The notes beneath the pieces are model-generated. The model searched no databases. It was not told the DNA's origin and saw nothing but the letters and a program-made list of their open reading frames with translations. Source: a virus. From it: a DNA stretch of 64,000 bases. Location: positions 82,269-146,268 of IMG/VR virus record IMGVR_UViG_3300036831_000148, one strand, 5' to 3'. A program made the position numbers and the translations under genes. Shown here piece by piece: positions 1 to 64,000 of the stretch; positions within the stretch are counted from its first letter, which is position 1; each line of letters begins with the position of its first letter.

Positions 1-411
1 GGCCTCCTTGACGACCGCCAGGGCGGCCTCGGCCTGGCGGGCCGCCCGGCGGGCGGGGCTGCCCTGGGTGCGCGCCACCACCTCGCGGTCCCGGACGCTC
101 TCGTACTCCCGGCGCATCGCCTGGCCCGACGTCTTCACCAGGGCCGCGTCGTAGGCGTCGTCGGCCTCCTCGCCGCGCCTGGCGGCTACCCGGGCAGCCA
201 TGCGGCGCCGGCGGATCATCTCAGCCCGCAGCGGCTCGGCCAGGTCCAGCCGGGCGCGCACGTCCAGCAAGGCCGCGTGCACCGCCGTGGGGTCGGCGTC
301 GGCGGGGGGCAGGCCGACCGCGCGCAGCATGCCGATCTTCTCCACCAGCTCTCCGCACGAGGCGGCAACCGCCTCCTCGTGGCTGGTCAGGCCGTCGTCC
401 CCGGCAGTCAC
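1..411 (-). CDS. Hypothetical protein, 3' end outside window
   Basis: 137 codons are visible from a GTG start; the 3' end lies beyond the window edge. The protein is rich in Ala, Arg and Glu with no Cys cluster or membrane segment. Its central part (residues about 60-125) looks helical and highly charged. The start overlaps the stop of the upstream gene by GTGA, so the two are translationally coupled downstream of the polymerase gene. Function unknown. Confidence 0.7.
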   Translation of the reverse strand, partial: MTAGDDGLTSHEEAVAASCGELVEKIGMLRAVGLPPADADPTAVHAALLDVRARLDLAEPLRAEMIRRRRMAARVAARRGEEADDAYDAALVKTSGQAMRREYESVRDREVVARTQGSPARRAARQAEAALAVVKEA

Positions 412-722
412 TCCGGCGCCGGGGGCGGCGCGTACTTGGCGAGCACGAGGTCCCGCTCGGCGCGGTGCTCGCGGACCTTGATCATGTGGCCCTGGCGGGC
501 CGCGCTGTCCTCCGGCTCGCGCATTCCCCGGGAATGGTGCACGAAGGCCATTCCGTCGTTGTCCAGGGCCTTGTAGACATCCTGGGTGGTCATCCGGCTC
601 GCTACTGCCACCGGGTCTTCCACCCCGCGCTCCGCCAGCATGCGCAGCAGGTCAACCTCCTGCGCCGTGACGTCAAAGCGCACCTTGCCGTAGTCCTCAG
701 ACCAGCCGTTGTTAACTTCCAT
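408..722 (-). CDS. Hypothetical protein, 104 aa
   Basis: Small soluble protein starting at ATG, 8 nt after the stop of the polymerase gene. Residues about 18-55 (VTAQEVDLLRMLAERG and following) resemble a short helix-turn-helix segment, but I cannot assign a family. It ends in a proline-rich tail and is coupled to the next gene by GTGA. Confidence 0.7.
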   Translation of the reverse strand: MEVNNGWSEDYGKVRFDVTAQEVDLLRMLAERGVEDPVAVASRMTTQDVYKALDNDGMAFVHHSRGMREPEDSAARQGHMIKVREHRAERDLVLAKYAPPPAPE

Positions 723-730
723 GCCCGTTA

Positions 731-3229
731 CTACACCGCAAGCCCGTCAAGCAGGCGCGCGGCGCCCTCCGCGTCCTGGTCCCAGCGGACCCGGGCCGGC
801 ATCCCGGCTGCCAGGGACGCCTGTCCCTCGTCCTGCGGGGTGAGCCCGCAGGTGAACCCGGCCTCGATCGAGCTGCCGTCCGGCATCCGGATCTCCACCG
901 GGTTCTCGCCTGGCAGCGACTTCAGGAACCCGGCGAGCTGCAGCACCTGCTCGCGCGCCGGCGAGGCAGGGAGGAAGATCACCACGCGGCGCGGCGGGCC
1001 TGCGTCCCACTTGCGGGCCGGGGGCTCCAGGACGGGCGGGGCAGGCTCCTGCAGCGGCGGCTCGGCCGGCTTCGGCTCAGGCTCGGGGAGGTCGGAGGTG
1101 AGGCAGATTTCCCCGTCTTCGAGCACCGTAATCTCCTTGACGCTCCCCCACGACCGGCCGATGTGCCAGTCCGCCACCATCGGGGGCCAGGGAACGCCCG
1201 GCCCCTTCACCTCGTAGACCACGGCAGGCGCCAGCGCGGCGATGACCTCCTGGGGCGTCACGTCGCCCCGCACCTCGAATTCAAGCGCGTCGTGCACGTT
1301 CATAATCAGCCGGACCCGGTCCGACAGCCCGGCCCTATCCAGCGCGCGCAGCGCCCGGACCATGGCCATCTTCACGTACTCGCCGGTAGCCGGGCCCTGG
1401 ATTACCGCGTTGCCCGCTGTCCGCTCACCAGCTGCCTGCACCCGGCGGGACGGGTTGTCAAACTCCCAGATCCGCACCTTGCGGCCGAACTTGGTAATGA
1501 CGTACCCGTCGCGGCGGGCCTGGCGGATGACCGAGCGGGAGTACGGCTTCAGTTGCGGGTAGGCGGCGTGGTAGGCGGTGAACAGCGCCTCCGCCGCCTC
1601 CACGGGGATGCCCAGTTGCTGGGCCATGCCGCCGGCGGTCTGGCCGTAAACGGTGGCGAAGTTCATCCGCTTTCCGGTGTCCTTGCGCTGCGCCTTCGTC
1701 ACCTGGGACATCGCGATGCCGAGCATCAGCGACGCGGTCAGCTTGTGCACGTCCTCGCCGCGGGCGAACGCCTCCACCAGCGCGGTCACGCCAGCCTCGG
1801 CGGCGGTCACCCTCAGTTCGATCTGGCTGTAGTCGAACCCGAGGATGTAGTACCCGTGCTGGTCAGGCTCCAGCGGGCCGGCGTACCCGGCTTCCTGCAG
1901 CACCAGCGCCCACCACGGGAGGGTGCCCGGCCCGGTGGCCACCAGGGCGTCACGGAAGTTGAAGTCAAACCGCTCGCCGCTGCGCAGCTCGTAGTGGTAC
2001 TCGCCGGGGGACTGCTGGTAGTTGGGGGCCTCGCAGGAGAACCGGCCCGCGATGGTGCCGTGCTGCAGCAGGGACGGGTGCGCGCGGCCATCGGCTGCCC
2101 AGGAGTACTTGCCCTCGTAGATGTCCAGGAACTTCAGCCGCAGGTCGTGCAGCCGCTTCCAGGACAGGTACTTCTTGACCTCCGGGTACTTGGCGGCCAA
2201 CTGGGGCAGCGCCCGCTTGGCGTCCACGCTGGGAGCGCCGGACTCGGTATGGTGCATCACCGGCATACCGCACTGGACGTAGAGCAGGTCAGCCAGTTGC
2301 TTGGAGGAGTTGAAGTTGAAACCGGACGCCAGCCGCGCCCCGGCGAGGGCCTCGAAGTCCTCGATCACCTCGGCGAGCAGCTTCTCGGCGAACTCGCGGA
2401 TCTCCGCCGACTTGGCCCGCAGCAGGTTCCAGTCGTAGCAGATGCCGGTGTCCGCCATCTCGCACACGATGGGCAGGACCTGCATCTCCAGCTTGTAGAT
2501 GAACGTGTTCCGCACTTTCGGCCAGCGGTACAGGTGGTGCCGCAGCGCCTCCACCGCGTCCTCGCACATGTAGGCGCAGACCTCGGGGTCAGCCGGGTCG
2601 AACACGTTGAACCGGACGGAGTTCATCTCCTTCTCCGTCGGCGGGCGGCCGATGACGACCGTCAGCAGGTCAGCGAGCGAGCGCATCTGGTAGCCGAAAT
2701 TCGCCAGCGTCGCCGCCTTCAGGCCGTGGCTCTTGTTCTCGCCCTCGGCGAACGACTCCAGCAGCGTGCAGGACCGCACCGGGAAGTAGCCGCGGGCGGC
2801 CACCACCGCTGCCCCGAGCAGCGGGTGGTCGTGCAGGTTGCGCAGGAAGAACCGCGACAGCCAGCGGAGCTCGGCGACCGCGCCGTGCGCCACTCCCAGC
2901 GGCAGCCCGTCGTCGTCAGTAGCGTGCAGCATCTGCCAGAACAAGGCGGCTGCCGCCTTGTTGTCCACGTTGGGGGCCGAGTCAAAGGCCAGCGGCACCG
3001 CGCGCGCCCAGTTGAGGCTGTTGGTGAACTGGAAACTGACCACCATGTTGGCCTCGGCCCGCAGCGACATGCCCTCGCGGGATTCCCCGTGGTAGCCGGT
3101 TTCCACGTCAAAGCCGAAGGGCTTCCTCTCGGCGATGACCGCCTTAACCCGGTCCTCAAGCTCGGCCAGGTCGGTGAGCAGCGCGCTGCTCGGCATCACC
3201 CGGGCCGGAGACTCCGCCACGGCGGTCAC
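731..3229 (-). CDS. PolA-type DNA polymerase with C-terminal extension
   Basis: About 832 aa from the GTG at 3229, chosen because it overlaps the preceding stop (GTGA) and removes a non-homologous-looking lead. The N-terminal exonuclease-like domain begins with FGFDVET (DxE, residues about 39-44). The family A polymerase motifs are present: DYSQIELR (motif A, about 466), KRMNFATVYGQ (motif B, about 520) and VHDALEFE (motif C, about 644). No 5'-nuclease domain is visible. It should copy the element's DNA from primed template. After about residue 700 comes a Pro/Glu linker and then a segment near 745-785 (VVIFLPASPAREQ...SLPGENPVEIRM) that resembles the C-terminal part of bacterial DnaE; that resemblance is from memory. 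Confidence 0.93.
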   Translation of the reverse strand: MTAVAESPARVMPSSALLTDLAELEDRVKAVIAERKPFGFDVETGYHGESREGMSLRAEANMVVSFQFTNSLNWARAVPLAFDSAPNVDNKAAAALFWQMLHATDDDGLPLGVAHGAVAELRWLSRFFLRNLHDHPLLGAAVVAARGYFPVRSCTLLESFAEGENKSHGLKAATLANFGYQMRSLADLLTVVIGRPPTEKEMNSVRFNVFDPADPEVCAYMCEDAVEALRHHLYRWPKVRNTFIYKLEMQVLPIVCEMADTGICYDWNLLRAKSAEIREFAEKLLAEVIEDFEALAGARLASGFNFNSSKQLADLLYVQCGMPVMHHTESGAPSVDAKRALPQLAAKYPEVKKYLSWKRLHDLRLKFLDIYEGKYSWAADGRAHPSLLQHGTIAGRFSCEAPNYQQSPGEYHYELRSGERFDFNFRDALVATGPGTLPWWALVLQEAGYAGPLEPDQHGYYILGFDYSQIELRVTAAEAGVTALVEAFARGEDVHKLTASLMLGIAMSQVTKAQRKDTGKRMNFATVYGQTAGGMAQQLGIPVEAAEALFTAYHAAYPQLKPYSRSVIRQARRDGYVITKFGRKVRIWEFDNPSRRVQAAGERTAGNAVIQGPATGEYVKMAMVRALRALDRAGLSDRVRLIMNVHDALEFEVRGDVTPQEVIAALAPAVVYEVKGPGVPWPPMVADWHIGRSWGSVKEITVLEDGEICLTSDLPEPEPKPAEPPLQEPAPPVLEPPARKWDAGPPRRVVIFLPASPAREQVLQLAGFLKSLPGENPVEIRMPDGSSIEAGFTCGLTPQDEGQASLAAGMPARVRWDQDAEGAARLLDGLAV

Positions 3230-3450
3230 AGCCCGGCCTCGCACAGCCTGCAGGTGGTCGCTGTCGCCATCTTCTCCTCCTCGAAAAGGCACCCGCACAA
3301 CTGGCACCACCAGGTACTGGCCCGGCGGGCCCGCTCCGCGCACTCGCGCCCGTACAGCAGGCCGCCTACCTCCGTGCACGCCGACCGGCGGCGCAGGTGG
3401 CGGCAGCCGAAGCAGCGGACCCAGACCGGCGGCAGCGCTCGCATCGTCAT
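3226..3450 (-). CDS. Small zinc-ribbon protein, 74 aa
   Basis: Three Cys pairs are visible (CFGC, CQLC, CRLC) plus isolated Cys residues, giving one or two probable zinc sites. It sits immediately upstream of the polymerase gene and overlaps its GTG start, so co-translation is likely. No further role can be read. Confidence 0.7.
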   Translation of the reverse strand: MTMRALPPVWVRCFGCRHLRRRSACTEVGGLLYGRECAERARRASTWWCQLCGCLFEEEKMATATTCRLCEAGL

Positions 3451-3454
3451 ACGG

Positions 3455-3643
3455 TCACTCCGGAAGGGCGATGTCCCGGTCGGCCAGGCGGCGGCGCACC
3501 TGGCCGAACTGCACAGGCGTGACTACGTCTAGCAGCGCGGCGACCACCTCCAGGAGGCCGTCCCGCTCGCGGGTCGCCTCGTCCAGTTCCATCTGGACGC
3601 TTCGCGCGTGCACCCGGATCGCCTCGCATTCCTCGCAGTCCAT
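3455..3643 (-). CDS. Hypothetical coiled-coil protein, 62 aa
   Basis: Starts MDCEECEAIRVHARS, followed by a helical stretch with regularly spaced Leu and Val (about residues 17-42), probably a short coiled coil. The N-terminal CEEC could bind metal. It lies between the delta-like gene and the zinc-ribbon gene in the same direction. Confidence 0.6.
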   Translation of the reverse strand: MDCEECEAIRVHARSVQMELDEATRERDGLLEVVAALLDVVTPVQFGQVRRRLADRDIALPE

Positions 3644-3675
3644 GTCCCCAGGGGTTCCCGTATCCTGTTACGCCG

Positions 3676-4614
3676 CTACCACAGCGCCGCCAGGCTTTCG
3701 GCCACCCCGGCGGACGCCCCGGCCCGCCAGGCGGCGTCCGCGGCGGCGAGCAGGGCACGGCAGCGGCGCACCCGGTCGGGCCCGTAACGGGCCAGGTGCG
3801 GGATAACCCGGTTGGCGGCGAACCGCTCCGCCTTCAGCCAGGAGGCCGCCTCTCTGGGGGTCAGCCCCTGGCGCGTGCCGTCGGCGACCAGTTCGACCGC
3901 GGCCAGCCGGGACGACAGCAGGCCGATGACCATCCCCAGGTCGCCGCGAGCAAGCGCGCGGGCGGCAGCGGCGGCGCCCGCGCGGTCCCCGGCCATCAGC
4001 CGGTCGGTGAAGTCACCGCCCGGATCAGGCGGGCAGACGACCGCCAGCGAGGCGGGCTGCGGGTCCAGGCCGGCGAGGCGGGCCTGCTCGCACGCCAGCC
4101 AGGCCCCGCTCAGCCCGCCGCCGCGCGTCAGCACCTCGTAGGCGAGGTTCAGCGAGACCCCCGGCCACCAGGAGGCCACCAGGGCAGTCTGGTCCTCCAG
4201 GGACGACGGCGCGCAGCACCGGACAAGCTGCCCGGACCGCGACGACTGCAGCGCCGCCAGGTGCGGGGCAAGCTGCCCGTCGTCGCGCGCGAAGTCGTCG
4301 TCGCCGGAGACGAACGTCACGTAGGCGGTGTCCAGCTCTCCGGCCGTGGCGAGCAGCGTGACGTTCCCGGTGGCCTTCAGCCGCTCGGCCCCGTACACCG
4401 TCACCCGGCGCCCGCCCGGCGGCGGGACCGACAGCAGCAGGTTCCACACGTCCCGCTCGGGCACCTCTCCGGCGAACAAGGCCGAGCACTGGTCCGGCGG
4501 CGCGCCCGCCCGGTGCTCGGCCACCACCTCGCGGGCCAGGACGTGCTCGGCACCGCAGACCCACGTGAGCGGCCGGACAGTCTTCTTGCGGGACCACTGC
4601 AGGTAAGTTGCCAA
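3676..4614 (-). CDS. DNA polymerase III delta-like clamp-loader subunit
   Basis: 312 aa from a TTG codon. Start MATYLQWSRKK, then PLTWVCGAEHVLAREVV, which resembles the N-terminal strand-turn of delta subunits (HolA). The C-terminal half is all-helical with LSSRLAAVELVADG and later LLAAADAAWR, the usual delta arrangement. No Walker A motif, as expected for delta. With the delta-prime-like gene at 5404 it would form part of an element-encoded clamp loader. The upstream overlapping gene at 4849 is in a different frame over the first part. Family assignment is by pattern, not by search. Confidence 0.7.
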   Translation of the reverse strand: MATYLQWSRKKTVRPLTWVCGAEHVLAREVVAEHRAGAPPDQCSALFAGEVPERDVWNLLLSVPPPGGRRVTVYGAERLKATGNVTLLATAGELDTAYVTFVSGDDDFARDDGQLAPHLAALQSSRSGQLVRCCAPSSLEDQTALVASWWPGVSLNLAYEVLTRGGGLSGAWLACEQARLAGLDPQPASLAVVCPPDPGGDFTDRLMAGDRAGAAAAARALARGDLGMVIGLLSSRLAAVELVADGTRQGLTPREAASWLKAERFAANRVIPHLARYGPDRVRRCRALLAAADAAWRAGASAGVAESLAALW

Positions 4615-4849
4615 GACGGGCCAGCCATTCCGCCACAGCCTCCACCAGGTCCGACGACGGGGGGACGGAGCCGCAGTCGCTCCACTTGACGAACCCCAGC
4701 CGGATCCTGGCTACCTGGGCGGTGCCGTTCAGCTTCACCACGGCCCAGCCGTTGTGCTCGCCGGCCTCCGTCCAGGCGGCTTCTTCCTCTGCCTCGGTAG
4801 CTCGTTCGTAAGAGACCGTCAGGCCGAGGGGGATGGTCGCGTTGTCCAT
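4025..4849 (-). CDS. Hypothetical protein overlapping the delta-like gene
   Basis: The ATG at 4849 lies 5 nt after the stop of the preceding gene. The first ~80 residues (to about nt 4610) have ordinary composition (MDNATIPLGLTVSYERATEA, later VAEWLARLG). From there on, this frame becomes an Arg/Gly/Ala-rich shadow of the delta-like gene, which is in the +1 frame. The open frame formally continues to 4025. The true product is probably ~80-90 aa of unique sequence, either with an overlapping tail or joined to the delta-like protein by a frameshift (programmed, or an assembly error). Confidence 0.45.
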   Translation of the reverse strand: MDNATIPLGLTVSYERATEAEEEAAWTEAGEHNGWAVVKLNGTAQVARIRLGFVKWSDCGSVPPSSDLVEAVAEWLARLGNLPAVVPQEDCPAAHVGLRCRARPGPRGGGRAPGGRAAGPVLGLVRRRGARAGRVEPAAVGPAAGRAPGDGVRGRAAEGHRERHAARHGRRAGHRLRDVRLRRRRLRARRRAACPAPGGAAVVAVRAACPVLRAVVPGGPDCPGGLLVAGGLAEPRLRGADARRRAERGLAGVRAGPPRRPGPAARLAGGRLPA

Positions 4850-4854
4850 GCCCT

Positions 4855-5331
4855 CTACTGCGTCCGGCGGATCGTTCCCGTCTGCCGGGCGAGGTCGCGG
4901 ATCATCGCCGGGGTGTACCGGCCGCCCTCGGCGAGCTGCATCAGCCGGGTCGCCGGGCCCGCCTGCGCGAGCTCGGCGGCGATCAGCCGCTCGAACCCCA
5001 GCCGGGTCATCACCGCCCACCGGGGCCCGTTCGGGCCGGTCGCCTGCGCGATGGCGTCAATCAGGTGGTTGATCCTGGAGTGCACCAGGTAGAACGGGTC
5101 GGGCGAGGCCCCCTGCGCGGCAAGCTCGGCGAACTTGGCCTGGTTCGCGGCCACCAAGTCCTCGAACTGCTGCCCGAGCACCTCCAGGGAGGGAGCCACC
5201 GCAGGCGGGGCCGAAGGACCCCGGCTAGGGGGCGGCGGCACGGCCTGGCGGGGACCCGGCGCAGGGGGCAGAGGGCCGTCGCCGTTGTGGACGCGGTGCG
5301 TCTTGCGGTGGTCGCCGTTTTCCTGGCTCAC
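4855..5331 (-). CDS. Hypothetical protein, 158 aa
   Basis: The N-terminal ~45 residues are Pro-rich and probably disordered (PLPPAPGPRQAVPPPPSRGP). Residues about 47-150 are helical, with FEDLVAANQAKFAELAAQ and a later LARQTGTIRR. It sits within the replication gene cluster between the clamp-loader-like genes. No family recognised. Confidence 0.7.
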   Translation of the reverse strand: MSQENGDHRKTHRVHNGDGPLPPAPGPRQAVPPPPSRGPSAPPAVAPSLEVLGQQFEDLVAANQAKFAELAAQGASPDPFYLVHSRINHLIDAIAQATGPNGPRWAVMTRLGFERLIAAELAQAGPATRLMQLAEGGRYTPAMIRDLARQTGTIRRTQ

Positions 5332-5403
5332 GAGGGCTCCTCACGTTCGGGAAGTTGCCCTCCTCCAATCGCCAGCCCGGATAATCTCCCCCCGGCAGCG
5401 CAA

Positions 5404-6063
5404 TCACCCCGCAGGGAAGGCCCGCTCCAGCGCCACCACCGGTGCCAGTTTCGCGCCCGGCCAGCGGCTCAGCCCCTCAAGCACGCGCAGGGCCTGCTCG
5501 GGGGTGACACCGGGCGCGAACCCGGGGGAGAAGTCCTCCCAGCGCCCGGAGGCTGCCTCCGCAGCCCAGGCGGTCAGCACCGTAACCTGGGCCGGGGTCC
5601 AGCCGCGGACCGCCTGCACGAGCAGCGCGGCGCTGCCCGACTGGGCAGCCTTCAGCGCGGTGGCCACGGCGGTCTTGTCCGCCGCGCCGGCGATCTCCGC
5701 CTCCTGGGCGGCGCCCAGTACCAGCAGGCGGCACCGGGACATGACGGTCGGCAACAGCGCCCGCTCGGCGGCGAGCACGAACCGGCAGCCCGGCGGAGGC
5801 TCCTCCAGGGTCTTCAGCAGCGTGTTCTGCACCTGCGCGCCCGCCTTAGCCATGTTCAGCGCGTAAACCCGCACCTGCCCGCCGGGAACCGTCCAGGCGC
5901 CGTCCCGGATCTCCCGGGCGGCTGCCGCGTTCAGTTCGTACCGGTACGTCCAGTTCAGGTCACCGCAGGCTTCCAGCAGAACGACGCCCGCTCCCCGGCC
6001 GAGCAGCAGCAGGGTGGGGGGCAGTTCGCGCGCGAGCGCCTCGCGCGCCTGCTCAGGCGTCAT
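5404..6063 (-). CDS. DNA polymerase III delta-prime-like subunit
   Basis: 219 aa. The block QNTLLKTLEEPPPGCRFVLA followed by LLPTVMSRCRLLVLG is the classical delta-prime/HolB (and DnaX) signature: the LLK(x)LEEPP segment, sensor 1 strand and SRC arginine-finger motif. There is no P-loop and the N-terminal ATPase lobe is shortened, so it should be a non-hydrolysing clamp-loader subunit. It pairs with the delta-like product at 3676. It is downstream of, and overlaps by 11 nt, the small gene at 6053. Confidence 0.85.
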   Translation of the reverse strand: MTPEQAREALARELPPTLLLLGRGAGVVLLEACGDLNWTYRYELNAAAAREIRDGAWTVPGGQVRVYALNMAKAGAQVQNTLLKTLEEPPPGCRFVLAAERALLPTVMSRCRLLVLGAAQEAEIAGAADKTAVATALKAAQSGSAALLVQAVRGWTPAQVTVLTAWAAEAASGRWEDFSPGFAPGVTPEQALRVLEGLSRWPGAKLAPVVALERAFPAG

Positions 6064-6253
6064 CCTTCATCTCCTCGTCACGCACCGGCCAGAACTTCCA
6101 GTACCCGCCGCGCGTGCGCCCGGAGTGCCAGTCAGCGGCCGGGGTATCCCGCTTCCAGTGACCAGCATTGTCCTCGCACCGGGCAGTTGACCGCAGCGAC
6201 GGCTGCGCGCCGCACCTCGGCTGAGAGGGGCTGTTGTCCACGGCAAGTTTCAC
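6053..6253 (-). CDS. Hypothetical protein, 66 aa
   Basis: The GTG at 6253 overlaps the stop of the sigma-like gene (GTGA). The C-terminal half has HWKRDTPAADWHSGRTRGGY, with two Cys earlier (RCGAQ, RCEDN), suggesting a small Cys/His metal site. Two further in-frame starts lie upstream but run back into the sigma-like gene. Function unknown. Confidence 0.6.
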   Translation of the reverse strand: MKLAVDNSPSQPRCGAQPSLRSTARCEDNAGHWKRDTPAADWHSGRTRGGYWKFWPVRDEEMKDDA

Positions 6254-7335
6254 GGAGCCACCAGCAGGAACGCCGCCTCGCGGACCGCCTCCAGGTCGGC
6301 GGGGCTGACCCCGGGTAGTTTCGCCAGGCCACCCAGGGCCTCCTCGAACGCGCGCCACGGGCCGGTCTCCGTCAGGTCCGGCGGGGAGATGGGCTCGGCC
6401 TCCAGGCCGTCCAGCAACCGCTCCAGGCCGAAGATCAGGGCCGCCTTCACCTTGCCGAAGTGCCCGCCCTCGTAGTGGCCGCCCTTGGCCGCGCGGGTCT
6501 TCGGGTAGTCACGCATTACCTGCGCGGCGAAGTCCAGGTACCACTGCCTGCCCGCGGCGGCAAGCGGGTGCCCGGTGTCGGCGAAGGCGGGCAGTACCCG
6601 GTTGCCGCGCGAGTCGCGCAGTGCCTTCACCGCCTCGCGCACCTGCAGGGCGGTAAGCAGCATGCCGCCCAGCTCGAAGCACGCCGGGGGCGGCGCGGGC
6701 AGCGGCCTCGGAGCGGTTACCGCGCCGAGCAGGCCGCGGAGTTCCGCCATCCAGGCCTCGGCCGCTTCCGGGGTGACCTTGAACCTGGCCCGGACCGCCG
6801 CCGCGGTCACCGGCTTGCCGGCGCCGTAGCGGTCGGCGAGCGCGTCAAACAGCGGGAGCACCGGCGCGCGGCCGGGCGGCTCCGGCAGCCGGCGGGAGAT
6901 CGCGGCGCGCAGCCGCTCCAGGGCCTCGTCGTCGGCCAGCGACGGATACTGGTCGCTGACGGACGTCATCGCGTCAATAGCCGGGCTCAGGCCGTCCTGG
7001 CCCGCCCCCGCGTCAAGCAGCAGCGGCTCGCGCGCGCTCCGGGCGGCTACCTCGCGCAGCCCCCGGCAGTAGACCGGGACCTGGCCGAGGATGAACGCCT
7101 TGAACGAGACCGGCGCGCGCGTGTAGTCGCTGACGTGAGCCGGGTTGTACAGGGCGATGACGTCGCGCTTGATGAACTGGCCCAGGATGTACTGGACCCC
7201 GTCCTCCACGTCCTGGGGCCTGGCCCCGGGCCCTAGCCCGCGCCACACCACCCTCTTGATGTCCGGGTAGTAAACCCGGGCAAGCTCGTCGTAGTCGGCA
7301 GGGACAGCAGAGACAGCTGAACTCGGAGACGCCAC
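6250..7335 (-). CDS. Putative sigma-factor-like protein
   Basis: 361 aa. The N-terminal part (YDELARVYYPDIKRVV..., PQDVEDGVQYILGQF, residues about 14-55) looks like region 2 of ECF-type sigma factors, where a helix pair with DxxDxxQ contacts the -10 element. A helical HTH-like stretch follows at about 165-200 (VTAAAVRARFKVTPEAAEAW). The C-terminal ~150 residues are unlike any sigma factor I know. It has its own promoter of the element's palindrome class. An alternative is a DNA-binding protein of another family; sigma activity is an inference. Confidence 0.5.
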   Translation of the reverse strand: MASPSSAVSAVPADYDELARVYYPDIKRVVWRGLGPGARPQDVEDGVQYILGQFIKRDVIALYNPAHVSDYTRAPVSFKAFILGQVPVYCRGLREVAARSAREPLLLDAGAGQDGLSPAIDAMTSVSDQYPSLADDEALERLRAAISRRLPEPPGRAPVLPLFDALADRYGAGKPVTAAAVRARFKVTPEAAEAWMAELRGLLGAVTAPRPLPAPPPACFELGGMLLTALQVREAVKALRDSRGNRVLPAFADTGHPLAAAGRQWYLDFAAQVMRDYPKTRAAKGGHYEGGHFGKVKAALIFGLERLLDGLEAEPISPPDLTETGPWRAFEEALGGLAKLPGVSPADLEAVREAAFLLVAP

Positions 7336-7370
7336 ACAGAACTCCCCAACAGAACCTCACCAGTAGGTTG

Positions 7371-7400
7371 AGGTTAGCCCTGTGCTTTACTCCCGTCAAG
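7371..7400 (-). promoter_or_regulatory. Promoter with TTTAC-variant palindrome
   Basis: -35 TTGACG lies in CTTGACGGGAGTAAAG (7385-7400); spacer 17 nt; -10 TAACCT at 7376-7371. It faces the sigma-like gene at 7335. Confidence 0.7.
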
Positions 7401-7417
7401 TTAACCGGGAGTAAGGC

Positions 7418-7738
7418 CTACCAGACAGCCTGGTACTCGCGCCGGGCCCGCTCCACGGCCGGCTCGCCGACCGCGATGCGCGAGCCGGGGACATCCAGGG
7501 CGCCGTCCGCGCTGGTCTCCACCAGCACGACGCCGCGCCGGCCCAGGTTGGTGGACAGCAGCGACTTGTAGGCGCACCCGGCAGGCAGCTCGAACGCGCC
7601 GCGGGTGAACGTGACGACGGCGGGCACCACCTCGCCGCCCCTGAGACCGTCGGCGGCGGCGGTGCCGGTCAGTTCCTCGGCCACCCGCCACTTCCGCCCG
7701 CCGCCGAACAACTCGTCCCACGCGCGGGTGGTCGCCAT
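7418..7738 (-). CDS. Hypothetical protein, 106 aa
   Basis: Soluble, mixed composition, beta-rich in the middle (VVPAVVTFTRGAFELP, GVVLVETSADG). The start ATG overlaps the stop of the upstream gene. It ends 18 nt before the promoter of the sigma-like gene. No family recognised. Confidence 0.75.
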   Translation of the reverse strand: MATTRAWDELFGGGRKWRVAEELTGTAAADGLRGGEVVPAVVTFTRGAFELPAGCAYKSLLSTNLGRRGVVLVETSADGALDVPGSRIAVGEPAVERARREYQAVW

Positions 7739-8007
7739 CAGTCCTCCAGGGGGTCGCGCACCGTGAAGCGGTCCTCCGATGCCTGCCTGCGGAACTGGGT
7801 ATCGGCGACCCGGCGCGCCAGGTCCTGCTGCCGCTCAGCCGGGCGCTCCTGCTCGCGCCAGCGCTCGTACTCGGCGGCGGCGTCCAGCGCGGAACCCGGG
7901 TCGGACCGGTACAGCGCGGCCCACTTCTCGCAGGCCAGCAAGTGAATGACCATGGCCGCCAGCTCGCCGGACTCCTGGCACCCGGCGCAGCGGCCCTGCG
8001 CCCTCAC
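7738..8007 (-). CDS. Hypothetical Cys-containing protein, 89 aa
   Basis: The GTG at 8007 was chosen because the frame upstream overlaps the SWIM gene and has no better start; an internal ATG exists 17 codons later. It begins with CAGCQ and has a further Cys in LLACEKW, possibly a zinc site. The rest is a highly charged helix (EYERWREQERPAERQQDLARR). Confidence 0.55.
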   Translation of the reverse strand: MRAQGRCAGCQESGELAAMVIHLLACEKWAALYRSDPGSALDAAAEYERWREQERPAERQQDLARRVADTQFRRQASEDRFTVRDPLED

Positions 8008-8056
8008 GGGGCCTGGCCCGCGCGACAGTGCCCGCTGCTCTTGCTCACGTCTTTTC

Positions 8057-8308
8057 CTACGCCCGGCTGAGCAGCTCCGAGAGGAGCGCGGGCACTGACC
8101 GGCGGACCTTCTCCCGGTCGACGTGCTTGCACAGCCCGTCTGCACGTGCAGCGTGACGGCAGCCGGGGCAGGTGCACGACCAGCTCCCGTCCGGGTACCG
8201 GGAGACCCGGTACTCCAGGCCCGGCTCGCTGTCGGAGGGGACCATGACCTCGGCCACCATGCCGGAGACACGGCGGCCGGGGGGCTCGGCGGAAACGGAA
8301 ACCCTCAC
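8057..8308 (-). CDS. SWIM-type zinc finger protein, 83 aa
   Basis: The pattern WSCTCPGCRHAARADGLCKH fits the SWIM motif CxCx(n)CxH. SWIM domains bind DNA or proteins. The GTG at 8308 overlaps the upstream stop. A second SWIM-type protein is encoded at 41961. Its target cannot be read from the sequence. Confidence 0.7.
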   Translation of the reverse strand: MRVSVSAEPPGRRVSGMVAEVMVPSDSEPGLEYRVSRYPDGSWSCTCPGCRHAARADGLCKHVDREKVRRSVPALLSELLSRA

Positions 8309-8592
8309 GTGACGGGATCCGGCGCGGCCGGAAACGCCCCGGTCAGCATCGGGGACGGGCCAGTCGAGTAAGCCACCGGGCCGCCCGGCGTCCCGCTGAG
8401 GTGGCCGGGGACGCCGGGCATGACCACGGTGACGGAGGTCGGCCGGGCGGCCCGCTGCTCGGCGACCGCGTGCACCGCGTCCCGGGTCAGCCCGGCCATC
8501 TCCTGGTCCGGCCAGTGCTTGATCATCGCGGTAAACATCGGCGCGCGCGGGTCCAGGGGCCACGGCACGCTCTTGTCCAGGGGATCCACCAT
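8305..8592 (-). CDS. Hypothetical protein, 95 aa
   Basis: Short soluble protein; the N-terminal half is helical (EMAGLTRDAVHAVAEQRA), the C-terminal half rich in Pro and Gly. Translationally coupled to the SWIM gene. No motif recognised. Confidence 0.65.
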   Translation of the reverse strand: MVDPLDKSVPWPLDPRAPMFTAMIKHWPDQEMAGLTRDAVHAVAEQRAARPTSVTVVMPGVPGHLSGTPGGPVAYSTGPSPMLTGAFPAAPDPVT

Positions 8593-8607
8593 GGAATCAC
8601 CCTACGG

Positions 8608-8994
8608 TCAGGCCTCGGCAGCCGGCGCGGGCTCCGCTTCCCGGGCCTCAGCCTCCTGCCGCTCCAGGTCCGCCATCAGGGCGGCCGTCTGGCCCTGGGG
8701 GATGTCCAGGCCGGTGTGCTCGCAGTACAGCAAGACCGACGGGCTCGCGCCGGCCGCGTCCGCTGCCTGGCGGCACTCCTCGCACTGCAGACGGCGCATC
8801 CGGGCCACCTCGATGTTCTGCACCACGTAGGCTGCGGGGCGCACACCCGACCCGGGGATCATGTGGATGCTAGCGAACTTCCACTCCTCCAGGGCCATCT
8901 GGAAGATGCGCTGCCGCGACACGCGCAGCAGCACCCCCGCCCGCGGCAGGCTGGACCATCCGAGCAGGACGGGAATCTGTTCCTTGGTCTTCAC
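8608..8994 (-). CDS. Hypothetical HTH-like protein, 128 aa
   Basis: GTG start preceded by AAGGAGAAGACC. Residues about 10-45 (GWSSLPRAGVLLRVSRQRIFQMA) resemble a helix-turn-helix of the excisionase/MerR type. A single CEEC pair occurs at about 71-74, and the tail is Glu/Ala-rich. It may be a DNA-binding regulator of the downstream SWIM cluster. It is the first gene after a variant palindrome at 9048. Confidence 0.6.
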   Translation of the reverse strand: MKTKEQIPVLLGWSSLPRAGVLLRVSRQRIFQMALEEWKFASIHMIPGSGVRPAAYVVQNIEVARMRRLQCEECRQAADAAGASPSVLLYCEHTGLDIPQGQTAALMADLERQEAEAREAEPAPAAEA

Positions 8995-9047
8995 GGTCTT
9001 CTCCTTATCCCGCCAGGGCGGGCCGTTTCCTGTTTCCCTCCTATAAG

Positions 9048-9063
9048 CTTAACCCGAGTCAAG
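9048..9063 (-). promoter_or_regulatory. Variant palindrome upstream of 8994
   Basis: CTTGACTCGGGTTAAG on the minus strand (TTGAC and TTAAC half-sites). A TATAGG follows only 11 nt after the -35-like TTGACT, so the exact promoter is unclear even though the operator is recognisable. Confidence 0.5.
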
Positions 9064-9078
9064 TTTATTCCGCTAGTG

Positions 9079-9600
9079 TCAGAACGCCCGGCTCATGATC
9101 TTCTTGCACTTCTCCAGCCACAGGGTGCACTGCTCCTCCGTGCGTACCAGGCGCAGCAGGCCAAGCAGGAACGCCAGCCGGCGGGAAACCTGGTCGTCGT
9201 ACTGCCGGGTAGCCCAGTCCGGGCAGTTGGCCGCGCACCAGGTGCGCAGCGCGGCGGCCAGGTCGTCAAGCGCGGGCTCGGGCTCGCGGGCCGCCTGGTC
9301 CCACAGGTGGGCATAGCCCGGCGGCGCGTAGCCGACTTTCTTCAGCGCCCGGATGGCGGCCGACTCGCGGTCCATGTCCCAGACCTCGGCCAGCAGGGTG
9401 ACGGCGCTGAACCGCCTCCGCTCGGCGTAGCAGTACGCGTGCCCGTCGTAGACGCGCATCGCCCCGCCCTCGCCGCAGGCCGGGCACCGGGCACGCAGCC
9501 CGCGGTCGCGCGAGTCAGCGCCCAGCCCGGCCCACTGCGCGGCCCGGGAGAAGGGCACCCGCTCGTTGGCGATGGCGGCCAGTGGCCGCGGGCCGCCCAC
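9079..9600 (-). CDS. Primase-type zinc-binding protein
   Basis: 173 aa from GTG. RARCPACGEGGAMRVYDGHA followed by YCYAERRRFSAV matches the CHC2-type zinc finger at the front of DnaG primases (CPxC ... C), with the usual buried-aromatic strand. There is no TOPRIM catalytic domain, so it is not a complete primase. It could load or guide priming with the DnaB-like helicase encoded just upstream, or form part of a split primase. The C-terminal ~80 residues are helical. Confidence 0.7.
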   Translation of the reverse strand: MGGPRPLAAIANERVPFSRAAQWAGLGADSRDRGLRARCPACGEGGAMRVYDGHAYCYAERRRFSAVTLLAEVWDMDRESAAIRALKKVGYAPPGYAHLWDQAAREPEPALDDLAAALRTWCAANCPDWATRQYDDQVSRRLAFLLGLLRLVRTEEQCTLWLEKCKKIMSRAF

Positions 9601-9601
9601 G

Positions 9602-11047
9602 CTATCCGTCCAGGCCGAGGTAGTCCCCGCCCGCCTCGTCCCGGTCAGTGAAGCAACTGGTGGCGAAGTCGGCGGTCAGCGGGAACCGCTTGCCGCGCGG
9701 CCCGTCGCGGTTCTTCAGCACCGTCACCTCCAGGGGGGTGCGGCGCCCGAAAGAGCGGTCCTCGTCGGCATTGGACAGCGCCAGCACCACGCCCGGCGTC
9801 CGGCTGGCCTCGTCGGTGGCCGACAGGTCGTCCAGGGAGAAGCCGCCGCTCACCTTCATCTGCTTGCGTCCCTCCCGGCTGGACTGCCACGGGGTGATGA
9901 GGGGGACGCCGCGCCCGTCCATGAACGTCTGCGCCCAGCGGTGGGCCGCCTTGATGATCCCGGCGAGCGTCTCGTACTCGCGCGCGTCGCGCCCGGCCCG
10001 CTCCGGGCTGAACAACTGCAGGTAATCGACGACGACCAGGTCCGGCGGCACCGACCGGGCGATGGCGGCGGCGCGCGCGGCCATCACCGACACCGTGCAC
10101 CGCTGCGGCATCTGCACCACGTTGAGCTGCCCGTAAGGGCCGTTCTTCAGGTCGGCGAGCACGGCGACCAGGGCGCTCTCCTCGCCCTCGGTGAGCCGCC
10201 CGCCGCGGATGGCGGCGCTGTTGATGCCCTCGGGCAGGCCGAACTTCGGCAGCCTGGAGTGCCGGGCGGCGATCTTCACGCGCAGCGCGGAGCGGAGCTG
10301 CTCGGTGGTGAACACCAGGACGTTGCGGCCTTCCATCACCGCGTTATGCCAGGCGGTCTGCACGCACAGGGACGACTTGCCCGCCGTGGTGCCGGCCATG
10401 ACCACGGCCATCTCCCCGTCGCCCAGCCCGCCGTCCAGGTAGTCGTCCAGGGACTTGAGGCCGAACTGGATGCCGGGGACCTTGCCGGACACCCGCAGTT
10501 GCTTAGCCGCCACGTAGGCGGCCAGGATGTCGTCGCCCTCGCCGGTGACGTTGCCGCCGGGGCTGTCGGAGGCGCCGCCGGCCCGCTCGGCGTCGGCGAA
10601 GGACGCCAGCACGTACTCGCGCGCGTCGGCGTGCCCGGACAGCACCCGGCCGTCGTCCAGCCGGACCTCGTCGCGCATGATCTGCATCCCGGTAGCCAGC
10701 GCGTCCCCGGTCGCCCGGTCGGCGGCCAGGTCGCGGAGCTGGTCAACCGAGTGCCTGAACTCGTGCGGCTCAGGAGCCAGCGCGGCCATGGCGTCGTACG
10801 CCTCCCCGTACATCAGGGAGGTCCCCGGCCGCTTGCCGCGCAGCAGGTCGCTGAGCGCCTTGCGGCTCATGATCCCGCCGTACTGGTCCATGTACCAGAC
10901 AAGCAGCAGGAACAGCTTGCGCTGCACCGGGTCGGTGAAGTGCTCCTCCTCCAGGCGGGCTGACGCGTACTCCAGGGCCTTCACCGACCCGGTGCCCGCC
11001 ACCACGGCGGACAGGACGGTCCTCGCGTGCGCTACCGCGTCGGCCAT
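9602..11047 (-). CDS. DnaB-like replicative helicase
   Basis: 481 aa from ATG 11047, overlapping the methyltransferase stop (ATGA). An N-terminal helical domain (about 1-120, EYASARLEEEHFTDPVQRKL) is followed by a RecA-like core with Walker A AGTTAGKSS (about 217-225) and Walker B DLVVVDYLQL (about 334-343), as in DnaB/KaiC-family helicases. Expected role: ring helicase at the element's replication fork, next to the primase zinc protein and upstream of the polymerase and clamp-loader-like genes. Confidence 0.88.
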   Translation of the reverse strand: MADAVAHARTVLSAVVAGTGSVKALEYASARLEEEHFTDPVQRKLFLLLVWYMDQYGGIMSRKALSDLLRGKRPGTSLMYGEAYDAMAALAPEPHEFRHSVDQLRDLAADRATGDALATGMQIMRDEVRLDDGRVLSGHADAREYVLASFADAERAGGASDSPGGNVTGEGDDILAAYVAAKQLRVSGKVPGIQFGLKSLDDYLDGGLGDGEMAVVMAGTTAGKSSLCVQTAWHNAVMEGRNVLVFTTEQLRSALRVKIAARHSRLPKFGLPEGINSAAIRGGRLTEGEESALVAVLADLKNGPYGQLNVVQMPQRCTVSVMAARAAAIARSVPPDLVVVDYLQLFSPERAGRDAREYETLAGIIKAAHRWAQTFMDGRGVPLITPWQSSREGRKQMKVSGGFSLDDLSATDEASRTPGVVLALSNADEDRSFGRRTPLEVTVLKNRDGPRGKRFPLTADFATSCFTDRDEAGGDYLGLDG

Positions 11048-12552
11048 CAGGCAGCCTCGTCCCGCTCGGCTGCCAGGCGGCTGAGGATGACGTGCATGCC
11101 GTAGAGCGCCTGCTGAGGGACCACCCCGTTGCCGAGCAGCTTCAGCTTCGCGCTGCGCGACAGGCGGGGCACGCCGGTGACGTGCCCCTCGGGCAGGCCC
11201 ATCATCCACTCCACGAACACCGGGGACAGGGTGCGGTTCCCGCTGCGGCCGACGGCCAGCGGGTACGGGGCCGCGCGGCCGAACACCCGCTGCCAGCGCC
11301 GCACCGCCGCCGCGTACTTCCCCCAGTCAACCTCCGGCTCGGCGGCGACCGAGATCGCCAGGCCGGGCAGCAGGAGCTCGCCGCCGCGCTCGCCGCCCCG
11401 GCTGTGGTGCCCGCCGACGCCGTCGGAGGCTGAGGGCGAGGGCAGCAGGTCGTCCACCACCCCGTCCAGCAGCGGCCCGGTCAGGCTCTCCCTGCGCCGG
11501 TGGGTGGCGTTCGGGGTGGGCAGCAGGTCTTCTTCCGGCAGGTTCTCCACCTCGTCGGCCAGGGTCGGCCCGTGCCCGCCGGCCCGGCGCTTGTCCGGGT
11601 GCTGGCTGCCGCCGTTCACCGCCAACTGGGCGGTGGGCGTCTTCAGCAGGGAGATCGCCTCCACCAGGGTCCCGCCTTCGCGGCCCTTGGCGTCAGTGAC
11701 CAGCCCGGCGTTACTGCCGAGGGTGGCCGACGGGGTGGGCAGCAGGCCAGCGACCGCGGCGGGCAGGTCATTGTCGCCCTCGGTGCGCTCGCGGCCGGAC
11801 GGGCGCGGCTCCCGGTCCCCGGGGTTCCCGTCGCCCTTGAAGTCGGTGGCGCCCGGAGTGGGCAGCAGCGCGCCCAGCAGGGTCGGGTTGCCGCGCACGT
11901 ACACGGTGCTGGCCCGGTCCCCGTCGGCGGCCACCGGCGTCGGCAGCAGGCCGGCGACCGCCGGGCCCAGGTCGTCGCCGTGCCTGCCGTTCAGGGTGGA
12001 CGGCGACGGGGCCGTGGTAGAGCTGCCGCCGCTCACCCGCGGGGTGGGCAGCAGTTCACGGGGAACCTGGCCGCTGGCGAGCTCCAGCGCCTGCTCCAGG
12101 CCGAGGCCGCTAGCCGCGCCGCGGGGGGTGCGTCCGTAGCGCTCGGCGTTGGCCCCGGTCAGCGCGGCGCGCGAGTTCCGGTTGCCGCCTCCGACCCGCG
12201 GCGTGGGCAGCAGCCCGTCTTCAGCGTCCTGCAGTGTCTGCGCGACCACGGCGAGACTGGAGATGGTGTAGCGCGGCCCGCCCGGCAGGGCGGCGCGCAT
12301 CGCCAGGTGCCCTTCCGGGCTCTTGCCGTCGTCATGCGCGCACGGCGTGGGCGGCAACTGGCCAGGCGAGGATGAAGACCCGCTCCCGCCGGTGGCACCC
12401 GCCGATGTCGGCTGCGGAAACAACTTGCCACTCCGCATCGAACCCGAGGTCGGAAAGGTCGCCGAGAACGGCACCAAGTGCCCGCAGAGGCCGAGCTGTG
12501 GAGTCTCCCACACACACCTCGCAGGGTTCCACACCGCTATGAGCCCTAGCAC
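11047..12552 (-). CDS. C5-methyltransferase, C-terminal part, with LPTP repeats
   Basis: 501 aa from GTG 12552, which has GAGGGG 8 nt upstream. After VWETPQLGLCGHLVPFSATF come nine spaced L(L/P)PTP-type blocks (for example LLPTPRVGGG, LLPTPVAADG, LLPTPSATLG). The last ~90 residues contain LSPVFVEWMMGLPEGHVTG and KLLGNGVVPQQA, the C-terminal motif X region of cytosine-C5 methyltransferases. It therefore supplies the half missing from the gene at 12332, either as a separate subunit or through a frameshift. The first 221 nt overlap that gene in another frame. Confidence 0.8.
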   Translation of the reverse strand: MLGLIAVWNPARCVWETPQLGLCGHLVPFSATFPTSGSMRSGKLFPQPTSAGATGGSGSSSSPGQLPPTPCAHDDGKSPEGHLAMRAALPGGPRYTISSLAVVAQTLQDAEDGLLPTPRVGGGNRNSRAALTGANAERYGRTPRGAASGLGLEQALELASGQVPRELLPTPRVSGGSSTTAPSPSTLNGRHGDDLGPAVAGLLPTPVAADGDRASTVYVRGNPTLLGALLPTPGATDFKGDGNPGDREPRPSGRERTEGDNDLPAAVAGLLPTPSATLGSNAGLVTDAKGREGGTLVEAISLLKTPTAQLAVNGGSQHPDKRRAGGHGPTLADEVENLPEEDLLPTPNATHRRRESLTGPLLDGVVDDLLPSPSASDGVGGHHSRGGERGGELLLPGLAISVAAEPEVDWGKYAAAVRRWQRVFGRAAPYPLAVGRSGNRTLSPVFVEWMMGLPEGHVTGVPRLSRSAKLKLLGNGVVPQQALYGMHVILSRLAAERDEAA

Positions 12553-12907
12553 TGAACAGACCCCTCACGTTCTCGATCACGACCAGGTCAGGATGCAGGA
12601 TGCCGATCGCCCTGGCCATGTGGTACCAGGCGCCGCTGCGGTTGCCCGGAAGCAGCCCGCCGCGCATCCCGGACACTGATACGTCCTGGCAGGGAAACCC
12701 GCCCGCCAGGATGCTGACCGGCGGGACCTGCGTCCAGTCCACCTTGCCGATGTCTCCCAGGTTGGGCACGCCCGGGTAGCGGGCGGCGAGCACGGCGGAG
12801 GCGTCCGGGTCGTTGTCGGCGACCCAGGCGACCTCGGCGCCGAACATCGCGCAGACCGCCGCGTCCAGGCCGCCGTAGCCGCTGCAGACGCTGCCAACGG
12901 TGGTCAC
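12332..12907 (-). CDS. C5-methyltransferase, N-terminal catalytic part
   Basis: 191 aa. SAM-binding motif I GSVCSGYGGLDAAV (about 5-18), catalytic GGFPCQDVSVSG (Cys at about 73), DLVVIENVRGL (ENV at 112-114) and HRRERVFILAWP (motif VIII, about 175-185) are present. Motifs IX-X are absent; the frame stops after VAAHAVRA. Motif X lies in the overlapping gene at 11047. Split C5 enzymes with overlapping subunit genes (AquI, EcoHK31I) are an established precedent. No cognate restriction enzyme is recognisable, so it is probably an orphan enzyme for self-protection. Confidence 0.85.
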   Translation of the reverse strand: MTTVGSVCSGYGGLDAAVCAMFGAEVAWVADNDPDASAVLAARYPGVPNLGDIGKVDWTQVPPVSILAGGFPCQDVSVSGMRGGLLPGNRSGAWYHMARAIGILHPDLVVIENVRGLFSARAHSGVEPCEVCVGDSTARPLRALGAVLGDLSDLGFDAEWQVVSAADIGGCHRRERVFILAWPVAAHAVRA

Positions 12908-12910
12908 CGG

Positions 12911-13447
12911 CTACTCCGGCAGGCGGAAGGCCCGGACGCGCGAGCCGGGGGAAAACGGGACCTGGTTGCCGGCCACGCCGGTAAGGATGACTCTCATGCC
13001 CGTTGCTACGTCCGGGACGCCGGCGACCGCCTCGCGGGCGGTCACCGTCTCCGGGGGGCAGGCCACCCGGCCGACGTCCACCACCATGTCGCCCGGCCTC
13101 ACGGCCTCTACCGGGCAGGTGGTCCAGGACCGCCCGTGGTGATCGATCGAGATGCGCGGGCGGCGGAACGGCGGCGGAATCACCCTGCGCGTGGCGGGCA
13201 TGCTCGGCAGGCTGTCTCCGCTGAACGTGGTCCGCCGGGCCGCCTCCGCCTTGCTGATGGGCACCAGGTCCTCGGCGTGCAGCGGCTGCGCGGCAACTGC
13301 GGTCTGCCGGTCCACCTGCTCCAGGGCCGCGTCCGACATGAACGCCTCCACCGGGGGCACGTCTTTCAGCTTCCCCTCCCGGTAGGCGTCTACGTCACGC
13401 CCGAGGCTGTCGGGTATCTCCAGCATGTGCGCCGGCCTGTCCGCCAT
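12911..13447 (-). CDS. Hypothetical protein, 178 aa
   Basis: ATG 13447 chosen for the GGGAGG four bases upstream; an earlier in-frame start exists at 13471. The middle is Pro/Arg-rich (RVIPPPFRRPRISIDHHGR). The C-terminal ~70 residues look beta-rich (PGDMVVDVGRVA, GMRVILTGVAGNQV), suggesting a small barrel. It lies 3 nt upstream of the methyltransferase pair. Confidence 0.7.
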   Translation of the reverse strand: MADRPAHMLEIPDSLGRDVDAYREGKLKDVPPVEAFMSDAALEQVDRQTAVAAQPLHAEDLVPISKAEAARRTTFSGDSLPSMPATRRVIPPPFRRPRISIDHHGRSWTTCPVEAVRPGDMVVDVGRVACPPETVTAREAVAGVPDVATGMRVILTGVAGNQVPFSPGSRVRAFRLPE

Positions 13448-13811
13448 GAACCCTCCCGTGGTCGGGTCCACGATCGGTGGCGACGACGCAGCGGCCCCGC
13501 GCGGTGCGGACGACCAGCCCGCACCCGGAGCACACCCCTTTCTTCCAAATCCATGCGAACTGGCCGGCCGGCGAGACGAACTTACCGCCGGACGCCGGCT
13601 CCACGCGGACCTCCGGGCTGGGCTCGTACACCTCGCGCAGCGAGATCCCTACCGAGGCCCCGCCCGCGGCCCGGCACTCGTGCCGGACCACCCGCCAGAA
13701 CGGCAGCGCCAGCATGCCGGGCGGGTCCTGCTCGTTGAGCGCGTCCAGCGCCGCCTGCCGGGCGCCGCGGTACTGGCGCCCGGCCTGCCGCTCAGCAGGA
13801 GACAGCGGCAT
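13395..13811 (-). CDS. Hypothetical protein with CxxC, 138 aa
   Basis: Starts MPLSPAERQAGRQYRGARQA; the C-terminal part has KKGVCSGCGLVVRTARGRC, a likely zinc knuckle. It overlaps the following gene by 53 nt in another frame, so the last ~18 residues are uncertain. ATGA coupling to the upstream gene. Confidence 0.6.
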   Translation of the reverse strand: MPLSPAERQAGRQYRGARQAALDALNEQDPPGMLALPFWRVVRHECRAAGGASVGISLREVYEPSPEVRVEPASGGKFVSPAGQFAWIWKKGVCSGCGLVVRTARGRCVVATDRGPDHGRVHGGQAGAHAGDTRQPRA

Positions 13812-14101
13812 CAGTTGAGGTAATCCCCGCTGCGCGGCTGCGGCCAGGTTGCGGCAAGCTGGTCAAACGGCCCCTCGTCCTCGCTGTCCGTCTCCCCGGA
13901 CAGCACCACCACCTGGGCGTCCGCGCCGGCCCCGTCCTCACAGTGCGGAGCGATCTCGGCCGCGACGTACTCCTCAGCCCCCGCCCGGTCCAGCCAGACC
14001 AGCGGCGAGCCGGGCCCGCCCTCGCTGTACCGGGTGGCCAGTTCGTACTTCAGCGGGCTAGCGTCAACCAGCACCTCTACCGCGTACAGGGTGTACCTCA
14101 T
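13811..14101 (-). CDS. Hypothetical protein, 96 aa
   Basis: Small acidic protein (EDGAGADAQ, GETDSEDEGPFDQ) with a beta-rich start MRYTLYAVEVLVDA. It overlaps both neighbours by ATGA and follows the WhiG-type sigma gene in the same operon. No family recognised. Confidence 0.7.
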   Translation of the reverse strand: MRYTLYAVEVLVDASPLKYELATRYSEGGPGSPLVWLDRAGAEEYVAAEIAPHCEDGAGADAQVVVLSGETDSEDEGPFDQLAATWPQPRSGDYLN

Positions 14102-14790
14102 GCGACCGCCTTCATCATCGCGCCGTGAATCTCCAGGATCGCCTCCCGGTGCAGCCGGGAGGCCTCGTCCTCTGTTACGCCCGCGAGGGCCGCCGCCTCC
14201 GGAAAGGGCAGGCCGTGGTAATAGCGGAGCGCCAGGATCACCCGGGACCGCTCCGGCAGCCGGGTCACCGTGCCCGACAGGGCCAGCAGCACCTCGCCGA
14301 CCACCGCCTGGCCCTCCACGTCGTCCTCGCCCGCCACGTCGTGCGGCTCGGCGTCAATCGACACCGGCCGCGCGGCCACCGCCGCGTTGGTCTCGCGCAC
14401 CTCGGCCAGCGTCATCCCGGTCGCCCTCGCCAGCTCGGCGTCAGACAGGCCGCGGTCCTGGCCGGCGTCCCGCAGCGCCTTCGCCCGGGTCCGGGCGCTG
14501 CGGGTTACCCAGTCCTGGGCGCGCAGGTGGTCCAGCATCGCGCCGCGCATCCGGCGCAGCGCGTACGCCCGGAAGTACTCGAACCGGGCCGGGTCGTGCC
14601 CTTTCTGCGCGCAGTACACCGGCCAGCGCGCGGCGGCGGCCGCCAGGCCGGACAGCGCCAGCGACTCCAGCTCGTCTATCTCCAGGGCGTGCGGCGCGCG
14701 CTGCCACACCCGGTACGCCTCCGGGCGGGCGGACGGCACGATCTCGGCGGTGAGCTCGGCGACCCGCGCCCGGACAGCAGCGTCATCCAT
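14098..14790 (-). CDS. RNA polymerase sigma factor, WhiG/FliA-type
   Basis: 230 aa from ATG 14790. Region 2 is recognisable in ELESLALSGLAAAAARW followed by FEYFRAYALRRMRGAMLDHL (about 40-95), the region 2.1-2.4 pattern of FliA/WhiG/SigF sigma factors. Region 3 (GLSDAELARATGMTLAEV, about 125-142) and region 4 (LPERSRVILALRYYHGLPF then an HTH, about 185-220) follow. It could direct RNA polymerase to element promoters. A small HTH gene precedes it with an 8-nt overlap. Confidence 0.87.
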   Translation of the reverse strand: MDDAAVRARVAELTAEIVPSARPEAYRVWQRAPHALEIDELESLALSGLAAAAARWPVYCAQKGHDPARFEYFRAYALRRMRGAMLDHLRAQDWVTRSARTRAKALRDAGQDRGLSDAELARATGMTLAEVRETNAAVAARPVSIDAEPHDVAGEDDVEGQAVVGEVLLALSGTVTRLPERSRVILALRYYHGLPFPEAAALAGVTEDEASRLHREAILEIHGAMMKAVA

Positions 14791-15004
14791 TGTCCTGCTC
14801 GACTTCCCGCCGGGCGGGGGCGATGACGGTGCCGATTTCGGCGCGGGGGATGCCGCAGTGGTCGGCGAGCTGCTCGTCTGTCCAGTCCCGGTGAACCCGG
14901 AGCGCCTTCTTGGCAGCCAGGAACCACTCAACTCGTGTAGAGGCCATGCCGCGCGAATCGTCACGCACCACCAGACGCGGTAACAGCCCGGCGGTGACGG
15001 TCAC
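14783..15004 (-). CDS. Small helix-turn-helix protein
   Basis: 73 aa from GTG 15004, or 54 aa from ATG 14947 (MASTRVEWFLAAKKALRV). WTDEQLADHCGIPRAEIG is a good HTH. It ends 8 nt inside the sigma gene, so the two are probably co-expressed; it may modulate or auto-regulate that operon. Neither start has a convincing Shine-Dalgarno sequence. Confidence 0.6.
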   Translation of the reverse strand: MTVTAGLLPRLVVRDDSRGMASTRVEWFLAAKKALRVHRDWTDEQLADHCGIPRAEIGTVIAPARREVEQDNG

Positions 15005-15025
15005 AATCAGGGAACGGCCAGGCTA

Positions 15026-15041
15026 TCCCTCACGCGAGGGA
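15026..15041 (-). terminator. Short hairpin downstream of 15064
   Basis: TCCCT-cacgcg-AGGGA, just after the stop of the 247-aa gene and before the HTH/sigma operon. No U-tract; weak terminator or attenuator. Confidence 0.35.
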
Positions 15042-15063
15042 AAGACCGTCTCAGGCGCTACGG

Positions 15064-15807
15064 TCAGGCCCAGTACGTGTAGAGCACCGGGCGGAGCTGG
15101 CGCCACACCCCGGCGTGCGTGAACAGGCCCAGGTACTCGGCCACGTCACGGACCTCCAGGGGTACCCGCTGCACGACGCGGGCCTGCGCCTCGGCGTACG
15201 TCTTGTACGGGGTGAACAGGGGCGCGGCCTTGGTCAGCACCCGCTCGGCTTCCTCCGGGTCCGCCCCCTGGTCGGCCAGGCCGTTGCGCAGCCGGGCCCA
15301 CTGCACCGCCTGGTGCGGCAGGTTTTCCCCGGTCTCGGCGTCCATGTACACGCCGTTGTACGGGTGGATGCCGTTGCGCAGCGGCAGCACCCAGGCCCTG
15401 TCGCCCATCAAGGTACCGGTCATGTTGGTCTCGGCCGCGTAGTCGATGGAGTCGTCCGTGCGCGACCAGTCGGGCAGGGTGAACGGCCGGATGACCAGCA
15501 CCGTGGGCAGTCCGCCCTCGGTGTCGTAGGTCACCGACTCCCAGACTCCCTTGCCGCCGAGCCGGCCCAGGGTCGCGGGGTCGCGCAGCATCGCGTGGTC
15601 CAGCGAGAACCACTGCTCAAGGCCGGGCAGGCGCCGGTCGGCGACCCTCTTGGCCAGCCAGGGCAGGTACTCGCGGCCGGTGCGCCCGTCGTGCCCGAAC
15701 GGCTCGGCCTCCCAGTTGACGCGCGGGTCCGCGTGCCCCCAGCCGTCCTTGCCGGGCAGCAGGTCGGTGAGCGCCCAGCCAATTACCTTGTGCAGTCGGA
15801 GTCCCAT
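15064..15807 (-). CDS. Hypothetical protein, 247 aa
   Basis: Soluble protein rich in Trp, Asp and Pro, without a recognisable motif. ATG 15807 lies 6 nt after the -10 box, so the mRNA is predicted to be leaderless. It is the only gene of its unit and sits between the helicase and sigma operons. Confidence 0.75.
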   Translation of the reverse strand: MGLRLHKVIGWALTDLLPGKDGWGHADPRVNWEAEPFGHDGRTGREYLPWLAKRVADRRLPGLEQWFSLDHAMLRDPATLGRLGGKGVWESVTYDTEGGLPTVLVIRPFTLPDWSRTDDSIDYAAETNMTGTLMGDRAWVLPLRNGIHPYNGVYMDAETGENLPHQAVQWARLRNGLADQGADPEEAERVLTKAAPLFTPYKTYAEAQARVVQRVPLEVRDVAEYLGLFTHAGVWRQLRPVLYTYWA

Positions 15808-15813
15808 GAGGGC

Positions 15814-15842
15814 ATCCTAGCATCCTCTTGACCAGAGTCAAG
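15814..15842 (-). promoter_or_regulatory. Palindrome promoter, leaderless transcript
   Basis: CTTGACTCTGGTCAAG at 15827-15842, -35 TTGACT, 16-nt spacer, -10 TAGGAT at 15819-15814, then ATG at 15807. The stop codon of the upstream helicase gene lies inside the palindrome. Confidence 0.75.
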
Positions 15843-17538
15843 CGGCGATGCGCCCGTACGCCAGCATCCGCACCTGCTGCGCCGGGGACACCCCGGCGGT
15901 GAACAGCGCCTGCTCCTCGTCCCACACCGCCGCCGAGATCCCGGCCTCGCGGCGCAGCAGCGGCAGGTAGGCGTCCTCCTGGGTGCCGCGGGCCAGCGCG
16001 TGCAGGATGTAGACGGTCGGGAACGGGCTGCCCTGGCGGGCGACCCGGCCGATGAGCTGCTCCATCCGGGCCGGGTTCAAGATGGTGTCCACCGCCAGCA
16101 GGTAGCGCGCCGCCTGCAGGTTGAGCGAGGCCTCGATCGTGGTGGTGCCCACCAGCACCCGGCAACTGGGGTCGTAGCGGAACCGGTCCAGCCGGCGCGC
16201 CCGCTCTTTCTTGTCGGTCTCCGCCGACCACATGAGCGTGCCGCCGATGCCCGCCGCCTTCAGCCGGGCCGCCAGGGCGGCCACGTTCGGCTTGAAGTAG
16301 ACGAAGATGACCGCCTTCTCACCGGACAGGTCGCCGGTGAGCAGGTTCATCACCCAGTCCAGCTTCACCGACACGTCCGCGCCCGGTCCCTCGTCCACCG
16401 CCGCCAGGCCCGAGCAGATCTGCGAGCCGAGGGTGAACGCGGCGCCCGCCGCGGCCCGGCCGACCTCCTCGCCCTGCTTGAGCAGCCGGCGCACGGTGCC
16501 TGCCCGCAGCTCGTCGTACCGCTTGCGCTGGGCGGGCAGCAGGTCCATGAACACCGGGCTGTACTGGATGGCAGGCATGGTCACGTCGCCGCCCAGGTCC
16601 TCCGCCCGGCGGCGCAGCACCAGCGGCCGGATGGCGTCGCGGAACTCCCTCAGCAGCCGCGGGTCGGAGGTGATGCCGGAGTCCACCTGGACGACCTTGG
16701 ACACCCGGGTCCGGCCGGTCTTGTCCCAGGGCGCGGCGGCGACGATCTCCTTGCGCGTCTGGGTGACGTAGCGCGAGCGAACCCGCTCCAGGGAGCCGAG
16801 CCGGTCCCGGCCGCCGACCGGCTGCAGGAAGCCCCAGAGCTCAGTCAGCCGCTTCTGGACCGGGGTGGCGTGCAGCCCGATCACCCGCGAGCACTGGCCG
16901 GCGAGCCGGTTGACCGCGTAGGAGGCCTCGGTCTCCGGGTTGCGCAGCGGGTCGATGTCGTCGTACACCAGGATGCCGACCGGGAACTGCAGCAGTTCCT
17001 CCACGTCGCCCTCGCGCCGCCTCTTGCCCTTGCCCGCGCCGGACAGGGTGCGGTCGGAGATGACCGCGACCTCCCAGTTGCTCATGTAGCCGCGGGTGCG
17101 CTGGGCGGGCGTGCCGTCGGCCACGTAGACGTTCACCCCGCGCAGCAGGCGGCGCAGCTCGCCCGCCCACGGGTCGTGCACCGCCGGGGCCCGGCAGACG
17201 ATCACCGCCCGGTTGCCCAGGCCGAGCTCCCCGTGCTCCTTGCACATGGCCAGCACCGAGATCACCTGGGCGGTCTTGCCCGAGCCGGTCGCGTCCGACA
17301 GCAGGCCGGGCGGTCCCATGTACATCCACGCGGCGCCCACCCGCTGGTGGCGGCGCAGCACGATGCCGCAGTCGCGGCACAGCACCGGGCTCACCAGGTC
17401 CGGCGCGTGCCGCCGGCAGGGGCCGGAGTTGAAGTACTTCAGGTCCGGCCAGTCCAGGATGTCGGGCAGGGCGCGGATCTGGTCAGCCACCCGGCGTCGG
17501 GCGGCACGGCTCATGAGGGCAGCATCGGGAAGGGCCAC
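15838..17538 (-). CDS. SNF2/SF2-type DNA helicase
   Basis: 566 aa. An N-terminal Cys/His stretch (CRRHAPDL...CRDCG, about 41-57) probably binds zinc. Q/I region and Walker A SDATGSGKT at about 79-87; motif II reads VYDDIDPL (about 190) instead of DEAH; motif III-like GLHATPVQKR. The second RecA lobe has VFVYFKPNVAALA, VLVGTTTIEASLNLQ and motif VI QLIGRVARQG. Such phage- and plasmid-borne helicases are usually linked to replication or recombination. It shares overlap architecture with the next operon but no clear promoter was found upstream. Confidence 0.88.
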   Translation of the reverse strand: MALPDAALMSRAARRRVADQIRALPDILDWPDLKYFNSGPCRRHAPDLVSPVLCRDCGIVLRRHQRVGAAWMYMGPPGLLSDATGSGKTAQVISVLAMCKEHGELGLGNRAVIVCRAPAVHDPWAGELRRLLRGVNVYVADGTPAQRTRGYMSNWEVAVISDRTLSGAGKGKRRREGDVEELLQFPVGILVYDDIDPLRNPETEASYAVNRLAGQCSRVIGLHATPVQKRLTELWGFLQPVGGRDRLGSLERVRSRYVTQTRKEIVAAAPWDKTGRTRVSKVVQVDSGITSDPRLLREFRDAIRPLVLRRRAEDLGGDVTMPAIQYSPVFMDLLPAQRKRYDELRAGTVRRLLKQGEEVGRAAAGAAFTLGSQICSGLAAVDEGPGADVSVKLDWVMNLLTGDLSGEKAVIFVYFKPNVAALAARLKAAGIGGTLMWSAETDKKERARRLDRFRYDPSCRVLVGTTTIEASLNLQAARYLLAVDTILNPARMEQLIGRVARQGSPFPTVYILHALARGTQEDAYLPLLRREAGISAAVWDEEQALFTAGVSPAQQVRMLAYGRIAA

Positions 17539-17546
17539 CCCCGTTA

Positions 17547-17864
17547 CTACGCCCGCCCGCGCGCCATGAACTCCCGGTGCAGCCGCTCGATCAGGTCCCG
17601 GTGCGGGCGCGCCCCGCGCAGGTCAGGGTGGTGGTGCCGGCACAGCCTGAACGTGCCCCCGGCTGCCGGGTAGCGGCCGTAGCGCAGGCAGCGCCACGAG
17701 TCATGGCAGGTGTGGGCCGCGTACCAGGCCAGGGCGGCCGCCAGGGCGGCCGACAGGAACGAGCCGGAAACCCCGCTCCAGAAGTCGTAGGGCACCCACC
17801 TGCCGTACGGGGCGCCGTAGTCGGCCCCAAAGAAGTGCACCAGCCAGTGCCAGAGGATCAACAC
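17547..17864 (-). CDS. Small membrane protein with HHP motif, 105 aa
   Basis: Starts MLILWHWLVHFFGADYG, then one hydrophobic segment (SGSFLSAALAAALAWY, about 30-50), followed by HTCHDSWRCLRYGR and FRLCRHHHPDLR. This layout (one membrane span plus Cys/His tail ending in HHP) is common in actinophage genomes in my recollection. Function unknown. Confidence 0.75.
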   Translation of the reverse strand: MLILWHWLVHFFGADYGAPYGRWVPYDFWSGVSGSFLSAALAAALAWYAAHTCHDSWRCLRYGRYPAAGGTFRLCRHHHPDLRGARPHRDLIERLHREFMARGRA

Positions 17865-17877
17865 GCCCGTGCGATCG

Positions 17878-18306
17878 TCACCCGGTGAGGAGGCCGGCGC
17901 CGATGCACAGCCCGGCCGCGGCGACGGTGATGCCGTAGGACAGCGCCCAGGCCTGCCAGCCGGGCGTCTCCCTTATCACAGCAACGACAGAGCACAGGGC
18001 GAGGGTGGCCAGGCCACTCGCAAGGAGAGCAGCGCGTCCTGACGCAACTGCGAACGGAAGCGCCACAAGGACTGATCCCGCGGTGGTGGCGAGTCCGCAA
18101 ACCGCGGCCCCGCTGACACCGTCGCCAGGATCGGACTGGTAGCGGCCCGAAGCCATGCCCGGAAACGCGGCCAGGCCCCCGGACAGCCCCGCCAGCCACA
18201 CGGCCAGGTGAGGCTGGTGCGCGATGTACAGGGCCAGGGAAAGGCCGATGCCGGTGGTGGTGCCGTCGGCGAGGCCCATGATGGCAGCTGCACGCGGAAT
18301 CCTCAC
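17878..18306 (-). CDS. Membrane protein, about four spans, 142 aa
   Basis: Hydrophobic segments at about 17-33, 37-50, 68-90 and 115-140. An internal ATG lies 9 codons after the GTG start. The N-terminal GLADGTTTGIGLSLAL is reminiscent of VIT1/CCC1-like transporters but too short to assign. Overlaps the upstream gene by GTGA. Confidence 0.65.
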   Translation of the reverse strand: MRIPRAAAIMGLADGTTTGIGLSLALYIAHQPHLAVWLAGLSGGLAAFPGMASGRYQSDPGDGVSGAAVCGLATTAGSVLVALPFAVASGRAALLASGLATLALCSVVAVIRETPGWQAWALSYGITVAAAGLCIGAGLLTG

Positions 18307-18581
18307 ACCGAGGTCTTGAACTTGCCCTCTACCCAGGCCAGCAGCTTGGCCAGCTCGGCGTCCACGTCGGCGACCACCTCCGGGCCGTACTTCTCCGCCA
18401 GGGCGGCCATCTCGGCGCGGTAGTTCCCCAGCGTGGTCACCAGGGCGGACTCGGCTACCTTGGCGTCGGCGAGCAGCTTGCGGGCCTCGGCGAGGGCCGC
18501 GGCGTCAAGCTCGCCCGCCCTGGCCTCCGCCTCGCGGAAGACCTTCTCAGCTGCCTGCTCCAGGTCGTTGATCAGGGACAT
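18303..18581 (-). CDS. Hypothetical coiled-coil protein, 92 aa
   Basis: Almost entirely helical, Ala/Glu-rich (EQAAEKVFREAEARAGELDA, VDAELAKLLAWVEGKF). Probably a structural or adaptor protein. Coupled to the membrane-protein gene that follows. Confidence 0.75.
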   Translation of the reverse strand: MSLINDLEQAAEKVFREAEARAGELDAAALAEARKLLADAKVAESALVTTLGNYRAEMAALAEKYGPEVVADVDAELAKLLAWVEGKFKTSV

Positions 18582-18614
18582 GACGCCGCCTCCTCAGTTC
18601 AGGTGGGATATCGG

Positions 18615-19337
18615 CTAGGCGGCGTCGCTGTCCCATACCTGGACGCCGGCGCCCCAGTCGCCGGCGGCGGCCACCTCGGCGGCGGCGCCGGCGTCGGTGA
18701 AGCCCTCCCCGGCCCGCACGTGGTTGACCGGGCGGGTGAACCGCCCCGCGGCGGCGGGCGCCGACACCGCGCGGAGGCCGGGCGCGGCGAACCGGCACGC
18801 GCCGGTTCCGCACGCGGTCCGGGCCGAGCACGTGAACATGCCCTGCGCGGCCCCGCAGGCGGCCACCGCGCGCCCCACGGCGGCGCGGACGGACGACCGG
18901 ACCCCGGCGGCGTACGCCCGCTCACGCAGGCTCACCGCGTCCCGGGCGATGGCGGCGGCGTACCTCTCGTCCTCGCCGAACGCGCCGAGGGCGTCCTCCA
19001 GGTCCTGCGCCCGGGCGACCGCAAGCGCGAGGGCGACCGCGTGCAGGAACGCGTCCTTGGTGAGGTGCCGCCCGGCGGCGCCGGCCCGGCCGGTCTTGGG
19101 CATGGCCCTGGCGGCCGCCATGTACGGCGCGGCGGCGGCGAAGTAATCACACCCGGCCAGGGGATTACCCGCGGCGCGCAGCACCGGCATGATGGCCGAC
19201 GTCCGGCTGGCCGCCAGCACCTGGGCGGCGCGCAGCGCCTCGGCGTAGGCGACCGCCAGCCCGCCGACGGTGACCGGGCGGGACGCGAGGGAGGGCCAGG
19301 GCCTGGCCAGATTGGCAAGGAGGTGATCGTAAGGCAC
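18615..19337 (-). CDS. Hypothetical protein, 240 aa
   Basis: Ala-rich, probably helical, with a Cys cluster near the C-terminus (VAACGAAQGMFTCSARTACG, about 160-185). GTG start. No transmembrane segment or known motif. First gene of a unit that runs into the coiled-coil and membrane-protein genes. Confidence 0.7.
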   Translation of the reverse strand: MPYDHLLANLARPWPSLASRPVTVGGLAVAYAEALRAAQVLAASRTSAIMPVLRAAGNPLAGCDYFAAAAPYMAAARAMPKTGRAGAAGRHLTKDAFLHAVALALAVARAQDLEDALGAFGEDERYAAAIARDAVSLRERAYAAGVRSSVRAAVGRAVAACGAAQGMFTCSARTACGTGACRFAAPGLRAVSAPAAAGRFTRPVNHVRAGEGFTDAGAAAEVAAAGDWGAGVQVWDSDAA

Positions 19338-19396
19338 ACTGGACTCGCATGCAGTAAACGGCGCGCCGGGTGCGGTGGCGCTTGCGCTGACATGAT

Positions 19397-19455
19397 AGGG
19401 ACCCTGCCCGTTCCCCGGCCAGCCTCACCAGTCGGCCACGCCGGGCAGGGTCCCT
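19397..19455. terminator. Long hairpin in the 19.4 kb gap
   Basis: Arms AGGGACCCTGCCCG (19397-19410) and CGGGCAGGGTCCCT (19442-19455) pair over 14 bp, with a GGCC/GGCC inner pairing. On the plus strand it is followed by TTTCC. It separates the coupling-protein operon from the 240-aa gene and may act as a terminator or leader structure. Confidence 0.55.
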
Positions 19456-19638
19456 TTCCGTCTCACCCGGGCCCCGGTCCGGCGCGGCGGGAAAACGCCG
19501 CGAGGCCAGCCTGCGCCCGGCGTGAACGGGGACGGCTGACCTCACGTGTGCCTCCTCAGTGAGAGGCACGGGCCGAGGGGCCTGTCCCTCCCGCCGGCGT
19601 GCCGGGTGCGGAACTGGGGCCTCTCGGGCTCTGCCGTG

Positions 19639-19668
19639 AGGTTAGGCCCAACCTCTGGTGATCGTCAA
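19639..19668 (-). promoter_or_regulatory. Promoter without palindrome in the 19.3-19.7 kb gap
   Basis: TTGACG, 18-nt spacer, TAACCT. The gap 19338-19679 otherwise holds the hairpin at 19397 and a GAGGAGG followed by GTG at 19545 that opens an Arg-rich frame overlapping the 240-aa gene out of frame; I do not call that frame a gene. The promoter probably serves 19337. Confidence 0.6.
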
Positions 19669-19679
19669 TATCACTGCGG

Positions 19680-20282
19680 TCACGCGGCGCGGCGGCGCGC
19701 CCGGCTGCGGCCCGGGCGGGCGGCGCGGCGGCGCGCCCGGCTGCGGGCGCTCCTGGGGTGCTCGAACCGCCCGCGGGCGCGCGGCGGCACAGGGGAGCGG
19801 CCAGGTGCGCGGTCACGCTGCGGCCCGGACGGGCGCTCGCGGCTCGCCCGGCGCGGGCGCGGCAACCGCTCCCAGCCGCCGCGCGACCGGCTCCACGTCC
19901 ACCGGCCGGCGGCCCGGCCGATGCCGCGCGCCACCGCGATGTTCCGGCTGCGCCGCGCGTGCAGCCTTACCCGGTGCAGCACGTGGGCGCGGAGCTCGCG
20001 GGCGAGCTGCCGCTGCACGTGCAGGGACCTGGCCTCGCGCAGCCGGCGCAGCAGGTCCATGCCCTCCGGCCCGAGCCGCACCCGCTGCCCGAGCGTGGCC
20101 CGGCTGCGGTCGGGGTGCTCGTGGCCGGGGAACAGCGCCGCGTGCAGCGTGTCCACCTGCGCCAGCAGCACCGAGGCCCGGTGGTAGCTGGGCCGGCGGT
20201 GCAGCATGGTGCGCACCACGTGCCGGGCCTCGCGCGGCAGCCGCCCGTAGGCGGGAAGGCCGTCCCTCCCGAAGGTCGCCAT
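19680..20282 (-). CDS. Hypothetical basic protein, 200 aa
   Basis: ATG with GAGGAGAG upstream, 15 nt after the coupling-protein stop. Residues 1-110 are helical and folded-looking (LPREARHVVRTMLHRRP, LGPEGMDLLRRLREAR). The last ~80 residues are Arg/Pro-rich and include an exact 26-nt DNA repeat. It may be a DNA- or membrane-associated accessory of the coupling protein. Confidence 0.65.
   Translation of the reverse strand: MATFGRDGLPAYGRLPREARHVVRTMLHRRPSYHRASVLLAQVDTLHAALFPGHEHPDRSRATLGQRVRLGPEGMDLLRRLREARSLHVQRQLARELRAHVLHRVRLHARRSRNIAVARGIGRAAGRWTWSRSRGGWERLPRPRRASRERPSGPQRDRAPGRSPVPPRARGRFEHPRSARSRARRRAARPGRSRARRRAA
19685..19746. repeat. 26-nt exact direct repeat in an Arg-rich tail
   Basis: The sequence at 19685-19710 recurs at 19721-19746. 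It encodes the repeated RSRARRRAA end of the 200-aa protein; a recent slippage or unequal-exchange duplication. Confidence 0.85.
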
Positions 20283-20297
20283 GTTTCTCTCCTCTGC

Positions 20298-21998
20298 TCA
20301 GCTTTCCCGGGCCGCGATGACGACCGGGCTGTAGTCGGCGCGGTTCCAGACCATGCGGGTGACGACCTCGACCGACTTGCGGTTGCGCTGCACCAGCAGC
20401 ACGTGCCCGTCGGGCAGCATCCGGATGCGGTCGGTGGAGAAGGTCTTCTCCGGCGCCCACACCTTGCGGGAGCCCTCGCGCCGCCAGGACTCGTACTCGC
20501 CGCACATCCTGGAGAACCGCTCCAGGTCGGCGTCCTCGGTGAACCCGCCGCCGATGACCTTGGTGGTGAACATGGTGAGGATCACCGGCGCGGCCTTCTC
20601 GCCCCAGCAGTCGGGCACCTGCGCGGCCGACTGCAAGCCCACCATGGCGGTTATGTTGTACCCGGCGGTAACCGCCAGCCAGCGCTTCAGGTTGATCCGG
20701 GCGGTGGTGGCCGCCTCGTCCAGGGCCAGGGTCATCGGGATGCGCAGCCGCCCGCCGCTGACCTCGGCGAGGTGCCGGGCCTGCTCCAGGTACTCCTCGG
20801 CGAACGCGGAGAAGTACGGGGTGAGCGAGCCGTGCGGGCGCTCGGACCCGATCAGGTACACGGTGCCGGTGCCGGCCCGCAGGAAGTCCGCGATGTCCAG
20901 GCCGTGCTCGCCCCGGTCCGGGTCCGGGCAGGCGACCGCCGCCAGGTCGGGGTCGTCCAGCCAGGCGAGGGCCGACTCGGCGGAGGTGACCGCCGACATG
21001 ACCGACTCCTCGTCCTGGGTGAGCAGGTCCTCCAGGGCCGCCGCCCAGTCGGGGGCCGCGCGGGCGCGGCGCAGGCCCTTGGCGAACTGCTCGTCGTCCG
21101 GGCGGCGGCACCAGGCGCGCACGTCCAGGACGTTGCCGTCCTGCAGGGCGGCGGCGTGCAGCGCCTTCGCCAGCAGTTGCATGCCGCGCTGCTCGTGCCA
21201 GGCGTCCTTGCCGCTCTCGTCGCGCGGCGCGGCGTGCATCAGCGCGCCCGCCCGGCGCAGGGCGATCCTGGGGCTCTCGCAGTCCGCCACCGGGTCCCAG
21301 CGGAAGTTAGTGCCCGGCCCGTAGCCGTCGGCGTCCAGCACCAGCACCTCGCCCAGCTTCTCGCGGGCGGAGGCCGTGTGCCGGTACTGGTCAGCGCGGG
21401 AGCTGGTGGCCAGCGCGGCCCCCGGCGCGTCCTGCAGCCAGGAGGAGATCAGGCCGGTCTTCACCGTCTGCGGTGGGGCGAAGACGCAGACGGTCTCGCC
21501 GCGCCCCACCGCCACCGCCTGGCGCGGCCGGTGCGCGGTGACGCCGACCTGGACGTACGCCTGCGCGGGCGGCAGGTCGGGGGCGAGCCGGCGCATCTTC
21601 TTCTGCGCGGCCTGCGGCGACAGGGTGACCCGCACCTCCCACGGGGTGGCCTCGCCCTGGTACTTGCGGCGCCTGCGGCGCGCGGCGGCGCCGCCCCGGA
21701 AGTGCCACGTCCAGCCCTCGGCGACCCGGCTGGCACCGTGCATCGCGCACGCGCCCGCCGGGAACAGCAGCAGGGACTGCGGCAGGCCCAGCGCCAGCAG
21801 GGCGAGGGCGAGCACCGCCAGCACCGCGCCGTACGCGCCCCCGCAGCGCACGGCGGCGGCGCTGAAGTCGGCCAGCCAGTTCTGCAGGGCCGGGTTGCGG
21901 ACGGCGGGCTGCCGCCGGGCCGGCCCCTGCTCCGCCAGGTCGCCGTCGTCCTCCAGGCCGGAGACCGCGGTCATCCGGCGGACCAGGCTGCCGCTCAC
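20298..21998 (-). CDS. VirD4/TraG-like type IV coupling ATPase
   Basis: 566 aa from GTG 21998 (GTGA overlap with the small gene upstream). Two membrane spans at about 53-85 (VLAVLALALLALGLPQ, LLLFPAG), then a nucleotide-binding site CVFAPPQTVKTG at about 172-182. The usual GKT is replaced by VKTG, the variant seen in actinobacterial TraG-type proteins. Walker B TLALDEAATT is at about 421. RNRKSVEVVTRM lies near the C-terminus. Expected role: inner-membrane ATPase that presents DNA or protein to a secretion or conjugation channel. No other type IV secretion genes are recognisable in the window. Confidence 0.8.
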   Translation of the reverse strand: MSGSLVRRMTAVSGLEDDGDLAEQGPARRQPAVRNPALQNWLADFSAAAVRCGGAYGAVLAVLALALLALGLPQSLLLFPAGACAMHGASRVAEGWTWHFRGGAAARRRRRKYQGEATPWEVRVTLSPQAAQKKMRRLAPDLPPAQAYVQVGVTAHRPRQAVAVGRGETVCVFAPPQTVKTGLISSWLQDAPGAALATSSRADQYRHTASAREKLGEVLVLDADGYGPGTNFRWDPVADCESPRIALRRAGALMHAAPRDESGKDAWHEQRGMQLLAKALHAAALQDGNVLDVRAWCRRPDDEQFAKGLRRARAAPDWAAALEDLLTQDEESVMSAVTSAESALAWLDDPDLAAVACPDPDRGEHGLDIADFLRAGTGTVYLIGSERPHGSLTPYFSAFAEEYLEQARHLAEVSGGRLRIPMTLALDEAATTARINLKRWLAVTAGYNITAMVGLQSAAQVPDCWGEKAAPVILTMFTTKVIGGGFTEDADLERFSRMCGEYESWRREGSRKVWAPEKTFSTDRIRMLPDGHVLLVQRNRKSVEVVTRMVWNRADYSPVVIAARES

Positions 21999-22150
21999 CG
22001 GGCCCTGCCCGCCCGGGACCGGCGGTGCCGCTGGTCCCCGTCCCACCGCTCGGCGCGGGCGCGGCGGCGCTGGCGCAGGAGCCGCTGCTGGCGGTCCCTG
22101 TCGCCGGCGGCGCGCTGCTGCCCGTCGCGGTTGCCTGCCCGGTTGTCCAT
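21995..22150 (-). CDS. Small highly basic protein, 51 aa
   Basis: MDNRAGNRDGQQRAAGDRDR and onward, Arg/Gln-rich, unlikely to fold alone. First gene after the promoter at 22190 and overlapping the coupling-protein start by GTGA. It may serve only to couple translation, or bind nucleic acid. Confidence 0.6.
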   Translation of the reverse strand: MDNRAGNRDGQQRAAGDRDRQQRLLRQRRRARAERWDGDQRHRRSRAGRAR

Positions 22151-22180
22151 GACTGCGCCCCTCTGCTGACTCGGTTGCCT

Positions 22181-22220
22181 CTTAACCCGAGTCTAGAGAG
22201 GTTGCTTGACTCTTGTCAAG
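22181..22220 (-). promoter_or_regulatory. Promoter with two stacked half-palindromes
   Basis: CTTGACAAGAGTCAAG (22205-22220) carries -35 TTGACA; spacer 18; -10 TAGACT (22195-22190) lies in a second palindrome-like CTAGACTCGGGTTAAG (22181-22196). It serves the small basic and coupling-protein genes. Confidence 0.75.
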
Positions 22221-22662
22221 TCGTGGCGAGCGAGGTTACCTCACGACCGAACACGGCCCACCATGACTCCATCTCCGCCTGCTGCGGGTGGCCGGGCACC
22301 GCCGGGTACAGGCGCGCCCACTCCAGGGCCCCGTCGCACTCCCCGGCGACCAGCAGGGCGTGCTCACCGCCGGGAGAGGACTCCGGGTGGTACTCGGCCA
22401 GGCCCACCGGGTCGCCGTACTGCCGGCGGAGCCGCCGCCACAAGCCGGGGGCGCCGGCGGTCGCCCAGTCCGGGCCACCTCGCCGGGTGACGGCGGCGAA
22501 GAACCCGTCCTCCGCCGCCCAGGCCCGCAGCCGTACCTCGCCGGACTCGCACCCGGGGGCGGTCACCGGGCGGTCGCAGTGGTCCAGCACCAGGTCGCCG
22601 AGCGCGGGCAGCCACAGCCGCCGGCCCAGCGGCGCGCGGCGCGGCAGGGGATCACCGGTCAC
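22216..22662 (-). CDS. Hypothetical protein, 148 aa
   Basis: Soluble, Trp-rich (DWATAGAPGLWRRLRRQYGD, SWWAVFGREV). The TGA stop lies inside the palindrome at 22205. The start overlaps the upstream gene by 11 nt. No family recognised. Confidence 0.7.
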   Translation of the reverse strand: MTGDPLPRRAPLGRRLWLPALGDLVLDHCDRPVTAPGCESGEVRLRAWAAEDGFFAAVTRRGGPDWATAGAPGLWRRLRRQYGDPVGLAEYHPESSPGGEHALLVAGECDGALEWARLYPAVPGHPQQAEMESWWAVFGREVTSLATT

Positions 22663-22984
22663 GGGCGGCGCCCCGGCGCAGCTCGTAGTGGTACACCTTG
22701 CCGTTCTCCGCCCACTGCCCGTACTGGGCGTAGGCGTCGGCGGCGCAGTAGTGCCAGTCCACCACCCGGGAGATCCCGCGCCGGACGCGGACCGTCGCCG
22801 GCTCCCCGCAGGCCTTCATCGCCTGGGCGGCGCGCAGCCGGCAGGTGCGCGGCTCGGCGCCCGGCTCCGGGTCAGGTACCACGCTCCACTGGGAGTCGCT
22901 CTCCACTGCCGCCCAGTGCTGGCCAGCAGGGGCCTCTCCCGCTGGCGCCGGCCGGGTGAACGTGCCCGCGGCCTCGTTGCTCAC
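22652..22984 (-). CDS. Hypothetical protein, 110 aa
   Basis: GTG with GGAGG upstream. The C-terminal half has scattered Cys (TCRLRAAQAMKACGEPA, WHYCAADAY) that could bind a metal. First gene of the unit starting at the 23009 promoter. Confidence 0.7.
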   Translation of the reverse strand: MSNEAAGTFTRPAPAGEAPAGQHWAAVESDSQWSVVPDPEPGAEPRTCRLRAAQAMKACGEPATVRVRRGISRVVDWHYCAADAYAQYGQWAENGKVYHYELRRGAARDR

Positions 22985-22999
22985 ATGTGCCTCCTGTTG

Positions 23000-23038
23000 C
23001 TTAACTGAAGTCTAGGAACAGCGGCTACCCTGCGTCAA
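23000..23038 (-). promoter_or_regulatory. Promoter with palindrome at the -10
   Basis: -35 TTGACG, spacer 18, -10 TAGACT inside CTAGACTTCAGTTAAG (23000-23015). No palindrome at the -35. The short transcript leader contains GGAGG. Confidence 0.65.
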
Positions 23039-23361
23039 GCCGCGCGGTGCCGCTCCACCTCCGCCAGTTTCACCCGGTCCAGCGGCTTCTCGCACCGCGG
23101 GCAGCGCAGCGCCCCCCGGGAGTCGTCCCACCACAGCCCGCACGTCCCGCAGTGCAGCAGGACGTAGACGACCCGGGCCGCCTCGCGGCGGCGGACCGCC
23201 TCGGCCTCGGCGCAGAGGTAGGCGGCGCGGGTCACGGCATGGCTGTGGGCGCAGGCCCAGGTGACCGCGCCCTTCTCGCTCTTGCGCAGCACCCCGGCGA
23301 ACGCGGCCGTGCCCGGCTTCAGGCGCCGGTAGCCGACGTAGTACTCCCCGACAGCGGCCAT
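23035..23361 (-). CDS. Zinc-ribbon protein, 108 aa
   Basis: VLLHCGTCGLWWDD followed by ALRCPRCEKPLD is a two-pair zinc ribbon at about 68-95. The N-terminal half has VTWACAHSHAVTRAAYLCAE. It overlaps the upstream gene by one base. Confidence 0.75.
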   Translation of the reverse strand: MAAVGEYYVGYRRLKPGTAAFAGVLRKSEKGAVTWACAHSHAVTRAAYLCAEAEAVRRREAARVVYVLLHCGTCGLWWDDSRGALRCPRCEKPLDRVKLAEVERHRAA

Positions 23362-23690
23362 CAGTTCATCCTTGCCGGGTCCACCGCAGCCTGGAAGCCG
23401 CGGTCAGCCGGCGTCAACCCGGTCATCCTGGCCTGCCGGCTGACCACGCCACCACGCGCCCAGAAGCCGTCGCGGTCGCTGCCCTGCCGGTCGCCGCCGG
23501 TATGGTCAACACGAACCAGCATGGTCCCCGGGCCGGGCAGCGCCGAGCCCTCCGGCCAGGTGACCGGCACCCGCCGCCACTCGTACAGGCCCTGGAAGTC
23601 GCTGTAGGCGTACTCGCCGGCAGGCAAGCGAGCGTACACCTTGCCGGTTCCGCAGGGGTCCTCGAACCGCAGGAACATGCCGTCAGGCAC
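23361..23690 (-). CDS. Hypothetical protein, 109 aa
   Basis: Mostly beta-strand in appearance (MFLRFEDPCGTGKVYARLPA, TMLVRVDHTGGDRQ). No Cys cluster or membrane span. Overlaps 24006 gene by 8 nt. Confidence 0.7.
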   Translation of the reverse strand: MPDGMFLRFEDPCGTGKVYARLPAGEYAYSDFQGLYEWRRVPVTWPEGSALPGPGTMLVRVDHTGGDRQGSDRDGFWARGGVVSRQARMTGLTPADRGFQAAVDPARMN

Positions 23691-24006
23691 GGCCGCCGCC
23701 CTCCAGGAACGCCGCGAACTGCTCGCGCAACCCGGGCTCCAGGTCCAGTACGTCTTCCAGCAGGCTCTTGCCGCCGGCTCCCGGCAGCTTCACCGACATC
23801 ATCAGGCCCAGCCACGCCGACCAGGCCCTGGCCAGGGACTTGCGGCTCTCCAGCGAAGCCTCCTGGCGGCCCAGCCGGTGCGCCTCCGCCGCCAGTTCCC
23901 TCGCGCGGGCGGCAGCGCGGTCGCGCGAGGGGCCGGCCGGGGCGCCGGCGATGACCAGGCGCTCCAGGTCCCCGGCCACCGACGCCAGGGTGCGCGGCGC
24001 GGTCAC
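23683..24006 (-). CDS. Hypothetical helical protein, 107 aa
   Basis: Ala/Arg-rich helices (DRAAARARELAAEAHRLGRQ) and an acidic end (LLEDVLDLEPGLREQF). GTGA-coupled to the gene upstream. Function unknown. Confidence 0.7.
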   Translation of the reverse strand: MTAPRTLASVAGDLERLVIAGAPAGPSRDRAAARARELAAEAHRLGRQEASLESRKSLARAWSAWLGLMMSVKLPGAGGKSLLEDVLDLEPGLREQFAAFLEGGGRA

Positions 24007-24629
24007 CGGCGGTTCAGCCGGTAAGCCCGGCCGGGCAGGTTCAGCCGGGCCCCGGCGGTGTCGCTGGCGAGCAGCACCTTGTCCTGCCGCGCCACCTTGC
24101 GGGCGGCGGCCGCGGCGAGGTCACAGGCCGGGCACCAGCCCAGGTCCGCCGTGCCCTTCTCGTACCACGTCCCGCAGCGCGCGCAGGGCACGAAGGCCGA
24201 CCCCGGGATCCGCGCCCGGATCTCCTGCGAGCGCGCGGCGAGCAGGCAGGGCCCGCACGCGCACCGCCCGCCGGGGCCGGTGACAAGGACGTGCACCGCG
24301 TGCCCGGACTGCGGGTCCAGTTCCTCCGTCAGGTGAGGGGCGGGGAGCGTGACGGGCGGGGCCAGGGGCACGCGGCCGACCCGTCCGGACACCCGGAACT
24401 CGAAACTGACAGCGCCGCGCGGCGCCCTCACGGCGCGCTCCGCCCGCCGGGCCGCCGTCACCTGCTCCTGGCGGCGCCGGAGCACCCCGAGCAGGTGACG
24501 GCGCTGGCCTGCGGACAGGAACGGCAGCAGCACGAGCAGGTGAGCCTCGCGCAGCCGGGCGCGGAACACCCAGGGCGGGCACAGCCAGAGCAGGACGAAC
24601 ACGGCGACCAGCCAGAGCAGCGCCAGCAC
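24003..24629 (-). CDS. Membrane-anchored zinc-ribbon protein, 208 aa
   Basis: One N-terminal membrane span (LALLWLVAVFVLLWLCPPWV, about 2-21). The soluble part carries CACGPC at about 124-129 and CARCGTWYEKG...CPAC at about 150-172, a typical zinc ribbon. Orientation is probably cytoplasmic C-terminus. Confidence 0.75.
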   Translation of the reverse strand: MLALLWLVAVFVLLWLCPPWVFRARLREAHLLVLLPFLSAGQRRHLLGVLRRRQEQVTAARRAERAVRAPRGAVSFEFRVSGRVGRVPLAPPVTLPAPHLTEELDPQSGHAVHVLVTGPGGRCACGPCLLAARSQEIRARIPGSAFVPCARCGTWYEKGTADLGWCPACDLAAAAARKVARQDKVLLASDTAGARLNLPGRAYRLNRR

Positions 24630-24631
24630 GG

Positions 24632-24901
24632 CTACCAGTCCTCCAGGCCGGCGAGCAGCGCGATGACCCGCTCCAGGGCCTCGGCGTCCTCGTGCCCCCG
24701 GTCGGTGCCGTCTTCCTTGAGGCTGACCAGGAAGTCCCGGGCCGCCTCGGCCGGGGACCGCGCGGGCGGCGCCGCGCCAGGCGGGCCGTTCAGCAGGTCA
24801 CCGATCGTCTTCGCCGTGAATCCCCGGCGCGGCCGGAAGTCCGGGTCGCCGTAGCGCCGCTCCGGCTGGCGCCGGCCCTTCGGCCCCATGTGGTCCATCA
24901 T
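24632..24901 (-). CDS. Hypothetical protein, 89 aa
   Basis: ATG 24901 chosen because the shared leader GAGAGGCAGGCA ends 2 nt upstream; an adjacent second ATG follows at once. RRGFTAKTIGDLLNGPP then a helical acidic C-terminus (EDAEALERVIALLAGLEDW). First gene of its unit. Confidence 0.7.
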   Translation of the reverse strand: MMDHMGPKGRRQPERRYGDPDFRPRRGFTAKTIGDLLNGPPGAAPPARSPAEAARDFLVSLKEDGTDRGHEDAEALERVIALLAGLEDW

Positions 24902-24958
24902 CGTGCCTGCCTCTCGCAAAGACTCCCGGGGAAAAGCTACTGCCCCGCTCCTGCCTCC

Positions 24959-24988
24959 AGGGTAGCGGGGTAGTTGACTTGAGTCAAG
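24959..24988 (-). promoter_or_regulatory. Palindrome promoter for 24901
   Basis: CTTGACTCAAGTCAAC (24973-24988) with -35 TTGACT, spacer 17, -10 TACCCT; one end base departs from the consensus. Confidence 0.75.
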
Positions 24989-24995
24989 TAAAGGA

Positions 24996-25232
24996 TCAGG
25001 AAGGCGCGGGGGCGCACGCCTGGTAGGCGGCGGCGGTCACCAGGTCGGGGTCGCCCCCGGCGGCCCGCAGCTCCTCCGCCAGCCGAGCGGCGAGGGCGAC
25101 CGCCCCGGCGAAGGAGAAGCCGGGCATCTCCGCGCCCATCGCCAGCACCTCGTCGTCAAGGCCGCCGCGGTAGGCGGTCAGCCCGGCCAGGGCGGCCAGC
25201 AGCCCGTCGGCCGGGGTGGGGGGTGGCGTCAC
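24996..25232 (-). CDS. Hypothetical protein, 78 aa
   Basis: Small Ala/Leu-rich helical protein (LLAALAGLTAYRGGLDDE, LAARLAEELRAAGGDP). AGGAGGG lies 6-7 nt upstream of the GTG start. It ends just before the palindrome at 24973. Confidence 0.65.
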   Translation of the reverse strand: MTPPPTPADGLLAALAGLTAYRGGLDDEVLAMGAEMPGFSFAGAVALAARLAEELRAAGGDPDLVTAAAYQACAPAPS

Positions 25233-25266
25233 GTGGTCCCTCCTGCCGTCTCCCCGCCCGGATTCA

Positions 25267-25280
25267 CTTTACCGAAGTAG
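25267..25280. promoter_or_regulatory. Second copy of the gntR operator core
   Basis: CTTTACCGAAGTAG shares 13 consecutive bases, CTTTACCGAAGTA, with the site in front of gntR at 63113. It precedes the 78-aa gene. The rest of the gap 25233-25374 contains the palindrome GGTCTAGACC (25360-25369) and no convincing gene. Confidence 0.5.
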
Positions 25281-25374
25281 CCGGGAGTCCCTGACGTGCG
25301 GTTTCCCGGAGATTCACCCCTGCGCAAAGACAAGCACTTCATACGCCTGAGCCAGAATTGGTCTAGACCGGGCC

Positions 25375-25656
25375 TCACGCGGGCCCCTCCCCTCGCAGGA
25401 TCTGGTCCCACGCGGTGCCGGGCACCTCGCTGCCGGGGACCAGCACGAAGCCCGCGTCGATCTTGGCAAGGGTGCCCATGAGCTGGCGGACGACCGCCTC
25501 ACGGCCCGCTGAACTGGGGGAACCCCCGGAGGAGAGCTTCTCGGCGACCGCCTCGCGCAGCCACTCGGCCATGGAGAGGCCCGCCGACTCGGCTGCCTTG
25601 CGCACCTCGTCGCGCACTCCCGGCCCCAGCCTCAGCAGGACCTCGCTCCCCTCCAT
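25375..25656 (-). CDS. Ribbon-helix-helix regulator, 93 aa
   Basis: MEGSEVLLRLGPGVRDEVRK then AAESAGLSMAEWLREAV is the strand-helix-turn-helix layout of the RHH/Arc-MetJ-CopG family. The C-terminal half (QLMGTLAKIDAGFVLVPG) is probably for oligomerisation or partner binding. The AT-rich repeats immediately upstream (25676-25720) are its likely auto-operator. It could be the antitoxin of a toxin-antitoxin pair, but no toxin is adjacent. Confidence 0.7.
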   Translation of the reverse strand: MEGSEVLLRLGPGVRDEVRKAAESAGLSMAEWLREAVAEKLSSGGSPSSAGREAVVRQLMGTLAKIDAGFVLVPGSEVPGTAWDQILRGEGPA

Positions 25657-25675
25657 GAGGGGATGATAGCACTAA

Positions 25676-25720
25676 TGATAGCTATCACAAGTGATATCTG
25701 ATATCGCCAAACGATATCAC
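25676..25720. promoter_or_regulatory. Operator cluster of the RHH gene
   Basis: TGATAGCTATCA (25676-25687) and GTGATATC-N14-GATATCAC (25691-25720), with another GATATC between them. This AT-rich 45-bp block differs sharply from the surroundings and fits repeated RHH binding sites over a promoter. Confidence 0.65.
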
Positions 25721-25842
25721 TATAGCTCTGTGTCACCGGGCGACCACGAAGCGGGGTCAGTCCAGGGCCACCAGGACCCGTCAGCGTCCCCTCCGGGCTC
25801 CAGGCCGGCGAGCAGCCCTCCCGGGTCCTGCGGCGTAATCAC
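25720..25842 (-). CDS. Tiny Trp/Pro-rich protein, 40 aa
   Basis: MITPQDPGGLLAGLEPGGDA, then DGSWWPWTDPASWSPGD. GTG overlaps the stop of the zinc-protein gene (GTGA) and the TAG stop touches the RHH operator. Clean codon usage supports it; function unknown. Confidence 0.55.
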   Translation of the reverse strand: MITPQDPGGLLAGLEPGGDADGSWWPWTDPASWSPGDTEL

Positions 25843-26264
25843 CCCTCCCCCGGTCCTGAGCCGGGCTCCGGGGGCAGGCCGACGATCCCGTAAAGCTCCC
25901 GGAACCAGGCCTCCACGGCCGAAGGGTCAAGATCCGCGCCCGACCGCGCGATTCCCGCGAGCGCCTCGTAATCAGCCTGGCCGTACGGCCCGGCGCCGGC
26001 AGGGGCACCGTGATGCGGGTAGGACGGGGTCATCACCGCCGGCTCGTGCCCGGTCGCGCACGCGAACGGCCCCCGGCGGGCCGGAGAGGGGCTGTAGAGC
26101 GACCCGCAGGCCGGGCACTGGTAAGTGACCGGCTCGTTCCGGGTGAAGTCGCGGCAGGCCCCGCAGTACCCGTCCAGCGCGTCGTCCGGGTGGTGCGAGG
26201 TGCGCCCGCAGCGCGGGCAGGTGAAGTACGGGGCGGCGAACTCGGCGGGCCCGGGGATTCTCAC
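25839..26264 (-). CDS. Zinc-ribbon protein, 141 aa
   Basis: Three Cys pairs: FTCPRCGRTSHH, GYCGACRDF and YQCPACGSLY (about 15-52), plus a further Cys. The C-terminal ~60 residues are an acidic helical domain (QADYEALAGIARSGADLD, VEAWFRELYG). Upstream lies the structured segment 26277-26434, which would be its 5' leader. Confidence 0.75.
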   Translation of the reverse strand: MRIPGPAEFAAPYFTCPRCGRTSHHPDDALDGYCGACRDFTRNEPVTYQCPACGSLYSPSPARRGPFACATGHEPAVMTPSYPHHGAPAGAGPYGQADYEALAGIARSGADLDPSAVEAWFRELYGIVGLPPEPGSGPGEG

Positions 26265-26276
26265 GGCTCAAGGCTA

Positions 26277-26434
26277 GGCGCCGGCCTGGCGGGCGTTCGC
26301 GGGCTGCCAGGCCGGCGCCCCCTACCCTGTCCGGCTGGCCGCCCGCGGCAAGGGAGGCGTAGCGCCGCCTCCCCCGGCAGGCGGCCAGCCGGGCGCTCCC
26401 GGGCGGGCGCCACTGCGAGATGCCACCCGCCCGG
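26277..26434 (-). ncRNA. Three consecutive stable stem-loops between genes
   Basis: In the gene-free 26265-26450 interval: stem 26277-26290/26306-26319 (14 bp), stem 26331-26343/26380-26392 (13 bp, with an inner GGAGGCG/CGCCTCC hairpin), and stem 26399-26407/26426-26434 (9 bp). They lie in the untranslated gap of a minus-strand operon. They may be a cis-regulatory leader, a processing signal or tandem terminators; no known riboswitch consensus was recognised. Confidence 0.5.
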
Positions 26435-26450
26435 TCACTGCGGCACGAGG

Positions 26451-26825
26451 CTAGCCGGCCTCCGGGCGGGACCGCAGGTACTCGGCCGCACCGGGCGGGG
26501 GAAGCGCCCGGATCCGGTAGTAGCGCAGCCCCTCCGCCGAGGTGGCCGCCTCGTACCTGACCCCGGAGGCGTCCGCCGAGAAAAAGCCGGCCTCGTCGTA
26601 GAGCACCGGGAACGCCGGGCCGGGCAGTTCCGCGCCGTCGCGGCACGGGGCGCAGCGGAAGTCCTCGCCGTCCGCCTGGCGCAGGCAGGGCACCCCGCCG
26701 CAGCGGCACTGGCAGGCGAGCCGGGGGTCCGTCGCGAAGGTCCCGCCGCAGGCCGGGTCCGAGTGAGTGAAGCAGCACACCCGCCATATTCTGCCCGCCC
26801 GGGCGGGAAAACGGGCGTTTTTCAC
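26451..26825 (-). CDS. Cys-rich zinc protein, 124 aa
   Basis: GTG start; an alternative GTG occurs 14 codons in. Cys pattern VCCFTHSDPACGGTF, CQCRCGGVPCLRQ, FRCAPCRDG (about 16-62) suggests two zinc sites. The C-terminal half is a small beta domain (FPVLYDEAGFFSADASGVRY). Confidence 0.7.
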   Translation of the reverse strand: MKNARFPARAGRIWRVCCFTHSDPACGGTFATDPRLACQCRCGGVPCLRQADGEDFRCAPCRDGAELPGPAFPVLYDEAGFFSADASGVRYEAATSAEGLRYYRIRALPPPGAAEYLRSRPEAG

Positions 26826-26863
26826 GGAGAGTAGCTGTGCTGGTTTACCCGGCGGGTGGCGAG

Positions 26864-27370
26864 TTATACAGAGAGTCGCGAATAGGGCCAGTGCGGGCCC
26901 TTACGCCGGTTGCAGCGCCAGCAGGCCGGCCGCTGGTTTGACGGCCAGTTAGCGCCTCCGCGCGCCAGCGGCTTCACGTGATCAAACAAATTAGCAGCTC
27001 CGCTGCACATCCAGCACCGGCCGCCGTAGTACGCCCAGCGCGCAGCCAGTTGCGACGCCGTGGCACTGCCTGCCGCCCTGGCTACCTTCTCGCGCCGGTT
27101 CCGGTCCAGTTCTTTCCACGTCAGCCGCGTTCGGGGAACCTTAGCAGGAGGCAGACGGCACGCAGGGCACAGTTTCCGGAGCGAGAGGGGCAACGCTGTG
27201 CCGCACTCCCAGCACAGCCCGCTGGCGATGCGCCCGGCCAGGACGTCGACCGGCACGTGGCTGAATGTCCGCATACTCCTGCTACGCCCGAGGAACGGGA
27301 CTCCGAAGTTATATTCTGCCTGGGCAGTGACGGGACCCGGGATATATTTTTCCGGCAACGGGGCGGGCAC
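26864..27370 (-). CDS. HNH endonuclease
   Basis: 168 aa from GTG 27370, or 136 aa from ATG 27274 (MRTFSHVPVDV), which has AGGAG too close upstream. Two CxxC pairs (CWECG, CPAC) are followed by GGRCWMCSGAANLFDHVKPL and RPACWRCNRRKG, the ββα-metal HNH core. Codon use is less GC-biased than neighbours. Possible roles: free-standing homing nuclease or a packaging/defence nuclease; the sequence does not decide. Confidence 0.8.
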   Translation of the reverse strand: MPAPLPEKYIPGPVTAQAEYNFGVPFLGRSRSMRTFSHVPVDVLAGRIASGLCWECGTALPLSLRKLCPACRLPPAKVPRTRLTWKELDRNRREKVARAAGSATASQLAARWAYYGGRCWMCSGAANLFDHVKPLARGGANWPSNQRPACWRCNRRKGPHWPYSRLSV

Positions 27371-27440
27371 GCACTAAGCCGGCGCGGAGGCGAGCCTCTG
27401 AGCTACCCGGATGGGACCCGGACGACGCAACCCCCTTCGA

Positions 27441-27468
27441 CCCGAAACGGACAGCATGTCCTTTCGGG
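27441..27468 (-). terminator. Hairpin after the 41-aa membrane gene
   Basis: CCCGAAACGGACA-gca-TGTCCTTTCGGG, 14 nt beyond the stop of 27483. No U-tract. The rest of 27371-27440 shows no gene; a GTAGCTCAGAGG there is not part of a full tRNA. Confidence 0.5.
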
Positions 27469-27482
27469 CCTTGGGGCTTCTC

Positions 27483-27608
27483 TCAGTCTTCCTCGGACTC
27501 GCTCGCGCCGAACACGGCGGGCAGCACGCAGGACAGCAGGGTGACAGTCCCGAACGCCCATGCCGGCCACCACAGTCGCGCGGCCTCAATTACGTATGCG
27601 AAGAACAT
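27483..27608 (-). CDS. Single-span membrane peptide, 41 aa
   Basis: MFFAYVIEAARLWWPAWAFG continues TVTLLSCVLPAVFG and ends in ESEED. One membrane span with an acidic tail. The shared leader CGAGAGGCAGGCA lies 4 nt upstream of the ATG and the promoter at 27642 faces it. Too short for standard gene callers. Confidence 0.65.
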   Translation of the reverse strand: MFFAYVIEAARLWWPAWAFGTVTLLSCVLPAVFGASESEED

Positions 27609-27641
27609 CTCTGCCTGCCTCTCGGTTGGTTGCCTAGGGCA

Positions 27642-27687
27642 AGCCTACTGGCATGGCTTGACCAGAGTCAAGCACTAACCGTAGACT
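27642..27687. promoter_or_regulatory. Divergent promoter pair on one palindrome
   Basis: CTTGACCAGAGTCAAG (27657-27672). Minus: TTGACT, 18-nt spacer, TAGGCT (27647-27642). Plus: TTGACC, 18-nt spacer, TAGACT (27682-27687), followed 6 nt later by ATG 27694. Confidence 0.75.
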
Positions 27688-27693
27688 GGCCTT

Positions 27694-27948
27694 ATGGCAA
27701 CCATGAGTGCAGGGCGCAAGCGGGCACTAGCCGCGCGGTCCTACCGGCTGACCGACTCGCAAGCAGACTAGATAGCGGACATCCTGCGGCTAGCCGCTGA
27801 CCCTGAGAGCGGCGTCATTGACACCACGTCTGGCGGGGGGTGGCGCGGCGAGGCCGCTGCCGAACTGCGCGCGTTCCTCCGCCGGACCGCAGGCTCAGTT
27901 ACCGCGCAACGTGAGGGCGGCCCGGCCGTGCTGGCCGAAGGGCCCTAG
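27694..27948 (+). pseudogene. Small gene interrupted by an in-frame TAG
   Basis: ATG 27694 lies 6 nt after the -10 box (leaderless). Frame: MATMSAGRKRALAARSYRLT then DSQAD, TAG at 27769-27771, then IADILRLAADPESG and AELRAFLRRTAG up to TAG 27948. Composition and frame continue seamlessly across the stop (84 codons in all), which suggests GAG or CAG mutated to TAG, or readthrough. The protein is helical with no family match. Confidence 0.6.
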
Positions 27949-27960
27949 CCGCAGCTGCCC

Positions 27961-28017
27961 GCCAGCTCTTGCCAGAGCTGGCAATAGCCCGCCAGGTCGC
28001 GACCTGGCGGGCTATTG
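27961..28017. terminator. Bidirectional terminator between convergent genes
   Basis: GCCAGCTC-ttgcca-GAGCTGGC, then a perfect 36-nt palindrome CAATAGCCCGCC...GGCGGGCTATTG (27982-28017). It lies between the plus-strand pseudogene and the minus-strand gene at 28026. Its 30-nt core recurs at 30111-30158 with one base changed. Confidence 0.75.
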
Positions 28018-28025
28018 GTGCTGGC

Positions 28026-28289
28026 CTAGCGCGAGCTCCTGCCGCGGCGAGGCCTCGCCGCGCGCTGGGGTGCCACGTAGGGGCGCTCACGGCGCCGCTG
28101 GGCGACCGTGGGACGCGACGCCATGGCGTCAAGCATCTGCGCCGTGCGGGCCTCGCTACGGCCGCCGTTCAGCCGTGAGCGGTGCCATACAGCCTCGCGC
28201 CGCATCTCGTCCGGGGTCATGCGCAAAGCCGTGCCGTACGCCACTGCGGCGCGCCGGCCCGCGTCCCTCTGCTGCCTGGTGAGTGCCAT
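28026..28289 (-). CDS. Hypothetical basic protein, 87 aa
   Basis: ATG 28289 follows GAGAGGCAGGCACCC. MALTRQQRDAGRRAAVAYGT, then TPDEMRREAVWHRSRLNG; Arg-rich tail (RRRERPYVAPQRAARPRRG). Possible nucleic-acid binder. No family recognised. Confidence 0.7.
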   Translation of the reverse strand: MALTRQQRDAGRRAAVAYGTALRMTPDEMRREAVWHRSRLNGGRSEARTAQMLDAMASRPTVAQRRRERPYVAPQRAARPRRGRSSR

Positions 28290-28309
28290 GGGTGCCTGCC
28301 TCTCGTTTG

Positions 28310-28349
28310 CTTGACTCCAGTCTAGCTCATTGGCTTGACCACAGACAAG
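28310..28349 (-). promoter_or_regulatory. Promoter with stacked palindromes
   Basis: -35 TTGTCT in CTTGTCTGTGGTCAAG (28334-28349), spacer 18, -10 TAGACT inside CTAGACTGGAGTCAAG (28310-28325). Serves 28289. Confidence 0.7.
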
Positions 28350-28352
28350 CAA

Positions 28353-28381
28353 CTAGCCCGGAACCTTGGGTTCCGGGCTAG
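28353..28381 (-). terminator. Hairpin after 28394
   Basis: CTAGCCCGGAACC-caa-GGTTCCGGGCTAG on the minus strand, 12 nt past the stop. Confidence 0.65.
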
Positions 28382-28393
28382 CGGGGGAGAGGC

Positions 28394-28819
28394 CTAGCGG
28401 CCGGTGAACCCCTCCGCGATGCGCTTGTCCGTCAGGACAAAGCGCACGATGTCAGCATGAGGGCCGAACATGCGGGCAAGCGTGCCGCAGTCCCCCTGCT
28501 CGTCAATGACCTCCCAGAGAACTTGCTGGGTCTTGACACGGTCAGCCTCGCTGAACTCGCGGGTGTCCGGCGCGCGCCCGGTAGCAGCTTCAAGATCGGC
28601 GCTCTCGCGCATGGGGTCTACCTCGTAAGCCGAGATCTTAAGGTCTGCGGCCGCAATGAGGCCCAGAGGGTTAATGATGCCCTCCGCCACGCGCGCCGCG
28701 CTTTCCTTGCTGAGAATGCCCTGGACACGGGAGTCTAGGTAAAAGGTGGGGACACTGCGGCTACCGTCAAAACCGCCATCGTGCGTAATGACCTGAGTGT
28801 GAATCGCGTACGTGGTCAC
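28394..28819 (-). CDS. Hypothetical protein, 141 aa
   Basis: Starts MTTYAIHTQVITHDGGFDG; contains FSEADRVKTQQVLWEVIDEQ. Soluble and acidic, no motif recognised. Single-gene unit with palindrome promoter, shared leader and terminator. Confidence 0.75.
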   Translation of the reverse strand: MTTYAIHTQVITHDGGFDGSRSVPTFYLDSRVQGILSKESAARVAEGIINPLGLIAAADLKISAYEVDPMRESADLEAATGRAPDTREFSEADRVKTQQVLWEVIDEQGDCGTLARMFGPHADIVRFVLTDKRIAEGFTGR

Positions 28820-28853
28820 TGAGTGCCTGCCTCTCGGTTGGTTGCCTGGGGCA

Positions 28854-28884
28854 AGCTTACCCGTAAGGCTTGACTAGAGTCAAG
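28854..28884 (-). promoter_or_regulatory. Palindrome promoter for 28819
   Basis: CTTGACTCTAGTCAAG (28869-28884), spacer 18, -10 TAAGCT; leader GAGAGGCAGGCA before the ATG. Confidence 0.8.
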
Positions 28885-28888
28885 ACTA

Positions 28889-28923
28889 CTAGCCCGGGAA
28901 CCTTCCTGCCGTTCCCGGGCTAG
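28889..28923 (-). terminator. Hairpin after 28939
   Basis: Arms CTAGCCCGGGAAC and GTTCCCGGGCTAG (13 bp), starting 16 nt past the stop. Confidence 0.65.
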
Positions 28924-28938
28924 CGCGCGAGGCCGCGC

Positions 28939-29436
28939 CTAGTAGCGGCGTCCCCTGTTTTTCAGGTTAAGCAGCACCGTGAGCGCACCGCGCAGAGAGT
29001 GAGTCTCAGCGTAGATACCGCCGGTCAGCCGGTAAACCTCATACGGCTTGGCGTCCTCGTCTTCCGGCATGACATCGGAGGCCGGCCTGTTGTCGGCGCG
29101 CGCGTCGGTCACGTAGCCGAGAGGCTTGCGCGCGCGGGGGGTAGACAGCGTGTCCTCCCGGGTAACCGGGTAGACAGACCAGTCTGCCATAGCGGGCATT
29201 GAGACCTCCCCGTACGGGACTGCCTCAGCGTAGTCGCCGCGCGCGCCGCCGTAGACAGTGGTCACGAGGTAGCCGGCGGGCCGCCAGTAGACACGTGCCC
29301 TGGGCGCGGTCACCATGCCCTCTTGAACGGCTCTCTCCAGCCATTCAGCGGCAGCGTTCACCGTGTAAGAGTGCTGGCCTGTCAGCAGTTCCATAGCGCC
29401 GCCCCGGTCAAGCAGCGGCGTAGCGGTGGGAGTCAT
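28939..29436 (-). CDS. Hypothetical protein, 165 aa
   Basis: AAAAGGCAGGCA precedes the start. Contains AAEWLERAVQEGMVTAPRAR and later DDL-free beta stretches (YWRPAGYLVTTVYGGARGD). Basic C-terminus (LNLKNRGRRY). Second gene after the leaderless 29622 gene. No family recognised. Confidence 0.7.
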   Translation of the reverse strand: MTPTATPLLDRGGAMELLTGQHSYTVNAAAEWLERAVQEGMVTAPRARVYWRPAGYLVTTVYGGARGDYAEAVPYGEVSMPAMADWSVYPVTREDTLSTPRARKPLGYVTDARADNRPASDVMPEDEDAKPYEVYRLTGGIYAETHSLRGALTVLLNLKNRGRRY

Positions 29437-29451
29437 CGGGTGCCTGCCTTT

Positions 29452-29622
29452 TCAGAAGTTGTCGGTGGCGAGGAACAAGCCGGATCCCGCGTCCCACCAG
29501 ATCAGGCACACGGTGCCGTCCCGGTCGGTGGCTTGCATGCTGTCCGCGTCGCCGGCGCGCATCTCGTCAAGGTCAGCCTGCGCAAGCCCGGGGAACGCTT
29601 CCCGCATCTCGTCTGAGGTCAT
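29452..29622 (-). CDS. Leaderless acidic small protein, 56 aa
   Basis: MTSDEMREAFPGLAQADLDE, later TVCLIWWDAGSGLF. ATG lies 6 nt after -10 TACAGT, so no Shine-Dalgarno is expected. Two copies of the pattern DEMR occur. Too short for standard gene callers but strongly supported by its promoter. Confidence 0.65.
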   Translation of the reverse strand: MTSDEMREAFPGLAQADLDEMRAGDADSMQATDRDGTVCLIWWDAGSGLFLATDNF

Positions 29623-29628
29623 GCCCTC

Positions 29629-29673
29629 ACTGTACAGATGTACTTGACTAGAGTCAAGGCTAGAGATTATCCT
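29629..29673. promoter_or_regulatory. Divergent promoter pair on one palindrome
   Basis: CTTGACTAGAGTCAAG (29643-29658). Minus -10 TACAGT (spacer 17) for 29622; plus -10 TATCCT (29668-29673, spacer 18) for 29709. Confidence 0.8.
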
Positions 29674-29708
29674 GCAGGTACATCAAACCGGAAGGCAGGC
29701 AAGCCAGG

Positions 29709-30098
29709 ATGAACAAGCCGCTGGTCAGGACTAACGGGGCATACGCGCGGGTCACCCGCGCCGGCGCAGTACAGCTAAACCCCCCTAACGCCTACTGGGA
29801 GCCGGGCAGTGAGAGCCTGCTCGCTGAGTCGCACGGCGCGGCCTCCGTTATTACCCACCTCGTCATGGCGGGCCGCCTCACCGTGAACGAGCTAGCCGGC
29901 GAGTTCCTGCGGCTAGTGGAGGCTGACGTTGCGGCCGGCTACGTGGGGTGGGACATGCCTGACCTGCAGTACCTGTGCGACAACACCGACGCCAACAGTT
30001 ACGGGCTGGAGATACTCGGCTGTGACATGTCGGACGAGGGCATGGAACTTTGGAACAACGTTTACGAGCGTGTTGACGAGCTCCTGACAGGCCGCTAG
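29709..30098 (+). CDS. Hypothetical protein, 129 aa
   Basis: Plus-strand gene with leader GGAAGGCAGGCAAGCCAGG before the ATG. Starts MNKPLVRTNGAYARVTRAG; acidic C-terminal half (DMPDLQYLCDNTDANSYG, MSDEGMELWNNVYERVDEL). No family recognised. It ends 12 nt before a 48-nt palindromic terminator. Confidence 0.8.
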   Translation: MNKPLVRTNGAYARVTRAGAVQLNPPNAYWEPGSESLLAESHGAASVITHLVMAGRLTVNELAGEFLRLVEADVAAGYVGWDMPDLQYLCDNTDANSYGLEILGCDMSDEGMELWNNVYERVDELLTGR

Positions 30099-30110
30099 CT
30101 CGCGTTTCCG

Positions 30111-30158
30111 CACGCCTGCTAGCCCGCCAGGTCTCGACCTGGCGGGCTAGCAGGCGTG
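30111..30158 (+). terminator. 48-nt palindromic terminator
   Basis: CACGCCTGCTAGCCCGCC... pairs perfectly with its second half around a CTCG loop. The core matches the terminator at 27982 except for one base. Confidence 0.75.
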
Positions 30159-30279
30159 CCGCGGCAGCCCTCGCGGGAGAGCTGGCGGCCAGCTGAGGGA
30201 GAGTTCCCAGTACGGATCTTCCCGGCCTGGGGCATCACCGGGCAGGCTCATTACCGCTACCGGCGCTTACGCGCGCTGG

Positions 30280-30306
30280 CCCCCCTGGAGGCTGCCTCCA
30301 GGGGGG
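30280..30306 (-). terminator. Hairpin after 30327
   Basis: CCCCCCTGGAGGC and GCCTCCAGGGGGG face each other 20 nt past the stop of the minus-strand gene. Between this and 30158 I see no gene. Confidence 0.6.
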
Positions 30307-30326
30307 CGCAGTGCCGGCGAGGCCGG

Positions 30327-30659
30327 CTAGCTCGCGTAAACCCACCTGACCACTAGGTCAGAGTCACGGTCCGCCGCGTACGCGTCATCGGCGATCTTCT
30401 GGGCGGGGGCGCTGCGGGTGAACAGGTGAAGGGCCTTGCCCGCCGCGTAGTCGCTGGCCTTAGCCTGCGGGACGTAGCGGAACACGCCGTACAGGCCGGT
30501 TTCCGTGTAGAACGTCCCTCCGCAGTAGGCGCAGCGCTTGCGCTTCGGCCGGCCCTCGCCGCTGGTGTGGCTTCCGCTGACGCTGAGGCTTGACGCGCAG
30601 TAGTACCGCGTCGCGCGGCCGGCGGGGACCTTAGCCGGGCTGGTCTGCTGACTGGTCAT
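30327..30659 (-). CDS. Hypothetical zinc-knuckle protein, 110 aa
   Basis: RKRCAYCGGTFYTETG (about 40-55) gives one CxxC; another Cys precedes it (YYCASS). C-terminal helical domain (AQKIADDAYAADRDSDLVV). Follows the 196-aa gene in the same unit, 9 nt after its stop. Confidence 0.65.
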   Translation of the reverse strand: MTSQQTSPAKVPAGRATRYYCASSLSVSGSHTSGEGRPKRKRCAYCGGTFYTETGLYGVFRYVPQAKASDYAAGKALHLFTRSAPAQKIADDAYAADRDSDLVVRWVYAS

Positions 30660-30668
30660 GGGGTGCCC

Positions 30669-31259
30669 TCACATCCTGGTAACGGTGAAGCCGGGGACCA
30701 TGGTCACGTCCGCCGGCTTGCGGGTGTAGGTACCCGGGACGCGGTAAGAGCGGCCGGCGGCGGGCATCTCGCGCAGGCACCCGACAGGCCGCGCGCTGGC
30801 CGCGCTGGTGTACAGGTAGAACAGTTCGGCGCCGGCGCCGCACACGGAACGCGTGACCGCAACGGCCGTGATGTCATGGGCGGGCACGGCCTCGCGCGGC
30901 GCGCTGCACTCGGATTCGCTGCAGCCCGCGTGCGGGTGCCAGTCTCCCGGGCCGGCGCCGCACGGGTCATCGCGCGTGCTGCGGCAGTAGTAGTAGCCGA
31001 CGCGGGCCTGGGAGCAGTGGTTGGCGCGGACGCGGTCCCTCTCGGCCTCGCTGCGGTCATTCAGTTCAGTGAAACGGACGCCGGCCTCCGCGCAGCGCTC
31101 GCGGTAGGCGTAGGCCTCAGCCTCGCTGAGCACGCGCTCAGCCTCGCGGCGGTAAGCGCTGGTCTCCCGCCATGCGGCCCCGTGCCGGTCACGGTCAAGC
31201 GCCGCGCGGCCGGCCGCCATCATCTCAGGGTCAAACTCGGGATAGTAAGCGTCAGTCAC
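30669..31259 (-). CDS. Hypothetical Cys-rich protein, 196 aa
   Basis: The N-terminal half is a long charged helix (RREAERVLSEAEAYAYRERC); the middle is Cys/His-rich (YYYCRSTRDDPCGAGPGDWH, HAGCSESECS). GTG start. No family recognised. Confidence 0.7.
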   Translation of the reverse strand: MTDAYYPEFDPEMMAAGRAALDRDRHGAAWRETSAYRREAERVLSEAEAYAYRERCAEAGVRFTELNDRSEAERDRVRANHCSQARVGYYYCRSTRDDPCGAGPGDWHPHAGCSESECSAPREAVPAHDITAVAVTRSVCGAGAELFYLYTSAASARPVGCLREMPAAGRSYRVPGTYTRKPADVTMVPGFTVTRM

Positions 31260-31270
31260 GGCCGGGCCTC

Positions 31271-31486
31271 TCAGAATCCCATGAGCGCGTCAAGTACCGC
31301 GCTGTCCAGGGCAGGGGCCTCGATACCGCCGCGCGCGTAGGCTGCCGCGGCAGCCCGCACGTGCGGGAAGCGGTCCAGCATGTGGGCCGCCATCTGCGCC
31401 GTCTCGTCGTAGCCGAATTCGGCAGGGTCCCCCTTGACGCGGTCTATGGCGTCTGCCGTGTGCGCTAGCTGTATCGAGTCGTACAT
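31271..31486 (-). CDS. Hypothetical protein, 71 aa
   Basis: MYDSIQLAHTADAIDRVKGD and later QMAAHMLDRFPHVRAAAAAY; helical, no motif. First gene of the unit running to 30327. Shared leader upstream. Confidence 0.7.
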   Translation of the reverse strand: MYDSIQLAHTADAIDRVKGDPAEFGYDETAQMAAHMLDRFPHVRAAAAAYARGGIEAPALDSAVLDALMGF

Positions 31487-31518
31487 GGTGCCTGCCCCTC
31501 TCGGTTGCCTGTGGCCCT

Positions 31519-31549
31519 ACTGTACAGGGTCAGCTTGACTAGAGTCAAG
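31519..31549 (-). promoter_or_regulatory. Palindrome promoter for 31486
   Basis: CTTGACTCTAGTCAAG (31534-31549), spacer 18, -10 TACAGT. Confidence 0.8.
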
Positions 31550-31572
31550 AGGCTAGGCAGGAGAGGGGACAG

Positions 31573-31612
31573 AAAAACCGGGCGCGTTCATCTTTCATCA
31601 AACGCGCCCGGT
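31573..31612 (-). terminator. Intrinsic terminator after 31641
   Basis: Stem ACCGGGCGCGTT/AACGCGCCCGGT (31577-31588/31601-31612) followed on the minus strand by TTTTTC. Confidence 0.8.
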
Positions 31613-31640
31613 CTCCCGGTATCCAGTTGTCACAGCATAG

Positions 31641-31865
31641 CTAGGCAGGGGGCAGGCCGGCCAGGGCCTCGCTCACCTGCCACGCGGGCAAGCGCAGGCC
31701 GCCAGCGTCGGCGAGCGCCGTAGCCGTCTCGCGGTCGGGCGCGTACACGGCCGCCGTGTCAAACAGCCAGCACCGCAGCCCGGCCGCGCCGCCGTAGCCG
31801 GGCAGGCAGCCCGGCGCGCGGAAGCGGAACACGGCGCGGCCGGGCTCGCGAAAGTCCACGTCCAC
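31641..31865 (-). CDS. Hypothetical protein, 74 aa
   Basis: MDVDFREPGRAVFRFRAPG, then RCWLFDTAAVYAPDRETA. Probably a small beta/alpha fold. Overlaps the stop of 31865 by one base; last gene of its unit. Confidence 0.65.
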   Translation of the reverse strand: MDVDFREPGRAVFRFRAPGCLPGYGGAAGLRCWLFDTAAVYAPDRETATALADAGGLRLPAWQVSEALAGLPPA

Positions 31866-32467
31866 TAGAACCCCAGGGCGGTACCGTAAGCGCGGTCAGC
31901 CTCGCTGACCAGGCGTGCCGCGTGGTCAATGGCGCGGGCAAGGCCCCGCGCCGCTAGCCGCAGGTCGGTACGGACCGTGTAGAAGTCCACCAGCCTGCGC
32001 GGGTACTGCTCAGGCTCAGCAGTGAAGGGGAGGCCGCTGCCGCCGGGAACGTCCATGCCGGCCGCGCGCAGCCGCGCGTAAAAGTTCTTTGACTCGTCAT
32101 GCGTGCGGGTCACGTAGTGGATTTCGTGCCCCATGATGACGTGCCCGGTCGCAATGCGGTCAAGCAGCATGGACACGCCGGCCGGGCAGCCCTCGCCGCG
32201 CGCCATCTCCCGCAGCGTCTCGCGGGTCCCGTAGGGAACGAACTGGGCGGGCTGGTCACTGTGGGGAACCGCCCACTTGCACGCTTCGGTAATGCACTGG
32301 TGGCCGGCGCCACGGTGCCCCATGAGGCAAAGGTGGTAGCCCTCTTCGCACACGTAGACCTCATGGCCGGCGTAGGTGACGCCGGCCAGCTCCCACGGCG
32401 CGCCGCACGGGTCAAGCTGGGGGGTGACCGCGGCGCTGGTCCGCTGGTCAAGGATGATGATCGTCAC
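31865..32467 (-). CDS. Hypothetical protein, 200 aa
   Basis: MTIIILDQRTSAAVTPQLD; Cys/His-rich middle (YVCEEGYHLCLMGHRGAGHQ, CITEAC) and helical C-terminus (LARAIDHAARLVSEADRAYG). The GHxxHYV segment (MGHEIHYV) recalls metal sites but does not define a family. Confidence 0.7.
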   Translation of the reverse strand: MTIIILDQRTSAAVTPQLDPCGAPWELAGVTYAGHEVYVCEEGYHLCLMGHRGAGHQCITEACKWAVPHSDQPAQFVPYGTRETLREMARGEGCPAGVSMLLDRIATGHVIMGHEIHYVTRTHDESKNFYARLRAAGMDVPGGSGLPFTAEPEQYPRRLVDFYTVRTDLRLAARGLARAIDHAARLVSEADRAYGTALGF

Positions 32468-32499
32468 TTGCTGCCTGCCTCTCGGTTGCCTGTGGCCCT

Positions 32500-32530
32500 A
32501 CTGTACAGGGTCAGCTTGACTAGAGTCAAG
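32500..32530 (-). promoter_or_regulatory. Palindrome promoter for 32467
   Basis: CTTGACTCTAGTCAAG (32515-32530), spacer 18, -10 TACAGT. Sequence around it is nearly identical to the 31519 promoter. Confidence 0.8.
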
Positions 32531-32533
32531 AGA

Positions 32534-32785
32534 CTAGCAGGCGCTCGCGTGCTCGCACCGCGTGCCGCCGTGCCCCAGGTCAGCCGCGTACCAGCGGACC
32601 AGCGGCCAGCCCTCCGGGTGTACCAGCACGTCCGTCCGGTAAGTCGCGAACGAGAAACCCTGCTCGCGCGCGGCGGCATCCAGCCTGTCCGCGTAACCGG
32701 GTACCTCGGTGTCCGGAATGGTGAGCTCTGCCTGCTCTATGGCGCCAGGGCTCTCTGTCGTCCATGCGTACGTCCGGAGTTTCAC
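32534..32785 (-). CDS. Hypothetical protein, 83 aa
   Basis: MKLRTYAWTTESPGAIEQAE; later GTRCEHASAC at the end. Single-gene unit with shared leader. No family recognised. Confidence 0.7.
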   Translation of the reverse strand: MKLRTYAWTTESPGAIEQAELTIPDTEVPGYADRLDAAAREQGFSFATYRTDVLVHPEGWPLVRWYAADLGHGGTRCEHASAC

Positions 32786-32819
32786 GGGGTGCCTGCCTCT
32801 CGCTCGGTTGCCTGCCCCT

Positions 32820-32850
32820 ACAGTACAGGGTCAGCTTGACTAGAGTCAAG
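32820..32850 (-). promoter_or_regulatory. Palindrome promoter for 32785
   Basis: CTTGACTCTAGTCAAG (32835-32850), spacer 18, -10 TACTGT. Confidence 0.8.
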
Positions 32851-32854
32851 AGTA

Positions 32855-32898
32855 CAGCGCCGCTCGCGCCGGCGGGGAGGCTAGCGCGAGCGGCGCTG
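32855..32898 (-). terminator. Hairpin after the RecA-like ATPase gene
   Basis: Arms CAGCGCCGCTCGCG (32855-32868) and CGCGAGCGGCGCTG (32885-32898), just past the stop at 32904. Confidence 0.65.
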
Positions 32899-32903
32899 CA
32901 TTA

Positions 32904-34241
32904 TCACACGCGCGGTACTCCGAGCCTGGCGAGGTAATCCGGTACGGGAACAGGGTCGCCAGGAACGCCGGCCCGTACCCCGGCGGGAGCCGGGGCAGGA
33001 TCCGGGGCACTCGGGCGCGCGGTGCCCGGCCTGACCCCGTAAACCCGGTCTGAGCCGTCAGGGTGGGCGTAGCGGGCTACGTGCACGGCTTCCCGGTCGG
33101 GAAGGGCTCGCCAGGTCAGCACCGCGCCGGCGTCCGCTGCGGCAGCGGCGCGTGCATCCTCGCGCGTGGCGAACTCCCCGGGAAGGTAGATGTTCGCGTC
33201 CGGGCAGCGGTCACGGCGTACCAGGCAGAGAACCGCGAACGGCCCGGGGTCGCTGTCGGCCGGCGGGGCGGCCGTGCCCGCGGTCAGGGCGAGCACGGGC
33301 CGCGAGCGCTGCAGTTCCGCCGTGCCGGCGAGCTCAGCGGCCGCAATGCGGGCGCTGCGGGCGCTGGCCGAAGCCACGAACTCAGCGTGGGCAGCCACCC
33401 CCAGGCCCGTTATGACGTACCGCTGAGGTTCCGCGCCGCTGCCGTTGGCCTTTTCCTGCAGGATGACCCGTACCCGCTCGTCTTCCGGGCTGAGGTCAAC
33501 GCGCAGCACCACGCGCAGCGAGTCAAGCACCGCCGGCGAGCCGGCCACCTTCCCGTCCTTGGTGAAGTGGTGCAAGATCACGAACGCGATGTCAGCGGCT
33601 CGCGCGAACTCGGCCAGCTCGACCATGACGCGCCTGGCCCGCTGCCGGTAGTCAATCGAGTAGCCGTCAGACAGCAGCGCGGACAGCGAGTCAGCTACCA
33701 CCATGCCGACGCGCGGGGTTCCCTGCTCGTCGGCCTCGCGGTTCATCATGCTGACAACCTGGGCGATGCGCGGGCAGTCAGCTGGGATGGTGACCAGCCC
33801 GCCGTCTAGCCAGCGCGAGAGGTTATGGACGAGGTGAATAGCGCCGTCCGGGCCTTCGCCAGCCAGCTCAGGCTCTAGGCCGAACTCGGCTACCGCGCGC
33901 GCGATGGCGGCGCGCAGCCGCGGCGCCAGGTCCTCGTAGGCGTCATCCTCGCCAGGGCCGGTGATCCACAGCACGCGGACGGGCTCGCGCCGCTCCTCCT
34001 GGTCGTCGCCGGGGAACGGGAGGCCGAGAACCAGCCGCGCGGCCACGGCCGCCGTGAGGAAGCCCTTGCCCGTGCCGCCTTTCGCGGCGATGACAACGGG
34101 TGACCCTACCGGGATGTAGCCGCGCCACCACCAGCGCCGCTCAATAACCGGGTAGCTCCCGAAACCAGGGGCGACGCGCCCGGATCCGGGAACTGGGCTA
34201 GGTGCGGGCTGCACCTCAGCCAGCACGTCAGTTAGCGACAT
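32904..34241 (-). CDS. RecA-like AAA ATPase (RepA/AAA_25 type)
   Basis: 445 aa from ATG 34241, which follows GAAAGGCAGGCGCTT. The Walker A is unusual, AAKGGTGKGF (about 46-55), as in hexameric RepA/AAA_25 helicase-like proteins. WITGPGEDDAYEDLAPRL, Walker B VGMVVADSLSALLSDG (about 178-193) and the sensor-like ILHHFTKDGKVAGS follow. Such proteins are found in plasmids and phages, often as replication helicases or primase partners. It is expressed from its own palindrome promoter, away from the replication cluster, so an accessory role is possible. C-terminal ~120 residues are Pro/Ala-rich. Confidence 0.8.
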   Translation of the reverse strand: MSLTDVLAEVQPAPSPVPGSGRVAPGFGSYPVIERRWWWRGYIPVGSPVVIAAKGGTGKGFLTAAVAARLVLGLPFPGDDQEERREPVRVLWITGPGEDDAYEDLAPRLRAAIARAVAEFGLEPELAGEGPDGAIHLVHNLSRWLDGGLVTIPADCPRIAQVVSMMNREADEQGTPRVGMVVADSLSALLSDGYSIDYRQRARRVMVELAEFARAADIAFVILHHFTKDGKVAGSPAVLDSLRVVLRVDLSPEDERVRVILQEKANGSGAEPQRYVITGLGVAAHAEFVASASARSARIAAAELAGTAELQRSRPVLALTAGTAAPPADSDPGPFAVLCLVRRDRCPDANIYLPGEFATREDARAAAAADAGAVLTWRALPDREAVHVARYAHPDGSDRVYGVRPGTARPSAPDPAPAPAGVRAGVPGDPVPVPDYLARLGVPRV

Positions 34242-34275
34242 AAGCGCCTGCCTTTCATCGGTTGCTCTACCTGCG

Positions 34276-34305
34276 ATGATATAGCAGGGCTTGACTTGAG
34301 TCAAG
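34276..34305 (-). promoter_or_regulatory. Palindrome promoter for 34241
   Basis: CTTGACTCAAGTCAAG (34290-34305), spacer 17, -10 TATCAT. Confidence 0.8.
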
Positions 34306-34313
34306 ACAAGCAG

Positions 34314-34349
34314 CAGCCCGCCAGGCCACCCGGGGGGCCTGGCGGGCTG
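34314..34349 (-). terminator. Hairpin after 34359
   Basis: CAGCCCGCCAGGCC and GGCCTGGCGGGCTG, 14 bp; shares the GCCCGCCAGG arm with the terminators at 27982 and 30111. Confidence 0.65.
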
Positions 34350-34358
34350 GTCAGGGGG

Positions 34359-34826
34359 TTAGCGGGGCTGAGCCTCGCGCATGCGCCAGTAGTCGAATAC
34401 CACGCGGTCGCGGACGTTCGGGTTAAGCGTGTGCACCGTGCGAACGCCGTACGCGCCGTCCTGGGTGACCAGCGCCAGCGTGTACTGAGCGTTACTCATG
34501 GCCGCGGTCATCAGGACCGGCTGCAGCGCGTAGAACCCGCCCGGCCCCATCCCGTCGCGCGGGTCACCGCTCAGGAACTCGCCGTGCGACTCGGCGGCGT
34601 ACCCGTACAGGACCCGCGTCGTACCCCACGTGCCCGCGTCCGGAAGGTCGTTCTCCAGGGTCAGGCCGCGCTCCGTCATCCAGCGGTCAAGGCCGGCCCG
34701 CGTCTCGAACGCGGTGTGGGACATTGACCCGTTGCTGACTATGAACCAGTAAGGGCCGTGCCGCTCGTGCTGCTCGGCCGTCAGCGAGGTAACTTGCAGC
34801 TTGTCAAAAACCTGCCGGTAAACCAT
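34359..34826 (-). CDS. Hypothetical protein, 155 aa
   Basis: MVYRQVFDKLQVTSLTAEQH; ETRAGLDRWMTERGLTLEND; C-terminal RVVFDYWRMREAQPR. Soluble single-gene unit with leader CGAAGGGCAGGCACCC before the ATG. No family recognised. Confidence 0.75.
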   Translation of the reverse strand: MVYRQVFDKLQVTSLTAEQHERHGPYWFIVSNGSMSHTAFETRAGLDRWMTERGLTLENDLPDAGTWGTTRVLYGYAAESHGEFLSGDPRDGMGPGGFYALQPVLMTAAMSNAQYTLALVTQDGAYGVRTVHTLNPNVRDRVVFDYWRMREAQPR

Positions 34827-34859
34827 GGGTGCCTGCCCTTCGGTTGGTTGCCTGGGGCC

Positions 34860-34890
34860 AGTTTACCGGCAGATCTTGACTAGAGTCAAG
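34860..34890 (-). promoter_or_regulatory. Palindrome promoter for 34826
   Basis: CTTGACTCTAGTCAAG (34875-34890), spacer 18, -10 TAAACT. Confidence 0.8.
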
Positions 34891-34893
34891 AGA

Positions 34894-35238
34894 TTACCTG
34901 GCGGGCCTGGTGAACTCCCCGCAGGTCTGGCACCACCCGGCCTGGTACTTGGCGCACAACTCACAGGCCGCGCTGCCGCACCCGTCCGAGCTGTGGTAAA
35001 CGTGCGAGTCGAACGTCTCGGTTACCGGGTCAAAGTCGCCGAATGTAGAAGTGCTGAGGATGTTGAAGCACACCGGGCAGGAGGTTTCCGCCATGCGCTG
35101 GCAGTCACCGCACCCGGGGAACCGGGCGAAGTTCTCCGCGCAGTGCATCACGTTGACCGTTGCCGAGTGCCGGCCGTCCGCTGTCGGCTTGTCCGCAGCG
35201 CGCGGGAGCCGGTAGGCGTAGCTCCTGGGCCCGCTCAT
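34894..35238 (-). CDS. Cys-rich zinc protein, 114 aa
   Basis: Several Cys pairs: FPGCGDCQRM, SCPVCFN, DGCGSAACELCAKY and WCQTCGEF. Probably two or three zinc knuckles with a beta segment between. Overlaps the upstream stop; ends 3 nt before the palindrome at 34875. Confidence 0.7.
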   Translation of the reverse strand: MSGPRSYAYRLPRAADKPTADGRHSATVNVMHCAENFARFPGCGDCQRMAETSCPVCFNILSTSTFGDFDPVTETFDSHVYHSSDGCGSAACELCAKYQAGWCQTCGEFTRPAR

Positions 35239-35468
35239 GCCCCCGCCGCCTGCCCGGCCGCAACCGCCTCGTAACGCTCGGTATCGTGGTCAAAGGTCAG
35301 CAGGTGACCGGGCGCGGCCAGGTCCGGCCCCTTGGTCATGTGCACCGCGCCGACGTCACGAGCCCAGCTCATGAGCCTGCGCGCGCGGGTGTTGGAGACC
35401 AGCGTGCCCGCGGGCGACTGGCCGGAGGTGAGCCAGCTAAACGCCTGGTCGTGAGTCATCGGGTCCAT
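35235..35468 (-). CDS. Hypothetical protein, 77 aa
   Basis: MDPMTHDQAFSWLTSGQSPA, then RARRLMSWARDVGAVHMTKG; may be a small winged-helix-like fold. First gene of the unit, leader GAGGGGCAGGCACATG. Confidence 0.65.
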   Translation of the reverse strand: MDPMTHDQAFSWLTSGQSPAGTLVSNTRARRLMSWARDVGAVHMTKGPDLAAPGHLLTFDHDTERYEAVAAGQAAGA

Positions 35469-35498
35469 GTGCCTGCCCCTCGTTGGTTGCCTGCGCCC

Positions 35499-35529
35499 AT
35501 CTTACCGGCAAGGCTTGACTAGAGTCAAG
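35499..35529 (-). promoter_or_regulatory. Palindrome promoter for 35468
   Basis: CTTGACTCTAGTCAAG (35514-35529), spacer 18, -10 TAAGAT. Confidence 0.8.
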
Positions 35530-35538
35530 GTACAGGCT

Positions 35539-35814
35539 CTAGCGCACCGCCACAGACAGCCGGGGGAGGCCACTAATCCAGTTCTCTAGCGCCTGGTCGC
35601 GGCGCCGCTGCTGCGCTGCCGTCAGCCTGGAGGCCGGGTCGTACCAGATGCCGCGCCCGGCCGTGTAGCGCGTCTCCAGGCTGCTCGCGGCGAGGGTGAC
35701 GGTACCGTCGTCGTTTACCGCCACGTCGGCCCACAGGGGCACGAACCTGCGCCACCACTCAGCGGGGCGCGGGAAGGCGGGCGCGTCGATCTTGCCCTGG
35801 TCAATGACGATCAT
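35539..35814 (-). CDS. Hypothetical protein, 91 aa
   Basis: ATG 35814 (MIVIDQGKIDAPAFPRP) overlaps the upstream stop (ATGA); a longer frame upstream is the shadow of the preceding gene. Trp-rich middle (AEWWRRFVPLWADVAVNDDG). Last gene of the three-gene unit from 36565. Confidence 0.7.
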   Translation of the reverse strand: MIVIDQGKIDAPAFPRPAEWWRRFVPLWADVAVNDDGTVTLAASSLETRYTAGRGIWYDPASRLTAAQQRRRDQALENWISGLPRLSVAVR

Positions 35815-36086
35815 GATTCCTCGCTGCCGGTAAACCGGAAGTCCACGCCGGCGCACAGGCCGGACGCCGCGCTGTTGTCGGCGAAGGTGACGGAGTAGCG
35901 GGTCCACGGATTCGAGCCGTGCGACTCGACTCTGGTCACGACGCCTTTAAGGCCCGCAGGGATCGGGAGAAGGTACCTGGCGTAGTCAGGATCCCCCCAG
36001 CCGGGGAAGTCAGCGGACCGGCGGCGGTGCCGCGCGCCGAGCGCAGACACCGGCCGCCCCTTGTCGCCGTCGTGAACGTTGCTCAC
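35811..36086 (-). CDS. Hypothetical protein, 91 aa
   Basis: MSNVHDGDKGRPVSALGARH; beta-rich centre (LKGVVTRVESHGSNPW, RYSVTFADNSA). Overlaps both neighbours. No family recognised. Confidence 0.7.
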   Translation of the reverse strand: MSNVHDGDKGRPVSALGARHRRRSADFPGWGDPDYARYLLPIPAGLKGVVTRVESHGSNPWTRYSVTFADNSAASGLCAGVDFRFTGSEES

Positions 36087-36565
36087 GCGGTAGCCTCGCC
36101 GCGCTCGTGGTCAGGCCAGATCCAGTTATAGCCGCCGCTGCCGAACTCCGGGCCACCGAACGGCGTGCCGTTGCGGTCAAGCCGGGGAGGCAGGTAGCGG
36201 CGCGTGCCGCCCGCCAGGGCGAACAGCCAGCCGGACATGTCGTACGGGTAGCTGTCCACCACGCCGACGCGCGCGGCTATGGCCGCGGTCAGGTGCGGCT
36301 CGGGGCAGTGGCACCCGTTGATGACGTGGCAGAAACTCGCGTGGCTGCCGGTGATGCTGGCCGCCGCCTGCTCGCGCGAGGTGAAGCCGCTGCCCCACTC
36401 GCCGCACAGCAGGCACTCGGCGCAGTACGCCATGTCAGGGTGCCTGCTGTGCCAGGTGCGGTAGCGCGCGGTGCGCTGCTCGCGGAGGGCCCTGTCAAAC
36501 TTCACGAACCCGGGCACGTACGCCAGGCGCACGGGCCGGGCCGCGGCGGTCGGGGTGATGGTCAT
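36083..36565 (-). CDS. Hypothetical Cys/His protein, 160 aa
   Basis: YCAECLLCGEWGSGFTSREQ followed by HASFCHVINGCHCPEPH (about 48-95), probably zinc-binding. Its leader GCGAAAGGCAGGCAGCC immediately before the ATG is the best match to the antisense loop of the large RNA at 44697. Confidence 0.75.
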   Translation of the reverse strand: MTITPTAAARPVRLAYVPGFVKFDRALREQRTARYRTWHSRHPDMAYCAECLLCGEWGSGFTSREQAAASITGSHASFCHVINGCHCPEPHLTAAIAARVGVVDSYPYDMSGWLFALAGGTRRYLPPRLDRNGTPFGGPEFGSGGYNWIWPDHERGEATA

Positions 36566-36621
36566 GGCTGCCTGCCTTTCGCGGTCAGGCGGGGGGCCTT
36601 ACGGCCACCCCGCGTGACTCC

Positions 36622-36651
36622 ACTATAAGGCTTGTCTTGACTTGAGTCAAG
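36622..36651 (-). promoter_or_regulatory. Palindrome promoter for 36565
   Basis: CTTGACTCAAGTCAAG (36636-36651), spacer 17, -10 TATAGT; the stop of the upstream 85-aa gene lies in the palindrome. Confidence 0.8.
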
Positions 36652-36904
36652 ATGATGACGACAGCACTTCCCGGCCCGCTCCGGTCAGCTCAAGCGCGTA
36701 CGGCCCGGCAACAGTCCCCGGGCTCACCAGCCCGGCCGCGATGGCACGGTCAACCGAACGGTAACCGAACTGCAGGCCGCACTGCAGGCCTGTCTCCGGG
36801 TGCGGCGCCACGTGGCGGGCCGGCCCGATCTTCGCGCACCCCGGGTTAGCCGCCACGTAGGCGAGCACCTCGCGCATCCGGGGGCCGACGCGGGGCGCTC
36901 TCAT
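36647..36904 (-). CDS. Hypothetical winged-helix-like protein, 85 aa
   Basis: MREVLAYVAANPGCAKIGPA, then GYRSVDRAIAAGLVSPGTV and YALELTGAGREVL: the helix-turn-helix-wing order of small wHTH proteins. It could be an element regulator. TGA inside the next palindrome. Confidence 0.6.
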   Translation of the reverse strand: MRAPRVGPRMREVLAYVAANPGCAKIGPARHVAPHPETGLQCGLQFGYRSVDRAIAAGLVSPGTVAGPYALELTGAGREVLSSSS

Positions 36905-37404
36905 GACACAGCCTGAAGGGTAGCCGCGAGCTCGACCCAGCGCAGTTGGTAGCCCGTGCGCCAGTGCCGCGAGCGGCGCCGGGAGATCATGTCATCGCTG
37001 GTGGTCAGTTCGCCGGCCACCCAGTCCGCATCGCACTGCGCGATGCCGGCGGCGGCCTGCTCGGCCTCGGCCTGCGTGCCCGGGGTACGGCGGCCGAGGT
37101 TGAACGTAGGCGTGCTGAACGGCGCGAGGGCGGGCCGGAAGCTGCCGCAGCCGGCGCAGCCGGGCGCGAGGCAGGTACCGCCCTCGCCGTGGTCCACGCC
37201 GCGGTGCGCGCACGCGCACAGCATCCGCAGCCGGATCACCGCGAAGCGGATGCGCCCGAACTCCTCCGGGCGAGCCGGGCGGACGCACCCGCCGAGCAGT
37301 TCGGCCAGGTTCTCGTCTGTCGGCTGCTGGCCGTCGCGCGCGTCCACGATGAACTTAACCCCGTAGCGCTCCCAGCGCCGGGCGAGTGCTTTCTCTGATG
37401 CCAC
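36901..37404 (-). CDS. Hypothetical Cys-rich protein, 167 aa
   Basis: MASEKALARRWERYGVKFIV; Cys/His block LCACAHRGVDHGEGGTCLAP then GCAGCGSFRP (about 62-92), likely zinc-binding. ATGA overlap to the winged-helix-like gene. Confidence 0.7.
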   Translation of the reverse strand: MASEKALARRWERYGVKFIVDARDGQQPTDENLAELLGGCVRPARPEEFGRIRFAVIRLRMLCACAHRGVDHGEGGTCLAPGCAGCGSFRPALAPFSTPTFNLGRRTPGTQAEAEQAAAGIAQCDADWVAGELTTSDDMISRRRSRHWRTGYQLRWVELAATLQAVS

Positions 37405-37439
37405 GGTGTCCTGCCTTCCGGTCGGCTGCCTGTCCCCTG

Positions 37440-37469
37440 ATCATATGCTCTGACTTGACTAGAGTCAAG
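37440..37469 (-). promoter_or_regulatory. Palindrome promoter for 37404
   Basis: CTTGACTCTAGTCAAG (37454-37469), spacer 17, -10 TATGAT. Confidence 0.8.
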
Positions 37470-37477
37470 ATAAACGC

Positions 37478-37508
37478 CAAGGCCCCCGGGGTGACCCCGG
37501 GGGCCTTG
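37478..37508 (-). terminator. Intrinsic terminator after 37517
   Basis: CAAGGCCCCCGGGG-tca-CCCCGGGGGCCTTG, 8 nt past the stop, then GCGTTTATC. Confidence 0.75.
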
Positions 37509-37516
37509 CGCTGCGG

Positions 37517-37696
37517 CTAGAACGCGTAGGCACGCAGGCCCTGGCGGCTGCCACGGCGCTCGCGGCGGGTGTAGCTCACCTTGACCAGGCCGCGCCGTCC
37601 GTGGTTCCAGCGGTGCGCCCTGTGGAGCCGGCTGAACGCCTCTACCTCGGTGGCGGTCTTGCAGGGGCGGTTGTGCATCTTCTCAACATCGTTCAC
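37517..37696 (-). CDS. Small basic protein, 59 aa
   Basis: GTG 37696 with GAAGGGCAGGCAACCC upstream. MNDVEKMHNRPCKTATEVEA, then HRWNHGRRGLVKVSYTRRER. Strongly basic; could bind RNA or DNA. Too short for standard callers but framed by promoter and terminator. Confidence 0.65.
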   Translation of the reverse strand: MNDVEKMHNRPCKTATEVEAFSRLHRAHRWNHGRRGLVKVSYTRRERRGSRQGLRAYAF

Positions 37697-37731
37697 GGGT
37701 TGCCTGCCCTTCGCTGTGGTGTTGTACCTTC

Positions 37732-37761
37732 ATCGTAGTGCAGAGCTTGACTGGAGTCAAG
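37732..37761 (-). promoter_or_regulatory. Palindrome promoter for 37696
   Basis: CTTGACTCCAGTCAAG (37746-37761), spacer 17, -10 TACGAT. Confidence 0.8.
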
Positions 37762-37765
37762 ACAT

Positions 37766-37801
37766 AGGACAGCCCCCGGAAGATCTTCCGGGGGCTGTCC
37801 T
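37766..37801 (-). terminator. Hairpin after 37811
   Basis: Perfect inverted repeat AGGACAGCCCCCGGAAGA... over 36 nt, 9 nt past the stop. Confidence 0.7.
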
Positions 37802-37810
37802 GCCGGGGGG

Positions 37811-38218
37811 TCAGAGGCCGGCTACGAGGTACTCGGCGAGGTCGGCCAGGGTGACCGGCTCAAGGTTCCGCCGGACGATCCGCCAGTAGCGCCCTTCGTC
37901 CCCGCCCAAGTCAGCGGCGTTGACCTTGTCGCCCTTGTCCGCGAGCACGACCAGGATCTTGCCGGCCATCCTGCCGACCTTGGGGCGGACGAACTCACCG
38001 GGGGAGTAGTAGCGGTACGTCTCCGGCGCGGGCTGGGCCTGCGCGGTGCCCCCGCCAGCCTCGCCGGTGACCGGGAGCACGAACTCCTTGGCCGCCTTCA
38101 GTTGCCGCCCGTTCTGCTCCAGGCCGTAAGAGACCCTGTTGACCTTGGCCACGGTCCACGTGCCCGGCCATTTGTCGCTGTCCACCCGGACCTTGTCGCC
38201 TACCTTGAACTCTTCCAT
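37811..38218 (-). CDS. SH3/KOW-like domain protein, 135 aa
   Basis: ATG 38218: MEEFKVGDKVRVDSDKWPG, TWTVAKVNRVSYGLEQNG is the small beta-barrel pattern of KOW/SH3-like domains; a second similar block follows (PGEFVRPKVGRMAGKILVV). C-terminal WRIVRRNLEPVTLADLAEYL. Compare the KOW-like protein at 52224. Confidence 0.65.
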   Translation of the reverse strand: MEEFKVGDKVRVDSDKWPGTWTVAKVNRVSYGLEQNGRQLKAAKEFVLPVTGEAGGGTAQAQPAPETYRYYSPGEFVRPKVGRMAGKILVVLADKGDKVNAADLGGDEGRYWRIVRRNLEPVTLADLAEYLVAGL

Positions 38219-38251
38219 CTTCCTGCCTCTCGCTTGACTGCCTGTAGCCCT

Positions 38252-38281
38252 ACTGTAGTGCAAGGCTTGACTAGAGTCAAG
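38252..38281 (-). promoter_or_regulatory. Palindrome promoter for 38218
   Basis: CTTGACTCTAGTCAAG (38266-38281), spacer 17, -10 TACAGT. Confidence 0.8.
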
Positions 38282-38285
38282 ACAC

Positions 38286-38317
38286 GAAACGGGCCACCTG
38301 CGCAGGTGGCCCGTTTC
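38286..38317 (-). terminator. Hairpin after 38324
   Basis: GAAACGGGCCACCTGC and its exact complement, 6 nt past the stop. Confidence 0.75.
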
Positions 38318-38323
38318 TGGCGG

Positions 38324-38902
38324 CTAGCTGGTGCGCCTGAGCATCTCAGCGGTAAGCGCGTCCTGCATGTGCTGCAGGTCCGCCGTCGCGCGCTCGTTCC
38401 CCTGCGCCCCCGCCAGGCGAAGCTGCTGGTCGGCCAGGTCCTGACGGCGCCGGATCTCGGCCGTGCTCAGCGTCTTGAACAGTTCGGCTGCCTCGCGGCC
38501 TGTCTCGCCTGTCCAGTGCTGCCCGCCGACGAACGCGGACCCGTCGCGGATGACCTTGAACCGCTCGGTAAGGACGCGCTCCAGTTGCGCGAACCCGCGG
38601 GCCACGTCAGTGGCCTTGTGGCCGTGGAACTCGTTAACCCGGCCGAACACGCCGGGGTCCAGGCGCGTGCCGTCCTCAACCCCGTGCCAGCTCAGCAGGT
38701 AGGTGTCCGGCGCGACCAGGCCAGCGTCGAATTTCACGGTCAGCTTCAGCCCGTGCGGGCCAGCCAGGTCAACCGACGTGCACCGGGTACCCGGCTCCTC
38801 CAGTTTGTGCGAGGCGGTCAGCCCGTACCAGGTAGCCAGGGCGGCCACCCGGGCGGCCATGGCCGCCCGGTCAGCCTTGCGCCGCGCGCTCAGCTCAGGC
38901 AT
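38324..38902 (-). CDS. Hypothetical protein, 192 aa
   Basis: MPELSARRKADRAAMAARVA; central beta part (SVDLAGPHGLKLTVKFDAGL) and helical C-terminus (TAEIRRRQDLADQQLRLAGA). Overlaps the upstream gene by 8 nt. No family recognised. Confidence 0.75.
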   Translation of the reverse strand: MPELSARRKADRAAMAARVAALATWYGLTASHKLEEPGTRCTSVDLAGPHGLKLTVKFDAGLVAPDTYLLSWHGVEDGTRLDPGVFGRVNEFHGHKATDVARGFAQLERVLTERFKVIRDGSAFVGGQHWTGETGREAAELFKTLSTAEIRRRQDLADQQLRLAGAQGNERATADLQHMQDALTAEMLRRTS

Positions 38903-39563
38903 CCCCGTAGCTCCGGGCCGTCACGAGGCCGAGCAGGTAGGGCCCGGCCGGCTCCTCGACCGGCTCGACCCACTTGCCGGATGCCCCCGGCTCGTAATGC
39001 CCCTTCTCCAGCACCTTGACCACCTCGGCCTGAATGGTGGCAGTCACGTGGCCGGTAGCCGCGCTCCGGCGGAACAGCACCCGGACGGAGCCGAAGCGGT
39101 GGCCCTCCGGCAGCCGCTCGCCGGCCAAGTCTGACAGCCATTCGAGTTCTTCCGCCTTGATGCCGGCGTGCCCGCCGTCAGCCAGGGCGAACATGGCCCA
39201 CAACTGGCCGTTGTCGTCACGGTCGAACATCGGGCACCCGGCGACCCGCGCCCGGATGCCGAGGTCCCCGCCGGCCTGGCGGGCCATGAAGTCCGCGAGG
39301 TTGGGGATAACCGGCTCGCCGTTGTTGTCCCCCCTGGCGCGGCGGACGCCGGCGTTGTCCGCCTCGTACGCGCCGGGCTCGTCGGCCGGGAGGTTGTAGG
39401 AGGCCAGCAGGGCCGCCACGCGGCTCGCGCGGACCGCCCAGTAGCGGTTCGTCGCCCACCACTCGCCCTCGAACTTGTTGACGGCGAGCGGCGCGGGGCC
39501 GTGCTTGAGGGAGAACCGGCCGGTAACCATCTTCCTGGCCGCGGTCGCGGGGTTGGGTGCCAT
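38895..39563 (-). CDS. Hypothetical protein, 222 aa
   Basis: ATG 39563 preceded by GAAGGGCAGGCACCCAG. KFEGEWWATNRYWAVRASRV, later GSVRVLFRRSAATGHVTATI. Soluble, mixed alpha/beta, no motif recognised. First gene of a two-gene unit. Confidence 0.75.
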   Translation of the reverse strand: MAPNPATAARKMVTGRFSLKHGPAPLAVNKFEGEWWATNRYWAVRASRVAALLASYNLPADEPGAYEADNAGVRRARGDNNGEPVIPNLADFMARQAGGDLGIRARVAGCPMFDRDDNGQLWAMFALADGGHAGIKAEELEWLSDLAGERLPEGHRFGSVRVLFRRSAATGHVTATIQAEVVKVLEKGHYEPGASGKWVEPVEEPAGPYLLGLVTARSYGDA

Positions 39564-39601
39564 CTGGGTGCCTGCCCTTCGGTTGACTGCTTGCAAGCCC
39601 T

Positions 39602-39631
39602 ACTCTAATGCAGAGCTTGACTAGAGTCAAG
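39602..39631 (-). promoter_or_regulatory. Palindrome promoter for 39563
   Basis: CTTGACTCTAGTCAAG (39616-39631), spacer 17, -10 TAGAGT; holds the stop of 39627. Confidence 0.8.
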
Positions 39632-39878
39632 CGCGAGGGCGGGACGGCTGCATGTTCAGCACCGTGTCCGCCGTCTGGTGACCAGCTGCGCCGAGCAACT
39701 GCAGGGACACGTTCAGCACGGCCGCCAGGCAGGTACGGCAGATGTTGCGGACCCGCATCGACCCGTCCGGGGTGAACAGCGGGACCGGCAGCGAGGGGGC
39801 GTCCCCGTCGCCGCACAGCGCGCACGCGGTCTCCACCAGCGGGAGAACCTGCGTGTCGCCGCCCCTGCTCACGGCCAT
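39627..39878 (-). CDS. Zinc-knuckle protein, 83 aa
   Basis: TACALCGDGDAPSLPVP and MRVRNICRTCLAAVLN give two CxxC pairs about 27 residues apart, a split zinc site. Overlaps the upstream gene; stop lies inside the palindrome at 39616. Confidence 0.7.
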   Translation of the reverse strand: MAVSRGGDTQVLPLVETACALCGDGDAPSLPVPLFTPDGSMRVRNICRTCLAAVLNVSLQLLGAAGHQTADTVLNMQPSRPRA

Positions 39879-40180
39879 CCCCCCCAGCTAGTCTCGATGC
39901 CGAGCGCCGCAGCGCCCGCCAGCAGGATGTCAGACCTGGCGCGGCTGCGCGCGGGAAGGTCCAGGTAGGCGAACAGGCGGCCGATCGCCGCCAGCAGGCG
40001 CACCAGGCCGGACAAGTGCACCGCGTCGCGCTCGGGCTGGTCGGACATCACCCAGTCGGCCACGCTGGTACGCGACGCGCGGCGCAGCAGCACGGCGAAC
40101 GCTATCCGGTCCTCAGTCTGCCGGTAATGCTCGGGCCGCGCGCGCCGCAGCTCGCCGAGCAGGTCATCGTTGGCTGTCAC
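39869..40180 (-). CDS. Hypothetical helical protein, 103 aa
   Basis: MTANDDLLGELRRARPEHYR, LVRLLAAIGRLFAYLDLPAR; all-helical, no motif. It starts 28 nt after the terminator at 40208 and has no palindrome, so its promoter is not identified. Confidence 0.7.
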   Translation of the reverse strand: MTANDDLLGELRRARPEHYRQTEDRIAFAVLLRRASRTSVADWVMSDQPERDAVHLSGLVRLLAAIGRLFAYLDLPARSRARSDILLAGAAALGIETSWGGWP

Positions 40181-40207
40181 GATCCTTGTCTCCCGCTTTG
40201 AAACCGG

Positions 40208-40242
40208 TAAAGAGCGGGGGCAGTTACTGCCCCCGCTCTTTA
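40208..40242 (-). terminator. Intrinsic terminator after 40282
   Basis: TAAAGAGCGGGGGCAG-taa-CTGCCCCCGCTCTTTA, 40 nt past the stop. Confidence 0.75.
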
Positions 40243-40281
40243 CTACTACGTCCGGCGGTCACCGCACAGGCGCTCCGGCCA

Positions 40282-41361
40282 TCACCCCGCATCATCCTGA
40301 GCAGGGACAACCCAGTGGCCGGCGCTGTAGGTCACGCCAGCCTCCGCCGGGCCGCCGTCGTGCACCCGCTTGACGATGTTCGCCGCGCGCATGCGGCTGT
40401 AGCCACGGGCTGCAAGCCATTCCACGGCCTCGCGCCGGTCAAGCTGGCCGCGCGCGCGGCGGGCCTCGGCCGGGTGACGGCGCGCGTCGCGGTCGGCTTC
40501 GGCCTCAGCCTCGGCCGCGACGCGGTGCGCGGTGGCCAGTTCCTCGGCCAGTCCGGGCGCGCTGACCGCGACGCGCGCCGTCACCCGGCCGTGGAACGTG
40601 GTGAGCTCAAGCACCACGGTCAGCGAGGCGTCCACCGCGACCCAGAGCCTGGGGCCGACCTGACAGCGGTAGACATCGGCTGCGATGCGCTCCGACAAGT
40701 CAGGCTCCGTAGCCTCCGGGCCGGCGCCCAGCGCGTCGCCCAGCGCGGTCAGGGCCTCCGCTACCTTCAGGTCGCCGGCGGCGCGCGGGTACCTGAGAGC
40801 AAGGCGCTCGCGCGCCTGCCGGAGGCAGAGCCGGGCCTGTCCGCTGGCGAGCCCGGCCTCGCGCCGGTCAAGCTCAGCCTGCGCGCAGGCTGTAGCGGAC
40901 TGCGGCCCGGGGTGCGCGTGCGAGCAGGACCAGGAGAATTTCTGGCCGCCCGCGAACCGGTACCAGGCGGGCTCGTCGGAGATGATCCCGATGTAACTGC
41001 AGTCCCCGGAGGGGGACAGTGCCCATGTCGCGTGCCCGGTTACCGGGCCCGCCTGCGTCGTGTCCTCGGTCACCGGGTCCGGGGTTACCTCGGTCACCAG
41101 GGACGCGGGCCCGGCTGCGCCGGCTACCAGTTCCTCGCCGGCGCCGAGGAACTGGTAGCCGGTAAAGATCCGGTTCGGGTAACTGTCCAGCCGGATGTAC
41201 CAGCCGTCAGCGTGCTCCTCAGTGTAGAGAATGACGCCAGTGTGCTCCGCTGTCAGCTCGCGCTCGCCTGTCGTGGGCGCGATGTAGCGCCGCACCGTCA
41301 CCCGGTCCCCGGGGCGGGGCACGTAGGCCCCGCTCCCGGCCTGCTCCTGCGTACTGGTCAC
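40282..41361 (-). CDS. Hypothetical protein, 359 aa
   Basis: N-terminal small-barrel-like part (PRPGDRVTVRRYIAPTTGER, TGVILYTEEHADGWYIRL), then a charged helical middle (QAELDRREAGLASGQARLC). C-terminal REAVEWLAARGYSRMRAANI resembles a DNA-binding helix pair. The coding sequence contains an exact 16-bp inverted repeat (41122). Overlaps the upstream gene by ATGA-type coupling. Confidence 0.75.
   Translation of the reverse strand: MTSTQEQAGSGAYVPRPGDRVTVRRYIAPTTGERELTAEHTGVILYTEEHADGWYIRLDSYPNRIFTGYQFLGAGEELVAGAAGPASLVTEVTPDPVTEDTTQAGPVTGHATWALSPSGDCSYIGIISDEPAWYRFAGGQKFSWSCSHAHPGPQSATACAQAELDRREAGLASGQARLCLRQARERLALRYPRAAGDLKVAEALTALGDALGAGPEATEPDLSERIAADVYRCQVGPRLWVAVDASLTVVLELTTFHGRVTARVAVSAPGLAEELATAHRVAAEAEAEADRDARRHPAEARRARGQLDRREAVEWLAARGYSRMRAANIVKRVHDGGPAEAGVTYSAGHWVVPAQDDAG
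41122..41160. repeat. Exact inverted repeat inside a gene
   Basis: GGCTACCAGTTCCTCG (41122-41137) and CGAGGAACTGGTAGCC (41145-41160) with a 7-nt loop; encodes GYQFLGAGEELVAG. Confidence 0.85.
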
Positions 41362-41594
41362 CGCTTTGCCTGCACCTTCGCCAGGATGTCCTCGGCCAGC
41401 ATCTCGGCCGTGGCCAAGTCAAAGGTAATGCGCTCGTTCGGCCACTTGGTGGCATCGACCACCAGGGTCAGTTCGTTGTCGTAGTCGTTCTCCACGCCGA
41501 CCTTGAGGCCGGTCTGCCCGTCCTCGCCCAGGAAGTCCGCCATGTCTGACAGGCGGGTGCCGCCCTCGGTGGTCATGCTCTCGGTTACCCGCAT
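41358..41594 (-). CDS. Hypothetical protein, 78 aa
   Basis: MRVTESMTTEGGTRLSDMAD; ELTLVVDATKWPNERITFDL; ends AEMLAEDILAKVQAKR. First gene of the unit with the 359-aa gene. No family recognised. Confidence 0.75.
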   Translation of the reverse strand: MRVTESMTTEGGTRLSDMADFLGEDGQTGLKVGVENDYDNELTLVVDATKWPNERITFDLATAEMLAEDILAKVQAKR

Positions 41595-41631
41595 CGGGTG
41601 CCTGCCCTTCGCTCGGCTGCTTTATACTGCC

Positions 41632-41661
41632 AGCGTAGTGTATGGCTTGACTCAAGTCAAG
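41632..41661 (-). promoter_or_regulatory. Palindrome promoter for 41594
   Basis: CTTGACTTGAGTCAAG (41646-41661), spacer 17, -10 TACGCT; contains the stop of 41652. Confidence 0.8.
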
Positions 41662-41846
41662 GTAAGAACCGGCCTCTTCCACAGGACTACGTCTACCGGC
41701 CAGAGGGCGACGTGGAACCAGCAGAGGTCGTTGTTGAAGTTGGCGCACCACCAGTACCCGAATGGCCGGTGCCGGTCGATCGAGAACGCGAACTGCCCAA
41801 CCTCAACCTCAACCGCGAACACCGCCCCCATCCACTTAAACCTCAT
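41652..41846 (-). CDS. Hypothetical aromatic-rich protein, 64 aa
   Basis: ATG 41846: MRFKWMGAVFAVEVEVGQFA, then FGYWWCANFNNDLCWFHVAL. Rich in Trp and Phe, probably a small beta sheet. Leader CGAAGGGCAGGCAC. Confidence 0.65.
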   Translation of the reverse strand: MRFKWMGAVFAVEVEVGQFAFSIDRHRPFGYWWCANFNNDLCWFHVALWPVDVVLWKRPVLTLT

Positions 41847-41879
41847 GTGCCTGCCCTTCGCTCGGTTGCTGATAGCTCT

Positions 41880-41909
41880 ACTGTAGTGCATGGCTTGACT
41901 AGAGTCAAG
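41880..41909 (-). promoter_or_regulatory. Palindrome promoter for 41846
   Basis: CTTGACTCTAGTCAAG (41894-41909), spacer 17, -10 TACAGT. Confidence 0.8.
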
Positions 41910-41917
41910 ACATACGG

Positions 41918-41950
41918 CAGCCCCGCGCCGGGGAATCGGGCGCGGGGCTG
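41918..41950 (-). terminator. Hairpin after 41961
   Basis: CAGCCCCGCGCC and GGCGCGGGGCTG-type arms, 10 nt past the stop. Confidence 0.65.
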
Positions 41951-41960
41951 GCTGAGGGGG

Positions 41961-42410
41961 CTAGGCGAACGTGACGGTCATCGTGTAGCGGCCGGCGGCC
42001 CGGTCGTAGCGGACCACGCCGGTGATGCCGTGGAGGGCCTCGAACTCGGCGAACTCGCTGCTCCCGAACTGGGCGAGCACCGCGTTGGACTCCCGGGGGG
42101 TCATCCCGACGCGCGGACCCCGCAGGAAGGAGAGAACGTCAATGCGGGTGAGGTCGGGGAAAGTCTCCTCAGCCGGGGACGGGCGGTTCCAGCCGCCGAC
42201 GCGCTCCATGAACTCGGCGATGTGCTTGCAGATGGTGACAGCGGGGACGCCGTCGACCGTGATCACCCAGCCCTTGCGGTTGATGAAGTCGGGGCATTCG
42301 CAGGACGGGAGCGTGACCTGGTAGGCGCGCGCGCCGTCCCTGGCGCTGCGCACCAGGCCCGCGGTCGGGTAGACGGTCATGTCGTAGGTCTTGGCGGTGC
42401 TGGAAGGCAT
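41961..42410 (-). CDS. SWIM-type zinc finger protein, 149 aa
   Basis: YQVTLPSCECPDFINRKG, then AVTICKHIAEFMERVGGW: the CxCx(n)CxH SWIM pattern (about 36-68). The C-terminal half is helical and ends in beta strands (GVVRYDRAAGRYTMTVTFA). Related in motif to 8057. Possible DNA- or protein-binding regulator. Confidence 0.75.
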   Translation of the reverse strand: MPSSTAKTYDMTVYPTAGLVRSARDGARAYQVTLPSCECPDFINRKGWVITVDGVPAVTICKHIAEFMERVGGWNRPSPAEETFPDLTRIDVLSFLRGPRVGMTPRESNAVLAQFGSSEFAEFEALHGITGVVRYDRAAGRYTMTVTFA

Positions 42411-42442
42411 GTGCCTGCCTCTCGGTTGGCTGCTGTACCTCC

Positions 42443-42472
42443 ATTGTAGTGCACTGCTTGACTACAGTCAAG
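42443..42472 (-). promoter_or_regulatory. Palindrome promoter for 42410
   Basis: CTTGACTGTAGTCAAG (42457-42472), spacer 17, -10 TACAAT. Confidence 0.8.
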
Positions 42473-42493
42473 ACATCTGCCCAGGGAAAGAAC

Positions 42494-42528
42494 AAGGGAC
42501 CGGAGCACGGGGGCTACTCCGGTCCCTT
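42494..42528 (-). terminator. Hairpin downstream of 42598
   Basis: AAGGGACCGGAGTAGCC and matching arm, 12 paired bases plus flanks. Between it and 42598 I see no independent gene. Confidence 0.6.
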
Positions 42529-42597
42529 GAGGGGGATGACCAGCCGGCGATCTTGGGGAGGTCACGTCGGCGCTTCACGTCTATTATCACACCGCTG

Positions 42598-42915
42598 TCA
42601 AGCGGGCGGCCCCGGGCCAGAGCTCCCGCCGGGCGGGGCGGACGGCCCGGCGTCATCCCTGACGCGGTGGCGGCCCGCCGGGCGGCCGCTCGCCCGGGGG
42701 GGCTCCCCGTGCACCGGCACCTCGTTCACCCGGACCGCGACCTTCACCGCCTCAGCGGGGTCTACCACGACCACCAGCACGTCGCCGTAGGTGTAGACGT
42801 ACACCCGGGAGCCGCCCAGCTCCACGTACGGGTGCGGCTCGCCGTCGGCGGGGTGGAACACCGCTGACCGGGACGCCGTGCGGTCATCCTCGCTGAGCTG
42901 CTCTAGAACCGGCAT
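42598..42915 (-). CDS. Hypothetical protein, 105 aa
   Basis: ATG 42915: MPVLEQLSEDDRTASRSAVF, then RVYVYTYGDVLVVVVDPAEA; small beta-rich domain followed by an Arg/Pro/Gly-rich tail that may be out of frame with an original end. Promoter at 42970. Confidence 0.6.
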   Translation of the reverse strand: MPVLEQLSEDDRTASRSAVFHPADGEPHPYVELGGSRVYVYTYGDVLVVVVDPAEAVKVAVRVNEVPVHGEPPRASGRPAGRHRVRDDAGPSAPPGGSSGPGPPA

Positions 42916-42969
42916 GCGCGCGCCCTTCGCTCTGGGTCTGACGGAACTTGTTCGGACTTGTTGCCGAAC

Positions 42970-43000
42970 ACCATAGTGAAGCGTCTTGACGCTAGTCAAG
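42970..43000 (-). promoter_or_regulatory. Palindrome promoter for 42915
   Basis: CTTGACTAGCGTCAAG (42985-43000), spacer 18, -10 TATGGT; the stop of the upstream frame (42996) is inside. Confidence 0.75.
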
Positions 43001-43466
43001 ATCCTAGTACTGGCCGAAGAGGTAGGTCTCTCCCCGGACCGTACCGTCCGGCCGCGTGCGGTTCGCGTTGGCGATGATGTGCCCGTGCTCGGCCCACCAG
43101 GCGGCCAGCCGCACGTGCTCCTGCACGTCCCACGCGCGCATCGAGGCGACAGCCCGCCGGACATCGGCCGGGAGCCGGTCCGGGGCCGGCGGGACCTGCT
43201 CGCGCTTCCACTGCCGGATCCGGGCCGCGCCCACCACGAGCGGCTCGCCGCGGTGATGAACGATGCTGCGGGAACCGGTGTAGGAGGGCGCGCCGGGGGC
43301 AGCGCCGACCCCACTCCACCCGGTCCGCCAGGTAGGTGCACGGCGCGCCCCTGGCTGCCTGGCAGCGCGGGCACCTGACCTCCCGCGCGTCGGCGCCGGA
43401 GACCGGGCCGCTTGCGCGGTCGTATGTCAGCGGTGGCCCGACCGGGCCGGTCCTGGTCACCCTCAC
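42996..43466 (-). pseudogene. Zinc-finger gene with apparent frameshift
   Basis: GTG 43466 overlaps the upstream stop (GTGA). Residues about 30-60, EVRCPRCQAARGAPCTYLAD, fit the CPxCxAxxGxPC zinc finger common in actinobacterial phages. From about nt 43310 this frame turns Arg/Pro-rich to its stop at 42996. Another frame reads naturally (APSYTGSRSIVHHRGEPLVV, later VQEHVRLAAWWAEHGHIIAN, ending GETYLFGQY at 43004) but has no start of its own before 43237. A one-base shift between about 43290 and 43340 would rejoin them. Confidence 0.6.
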
Positions 43467-43849
43467 CGCGTCTCCAGCCAGCAGGCAGGCCACCAGCTCT
43501 CGTAGCCGTCGTCCAGCAGCACGTGCACGCTCGCGCCGTCGGTGCTGATGAACCAGGGCACCAGGTCGCCGTCCGGCAACCAGCACGCGTGGCGCTCCGG
43601 CACGCCCGGCGTGACGATGCCGTGCTGGCCGAGCCGCCAGTGAACCGGCGTGCCGAGCCACACCGGCGCGCCGGGCGGGAACTTCGCCTCCAGGCCCGGC
43701 AGCAGGTCGCGGGTGAACGCGTCATCGATGCCAAGCTCCGCCGGCAGGGTGACGTGCGCCATCTCCGCGGCGCCGGCCTCGCCGTACCCGCCTGACGTGT
43801 GCTCGCGGCCCCCGATCAGGGTGATGACCGCCCATGTCCCGCCGTTCAT
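43463..43849 (-). CDS. Hypothetical protein, 128 aa
   Basis: ATG 43849 (MNGGTWAVITLIGGREHTSG) overlaps the upstream stop by ATGA. GAPVWLGTPVHWRLGQHGIV and ASVHVLLDDGYESWWPACWL suggest a small beta domain. No family recognised. Confidence 0.7.
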   Translation of the reverse strand: MNGGTWAVITLIGGREHTSGGYGEAGAAEMAHVTLPAELGIDDAFTRDLLPGLEAKFPPGAPVWLGTPVHWRLGQHGIVTPGVPERHACWLPDGDLVPWFISTDGASVHVLLDDGYESWWPACWLETR

Positions 43850-44286
43850 CAGGGCTCCTCCGCAGGGATCGGGTCGCAGACCTCGCACGAGCGCGACGGG
43901 CACCAGTCCGCAGACCTGGTGCAGTCCAGGCAGCCGTCCGGGTAGCGCTCGCGGTGCGCGGCCTCGCCTGCGGCCCGCCAGTCATCCCCGGCTGCCAGGT
44001 CGGGGCGCGCCTCCGTCCAGAGGGCGTGCGCCTCTTCCACGTCGGTGCGGAACCAGGTGATCCCGAACATTGCGACATGACTCACCCAGCCGGCCCGCAC
44101 GCTCTGGTAAGCGGAGTCACTGTGGTCGTACCCGAGGGACGAGATGTCAGCCGGGTCCACCCCGGCCGAGGTGCACACCGCCGCGCGGAGGTCTGCTACC
44201 GAGGTCTCAAAGTTGGCCCGCTCTACCGGGTCATCCGGACGGGCGCAGCCGGCGAGCGCGATGAACGTGACGCTGGCCGCGCTCAC
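43849..44286 (-). CDS. Hypothetical protein, 145 aa
   Basis: N-terminus MSAASVTFIALAGCARPDDP has a lipobox-like LAGC but no positive charges, so export is doubtful. C-terminal Cys cluster CLDCTRSADWCPSRSCEVCD (about 118-138) is probably zinc-binding. GTGA coupling upstream. Confidence 0.65.
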   Translation of the reverse strand: MSAASVTFIALAGCARPDDPVERANFETSVADLRAAVCTSAGVDPADISSLGYDHSDSAYQSVRAGWVSHVAMFGITWFRTDVEEAHALWTEARPDLAAGDDWRAAGEAAHRERYPDGCLDCTRSADWCPSRSCEVCDPIPAEEP

Positions 44287-44633
44287 TTCGCCGGCTTCCC
44301 GTCATCCAGCACGCACGTGGCCTCGTAGTCGTCCCACCGGCTCAGGAGCTCGGCCACGGGCACGGGGCCGTCCTCAGACTCGCGCTGCACGTAGGCGAAG
44401 AACGCCCCGCCGATCTGGGCGAGCGAGGCGGCCAGCGCGGTCAGCGCCGGCATGACGTCGTACGCGCCGTCCTCACCCTGGCTCAGGTGAGGGGACACCC
44501 GCTCCAGGTAAGGCAGCAGGACGTCTGCCGCCGAGCCGGCGGGCCCTTCGGCCTCGGAGAACTCGATTGCCTGGCGCACCAGCGCCATCGCGGCGAGCAG
44601 GGCCTCGTCCTGCGCCGGGTTTTGACCGTTCAT
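44283..44633 (-). CDS. Hypothetical helical protein, 116 aa
   Basis: MNGQNPAQDEALLAAMALVR, LTALAASLAQIGGAFFAYVQ; all-helical. First gene of the four-gene unit to 42996. Leader CGAGAGGCAGGCAAAGC. Confidence 0.75.
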   Translation of the reverse strand: MNGQNPAQDEALLAAMALVRQAIEFSEAEGPAGSAADVLLPYLERVSPHLSQGEDGAYDVMPALTALAASLAQIGGAFFAYVQRESEDGPVPVAELLSRWDDYEATCVLDDGKPAK

Positions 44634-44665
44634 GCTTTGCCTGCCTCTCGGTTGCCTGTGCGCCC

Positions 44666-44696
44666 AGCCTACCGGCTTCGCTTGACTTGTGTCAAG
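44666..44696 (-). promoter_or_regulatory. Palindrome promoter for 44633
   Basis: CTTGACACAAGTCAAG (44681-44696), spacer 18, -10 TAGGCT. It begins exactly where the U-tract of the large RNA's terminator ends. Confidence 0.8.
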
Positions 44697-44755
44697 AAAA
44701 AGGTGAGGCCCCCCGTGTGCGAAAGGCAGGCAACCAATCCACGGGGGGCCTCGCC
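44697..44755 (-). terminator. Terminator of the large RNA, loop antisense to shared leaders
   Basis: Stem 44702-44717/44740-44755 (16 bp, one G-U), minus-strand U-tract TTTTT at 44701-44697. The 22-nt loop (44739-44718) reads GATTGGTTGCCTGCCTTTCG plus CA. Its complement GCGAAAGGCAGGCAACC is the conserved mRNA leader of the element. Confidence 0.85.
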
Positions 44756-45506
44756 GCAGAGGGGACGCGCTCCGCGCCGGGCTACTCGGCTAAGTGGGCA
44801 GATCTGGCGCGCCGGGAGACGCCTCGCCCGGCGGGTTCCCCTCGCCGGCGCAGCAGGCCCGAAGGCCTGCCACGATCTTCAGTTGTCCCTGCAGCCCGCC
44901 TAAGCGGGGTAAGACGGGCTGCAGAGCCTTGCGCCCGGGTGCCTGGCCCGGGGAGCCTGTTCAGTTTTCGCAGCGGCCGGGCGCAGGACCAGTCCGGGGC
45001 CGGAACCGCCCGGCCGCCACTTCGACCCATCTGAGGGTGCACCTCGGTAGCCCGGGGTCGCGGCGGGCTACCACTCAGCTAGTCCCCGGGCCAGGTGTTT
45101 CGCTGGTCCGTAGCGGTGTCGGCGCGCCGGCCGTATTTGGTCTCAGCGCCCCTCACGCGTTCGCCAGGTACTTGACCTGGCCCGGGAAGCTAGAGGACAA
45201 CGGCCATCGGTTTCCAACCCCGGCCCGCGGAGACGCCAGGCGGCGAGCCTGACGCGGCGGAAGGCCCTGGCCTAGCAGGGTCCCGCTGCCCTCAAGTCAC
45301 TGTTCAGTTACCCGCCAGGGGCGGTATCGCTAGCGAGTCCGGCAAGCCGGGTTCTGCCGCGCTGTACCCCTCCCTGACGGGAGTCTTAGTGAGCGAGGCC
45401 CTGGGCGGAGGGGGCTGCGGCCTGCTCTGTGGCCGGTGTGCTGCCTTTCGGGCGCTCCTGGCCGGTCCCTCTCTTGCCTGCTCGCTGGCCTTCCGGCCTC
45501 GCTCAC
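44697..45506 (-). ncRNA. Large structured noncoding RNA, about 810 nt
   Basis: No credible gene on either strand between 44697 and 45547. A promoter ends at 45513 and the predicted first base (45506) is the first base of a 12-bp helix (45495-45506 with 45389-45400). Further helices: 45084-45095 with 45174-45185, CGGCCGGGCG/CGCCCGGCCG near 44963-45016, GGTAGCCCG/CGGGCTACC near 45049-45076, CTGCAGCCCG/CGGGCTGCAG near 44894-44925, and GCAGGCC-ttcg-GGCCTGC near 44846-44863. It ends in the terminator 44697-44755. Size, isolation and complexity recall giant RNAs such as GOLLD or ROOL, but I do not recognise a known class. RNase P and tmRNA signatures are absent. Confidence 0.75.
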
Positions 45507-45512
45507 AACTAC

Positions 45513-45543
45513 AGGCTAAAGGCTGGCCTTTACTCCTGTCAAG
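45513..45543 (-). promoter_or_regulatory. Promoter of the large RNA
   Basis: -35 TTGACA inside CTTGACAGGAGTAAAG (45528-45543), spacer 18, -10 TAGCCT. The palindrome is the TTTAC variant also seen at 7385, linking the RNA to the same regulon. It starts 5 nt after the stop of the ECF sigma gene. Confidence 0.8.
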
Positions 45544-45547
45544 AGAA

Positions 45548-46108
45548 TCAGCGGGGATTCTTCCGGTCCGCCAGCAGCCGCAGCGCGGGCACCGGCCCGG
45601 TCACCCTCTCCTGGGTTCCCCGCTCGCGCTGCCATGCCTGCGCAAGGCCGATGCGGGCGCGCCAGGCGAGCTGGGAGACGGCGGCCGGGCTCAGGCCCCA
45701 CTCAGTTGCCAGGCTGGTCACCGGGAAGCCCTCGACCTCCGTCAGCCACAGTACCTGGCGCCAGCGCGGGGACAGCGTGCCGAACGCCCGGCCCACCATC
45801 TCCCGCTCCTCGGCGAGTACCGCCAGGTCGCCAGCTGCCGGGGCGTGGCGGCGCGGGGCCGGGTCGGCCGCGGGCACGGTGCGCCGCCGCTCGGCCAGCC
45901 AGTCACGGGCGATGTTGCGCACCGCCGCCAGTAGGTAGGGCCGGAACGCGCCGGCCGGCCCCCCGCCTGCCCGCATCGCGGCCAGGACCCTGGTAAAGGC
46001 CTCGGCCACGATGTCGTCGGCCGCGTCCGGCGGGACCAGGGACAGCGCGGTGCGCCTCGCCGCCGTCAGGTGCTCGGTGTACAGCGACGCGTAACCGAGC
46101 TCGGGCAT
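45548..46108 (-). CDS. ECF-type RNA polymerase sigma factor
   Basis: 186 aa. Region 2: LVPPDAADDIVAEAFTRVLA, then FRPYLLAAVRNIARDWLAER (about 25-75). Region 4: LSPRWRQVLWLTEVEGFPVT, SLATEWGLSPAAVSQLAWRA (about 115-155). No adjacent anti-sigma gene. It is the last gene before the large RNA promoter and might drive a subset of element promoters; separated from the PadR gene by a terminator. Confidence 0.87.
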   Translation of the reverse strand: MPELGYASLYTEHLTAARRTALSLVPPDAADDIVAEAFTRVLAAMRAGGGPAGAFRPYLLAAVRNIARDWLAERRRTVPAADPAPRRHAPAAGDLAVLAEEREMVGRAFGTLSPRWRQVLWLTEVEGFPVTSLATEWGLSPAAVSQLAWRARIGLAQAWQRERGTQERVTGPVPALRLLADRKNPR

Positions 46109-46120
46109 GGCGGCATGCTA

Positions 46121-46148
46121 ACGGCCCCGGAGGTGACTCCGGGGCCGT
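46121..46148 (-). terminator. Hairpin between padR-like and ECF genes
   Basis: ACGGCCCCGGAG-tcac-CTCCGGGGCCGT, 13 nt past the stop of the PadR-type gene. Confidence 0.7.
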
Positions 46149-46161
46149 GTCGCGAGACTCG

Positions 46162-46473
46162 CTAGCGGGCTGCGCCGTTCAGCCGCTGGCCCCACCGGGC
46201 GAGCGCGGCGCGCGCCTCCCGGTCCCCGAGCTCGGTAAGCCGGTAGTACCGGCGCGGCGGGCGCCCCTCGGCCGGCGGGTAGATGTCCTCCCAGCGCGAC
46301 GTCGTCCAGCCCTTCTCCTCCAGCCGCCCCAGGATCGGGTACAGCGTCCCGCTGCAGATCCCGGTCGCGGCCCGGACCTGCAGCCCGTACACCTCCCGGC
46401 CGGGCTCAGCGAGCAGCTCGCGCAGCACCAGCAGCGTGGTCAGCGTCATCCGGGGGTTGCGCGGCGCGCTCAT
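46162..46473 (-). CDS. PadR-family transcriptional regulator
   Basis: 103 aa from ATG 46473 (MSAPRNPRMTLTTLLVLREL). The winged helix with VYGLQVRAATGICSGTLYPI and LGRLEEKGWTTSRWE, then RRYYRLTELGDREARAAL, is the PadR core; the C-terminal dimer helix is short. Overlaps the upstream gene (ATGA). Possible regulator of the 49726-46162 operon. Confidence 0.85.
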   Translation of the reverse strand: MSAPRNPRMTLTTLLVLRELLAEPGREVYGLQVRAATGICSGTLYPILGRLEEKGWTTSRWEDIYPPAEGRPPRRYYRLTELGDREARAALARWGQRLNGAAR

Positions 46474-46793
46474 GCCGTATCGCCGGTCAGCCGCAGGGCC
46501 ATCGCGCGGTCGGCCTTCCTGCGGGCCGGGTGGGGCAGTGCCCAGACGCACCCGTCGTCAAAGTTCACGCAGAAGTAGTTGCCGTTGTAGATGACCGTAC
46601 TGCCGCAAGACGGGCAGTTCTCCAGCGTCACCCGGCCGCCGTTGCCCCCGTTCACGTCCCGCGCGGTGCTCCAGTTGCAGTTCCGGGTTTCGCAGCGCCA
46701 GTTGCCGAACCGGTAGGTAACCGGGCCGCCGTCACGCGGGCAGGCGTCCCCGGCGACCTGGCCGAAGGACGCACCCGGCTCGCGCCAGTTCAC
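46470..46793 (-). CDS. Zinc-ribbon protein, 107 aa
   Basis: ACPRDGGPVTYRFGNWRCET, RNCNWS, then NCPSCGSTVIYNGNYFCVNF: two zinc ribbons in tandem. Overlaps both neighbours. Confidence 0.7.
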   Translation of the reverse strand: MNWREPGASFGQVAGDACPRDGGPVTYRFGNWRCETRNCNWSTARDVNGGNGGRVTLENCPSCGSTVIYNGNYFCVNFDDGCVWALPHPARRKADRAMALRLTGDTA

Positions 46794-47251
46794 TGGTCGA
46801 TCGAGACCCGGCCGCCGTCGCGGTAGGCCTCGCGCAGCGTCTGGTTCCCGGCTACGTGCAGGAACGGCAGCATGATGTCATCCAGCCCGGCCTGCTGCGC
46901 CGCGATGAGCGCGAGGTTGGCCTCCAGCCAGTCCTTGACCACCCTCCACGCGACGTTGGCGGCGTGCTCGCGGCTCTCGTAGGAGGTACGGCGCCCGCCG
47001 TCGCTGCGCAGCTTCCCGGCCCGGCTGGCGGCGGACAGGACCCGCTGCATCGCGTCGGTGTCCACCGGCAGGGTGAATGCCTGCTCACCGTGGCCCTCGG
47101 TCTTCAGGATGAACGACATCCCGACCGGCGCGCCGTCAGAGAAGTGCAGCGCCACCGAGTCGGCGCCCGCAGCGGCGAGGATCGCCTGGCACTCGGCCAC
47201 GGTCTTAGCCGCCGGGATGGCAGTGGTGTAGTTAAGGGGCTTACCGGGCAT
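46790..47251 (-). CDS. Hypothetical protein, 153 aa
   Basis: ATG 47251 (MPGKPLNYTTAIPAAKTVAE) overlaps the gene upstream by 11 nt. SVALHFSDGAPVGMSFILKT followed by a helical half (LIAAQQAGLDDIMLPFLHVA). Beta/alpha small fold, no family recognised. Confidence 0.75.
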   Translation of the reverse strand: MPGKPLNYTTAIPAAKTVAECQAILAAAGADSVALHFSDGAPVGMSFILKTEGHGEQAFTLPVDTDAMQRVLSAASRAGKLRSDGGRRTSYESREHAANVAWRVVKDWLEANLALIAAQQAGLDDIMLPFLHVAGNQTLREAYRDGGRVSIDQ

Positions 47252-47660
47252 TGCATTCTCTCTTCTTAGCGAGCTCGCCGCGCATGATCTCCGCCAGGCG
47301 GACGACTTCAGGGATGACAGGCGGCTCCCGCCAGCTCCCGCACGCGCTGTAGCGGTAGGCGCTGGTCGCCCAGACGTAGCAGTAGGCCTCGTACACGTCC
47401 TGGCCGACGTTCCCGTAGTGGTACCAGCGCTCAACCTGCTCCAGGGTCATGTTCAAGAGCGTGCGGGCACAGCAGTCCCGGCAACTGCTCATGAAGTGCC
47501 GGCGGCCGCCGTTCAGCACGTGGCCGGGCGCGAACTCCTCGGCCTGGTAGCAGGCGGTGCACACCCACTCCTCCGGCTGGTCGCGGCCCGGTCCGGAGTA
47601 CCAGTAGAAGGCCCTGCGCCCGCAGTCACGGGCGCACGGGCCGTCGTAGAAGGCGCTCAC
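47241..47660 (-). CDS. Hypothetical Cys-rich protein, 139 aa
   Basis: Cys blocks PCARDCGRRAFYWYSG, WVCTACYQAEEF, MSSCRDCCARTLLN suggest a zinc-binding domain of about 70 residues. C-terminal part Tyr-rich (VYEAYCYVWATSAYRYSACG). Confidence 0.7.
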   Translation of the reverse strand: MSAFYDGPCARDCGRRAFYWYSGPGRDQPEEWVCTACYQAEEFAPGHVLNGGRRHFMSSCRDCCARTLLNMTLEQVERWYHYGNVGQDVYEAYCYVWATSAYRYSACGSWREPPVIPEVVRLAEIMRGELAKKRECNAR

Positions 47661-47974
47661 CTGGGGTCGATGTAGTCGGAGATGCTGATCTCTACCCAGA
47701 CCAGCGGAAACTGCCTGACCTCCACCTCAAAGGGGGCTAGCGGCGCAACGGCTCCCCGGGCAATCCTCTGGTCCGTGTTGCACTGGGGCCGTCCCAGGAA
47801 ACCGTGACGGCGCCGGCCGGAGGATCGCATCGGGTTGTAGAAGACCAGGCCGGACCCGGGCCGGACCAGCCACCAGTAGTCCGCGTAGCGCTGAAAGTAG
47901 GTGCCCTTGGGCGGCGCCGCCGCCTCTTCTGCGGGCAGGAACAGGTAGTCTTCCGGCTTCAGCTCAGCGAGCAC
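47657..47974 (-). CDS. Hypothetical protein, 105 aa
   Basis: MLAELKPEDYLFLPAEEAAA, YFQRYADYWWLVRPGSGLVF, ending VWVEISISDYIDPR. Probably a beta-rich domain. Overlaps the next start. Confidence 0.7.
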   Translation of the reverse strand: MLAELKPEDYLFLPAEEAAAPPKGTYFQRYADYWWLVRPGSGLVFYNPMRSSGRRRHGFLGRPQCNTDQRIARGAVAPLAPFEVEVRQFPLVWVEISISDYIDPR

Positions 47975-47975
47975 G

Positions 47976-48398
47976 TCACAGCCCTTTCATCAGCAGGTCG
48001 TAGCGGCAGAACACCCGGCGGCCCTGCATGATGGTCGGCCAGAACCGCGCGGTGACCTCGTCTTGCCGCTCGTCGGTGTACGTGCCGAGCCCGAGCACCC
48101 CGACGGTGACCTGGTCGCCGTCCGCCGAGACGACGAACAGTTCGCTGTACGGCCCGCCGGGGTAACTGCGGTGCGCGCACCGCGTGTTCGGCTGGACCGT
48201 GACCGCGGCCTCGCGCTTGCGCTCCTTGTCCTGGCACGTCTTGCAGAGGATGTACACCCCGGACGTGTTGTTGGCGTACTCCAGCTCCTCAGCGGTCCAG
48301 CCCTTGTCCAGGTCCAGGTACATAGTGCCGGTGCACCCGTCGCAACTGTGGATCATCAGGGCGGGAAGCTCACTCAGCGGGGGCAGCGGGTCACTCAC
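47976..48398 (-). CDS. Zinc-binding hypothetical protein, 140 aa
   Basis: MIHSCDGCTGTMYLDLDKGW, VYILCKTCQDKERKREAAVT: one zinc ribbon (about 15-56), followed by a beta domain (ELFVVSADGDQVTVGVLGLG). Overlaps the upstream gene by 8 nt. Confidence 0.7.
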   Translation of the reverse strand: MSDPLPPLSELPALMIHSCDGCTGTMYLDLDKGWTAEELEYANNTSGVYILCKTCQDKERKREAAVTVQPNTRCAHRSYPGGPYSELFVVSADGDQVTVGVLGLGTYTDERQDEVTARFWPTIMQGRRVFCRYDLLMKGL

Positions 48399-48726
48399 CG
48401 GCGTGCATCCTGTTCAGCCGGTCGATCTCGGCAGCGGCCAGCGCGGCGGCCCGGCGCAGCCCGTCTTCGTCACTGCCGAGATCGGCAGTACCCTGACGGT
48501 GGCCGAGGATCACCCGGTCAAGGCGCCGGCGGGCCATGACGGCCAGCGTGCCAGTAACCATGCCGTCATCCAGCGCCGGGGTCCAGCCGATCTGCTCTAC
48601 CTGACGGCGGCGCTCGCGGATGACCTCGGCCACCCCGGCCAGCGCGCCCGCCAGGTCCAGGAACACGAGGTTGTCCCAGACTTCTTTAAGCTCCCGGACC
48701 TCGTCCGGGCTGGGTACCTCACCCAT
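48391..48726 (-). CDS. Hypothetical helical protein, 111 aa
   Basis: MGEVPSPDEVRELKEVWDNL, AGALAGVAEVIRERRRQVEQ, then AAALAAAEIDRLNRMHAGE. The layout resembles DUF-type NTPase-binding helices but no family is recognised. Confidence 0.7.
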   Translation of the reverse strand: MGEVPSPDEVRELKEVWDNLVFLDLAGALAGVAEVIRERRRQVEQIGWTPALDDGMVTGTLAVMARRRLDRVILGHRQGTADLGSDEDGLRRAAALAAAEIDRLNRMHAGE

Positions 48727-48727
48727 C

Positions 48728-48916
48728 TCAGCTCCCCTTCAGGGCCTTGCGCAGGCCGGCAAGCTGCCCGGCCAGGTCGTCAATGTCGGCGATCACCGTC
48801 TCGCGGCAGGCCCCGCCGGCGACATGGCGCCAGATCATCCCCGCCTGGCAGTGCAGGGCCGCGAACACGGCAGCGGCCTCCACGCTCTCGTCGGGCGTCA
48901 GGCGCTCGCCGCTCAC
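48728..48916 (-). CDS. Hypothetical protein, 62 aa
   Basis: GTG 48916 overlaps the upstream stop (GTGA). SGERLTPDESVEAAAVFAAL, IADIDDLAGQLAGLRKALKG; helical. One base after its stop comes the next start. Confidence 0.6.
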   Translation of the reverse strand: MSGERLTPDESVEAAAVFAALHCQAGMIWRHVAGGACRETVIADIDDLAGQLAGLRKALKGS

Positions 48917-49134
48917 CGGGCGCACACCGGGTTCCCGTCGTGGATGCCGATCACCCGCTGCCCGGCCGGGCAGAACACCGACGGGACGGGCGCGGGGGTG
49001 AAGATAGAGGGAACCGAAGACGGGCCGGGGCGGGTGGCAACGGCGTGCACGCCGATCGCCGCGAACACGACCAGGGCGCCCAGCAGCACGCCGACGAGCA
49101 GCCCGAGCAGCACCTCGCGCACGGTTTCGCTCAC
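48913..49134 (-). CDS. Single-span membrane protein, 73 aa
   Basis: VREVLLGLLVGVLLGALVVF (about 5-24) is a membrane span; the rest is Pro-rich and ends VFCPAGQRVIGIHDGNPVCA, which resembles short extracytoplasmic tails with a Cys pair. Overlaps both neighbours. Confidence 0.65.
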   Translation of the reverse strand: MSETVREVLLGLLVGVLLGALVVFAAIGVHAVATRPGPSSVPSIFTPAPVPSVFCPAGQRVIGIHDGNPVCAR

Positions 49135-49532
49135 CGCAGGTCACCCCGCTCAAGCTCCTCCGGGGTGACAGTGGACGCGTCCAGCACCCGCTCCGCCTCC
49201 GCGTCGTCCACCGGGTAGTCGCTGACGACCCACGTGTAGTTGTCCGAGCCGTCGTCCGCCTCGCGCAGGTGCACGCGCCCGCCGGAGACCTCAGTCACGA
49301 ACGCGGCGATCCGCGCCATGTCCGGCTGCTCCTGCCAGTCCCAGGAGAACGCCTTCGCACGCGGCGGGCTGAAAAAATCCGGGCTCATGGTCACGACCCG
49401 GTCAGCGCCGGGGAACCGCACGTACAGGGCGTACTCTCCGACCTTGACCAGGGTGACCGCCACGGTCGGCCGGTCCAGGAACCGCCGGACCAGCGTCTTG
49501 CCCACGTACGCGCGGGCCTCCTCCAGCAGCAT
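49131..49532 (-). CDS. Hypothetical protein, 133 aa
   Basis: TVAVTLVKVGEYALYVRFPG and later VHLREADDGSDNYTWVVSDY; acidic C-terminal helix. Second gene of the long unit starting at 49726. Confidence 0.75.
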   Translation of the reverse strand: MLLEEARAYVGKTLVRRFLDRPTVAVTLVKVGEYALYVRFPGADRVVTMSPDFFSPPRAKAFSWDWQEQPDMARIAAFVTEVSGGRVHLREADDGSDNYTWVVSDYPVDDAEAERVLDASTVTPEELERGDLR

Positions 49533-49726
49533 CAGAACGGGCCGGTCTCTTCAGAGCCGTGGCGCGGGATGCGCGGCTCGGCAGCCGAGCCGCTGATGAC
49601 GCCGGTCGCCGTCATCCGCTCGCCCGGCCGCAGCACCTCGTTCTTCAGGAGCCAGCTGGTCGCCTCTTCCGGGGTGTTCACGCCGTCCTTGACCAGGCGC
49701 TTCATGAATTCCAGCCGGTTGTTCAC
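49532..49726 (-). CDS. Hypothetical protein, 64 aa
   Basis: MNNRLEFMKRLVKDGVNTPE, EATSWLLKNEVLRPGERMTA. First gene of a ~12-gene unit ending at 46162; leader GAGAGGGGCAGTTA is a degenerate version of the shared leader. Confidence 0.7.
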   Translation of the reverse strand: MNNRLEFMKRLVKDGVNTPEEATSWLLKNEVLRPGERMTATGVISGSAAEPRIPRHGSEETGPF

Positions 49727-49761
49727 TAACTGCCCCTCTCGGTTGCCTGCTTATGCTACCT

Positions 49762-49791
49762 AGCCTACTAGTCCTCTTGACCAGAGTCAAG
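49762..49791 (-). promoter_or_regulatory. Palindrome promoter for the 49726 operon
   Basis: CTTGACTCTGGTCAAG (49776-49791), spacer 17, -10 TAGGCT. Confidence 0.8.
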
Positions 49792-49815
49792 GGATAGGGC
49801 ACCAGGAAGCGCCCG

Positions 49816-50151
49816 TTACCGGGACCAGTCAAGGCCGGCCGAGTTCTTGCAGGCCGTGATGCCCGCCCGCGGCCAGTGCAGGTGGTGAAGGCGGCCACCC
49901 CGGAACTGGTACATCCAGCAGACGTAGCCGCCGCGCTGCCGGTAGCGAACTGCGGCCGCCGCGAAGCCGACAAGCCCCAGGCCGAGGGCAAGGCCGAGCA
50001 GCGCCACCCCGGTCAGCAGGGGAGCGCTCACGTGGTAGCCCTCACCAAGGATCACCAGCAGGGTGCCGCTGGTGAGGGAGCCGGCGGACAGCACGGACAC
50101 TACGGCGACCCGGCGGGCACCGGGGTCATCAGGCCTCTCGGGAACGGTCAC
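49816..50151 (-). CDS. Two-span membrane protein, 111 aa
   Basis: GTG 50151 overlaps the upstream stop. Spans at about 16-36 (VAVVSVLSAGSLTSGTLLVI) and 48-70 (LTGVALLGLALGLGLVGFAA), then a basic, aromatic tail (YVCWMYQFRGGRLHHLHWPR). Confidence 0.7.
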   Translation of the reverse strand: MTVPERPDDPGARRVAVVSVLSAGSLTSGTLLVILGEGYHVSAPLLTGVALLGLALGLGLVGFAAAAVRYRQRGGYVCWMYQFRGGRLHHLHWPRAGITACKNSAGLDWSR

Positions 50152-50543
50152 CGCTCGAACACCCACCATCCGTCGTAGTCGGCAGGCACCGCCGGGTAGG
50201 CCGCCAGCATCGGCACCAGGATGCTCATATAATGCCCGCGCTCGTCCTCGTCGGACAGGCACCAGAGGTTGGCACCGTCCCAGCGGGCCCGGCACTTCCC
50301 GCCGTAGGAGCCGTTGATATACGCCGCGAGGAACTCCCCGGCGGAGCGCCGGAGCGGGGACTGGTAGTCGGTCAGCAGGCCGGCGCACGCCATGGTCCGG
50401 ATCGGCCCGGTACGGTTCACGCGGTGACGGCGGAACCACACCGCGTCCACCTCGCCGCGCCCGTCTACCTCAGCAAGGCGGTACGTGCTCAGGTCCACCG
50501 CGTAATGCGCGCGGGAGGTCATGAAATTCTCCGCCTTAATCAC
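50148..50543 (-). CDS. Hypothetical protein, 131 aa
   Basis: HYAVDLSTYRLAEVDGRGEV, YINGSYGGKCRARWDGANLW, ending PADYDGWWVFER. Beta-rich, no motif recognised. Overlaps both neighbours. Confidence 0.7.
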   Translation of the reverse strand: MIKAENFMTSRAHYAVDLSTYRLAEVDGRGEVDAVWFRRHRVNRTGPIRTMACAGLLTDYQSPLRRSAGEFLAAYINGSYGGKCRARWDGANLWCLSDEDERGHYMSILVPMLAAYPAVPADYDGWWVFER

Positions 50544-51034
50544 AGCGCAGGCACCCCCTCAAGTACGGCCGCGCGGGCGATCCCGCGCGCCTCCAGTTCA
50601 CCCAGCAGTTCCGTCAGCTCGCCGATGGACACCTCGCCGCTAGCCAGTTGGCAGGCGAAGGCGCGCCGCTGCGCCTCGGCGGCGTACTCCAGTTCCGGAG
50701 ACCACTGCATGGCGTCGCCGTAGGCCGGCGAGTCCCAGAGGGACTCCCACGCGTCAGCCTCGTAATCCGGCCACGTCACCGGGTTAGACGGCTGAACCGC
50801 CACCTCGGCCCCGTACCAGCGCAGCAGGCTCGCCCGGCCGTAGGCGCCCGACGACGACAGGAACGCCCGCTCGCGCGGCCAGCGGAACTGGCGGCGGCGC
50901 AGTTCGCGGCGCTCCGCCCTGCTCAGCGTCTTCAGGAAATCCGGGGAGCTCCAGCACGCGGGCCACCAGCCGGGGGAGAACGACCCCTCCGGGTAGATGA
51001 CCGACAACTGGTAGACCCGCTGCACCCGGCTCAT
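50540..51034 (-). CDS. Hypothetical protein, 164 aa
   Basis: ATG 51034 (MSRVQRVYQLSVIYPEGSFS) overlaps the upstream stop (ATGA). LKTLSRAERRELRRRQFRWP and a helical C-terminus (IGELTELLGELEARGIARAA). No family recognised. Confidence 0.75.
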   Translation of the reverse strand: MSRVQRVYQLSVIYPEGSFSPGWWPACWSSPDFLKTLSRAERRELRRRQFRWPRERAFLSSSGAYGRASLLRWYGAEVAVQPSNPVTWPDYEADAWESLWDSPAYGDAMQWSPELEYAAEAQRRAFACQLASGEVSIGELTELLGELEARGIARAAVLEGVPAL

Positions 51035-51375
51035 TCCGACCCCTCCGACCCGAACCGCTGCAGCAGGGCGGCAAGCTCGCGCATCTGCTGAACGGACATG
51101 TCGTTCCTGGCGCGGGACGGGTTGAAGCCCCACGGGCGCAGCACCGCAGTCAGGCTCTCCCGCTCCTGCCGCTCGGCGAAGCCCTCTACCGACTCGATGC
51201 GGAAGTCCTGGGTGCCGGTGACGTGCAGGCCGGTCTCCCGGAGGAACCTCATGCCGGCCACGGTCAGCCACTTGTGCCCGGCCGCCTGCACCTGCTCGCG
51301 GCGCGGGGAGCCGGGGATCCCGATGTAGTAGACGGTGTCCCCGCGCTCCACGGCGGAGAGGTCGTTAGCGCGCAC
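51031..51375 (-). CDS. Hypothetical protein, 114 aa
   Basis: RGDTVYYIGIPGSPRREQVQ, then GHKWLTVAGMRFLRETG; C-terminal MSVQQMRELAALLQRFG. Possibly a small barrel plus helix. Overlaps upstream gene by 11 nt. Confidence 0.7.
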   Translation of the reverse strand: MRANDLSAVERGDTVYYIGIPGSPRREQVQAAGHKWLTVAGMRFLRETGLHVTGTQDFRIESVEGFAERQERESLTAVLRPWGFNPSRARNDMSVQQMRELAALLQRFGSEGSE

Positions 51376-51751
51376 CCGGCGCTCCCTTCAGCCGGGCCGC
51401 GCGGGCGAGCCACCCGGCCTCGAACGACGCGGCCTCGCCGGCGCACTCGTGGGCCCGGTCGGCCCGGTACCAGGAGGCGTAGTCAGCGGCCAGGGCGGAC
51501 GGCTCGTCTTCCCGCGCCAGCCCGGTCACTGCGGCGATCCACTCGGCGGCGACCTCCTCCGCGCTCGCCTGCAGCGCGTCCATGTCGTCGTCCTTCCACT
51601 CCTGGCCCGCGTAGCCGGGCAGGTCGCAGCGCATCAGCCAGTTCGGGTCCTCGCGGCGCGTCTTCCAGTTGATGCTGAACAGGCGGATCCCGCCGGCCGT
51701 GCCCGTGTGGGTGCTGTACTGGCCCTGGGCCCACGTCAGCAGGCCGCTCAT
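51365..51751 (-). CDS. Hypothetical protein, 128 aa
   Basis: MSGLLTWAQGQYSTHTGTAG, RLFSINWKTRREDPNWLMRC, then helices DALQASAEEVAAEWIAAVTG. No family recognised. Confidence 0.75.
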   Translation of the reverse strand: MSGLLTWAQGQYSTHTGTAGGIRLFSINWKTRREDPNWLMRCDLPGYAGQEWKDDDMDALQASAEEVAAEWIAAVTGLAREDEPSALAADYASWYRADRAHECAGEAASFEAGWLARAARLKGAPGAR

Positions 51752-52227
51752 GACGCGCCTCCGGCCTGCAGCGCGGCGCGCACCGCGTCCCCCGGGCTCA
51801 TGCCGAGGGCCTTGCGGGCCTCGTCCATCTGCGCGAGCAGTTCCCCCACGCGCGCCTCGGCCAGGACCATGTCATCCCGGGCCACCTCCAGCGCCAGCCC
51901 CGTGGTCACGTACTCCGACAGCCCCGCCCGCTCCTCGAACTCGGCCAGGGCCGCGCGGCCGTAGTCCAGCAAGGTGTAGCGGGTGACGGTGAACTGCGTG
52001 CGGCCGGCGATGAAGCCGTGCGCCCGCAGCGCCCGCGCGGCCCGGCCGAGCGCCGAGAGGTTCTCGGGACTCGGGTCCGGTACCAGGCCCTCAGCGGCCA
52101 GTTCGGCGAGGGAGAACCACCGCCGGTACCCGTCGGGGGCCAGCGTGGTCGGCTGGCGGCGGCGGAGCGCCGCCAGCCGCAGCATGGACAGGACCGTGAC
52201 CCTGTCCGCGTTCAGGTACCGGGTCAT
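51748..52227 (-). CDS. Hypothetical protein, 159 aa
   Basis: RWFSLAELAAEGLVPDPSPE and ALGRAARALRAHGFIAGRTQ resemble a winged helix; the C-terminal third is a coiled helix (VARDDMVLAEARVGELLAQM). A DNA-binding role is possible. Confidence 0.7.
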   Translation of the reverse strand: MTRYLNADRVTVLSMLRLAALRRRQPTTLAPDGYRRWFSLAELAAEGLVPDPSPENLSALGRAARALRAHGFIAGRTQFTVTRYTLLDYGRAALAEFEERAGLSEYVTTGLALEVARDDMVLAEARVGELLAQMDEARKALGMSPGDAVRAALQAGGAS

Positions 52228-52589
52228 GACTCCCCCGGCTCCGGGGCCGTGGCCGCTGCGGCCATGGCCTCAAGGCGGCGGGTGCTCAGGTTGCACCGGT
52301 GGGTAACGTCCACCCCGGCCGCGCGCAGGGCCGCCTCGGCCGAACCTCGCCGGCGCGCCTCCTCAGCCTCCTCCAGGGTCCGGAAGTACTGGTGGCCGTA
52401 GCTGTCGTTGGTCCGGCCCTCCTGGCGGCGGAACACGGTCACGCCGTGGGGGTAGTCAATCGTGACCAGCTTCGGTCCGGCCTTGACGACCGTGCCCTCC
52501 CAGCCGCCCGCCGGCTGGCCGACCCGGTCGCCGTTCACGTCGAAGACGCGGACCTGGTCGCCTGGCTTCACGTCCCGGTAGTTCTTCAC
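52224..52589 (-). CDS. KOW/SH3-like domain protein, 121 aa
   Basis: GTG 52589 after GAAGGGCAGGCACCCT. VKPGDQVRVFDVNGDRVGQ, GWEGTVVKAGPKLVTIDYPH is a KOW-like small barrel; then a Glu/Ala helix. First gene of a seven-gene unit reaching 49816. Confidence 0.7.
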   Translation of the reverse strand: MKNYRDVKPGDQVRVFDVNGDRVGQPAGGWEGTVVKAGPKLVTIDYPHGVTVFRRQEGRTNDSYGHQYFRTLEEAEEARRRGSAEAALRAAGVDVTHRCNLSTRRLEAMAAAATAPEPGES

Positions 52590-52622
52590 AGGGTGCCTGC
52601 CCTTCGTCGGTTACTTACCAGC

Positions 52623-52652
52623 AGGCTATCAGTAGTCTTGACTGGAGTCAAG
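52623..52652 (-). promoter_or_regulatory. Palindrome promoter for 52589 operon
   Basis: CTTGACTCCAGTCAAG (52637-52652), spacer 17, -10 TAGCCT; the stop of 52648 lies within it. Confidence 0.8.
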
Positions 52653-53289
52653 AGACATGGGCATCCCGGATAGCCGCCTTCTCGGCCGCCGTCAGCGGCC
52701 AGGACGCGCGGCCCGGCCTGCCGCCGTCCGCGTGCGACCAGCCCTGGCACGGCCCCTCATGGTCGGTGTCGTGGCCGGGCGCGGCATCGCACTGCCACAT
52801 GTGCAGCGGGTCGGGCCGGTAGAACTCGCCGCACCGGCGCGGGACACCCGGCCAGCCCTGCGCCAGCCAGGAAGCCAGCCACGAGTGCAGCCAGGCGGCC
52901 ATCGGCCGCTCCAGCAGGATGGACCGCGGGTGGCCGGTGGTCCGGTGGCCGACTGACAGCAGCACGACGTCCTCCCGGGCCGGGCGCGAGCGTGGCCGGG
53001 CCTGCAGGTAGCTGGTGCCGAACACAATCTCGGCGCCGGCGGGGCCGGCCTCCAGTTGCGGGTAGCCGTGGCCCCACGGGTTGGAAGTCATCGGCACGGT
53101 GCCCGAGCTCTCGGCGTCGCGGACCTGGCGGCGCAGCTCGCCGTTCTCGATGAGCAGCTTCATGTAGCGGTCGGTCAGTGCGGCCACCTCGGCGTTCAGG
53201 GAGGCATAGCACCGAGGGCACGCGCCGTCCCCTTCCCAGTCGGGGTGCTCCGGGTTGAGGCAGCGGTCGTCAGCAGTGGGGGCAGTCAT
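52648..53289 (-). CDS. Hypothetical zinc-binding protein, 213 aa
   Basis: GDGACPRCYASLNAEVAALT near the N-terminus (one CxxC plus an upstream Cys), then a helical stretch, and a C-terminal Cys/His region RRCGEFYRPDPLHMWQCDAA. Last gene of the 54641 unit; stop inside the palindrome. Confidence 0.7.
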   Translation of the reverse strand: MTAPTADDRCLNPEHPDWEGDGACPRCYASLNAEVAALTDRYMKLLIENGELRRQVRDAESSGTVPMTSNPWGHGYPQLEAGPAGAEIVFGTSYLQARPRSRPAREDVVLLSVGHRTTGHPRSILLERPMAAWLHSWLASWLAQGWPGVPRRCGEFYRPDPLHMWQCDAAPGHDTDHEGPCQGWSHADGGRPGRASWPLTAAEKAAIRDAHVS

Positions 53290-53629
53290 TGGCGTCTCCT
53301 GTCGCGAGGAAGCGGGCGGTAGACCGCTCGCGCTGCCAGGCGGGGTAGCCCTCCAGGTCCAGCCCCGCCTCGAACCGCTCGGCGTACGCCTTCGCCGACT
53401 CGGCCAGCGCGGTCAGTTCCGGCGCGCCTCCCGGGCGGCCCGGCCCGCGGCCGAGCGGGAAAACGATCACGCTCTCCGCCGACTCGCGGGCGGTACGCGC
53501 CGTCAGGCCCCGCGCGCCGGTGGCGACCAGGAACCGGGCCAGCCGGACCTCCCGCTCACCAGTAAGGACCAGGTAGCCGTGCTCGGCGCCGTAGGCGAAC
53601 TGGACGCGCTCGACTTTAATCCAGTCCAT
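53270..53629 (-). CDS. Hypothetical protein, 119 aa
   Basis: ATG 53629 (MDWIKVERVQFAYGAEHGYL) overlaps upstream stop (ATGA). VLTGEREVRLARFLVATGAR; ends ATGDANDCPHC, a possible half zinc site. No family recognised. Confidence 0.7.
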   Translation of the reverse strand: MDWIKVERVQFAYGAEHGYLVLTGEREVRLARFLVATGARGLTARTARESAESVIVFPLGRGPGRPGGAPELTALAESAKAYAERFEAGLDLEGYPAWQRERSTARFLATGDANDCPHC

Positions 53630-54429
53630 CAGCCCTCCCCGCCGAGCAGCTCGCGCAGCCGGGCCTCGGTGCCGGCCTCGGTGCCCGTCCACGCGTGCTC
53701 GCGCAGCCGGGCGACCGCGTCGCCGGCGCGCGGGTCCAGCATGTCGGACAGGCCCGGGTCGGCAACCGCCTCCACCACCGCAGCCAGGTCGCGGACCGGG
53801 TCGTAGGCCAGGTCCGCGTCGGCGGCCCGGCGGGAGGCCCTGACGGGGTCGTCGTCAAGCAGGGTCACCCAGGCGGCGATGTCCAGCAGGTTGTACGCCA
53901 TGGAGCCGTCCCTGCGGACCGATCCGTCAAACTCGGGGGCGGCGCCCGCGTGCCCGGCCCGGCGCAGCGAGGCGCGGGCCCGTCCGAAGATCGTAATGGG
54001 GTTCGCTTCCGAGCGGCCCCCTGGCTGGCGGATACAGACCGCCACCTCCGGGAAGCGCGGCGCGTCAACCGCGCCGCACTGCTGCAGCAGCGCCAGCACC
54101 GCGCCGGGGGTAGCCGGGAAGGCCGACTGCGGCAGCCCGCAGGGGGACATCGCCGGGCGGGCGGTCAGGATCAGGGCGTGCATCGCGAAGATCACGGCCG
54201 GGGTCCGGGGGAGCTGGTCGGCGTACCGCGCGTAGACCGGCTCGGTCTCCTGCAGGAACATGTCGTAGTCGGTGGTGTGCTCCAGGATGTCGGCGACCTC
54301 CGCGCCGACCATCCTCGGCCACCGGTCGGCGACGTAATCCAGCACGGCGCGCTGCTGCTCGGCGGTCAGCCCGTGAGCGACCGCCAGGAGCGCGGCGTCC
54401 CGCTCCTCTTCCTGCGGGTCCCGGCTCAT
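53629..54429 (-). CDS. Hypothetical protein, 266 aa
   Basis: ATG 54429 (MSRDPQEEERDAALLAVAHG). All-helical appearance with LTAEQQRAVLDYVADRWPRM and PVRDLAAVVEAVADPGLSDM. No catalytic motif recognised. Overlaps the 71-aa gene upstream. Confidence 0.75.
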   Translation of the reverse strand: MSRDPQEEERDAALLAVAHGLTAEQQRAVLDYVADRWPRMVGAEVADILEHTTDYDMFLQETEPVYARYADQLPRTPAVIFAMHALILTARPAMSPCGLPQSAFPATPGAVLALLQQCGAVDAPRFPEVAVCIRQPGGRSEANPITIFGRARASLRRAGHAGAAPEFDGSVRRDGSMAYNLLDIAAWVTLLDDDPVRASRRAADADLAYDPVRDLAAVVEAVADPGLSDMLDPRAGDAVARLREHAWTGTEAGTEARLRELLGGEG

Positions 54430-54641
54430 GCGACGGGAACCAGGACGGCGGGCAGCACGGCCAGGGCGCGGATGGACGCGTTCCGGAACTCCGGCTTCGC
54501 CGCCTCGATCGACTCGCGGTAACGGGCTACGACCTCCGCCGTCGGCTCGCCCGGCCGGATGAAGAAGGTGTCGGTCCACGTGCCCTCGTAGTGTGACAGC
54601 CCGCAGTCCCTCGCCAGGGTGAGGAAGATCGTGAAGTCCAT
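54426..54641 (-). CDS. Hypothetical protein, 71 aa
   Basis: MDFTIFLTLARDCGLSHYEG, then PTAEVVARYRESIEAAKPEF. First gene of a four-gene unit; leader CTGAGAGGCAGGCAGC. Confidence 0.7.
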   Translation of the reverse strand: MDFTIFLTLARDCGLSHYEGTWTDTFFIRPGEPTAEVVARYRESIEAAKPEFRNASIRALAVLPAVLVPVA

Positions 54642-54671
54642 GCTGCCTGCCTCTCAGTCGGTTACAGGACC

Positions 54672-54701
54672 AGCGTAGTACACGACTTGACTCCGGTCAA
54701 G
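54672..54701 (-). promoter_or_regulatory. Palindrome promoter for 54641
   Basis: CTTGACCGGAGTCAAG (54686-54701), spacer 17, -10 TACGCT. Confidence 0.8.
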
Positions 54702-54744
54702 AAAAGAGCCAGCCTCCGGCGGGGGTGGTGCCGGAAGCTGGCTC
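54702..54744 (-). terminator. Intrinsic terminator after 54759
   Basis: Arms GAGCCAGCTTCCGGC and the complementary half, followed on the minus strand by TTTTC, 15 nt past the stop. Confidence 0.8.
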
Positions 54745-54758
54745 GCTCAGGGGGGGGG

Positions 54759-55007
54759 CTAGCTGCGGTAGGAGGCCAGGACGACAACGCCCTTCTCCAT
54801 CGGGAACAGCGCCCGCGCCTTCCCGGCCTCCTCTTCCGAGGCCTCGCCGATGGCGCAGACCTTGACCGCCGGGTTGTACCAGACATCGCCCTCGTAGCCC
54901 GCCTTAGCGGCCACCTCGCGGGCATCCGGCTCCGTGTCCGCGATGATGACCAGCGCCTCGATCTCGTCGTAGTCCGCGCCCTTGCGCTCCAGGGACCAGA
55001 TGTACAT
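54759..55007 (-). CDS. Hypothetical protein, 82 aa
   Basis: MYIWSLERKGADYDEIEALV, VIIADTEPDAREVAAKAGYE; alpha/beta fold, acidic. Single-gene unit with leader CGGAAGGCGGGCACC. Confidence 0.75.
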   Translation of the reverse strand: MYIWSLERKGADYDEIEALVIIADTEPDAREVAAKAGYEGDVWYNPAVKVCAIGEASEEEAGKARALFPMEKGVVVLASYRS

Positions 55008-55039
55008 GGTGCCCGCCTTCCGGTTAGTTGCCTGGTACC

Positions 55040-55069
55040 AGTCTAAGGGCTGACTTGACTGGAGTCAAG
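55040..55069 (-). promoter_or_regulatory. Palindrome promoter for 55007
   Basis: CTTGACTCCAGTCAAG (55054-55069), spacer 17, -10 TAGACT. The last codons of the upstream 67-aa gene are read through the palindrome. Confidence 0.8.
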
Positions 55070-55246
55070 ACTCTGCGCGGGCCTGTTCCGCGCCGCCTCA
55101 AGCTCCCACTCGGGCGCATGCAGCCTCCAGACGTGGTGGCAGTTGGCGAAGAACCGGCAGCGCTCGTCAAGGTCGCACAGCGACGGCTCGCACGAGGTAC
55201 CCGTGAAGGCGGCCGCCGGGCGCGGGTCAGAAGGGGGGGATGTCAT
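55043..55246 (-). CDS. Hypothetical Cys/His protein, 67 aa
   Basis: TSCEPSLCDLDERCRFFANC HH-type block (Cys at about 19, 24, 30, 36) suggests a zinc site. Overlaps the upstream gene by 20 nt; its C-terminus LDSSQVSP is encoded by the palindrome. Confidence 0.55.
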   Translation of the reverse strand: MTSPPSDPRPAAAFTGTSCEPSLCDLDERCRFFANCHHVWRLHAPEWELEAARNRPAQSLDSSQVSP

Positions 55247-56330
55247 CCGGGTCGTCCCTGCTGGCCGCCGGCTGCGGGACTACCTCGGAGGCCACCGAGT
55301 TGCCCGGCCGGGCCGCGTGCGGCACGCGCCGGTTGCACCGGCAGTCCTTGTCGCGGCAGTCGGGGCAGTCGCCGTCCAGGCACTCGGGGCAGATGGCCGG
55401 CCAGAACGTGCGGCTCGGCTGGTAGGGCCGGGCCCTGGGGCGCGCGGCCGGCTCAGGGGCCGGAGGGGAAGCCGGCTCGGGCGGGGGCTCGAACCCGGGG
55501 ACGGGCCACGCAGGAGCCGGGGAGCCGACCGGGCGGGGGCGCGGCGCCGGGCGTCGGGCGGCGGGCCTGCGCTGAGCGGGCTTGCGGGCGGGGGTACTGC
55601 GCGGTTCGGCAGCGGGCTGGTGGCCGTCCCCGCCGAACCGCTGGCGGGTCAGCGGCCACAGCAGCGCGGTGCCGTGCCCGGTGCAGAGGTCCTCCAGGAT
55701 GTGCAGCGCCATGCCCAGCGCCACCAGCCACCACAGGTCGGCCCGGATGTAGAAGACCGCCAGCGCGGCGACGCCGCAGCCGGCAACCGCCCGGTCCAGC
55801 CCGCCGTGGTAGCGGTGGCCGCGCCGCCCCCGGCCTGCGGCACCGTGGCGCATGAAGCCGGTCGCCTTCATGCCGGCCACCACGCAGATCGCCAGGAAGG
55901 CGGCGAAGAAGCCGAGCGCCCAGCGGTTCGGCCACCACAGCGTGCAGGCGGCGGTGGCGAGGCTGGTCACGATCACGCCGAACACCGAGTGCATCCCCTG
56001 GCGGTGGCCGCCGAACATCACGGCCACGAGGTGGCTGATGCCGTGGCTGAGCGCGCCGGCCGAGTGGGCGAACGTCGCGTCCGGGTGGTCGGCGTCCGGC
56101 AGCAGGGACATGCCCGCCGCCACCAGTCCGAACAGGGCATCCTGGCCGAGCGCCTCCGCTACCTGCTGGTGCGGGACGCCGACGTGCGCGAACAGCCCGA
56201 TGCCGATCCCGGCCAGGAAGCCGGTTACCGCGTGCGTGGTGCCTTCCATGTCGCCCCTGTGCTCTCCGGCCGCGGACCTCTTCGAAACGGTGTAGGAGGT
56301 CCGGTAGCCCGGTACTGCGGTGGTTGCCAT
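55227..56330 (-). CDS. YdjM-like membrane-bound metal-dependent hydrolase
   Basis: 367 aa from ATG 56330, leaderless (6 nt after -10). Domain about 28-230: EGTTHAVTGFLAGIGIGLF, LLPDADHPDATFAHS, LSHGISHLVAVMFGGHRQGM HS and HILEDLCTGHGTALLWPLT carry the His/Asp pattern of the DUF457/YdjM family, with about five membrane segments between. The C-terminal ~130 residues are Pro/Ala-rich and end in a Cys-rich stretch (CPECLDGDCPDCRDKDCRC). Substrate unknown. Confidence 0.8.
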   Translation of the reverse strand: MATTAVPGYRTSYTVSKRSAAGEHRGDMEGTTHAVTGFLAGIGIGLFAHVGVPHQQVAEALGQDALFGLVAAGMSLLPDADHPDATFAHSAGALSHGISHLVAVMFGGHRQGMHSVFGVIVTSLATAACTLWWPNRWALGFFAAFLAICVVAGMKATGFMRHGAAGRGRRGHRYHGGLDRAVAGCGVAALAVFYIRADLWWLVALGMALHILEDLCTGHGTALLWPLTRQRFGGDGHQPAAEPRSTPARKPAQRRPAARRPAPRPRPVGSPAPAWPVPGFEPPPEPASPPAPEPAARPRARPYQPSRTFWPAICPECLDGDCPDCRDKDCRCNRRVPHAARPGNSVASEVVPQPAASRDDPDDIPPF

Positions 56331-56336
56331 TTCCCT

Positions 56337-56366
56337 AGTCTACCTCTCCCCTTGACTTGAGTAAAG
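56337..56366 (-). promoter_or_regulatory. Promoter with TTTAC-variant palindrome, leaderless
   Basis: CTTTACTCAAGTCAAG (56351-56366): -35 TTTACT, spacer 17, -10 TAGACT, ATG 6 nt later. Confidence 0.75.
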
Positions 56367-56374
56367 TAAAATAG

Positions 56375-56557
56375 CTAGCGTTTCCGGCGGCGGGCTCGCG
56401 GTGCCCTGTCCCGCTCGCGGCTCCCGGCCGAGCGGGCCGGGAGAGCTGGCTGCGGCGCCGCGGGCGCCTTCCAGGGGCCTTGCCGCGCGTGCTCGGCGTA
56501 GGCCCGGTAGACAGCGCGCCCGCGCGGGGTCATCCGCCAGATCAGGTAGTCGATCAC
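56375..56557 (-). CDS. Small basic protein, 60 aa
   Basis: GTG 56557 overlaps the upstream stop (GTGA). MIDYLIWRMTPRGRAVYRAY, then Ala/Pro-rich and strongly basic end (RERDRAPRARRRKR). Last gene of the unit from 57935. Confidence 0.6.
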   Translation of the reverse strand: MIDYLIWRMTPRGRAVYRAYAEHARQGPWKAPAAPQPALPARSAGSRERDRAPRARRRKR

Positions 56558-56757
56558 CCCTGCCCCCTCTCCCGGTCGCGCTCGCGGCGGTACAGCCGGA
56601 ACGACGTGACGGCGAGCCGGGCGAAGCCGGCCGCGCCGCACAGGCCGAGCGCGCCGGCCCGCCACTGCCCCTGCGCCAGGCCCCCGGCCGAGAGCACGGC
56701 GAGCGGCGCCGCCGTCACCGACAGCAGCACCGCCCAGGTCGCGTAGAAGGCCCGCAT
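56554..56757 (-). CDS. Two-span membrane protein, 67 aa
   Basis: FYATWAVLLSVTAAPLAVLS and GALGLCGAAGFARLAVTSF are hydrophobic; basic tail RLYRRERDRERGQG. Part of a run of small membrane-protein genes. Confidence 0.65.
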   Translation of the reverse strand: MRAFYATWAVLLSVTAAPLAVLSAGGLAQGQWRAGALGLCGAAGFARLAVTSFRLYRRERDRERGQG

Positions 56758-56771
56758 GCCAGTTACTACGC

Positions 56772-56915
56772 CTAGAACCGCTTGGAGATGCGGGTGCCGA
56801 ACGGGCCGGGGATAGACGCCCAGACCGACAGGCCGTGGCGGCGGCGCTTGCGGTAGTGGTGGCCGTGGAAGGCCGCGTAGAAAACGAGCGCGATGACGAG
56901 CGCGAGCAGAACCAT
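56772..56915 (-). CDS. Single-span membrane peptide, 47 aa
   Basis: MVLLALVIALVFYAAFHGHH, then YRKRRRHGLSVWASIPGPFG. Five nt after the upstream stop. Small, but the frame and position support it. Confidence 0.6.
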   Translation of the reverse strand: MVLLALVIALVFYAAFHGHHYRKRRRHGLSVWASIPGPFGTRISKRF

Positions 56916-56920
56916 GGCAG

Positions 56921-57265
56921 TTACCCCTTTGAGGCGGCGCGGTGCCTGCGGCCCGCGCGGAAGGTGAGGAACGCCGTCGCCACCTCGGCGGCGGCGGTAA
57001 CGCAGAAGGCGGCGAGCGGGGCGATGCCCCACAGCGCCGCCAGGAAGGCCGTCCCGGAGAACAGTGCGGCGGTGAGCAGCACGCGGTCCCGGAACGACCA
57101 GGACCGCTCCCACCGCTCGTGGGCGGTAGGGCCCGGGTCGGGCTGCCCGGCGCGGCGGGCGAGCGCGCGCCTGGCCCAGCCGTGCGGGCCCGCGTAGTGC
57201 CAGCCGAGCAGCAGCCCGGCGGCGATCATCTCGGCCGCGCCCCCGGCAACCAGTGCGCCGGTCAC
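56921..57265 (-). CDS. Membrane protein, 114 aa
   Basis: Segments at about 4-22 (LVAGGAAEMIAAGLLLGWH), 62-80 (LLTAALFSGTAFLAALWG) and 82-100 with a basic loop between. GTGA coupling upstream. Possibly a transfer-region membrane protein of the Spd type; that is inference from location. Confidence 0.65.
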   Translation of the reverse strand: MTGALVAGGAAEMIAAGLLLGWHYAGPHGWARRALARRAGQPDPGPTAHERWERSWSFRDRVLLTAALFSGTAFLAALWGIAPLAAFCVTAAAEVATAFLTFRAGRRHRAASKG

Positions 57266-57762
57266 GGCAGGGCCGGCCGGTCAAAGTCGGCCCACACCGG
57301 GTCCGCCTCGCCGTCGCCGGCCGGCCGGTCAAGCTCCGGGTCGAACCCGCCGGGCCGGCCGGCCTCCAGGCCGTCAGCCGGCTGGAAGTCGGCGCACTCG
57401 GCGCACAGCAGCCGGCCGGCTGACTGGATCTCGGCAGGCCGGGCCTCGCACTCCTCGCACCGGCCGGCCGGCGGCACGGGGGCGAACTGGCGGGACACCT
57501 GGCCGGCCAGTTCGGCTGACCTGGCCCGGGTGCTGGCCGGCCGGCCGCGGCGGCGCCTGGACAGCAGCAGGCCGGCCGCCACGGCCAGGCAGCCGGCCAC
57601 CGCCAGGGCGGCGAGGATGATGATGAAGGCCTGGCGCAGCCCGGCCCGGTGGGCGCAGGCGAGCAGCACCAGCGCCACGGCGGCGGCTCCCCCGAGGGGG
57701 ACCGCCATGCAGTTCGCCTGCGAGCAGGCCCGGCACGACAGCCGGATGTACCACTTCGTCAC
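57262..57762 (-). CDS. Membrane protein with zinc knuckle, 166 aa
   Basis: MTKWYIRLSCRACSQANCMA; two spans at about 24-38 and 43-66; cytoplasmic part with GRCEECEARPAEIQSAGRLL, CAECADFQ, an elongated zinc ribbon. Acidic tail. Confidence 0.7.
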   Translation of the reverse strand: MTKWYIRLSCRACSQANCMAVPLGGAAAVALVLLACAHRAGLRQAFIIILAALAVAGCLAVAAGLLLSRRRRGRPASTRARSAELAGQVSRQFAPVPPAGRCEECEARPAEIQSAGRLLCAECADFQPADGLEAGRPGGFDPELDRPAGDGEADPVWADFDRPALP

Positions 57763-57935
57763 GATGACCTCCTGGAACGGGAGCGGCGCCGCTCCCTGTC
57801 GCGCGCGGCGACCTCGCGCCCTGCCGCGGTGGCCAGGACCGGGTCGCTGCGGAGGACCAGGCGGCGCACGGCGAGCCGGTTGCGCGCGGCGCGCAGCGCG
57901 TCCGCGGGCACCCGCGGCCCCAGCCTGTCCGGCAC
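57759..57935 (-). CDS. Small basic protein, 58 aa
   Basis: GTG 57935 with AGGAGG 7 nt upstream, a regular Shine-Dalgarno unlike the shared leader. MPDRLGPRVPADALRAARNR, RLVLRSDPVLATAAGREVAA, Arg/Ser tail. Overlaps the next start by GTGA. First gene of the unit. Confidence 0.6.
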   Translation of the reverse strand: MPDRLGPRVPADALRAARNRLAVRRLVLRSDPVLATAAGREVAARDRERRRSRSRRSS

Positions 57936-57961
57936 GGCGGCCTCCTCTCTCTCTTGACCCC

Positions 57962-57991
57962 AGCCTAGCGGTTTACTTGACCAGAGTCAAG
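57962..57991 (-). promoter_or_regulatory. Palindrome promoter for 57935
   Basis: CTTGACTCTGGTCAAG (57976-57991), spacer 17, -10 TAGGCT; includes the stop of the GIY-YIG gene. Confidence 0.8.
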
Positions 57992-58406
57992 AGACAGCCT
58001 GGTCACGCTTGTAGTGGTTGCCCTTGTTGTAGGACGCCACCTTGCGCGCCAGGTCCGCCGTGGTCCCCGCCGCGTTGCACTCGGGCTGGTAGAAGTTGAT
58101 CAGCGCCAGCTCCACGATGCTGGCCTCCGCCTCGCCGCGGACCGGGATGACGTACTTGTACGCCCGGGTGAACCGCGCCTTCCAGCGGTAGTAGTGGTCG
58201 CGCCAGCGGGACCACAGGCTGCCGGTCTGCCCGACGTACCAGACCGGGCCGGCCGCGCCGTCGGCGGCCCGGTCGGCGAAGGCGTACACCCAGTGCCCGT
58301 CGAAGTCAGGGGCCAGCCGCGCGCCGTACGCCTGCAGCAGTCCGCCCGGCTGCGCGGCGGAGCTGGGGGCCGGAGGGGCTGGGCGGCGGGGACCACGGCG
58401 GAACAT
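57987..58406 (-). CDS. GIY-YIG nuclease-like protein
   Basis: 139 aa. HWVYAFADRAADGAAG-PVWYVGQTGSLWSRW (about 38-68) matches the GIY-YIG strands and the following Arg; ELALINFYQPECN supplies the conserved Glu/Asn region. AGGAGG 5-6 nt before the ATG. Stand-alone GIY-YIG proteins on phages and plasmids act as homing, repair or restriction nucleases; which one cannot be read here. Confidence 0.75.
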   Translation of the reverse strand: MFRRGPRRPAPPAPSSAAQPGGLLQAYGARLAPDFDGHWVYAFADRAADGAAGPVWYVGQTGSLWSRWRDHYYRWKARFTRAYKYVIPVRGEAEASIVELALINFYQPECNAAGTTADLARKVASYNKGNHYKRDQAVS

Positions 58407-58637
58407 GACGGTACCTCCTGAAGATCCTTCGGCCCAGGCCCGGGAGCAGCCCGCATTTTCTTCGGCATCATCACCATGTCACCGAACATCCTGCTGTCAG
58501 GGTGACGGTGCGTGCCCGTGACCTGCGCTGACGCGCGCTGCGCGCCGCTGACGAGGCGGGGTAATGAAAATCTTCCTGCGCGGGGGCGCGATGACCGGAG
58601 AGAATTTCCTGCATCACCCGGGTATCACCGGGAAGAT

Positions 58638-58808
58638 TTACCGTCCGAGGCGGTCCAGTGCGATGACCAGCACCGCGGCCGCAACGCAGAACAGCCCGCC
58701 GAGCACGTACGCGAGGGGGGTTCCGGCCCAGGAGGCGAGGGCGACCGCCGCAATCCCGGCGAGCAGCGCCCTCAAGCGGAGAAGACGGGCTGCGGACACT
58801 GCAATCAC
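58638..58808 (-). CDS. Two-span membrane peptide, 56 aa
   Basis: GTG start: MIAVSAARLLRLRALLAGIA, AVALASWAGTPLAYVLGG, LFCVAAAVLVIALDRLGR. Two hydrophobic segments. The 230 nt between it and the GIY-YIG start hold no convincing gene. Confidence 0.6.
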   Translation of the reverse strand: MIAVSAARLLRLRALLAGIAAVALASWAGTPLAYVLGGLFCVAAAVLVIALDRLGR

Positions 58809-58964
58809 CCCGGGAGGCCGTTCGGCCCGGCAGGGGGCCGCTCAGGCCCAGGATATCCTGCGGGAAACGGGGCTGCGCGGCGCAGATCCTGCGGCCCGCA
58901 CAGCCTCCCTGCCGGGTCAGGGAGAGCCTCAGTGGCTCAGCGCCAGCCAGAGGCCGTGTTCGGC

Positions 58965-59100
58965 CCTCACAGGGCCTCACGCAGGCCCTGTGAGGCCCTG
59001 TGAGGGCGCCTGGTGCCCCCCTGAGTGTGCGTGTCAGCGTCACATTGTTACTCTCTGTGTTTGGCCTTCGGCATTTTTCTACGGATTTGTAGATTTTCCG
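58965..59100. repeat. Inverted and direct repeats beside an AT-rich stretch
   Basis: CCTCACAGGGCCT (58965-58977) is inverted at 58983-58995 (AGGCCCTGTGAGG), and CCCTGTGAGG repeats at 58986-58995 and 58996-59005. The following 59040-59100 is unusually AT-rich (CATTTTTCTACGGATTTGTA). The whole gap 58809-59102 has no gene. Candidate origin (oriV or oriT) or regulatory region next to the transfer genes. Confidence 0.5.
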
Positions 59101-59102
59101 GG

Positions 59103-59369
59103 TTAGCCGGAGCCTGGCGGGGTCCTGACGCCGTCAAACGGGCGCCGCGGCCTCCACTCCCGCCCGCAGTTGCCGCACCCGATCCGGGTAAGCCGGGGCT
59201 GGACCTCCCCGGGGGAGAAGTAACCGCGCCCGGCTGCCTCCAGGTGCCCCTGCCCGTTGACGAACAGCCCCTCGTCGCCGTACTCCGCGTGCTCGTGCCT
59301 TGTCTCGCGCAGCACCAGGTCAGCGGACCCGCAGTGCGGGCAGGTAAGGCGGCGGGGGGGCTTAGCCAC
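59103..59369 (-). CDS. Zinc-ribbon protein, 88 aa
   Basis: LTCPHCGSADLVLRETRHEH and IGCGNCGREWRPRRPF: a full two-pair zinc ribbon. Ends before the AT-rich region at 59100. Confidence 0.75.
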   Translation of the reverse strand: MAKPPRRLTCPHCGSADLVLRETRHEHAEYGDEGLFVNGQGHLEAAGRGYFSPGEVQPRLTRIGCGNCGREWRPRRPFDGVRTPPGSG

Positions 59370-59371
59370 CG

Positions 59372-59563
59372 CTACGCTTCCTCGTGCGGGATGCCGAGCA
59401 GGTCCAGGGCCTGCCGCAGCAGGTCGTACGGGTGCATGCGGAACACCTCTACGCCGTCGTCCCCGTCCGTGTAGAGGAACGCCTCGTCGTTGTCCAGGGT
59501 CATGGTGCCGGACACCTCGCCGGAGTCCACGGCCTGCTTCAGGTCCGCCAGGGTCTGGTACAT
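59372..59563 (-). CDS. Hypothetical protein, 63 aa
   Basis: ATG 59563 (MYQTLADLKQAVDSGEVSGT) overlaps the upstream stop. TLDNDEAFLYTDGDDGVEVF then RMHPYDLLRQALDLLG. Acidic alpha/beta. Confidence 0.7.
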   Translation of the reverse strand: MYQTLADLKQAVDSGEVSGTMTLDNDEAFLYTDGDDGVEVFRMHPYDLLRQALDLLGIPHEEA

Positions 59564-59793
59564 CAGCCTTCCTCCCTCTCCCCCAGCGCCCACTTGGGCT
59601 CGGGGTGCATCGCCACCTTGCGGACCAGGCGGGTGTCCTCCAGGTCCTGCATGACCGCTATTACGCGCGACGGGGTGTTCACCAGGACCTGGACGGCCCG
59701 GTCGGCCCGGATCTGGGAGAGGGTGACGTAGCCGCCGCCTTCTCCCAGCCTGGTCATCACCGCCATCATCGCGGCGGGCGCCGCCTGCCGCAC
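59563..59793 (-). CDS. Winged-helix-like protein, 76 aa
   Basis: GTG 59793 overlaps the TraB-like stop. MMAVMTRLGEGGGYVTLSQI, VLVNTPSRVIAVMQDLEDTR, LVRKVAMHPEPKWALG: helix-strand order of a small wHTH, similar in outline to the C-terminal domain of the TraB-like protein just upstream. Possible DNA-recognition partner. Confidence 0.65.
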   Translation of the reverse strand: MRQAAPAAMMAVMTRLGEGGGYVTLSQIRADRAVQVLVNTPSRVIAVMQDLEDTRLVRKVAMHPEPKWALGEREEG

Positions 59794-61814
59794 TACGCCT
59801 CCCCGGTCTCGCGCTGGCGCCGCGGCGGGACGATCCGCCACAGCCTCCGGTTGCCCTCCACCGGGACGGTACGGCCGAACGCCTCCATCCCCTCCAGCGC
59901 CTTGTACAGCCACGGGCGGGAGCGGCCGATGGCGGCGAACTCTGGCCTGGTCATGATCTCCGGCGCGCCGGCGACCTCGGTGCCCTCGGCGTACATCTTC
60001 ATCAGCAGCGACCACAGCGCCGCCTCCGCGCCGACCGCGGCGGTGTCCTGCGGGTAGGCGGCCCTGGCCGGCCGGGGGCTCGCCCACGGGCCGGCCACCA
60101 CCGTGCCGTCGTCCTCCGGCGGGGCGGCCGGCCGGGGGCGGGGCTGCTGCCCGGAGCCGGGCACCTGGCCGCCGTAGCCGGAGGCGGAGCTGGCCGGCCG
60201 GCCGGGGACGTTGGCGAGCGCCTCGGCGGACACGTCGTCCAGCGGGCGCTGCTCAGCCGGCCACTGCGCGGCGTAGTCGGCCATCAGCCGGCCGTCCGGG
60301 CCCCAGTAGAAGAACCGCAGCGGCACGCTGAAGGTGTTCTCCTCCATCCCCGGGTGGTCGGCGTAGGCGGTGCCCGGCTGGCCGTCCTGCCACAGGGTGG
60401 GCCGGCAGCCGGCCTTCGCCTGCCGCTCCGACAGCGCGGGGGCCACGTCGTTGGCGTCCACCAGCCCGAAGGTGAGCGGGTAGAACGACCCGCGCCCGTC
60501 GGTGGGGAAGCTGGTGTGCTTGCCGCTCTGGTTGGAGGTGTTCCAGGACATGCCCGCCGAGCGGGCGGCGCGCACGTTGGTCAGCCAGGTGGCGATGTCG
60601 AACGCCCGGCCGCCCGGCCCCTTCGCCTCCGCCTTCAGCAGCGCCAGGATCTCCCCGAGCTCCTCCATCGAGATGTCGAAGTAGGACAGCCCGCAGTCCT
60701 CGCTCCACTCGGTGATGTGGTGCCCGGCCATCCAGTCCATCCGGGCCACCCGGACCCGCTCCAGGCCCGCCATCAGGGACAGCGCGCCGTCCGGGTCCAC
60801 CGCCGCGCCGTGCAGCGCGGCCTTCATCGGGCCCAGGAACTGCCAGCGCTTGGTCAGGTCCACCGCGAACGCGGCGTAGCCCTGGCGGGTAACGCCCTCG
60901 GCGAGCCGGTTGTACAGGTAGCTCATGGTCTTGCCGGAGCCGGTCATCCCGGTGGTCCGGGTGTGCCGGACCGGCACCATCCGCATCGTGAACCAGGCGC
61001 CGTCCTGGCGCACCGCCAGCCGGAACGGCGCGCTCATGGTGGCGCCCGGCGCCGACGGGCCCGGCCAGGGGAACGACTCCACCAGCGCGTCCGGGTCGGT
61101 GAGCTGGAAGTCGGCCACCGACCCGTCCCGCGCGTTGGGCACCAGCGACGCCGCGCCCGGCGGCCAGTGGTGCGCGCCCTCCAGCGCGGCGGCCCGCTGG
61201 GCGGCCTCGTCGGGGGTCACCTCGCCGGGCGGCAGGTGCACGGTGCCGGTGATGCGCCGCCCCGGGCGGGCGGGCCGGGCGGCGCCGGGCGCCGGCTTGC
61301 CGCCCGCCACCTCGCGCGGCCTGCGGCCGGCCACGAGCTGCGCCTGGCCCAGGCCGGACTTCTCCGCGTTGGCGGCGAAGCCGATGGTCAGGTCGTGGCT
61401 GGCCGCGTGGTGCAGCCAGGCGTCCCAGGTCATGCAGCCCGCCAGCCCGCCGAACGCCCACACCAGCACCAGCGGCACGCTGTAGCCGGCGAGCAGGAAC
61501 GTGGCGGTCATCGCCGTGCCCGCGCCGATGGAGACCGGGCCGATGTTGCGGCCCATCAGGGTCATCCGGTGGCGGCGCAGGTGCCGGTCCAGGCCCGCCG
61601 TGCCGATGCCGGCGAGCAGCACCAGCGCGGCGGTCAGCCCGATGTACTGGCCGTGGTCGATCACCTTGCCCAGCGCGATGTACAGGGCGTTGCCCATGAT
61701 GGTGATGGCGGCGAAGATCGCCCACGGCACGCCGAAGTAGACCAGGCGGGTCAGCAGGTCCGCGCGCGCGTGGCCCGCCTGGGTGGTGATCCGGACCGGC
61801 TTGTCGCTAGGCAA
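59793..61814 (-). CDS. TraB/FtsK-like conjugal DNA translocase
   Basis: 673 aa from TTG 61814. Three to four membrane segments at about 24-130 (VLLAGIGTAGLD, FLLAGYSVPLVLVWAFGG). P-loop TTGMTGSGKTMSY at about 287-297, then AAFAVDLTKRW; C-terminal winged helix (IMTRPEFAAIGRSRPWLYKA, about 625-665), as in the DNA-recognising gamma domain of FtsK/TraB. Streptomyces TraB-type proteins move double-stranded DNA between mycelia with no other transfer gene required. Follows the DUF2637 gene with an 8-nt overlap. Confidence 0.85.
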   Translation of the reverse strand: MPSDKPVRITTQAGHARADLLTRLVYFGVPWAIFAAITIMGNALYIALGKVIDHGQYIGLTAALVLLAGIGTAGLDRHLRRHRMTLMGRNIGPVSIGAGTAMTATFLLAGYSVPLVLVWAFGGLAGCMTWDAWLHHAASHDLTIGFAANAEKSGLGQAQLVAGRRPREVAGGKPAPGAARPARPGRRITGTVHLPPGEVTPDEAAQRAAALEGAHHWPPGAASLVPNARDGSVADFQLTDPDALVESFPWPGPSAPGATMSAPFRLAVRQDGAWFTMRMVPVRHTRTTGMTGSGKTMSYLYNRLAEGVTRQGYAAFAVDLTKRWQFLGPMKAALHGAAVDPDGALSLMAGLERVRVARMDWMAGHHITEWSEDCGLSYFDISMEELGEILALLKAEAKGPGGRAFDIATWLTNVRAARSAGMSWNTSNQSGKHTSFPTDGRGSFYPLTFGLVDANDVAPALSERQAKAGCRPTLWQDGQPGTAYADHPGMEENTFSVPLRFFYWGPDGRLMADYAAQWPAEQRPLDDVSAEALANVPGRPASSASGYGGQVPGSGQQPRPRPAAPPEDDGTVVAGPWASPRPARAAYPQDTAAVGAEAALWSLLMKMYAEGTEVAGAPEIMTRPEFAAIGRSRPWLYKALEGMEAFGRTVPVEGNRRLWRIVPPRRQRETGEA

Positions 61815-62736
61815 CGTCCTCGCCTGCTTCCTCTTCCGCTCCCAGCGTGCCGCTGGCGAGCCGGGACTTGAGCTGGCCGGCCTTGTACCGGCTGACCTCG
61901 TACTTCTTGGCGATCTCGTTCTGGCTGAGGGACGCCACCGCCTCGCGCAGCTCCGCCGGGTCCTCCGGCAGCGGCAGCCGGGCGGCAGCCGGGGCGGAGG
62001 GCACCGCGCGCGGCCGGGACTGAACCGGCCCCATCACCGGCACCGGCAGCGGGAACCGGGAGACGGCGGGAGCCGGCTCAGGCCGGGGAAGGCCCGCGAG
62101 GCTCACCAGGCCCCACGGGGCCCCCGCCGGGGCCGGGCCGATGCCCAGCGCCCGGGACAGGTCACGGCAGGCCGTGACCTGCGGCTCCGGCCCGGGTGCG
62201 GCGGGCTCAGGTGCCTGCAGGGAAAGCTCGGGGAGCTGCGCCAGCAGCGTGGCGACCGCCCCGGAGGTCCGGGCCGCCACCGGGTAAGCCAGCTGGCGGG
62301 GCCGGCGGAGGACGGTGCCCTTCGCCTGCGAGCGGCGGTACCGCAGCCACATCTCGAACAGGAACGTGGAGCAGGCGAACGCCTGGGCCGGGACCGTGGA
62401 CCAGCCCGCGGCGAGCAGCCCGTGCACGATGCCGGACTCCCAGTTGGCGAACAGGGACTCCAGCAGGCCGGGCGCGAAGCCGATCAGGCCCAGCCACCGG
62501 CGGTTGTCCTTGACCTCCATCAGGATGACCGAGCCGATGGCGATCTGGCCGTCCACCGCCAGCGGCATCAGGTGCGCGGTCTTCCAGGAGCCGTGCAGGA
62601 TGATGGTCAGCGCGCTGATGTGGGTGTAGGAGATGAACCCGGTGGCCGAGGCGACCACCGCCAGGGACACGCCGACCACCAGGGCGGACGCGCGCTCGCG
62701 CAGCCCTGTAATCACAGAACCGACCGACGCCGTCAT
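61807..62736 (-). CDS. DUF2637 (Spd-type) membrane protein
   Basis: 309 aa from ATG 62736 (ATGA overlap). MTASVGSVITGLRERASALV, VASATGFISYTHISALTIIL, HLMPLAVDGQIAIGSVILME and a following span give four membrane segments in about 15-140, the DUF2637 arrangement found beside TraB in actinomycete elements and linked to plasmid spread. The C-terminal half has an HTH-like end (LSQNEIAKKYEVSRYKAGQL). Confidence 0.85.
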   Translation of the reverse strand: MTASVGSVITGLRERASALVVGVSLAVVASATGFISYTHISALTIILHGSWKTAHLMPLAVDGQIAIGSVILMEVKDNRRWLGLIGFAPGLLESLFANWESGIVHGLLAAGWSTVPAQAFACSTFLFEMWLRYRRSQAKGTVLRRPRQLAYPVAARTSGAVATLLAQLPELSLQAPEPAAPGPEPQVTACRDLSRALGIGPAPAGAPWGLVSLAGLPRPEPAPAVSRFPLPVPVMGPVQSRPRAVPSAPAAARLPLPEDPAELREAVASLSQNEIAKKYEVSRYKAGQLKSRLASGTLGAEEEAGEDVA

Positions 62737-63017
62737 GCCGCCGCCTCCCCGTCGCCGGTCAGGCCGCGGTCGGCGAACCACTGGCGGCCGATCACCGCGA
62801 CGTCGGCGGCCTTCCTCGGCCGCACCGCGCCCATCACCGCGTCCACCCAGGACTCGAAGGTCATGTTCAGCCCCGGCGTGCGGACCTGCGGCATGAACCC
62901 GGCCGCGTGCCAGTCGTCCAGGACGTCGCCGGACACGCCGAGCACGCGGGAGGCCAGCGTGCAGCGGATCAGCTTGTCCTTGCGCCGCAGGGCGGTTGCC
63001 CCGGCAGTCTCGGCCAT
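62733..63017 (-). CDS. Excisionase/MerR-like small DNA-binding protein
   Basis: 94 aa. LIRCTLASRVLGVSGDVLDD, WHAAGFMPQVRTPGLNMTFE resembles the helix-turn-helix and wing of Xis/MerR-type proteins. First gene of the transfer operon; GTGAGGAG precedes the ATG. In integrative elements such genes are often xis, but no integrase is visible here. Confidence 0.65.
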   Translation of the reverse strand: MAETAGATALRRKDKLIRCTLASRVLGVSGDVLDDWHAAGFMPQVRTPGLNMTFESWVDAVMGAVRPRKAADVAVIGRQWFADRGLTGDGEAAA

Positions 63018-63063
63018 CTCCTCACGCTCCCGTTGTCTCCGGCGGAATCACCTCGTTCCGCTC

Positions 63064-63092
63064 ACTGTACGGTGAACGGTACAGGTACGCAA
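63064..63092 (-). promoter_or_regulatory. Transfer-operon promoter and operator
   Basis: -35 TTGCGT, spacer 17, -10 TACAGT. The inverted repeat CTGTAC-N8-GTACAG (63065-63084) spans the -10 and spacer and includes two ACGGT repeats. Likely regulated by the divergent GntR product. Confidence 0.65.
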
Positions 63093-63113
63093 TATGTTCC
63101 CCTGAGCCGGGCC

Positions 63114-63142
63114 TTTACCGAAGTAAAATCGGAGCGTACCCG
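63114..63142 (+). promoter_or_regulatory. gntR promoter with auto-operator
   Basis: TTTACCGAAGTAAA palindrome (63114-63127) overlaps -35 TTTACC; -10 TACCCG after 17 nt. The half-sites have the same TTTAC-N4-GTAAA layout as the element-wide palindrome, which suggests related recognition. Confidence 0.6.
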
Positions 63143-63165
63143 TACCGACCGAATAACAGGAGGCC

Positions 63166-63915
63166 ATGGTGCCACTAGCCCAGCGGCAGCAGCCGCTCTG
63201 GCAGCAGATCGTCACCTACTTCCGGCAGCGGATCGCCAGCGGGGAACTGCCCCAGGGCGCCGTGCTGCCGTCCGTCCGGGCCATCGCCGCCGAGTGGGGC
63301 GTGTCCCCGCACGTCGCCCAGCAGGCGGTCAGCCACCTGCACCTGGCCGAGAGGCTCGTGCGGACCGACGCCACCGGCACCTACGTGGACGCGCCGCGGG
63401 CGACCGTCTCCCCCCAGCAGCGGATGCGGCTGACCGCCGACCCGGCCTCGCTGCGGGTCAGCGTCACCTCCGCCGGGCTGGTCGACGCGCCGGCCTACGT
63501 CGTGCCGATGCTCGGCCTGCCCGAGCACGGGGCTACCGTCATCCGCCGCGAGGAGGTCACCCGGCTGGCCGACGGCACCGCGCACATGCTCAGCGTCACC
63601 TGGGTCTCGCCGCGGTACTTCACGCTGGTGCCGGAGCTGACCCGGGAGGAGCCGCTGCCCGACCCCCGCGGCGCCGCCTACATGGTCGCCGAGCGGCTCG
63701 GCATCGACCCGGGCACCCTCACCGGGGGCATCGCGTTCGAGTGCCGGCCCGCCAAAGACGACAGCCGCGAGCGGCCGGCGCTGGACCTGGGCGACGCCGA
63801 GCCGGCGTACGTGCTAGCCGGGGTGAACGGCTGGCGGCACGGGGACGACCTACTCGCCTACACCGAGTTCATCCTGCCGCCCGGCCAGGTGGTGGAGGCC
63901 GACATCGAGCCGTAA
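63166..63915 (+). CDS. GntR-family regulator with UTRA domain (KorSA/TraR type)
   Basis: 249 aa; ATG 63166 lies 2 nt after AGGAGG, so the GTG at 63169 may be the real start. N-terminal winged helix: PLWQQIVTYFRQRIASGELP, GAVLPSVRAIAAEWGVSPHV, AQQAVSHLHLAERLVRTDAT. The C-terminal UTRA-like domain (about 95-245) has LADGTAHMLSVTWVSPRYF and LLAYTEFILPPGQVVEADIE. Such repressors control tra and replication genes in Streptomyces plasmids and pSAM2 (KorSA). Divergent from the transfer operon. Confidence 0.88.
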   Translation: MVPLAQRQQPLWQQIVTYFRQRIASGELPQGAVLPSVRAIAAEWGVSPHVAQQAVSHLHLAERLVRTDATGTYVDAPRATVSPQQRMRLTADPASLRVSVTSAGLVDAPAYVVPMLGLPEHGATVIRREEVTRLADGTAHMLSVTWVSPRYFTLVPELTREEPLPDPRGAAYMVAERLGIDPGTLTGGIAFECRPAKDDSRERPALDLGDAEPAYVLAGVNGWRHGDDLLAYTEFILPPGQVVEADIEP

Positions 63916-63944
63916 GCTGGCAGTGCCTCGTCTTGGGGACGAAG

Positions 63945-63980
63945 AGAGCCCGCGCCTCCTAGGAGGCGCGGGCTCTTTTA
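63945..63980 (+). terminator. Intrinsic terminator after gntR
   Basis: AGAGCCCGCGCCTCCT and its exact complement form a 16-bp stem, followed by TTTTATT, 30 nt past the stop. Confidence 0.9.
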
Positions 63981-64000
63981 TTCTTCCCCGGGACGGGTTA

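Follow-up and report, generated by a model that had tools for sequence, protein, structure and literature searches.

A large structured phage RNA family with a terminator loop antisense to the start-associated leader of many phage genes

Introduction

GOLLD and ROOL are long, ornate non-coding RNAs, phage-encoded or phage-associated and apparently independent, and they are defined as RNA-only multimeric nanocages (PMC12286853). In antisense sRNAs that act at the Shine-Dalgarno region, such as the plasmid ctRNAs, a hairpin loop is complementary to the translation initiation region. In the cluster K mycobacteriophages, many genes have a repeated leader, the start-associated sequence (SAS), over their ribosome-binding site, with an inverted-repeat promoter just upstream (SAS/ESAS; PMC3203893, PMC11373665). 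Four phages of subcluster K1 also carry one oppositely oriented SAS copy, away from gene starts, and Pope et al. left open whether the partner of the SAS is an RNA or a protein (PMC3203893). An antisense RNA partner for the SAS is not proposed in the literature that we searched (the cluster K ZoeJ paper lay outside this search).

Here we describe a structured non-coding RNA of about 810 nt encoded by a large uncultivated soil phage, and compare it with these systems. The window that we analysed comprises the final 64 kb of an IMG/VR record of 146 kb, and positions given without a prefix are those of the window.

Results

A non-coding interval with its own promoter and terminator

The RNA occupies 44697..45506 on the minus strand, from a predicted +1 at 45506 to a U-run at 44701-44697, and its assignment is based on the sequence, on homologues at the same locus and on one covariance-model match per phage. 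A sequence-only reading of the window had proposed a structured non-coding RNA of no known class with its own promoter and terminator at this place, and had left the strand unstated; our analysis supports that proposal and places the RNA on the minus strand. As that reading had claimed, no normal coding frame covers the interval: the open frames have GC3 values of 0.60-0.77 vs 0.87-0.91 in the three adjoining genes. Matches in the relatives consist of short broken pieces in mixed frames, and a coding gene at 44697-45506 was rejected on these two grounds. Nor does any protein family fall within the interval. Upstream lies a gene for an ECF-like sigma factor (Sigma70_r2; 45548..46108, minus strand), which is kept beside the RNA in four relatives.

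The predicted promoter of the RNA (45513..45542, minus strand) consists of TTGACA at 45542-45537, an 18-nt spacer and TAGCCT at 45518-45513, and 27 further promoters of this class occur in the window; in the relatives L006, L011 and L012 the corresponding promoter reads CTTGACACGAGTCAAG...TAnnnT. In L007, a 46-codon frame stands between promoter and RNA. The predicted +1 at 45506 is indeed, as previously suggested, the first base of a 12-bp helix formed on the minus strand by GTGAGCGAGGCC (45506-45495) and GGCCTCGCTCAC (45400-45389). The intrinsic terminator said to close the interval was likewise found, as a minus-strand hairpin at 44697..44755 with 16-nt arms (44755-44740 and 44717-44702), a 22-nt loop (44739-44718) and the U-run (44701-44697). 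This loop is unusually large: where an intergenic terminator of the window precedes a promoter, its loop measures 3-12 nt. Neither promoter nor terminator was picked up by a generic consensus scan, because the -10 element does not closely resemble TATAAT and the terminator loop exceeds the 8-nt limit of the scan. Elsewhere in the window, at 25690-25721, there is a perfect inverted repeat (AGTGATATC) with a 14-nt centre, followed on both strands by a T-containing tail.

Comparison with known RNA classes

No Rfam family matches the RNA, GOLLD, ROOL, OLE and HEARO included. At the gathering threshold there was no match in the 64 kb, and up to E = 5 none of these four classes was matched in the RNA interval of the window, L006 or L007. 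The terminator hairpin of L007 gave a weak match to ctRNA_pGA1, which at 25.5 bits is well below the cut-off of 45; all remaining sub-threshold matches were taken as chance. GOLLD has tRNA genes nearby. No tRNA was found in the window, L006, L007, L011 or L012, and tmRNA was likewise not found. The resemblance to GOLLD and ROOL that had been noticed earlier is thus one of size and setting. Near the 5' end of the RNA in L011 (L011:5608-5624) lies a perfect hairpin like a tRNA T-arm (GCGGGTTCGAGTCCCGC), where ARAGORN reports no tRNA.

Homologues in five further phages

Five further uncultivated phage contigs of 125-152 kb contain the RNA, at the same locus or close to it. Four of these relatives (L006, L007, L011 and L012) were found with the sigma protein, used singly and as an alignment, and each has a non-coding stretch at this place; the sixth member, L016, was found by a pattern built from the common core. 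The genomic place is conserved, in that five phages have the RNA beside the ECF sigma gene, and in L016 it lies upstream of a homologue of the window protein encoded at 43849-44286. A model of the core, R1 (108 positions), has exactly one copy per record in all six records. As the same six sequences were used to build R1, the match itself is partly by construction, and the finding is that the copy is single.

The RNA is shortest in L012 (about 0.35 kb) and longest in L016 (about 1.3 kb), and some of its modules have shifted position or are absent. One module, CCTAAGCCCAAGCyAGTAC..GTnCGGACATTGGCGG / CCTAAGCCCAAGC..GGACATTGGCGG (L006:5790-5850, L007:5790-5850), lies within the L006 core but upstream of the L007 core, and looks as if it had been relocated as one unit.

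A blastn search of the RNA against phages and plasmids gave no match, so that it is absent from the annotated phage and plasmid records, and the sigma protein gave no match in phages. When 84,980 species genomes were scanned with a pattern, there were 25 matches, none with the flanking helix, which were taken as chance; L015 and L057-L061 lack the fold despite agreeing with the pattern, and were set aside as well. R1 found nothing in 396 Actinomycetota genomes, under stricter filters and without a positive control, and did not match Adephagia or Microbacterium phage Magritte. The latter has the nearest cultured DNA polymerase, at 33% identity; DNA polymerase patterns found no relatives.

Fold and covariation

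Three domains were delineated, all on the minus strand. The 5' domain (45389..45506) is closed by the 12-bp helix GUGAGCGAGGCC/GGCCUCGCUCAC; between the window and L006, 3 of its 34 pairs are changed on both sides (z -3.5 vs column shuffles). The conserved core (45082..45189) comprises an outer helix CCCGGGCC../..GGCCCGGG, a CUGG/CCAG helix and a GCnUG/CACnGC helix, and holds a nearly invariant ACGGACCAG that in L011 takes the form CCGGACCAG. The 3' domain (44968..45088) combines a 10-bp covarying hairpin with a long GGCCGGG helix. An inner complementary pair that the sequence-only reading had pointed out is real, albeit one base away from where it had been placed: the partners are 45085-45096 and 45175-45186.

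In the alignment of the core from six phages, 96.1% of the cells are paired, vs 87.2% after shuffling, and there are seven doubly changed pairs vs 3.0, with a covariation score of 0.264 vs 0.091 (0/500 shuffles as good). When the partner strand was slid as a control, pairing in the core fell to 28-42%. The n of GAACGCnTGAG covaries with the n of ACACnGCT, the pair being G-C in four phages, C-G in L011 and A-U in L012. In the 3' domain, aligned for three phages, we counted nine doubly changed pairs vs 3.4 in shuffles (0/500 as good). In core and 3' domain, none of 500 shuffles did as well on nearly all measures, and 95-96% of cells were paired vs 28-46% in the slid controls. The homologues and the covariation that a structured RNA would be expected to have are thus both found, the covariation in two domains, core and 3'.

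As to the strand, the 3' domain folds with -50.6 kcal/mol on the minus and -37.0 kcal/mol on the plus strand, and it has 15 G-U cells vs 3 A-C cells. The folding z of the whole interval is -3.9 for minus and -3.5 for plus. By itself this z settles neither strand nor function; it is the comparative evidence, namely the single core per phage and the covariation, that does. On this evidence we regard the RNA as a new structured RNA family, conserved in six related large phages and, in most of them, equipped with its own promoter and terminator sequences.

A start-associated leader in the phage genes

Many genes of these phages have a common module that consists of a promoter (CTTGACnnnnGTCAAG-TAnnnT), a leader ending in GARRGGCAGGCA and the start codon. 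By analogy with the cluster K mycobacteriophages (PMC3203893) we call this leader the SAS. At 27 sites of the window, mostly on the minus strand (e.g. 28300, 31496, 41855 and 52601), the palindrome CTTGACnnnnGTCAAG lies over the -35 element, followed by TAnnnT, CAACCGArrGGCAGGCA and a start codon. An exact GGCrGGCA occurs within 60 nt of 19 of the 27 promoters, and several others have near-variants. Over the whole records, GARRGGCAGGCA was counted 18, 10, 16, 13 and 7 times on the gene strand of G000-G004, respectively, and 0 times in G005. It is confined to one strand per genome and, where inspected, lies nearly always directly ahead of a start codon; a reversed-pattern control gave 0. The L016 phage (L042:3408-11155) has related promoters (TTGACnCAAGTCAGG) and looser leaders of the form AGGGnAGGC, which suggests drift of the leader among these phages.

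The gene immediately downstream of the RNA (44283..44633, minus strand; 116 aa, no Pfam match) has a promoter and SAS leader of its own at 44638..44695 on the minus strand, with TTGACA at 44695-44690, TAGGCT at 44671-44666 and GAGAGGCAGGCA at 44649-44638, and is a predicted target of the RNA. In five of the six phages, a terminator-like hairpin directly precedes a promoter and SAS leader that belong to the next gene. We therefore consider it very unlikely that the RNA, instead of being a separate transcript, serves the downstream gene as a structured 5' leader or attenuator. Such a reading draws on L016, where neither a terminator nor a separate promoter was seen ahead of the next gene, and on the late-leader-like arrangement that exists in cluster K phages.

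The terminator loop is antisense to the SAS

The terminator loop (GAUUGGUUGCCUGCCUUUCGCA; 44718..44739, minus strand) is antisense to the SAS leader, exactly so at 44721-44732. In the 146-kb record this loop is the sole SAS match on the opposite (forward) strand, and a hairpin-plus-T-tail scan of the window found no second terminator loop with SAS antisense. In five of the six members a loop of 20-22 nt holds the SAS antisense: GCCTGCC, the antisense of the SAS core, recurs in the loops of the window, L006, L007, L011 and L012, and the stems differ. In the sixth phage (G005), where an exact SAS is missing, the RNA lacks the antisense loop too.

For the window, the duplex between loop and leaders has a mean energy of -29.7 kcal/mol vs -15.8 kcal/mol for shuffled loops (0/300 as good). 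Across the phages, loops paired with their own leaders have means of -22 to -30 kcal/mol, vs -14 to -18 kcal/mol when shuffled (0-5/300 as good), and the mean exact run is 8-10 nt vs about 4.9 nt. A preference of each loop for its own phage was not demonstrated, as the loops of L006, L007 and L011 pair about equally with the leaders of other phages; the match is thus to the common leader and not phage by phage.

From these complementarities we propose, at about even odds, that the RNA acts in trans as an antisense RNA that pairs with SAS leaders in the cell and blocks their translation. The SAS overlies the ribosome-binding site in many phage mRNAs; the terminator hairpin would present its antisense in a large single-stranded loop, with the folded body serving as a stable scaffold. 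Pairing of loop and leader over some 8-10 contiguous bases would then block 30S binding, and one RNA would damp the whole set of SAS-led genes together, probably while it accumulates during infection. Set against the plasmid ctRNAs, the RNA would be one molecule directed at the common leader of 7-18 genes, with a body of hundreds of nucleotides.

What speaks against this proposal is that the loop could instead pair within the RNA itself, as GCAGGCAA in the 5' domain (window and L006) is a possible partner for the loop's UUGCCUGC. GCAGG-type runs lie near the 5' end in L016 and L011 too, and such pairing would close the RNA from 5' to 3' end; no 5' partner of this kind was seen in L012. The loop might also be a decoy for a phage protein that binds the SAS leader, in keeping with the choice between RNA and protein partner left by Pope et al. 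(PMC3203893), but loop and leader are complementary, not copies of each other, and a protein that recognises the leader in single-stranded form would not recognise the loop. We consider a docking or decoy role of either kind unlikely.

The antisense proposal also leaves the role of the core unexplained, and the body of about 800 nt far exceeds what an antisense loop needs. Both the core, kept in six of six phages when the loop is kept in five, and the surplus of body would be natural for an ornate RNA that acts through its three-dimensional shape, as a homo-oligomer or cage in the manner of GOLLD and ROOL, with the antisense loop minor or unrelated. Size, phage setting and elaborate conserved folds are alike, and kissing loops are typical of the quaternary contacts of GOLLD and ROOL (PMC12286853). 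On the other hand, the RNA shows no Rfam similarity to GOLLD, ROOL, OLE or HEARO, a length range of about 0.35-1.3 kb with moved or missing modules fits a closed symmetric cage badly, and the loop sequence is constant though its stem changes. This alternative is doubtful in our view. The lack of a covariance-model match, the strongly variable length and a loop antisense to phage leaders thus set the RNA apart from these two classes.

A parallel arrangement in cluster K mycobacteriophages

In Adephagia (L046:28663-28715 = 58662-58714) and Angelica (L045:28614-28666), the lone SAS in opposite orientation forms the loop of a strong hairpin. The interval that holds it is apparently non-coding; it is annotated within gp92 in Angelica and unannotated in Adephagia. 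The anti-SAS loop also occurs in Niklas and Amelie, and the region has matches in 177 mycobacteriophage records. In Adephagia, RNA-seq maps the late transcription start to the interval between genes 92 and 93 (PMC11373665), which is also where the anti-SAS hairpin lies. A repeated start-proximal leader together with a lone antisense copy in a hairpin loop thus occurs both in five of our six phages and in members of Anayavirus.

No clear anti-SAS loop was found in Shadow1, Hurricane, MacnCheese, Yuna, SirPhilip or Chris, although the SAS of Shadow1 is identical, so the parallel is not universal within cluster K. Covariation of loop and SAS could not be shown there, the SAS being identical in the three genomes compared. 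The two systems also differ: the cluster K SAS (GGGATAGGAGCCC) is unrelated in sequence, and the cluster K RNA is not homologous to ours (no R1 match), is smaller and is probably transcribed late. In the phages studied here, the RNA and the SAS genes share one promoter class, and hence a late role is not implied.

Discussion

The analysis defines a new family of large structured RNAs, supported by covariation and without a counterpart in Rfam. If the antisense proposal is right, the mechanism would be antisense control at ribosome-binding sites, exerted by one RNA on many genes. It would also supply a concrete, testable partner for the SAS, whose role has been open since 2011. As the same layout of loop against leader exists in cultivable phages of Mycobacterium smegmatis, it can be tested at the bench even though the phage of the window is uncultivated.

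Tentatively, and with somewhat more doubt than confidence, we suggest that a general switch of actinophages may be at work, in which a set of genes with one common ribosome-binding leader is shut down by the antisense hairpin loop of a single structured RNA. Two or more phage lineages would have come to it with unrelated sequences, one of them with a new giant RNA family. If true, this would be a translational switch from one RNA to many genes, and it would offer a reason for the existence of at least one giant phage RNA.
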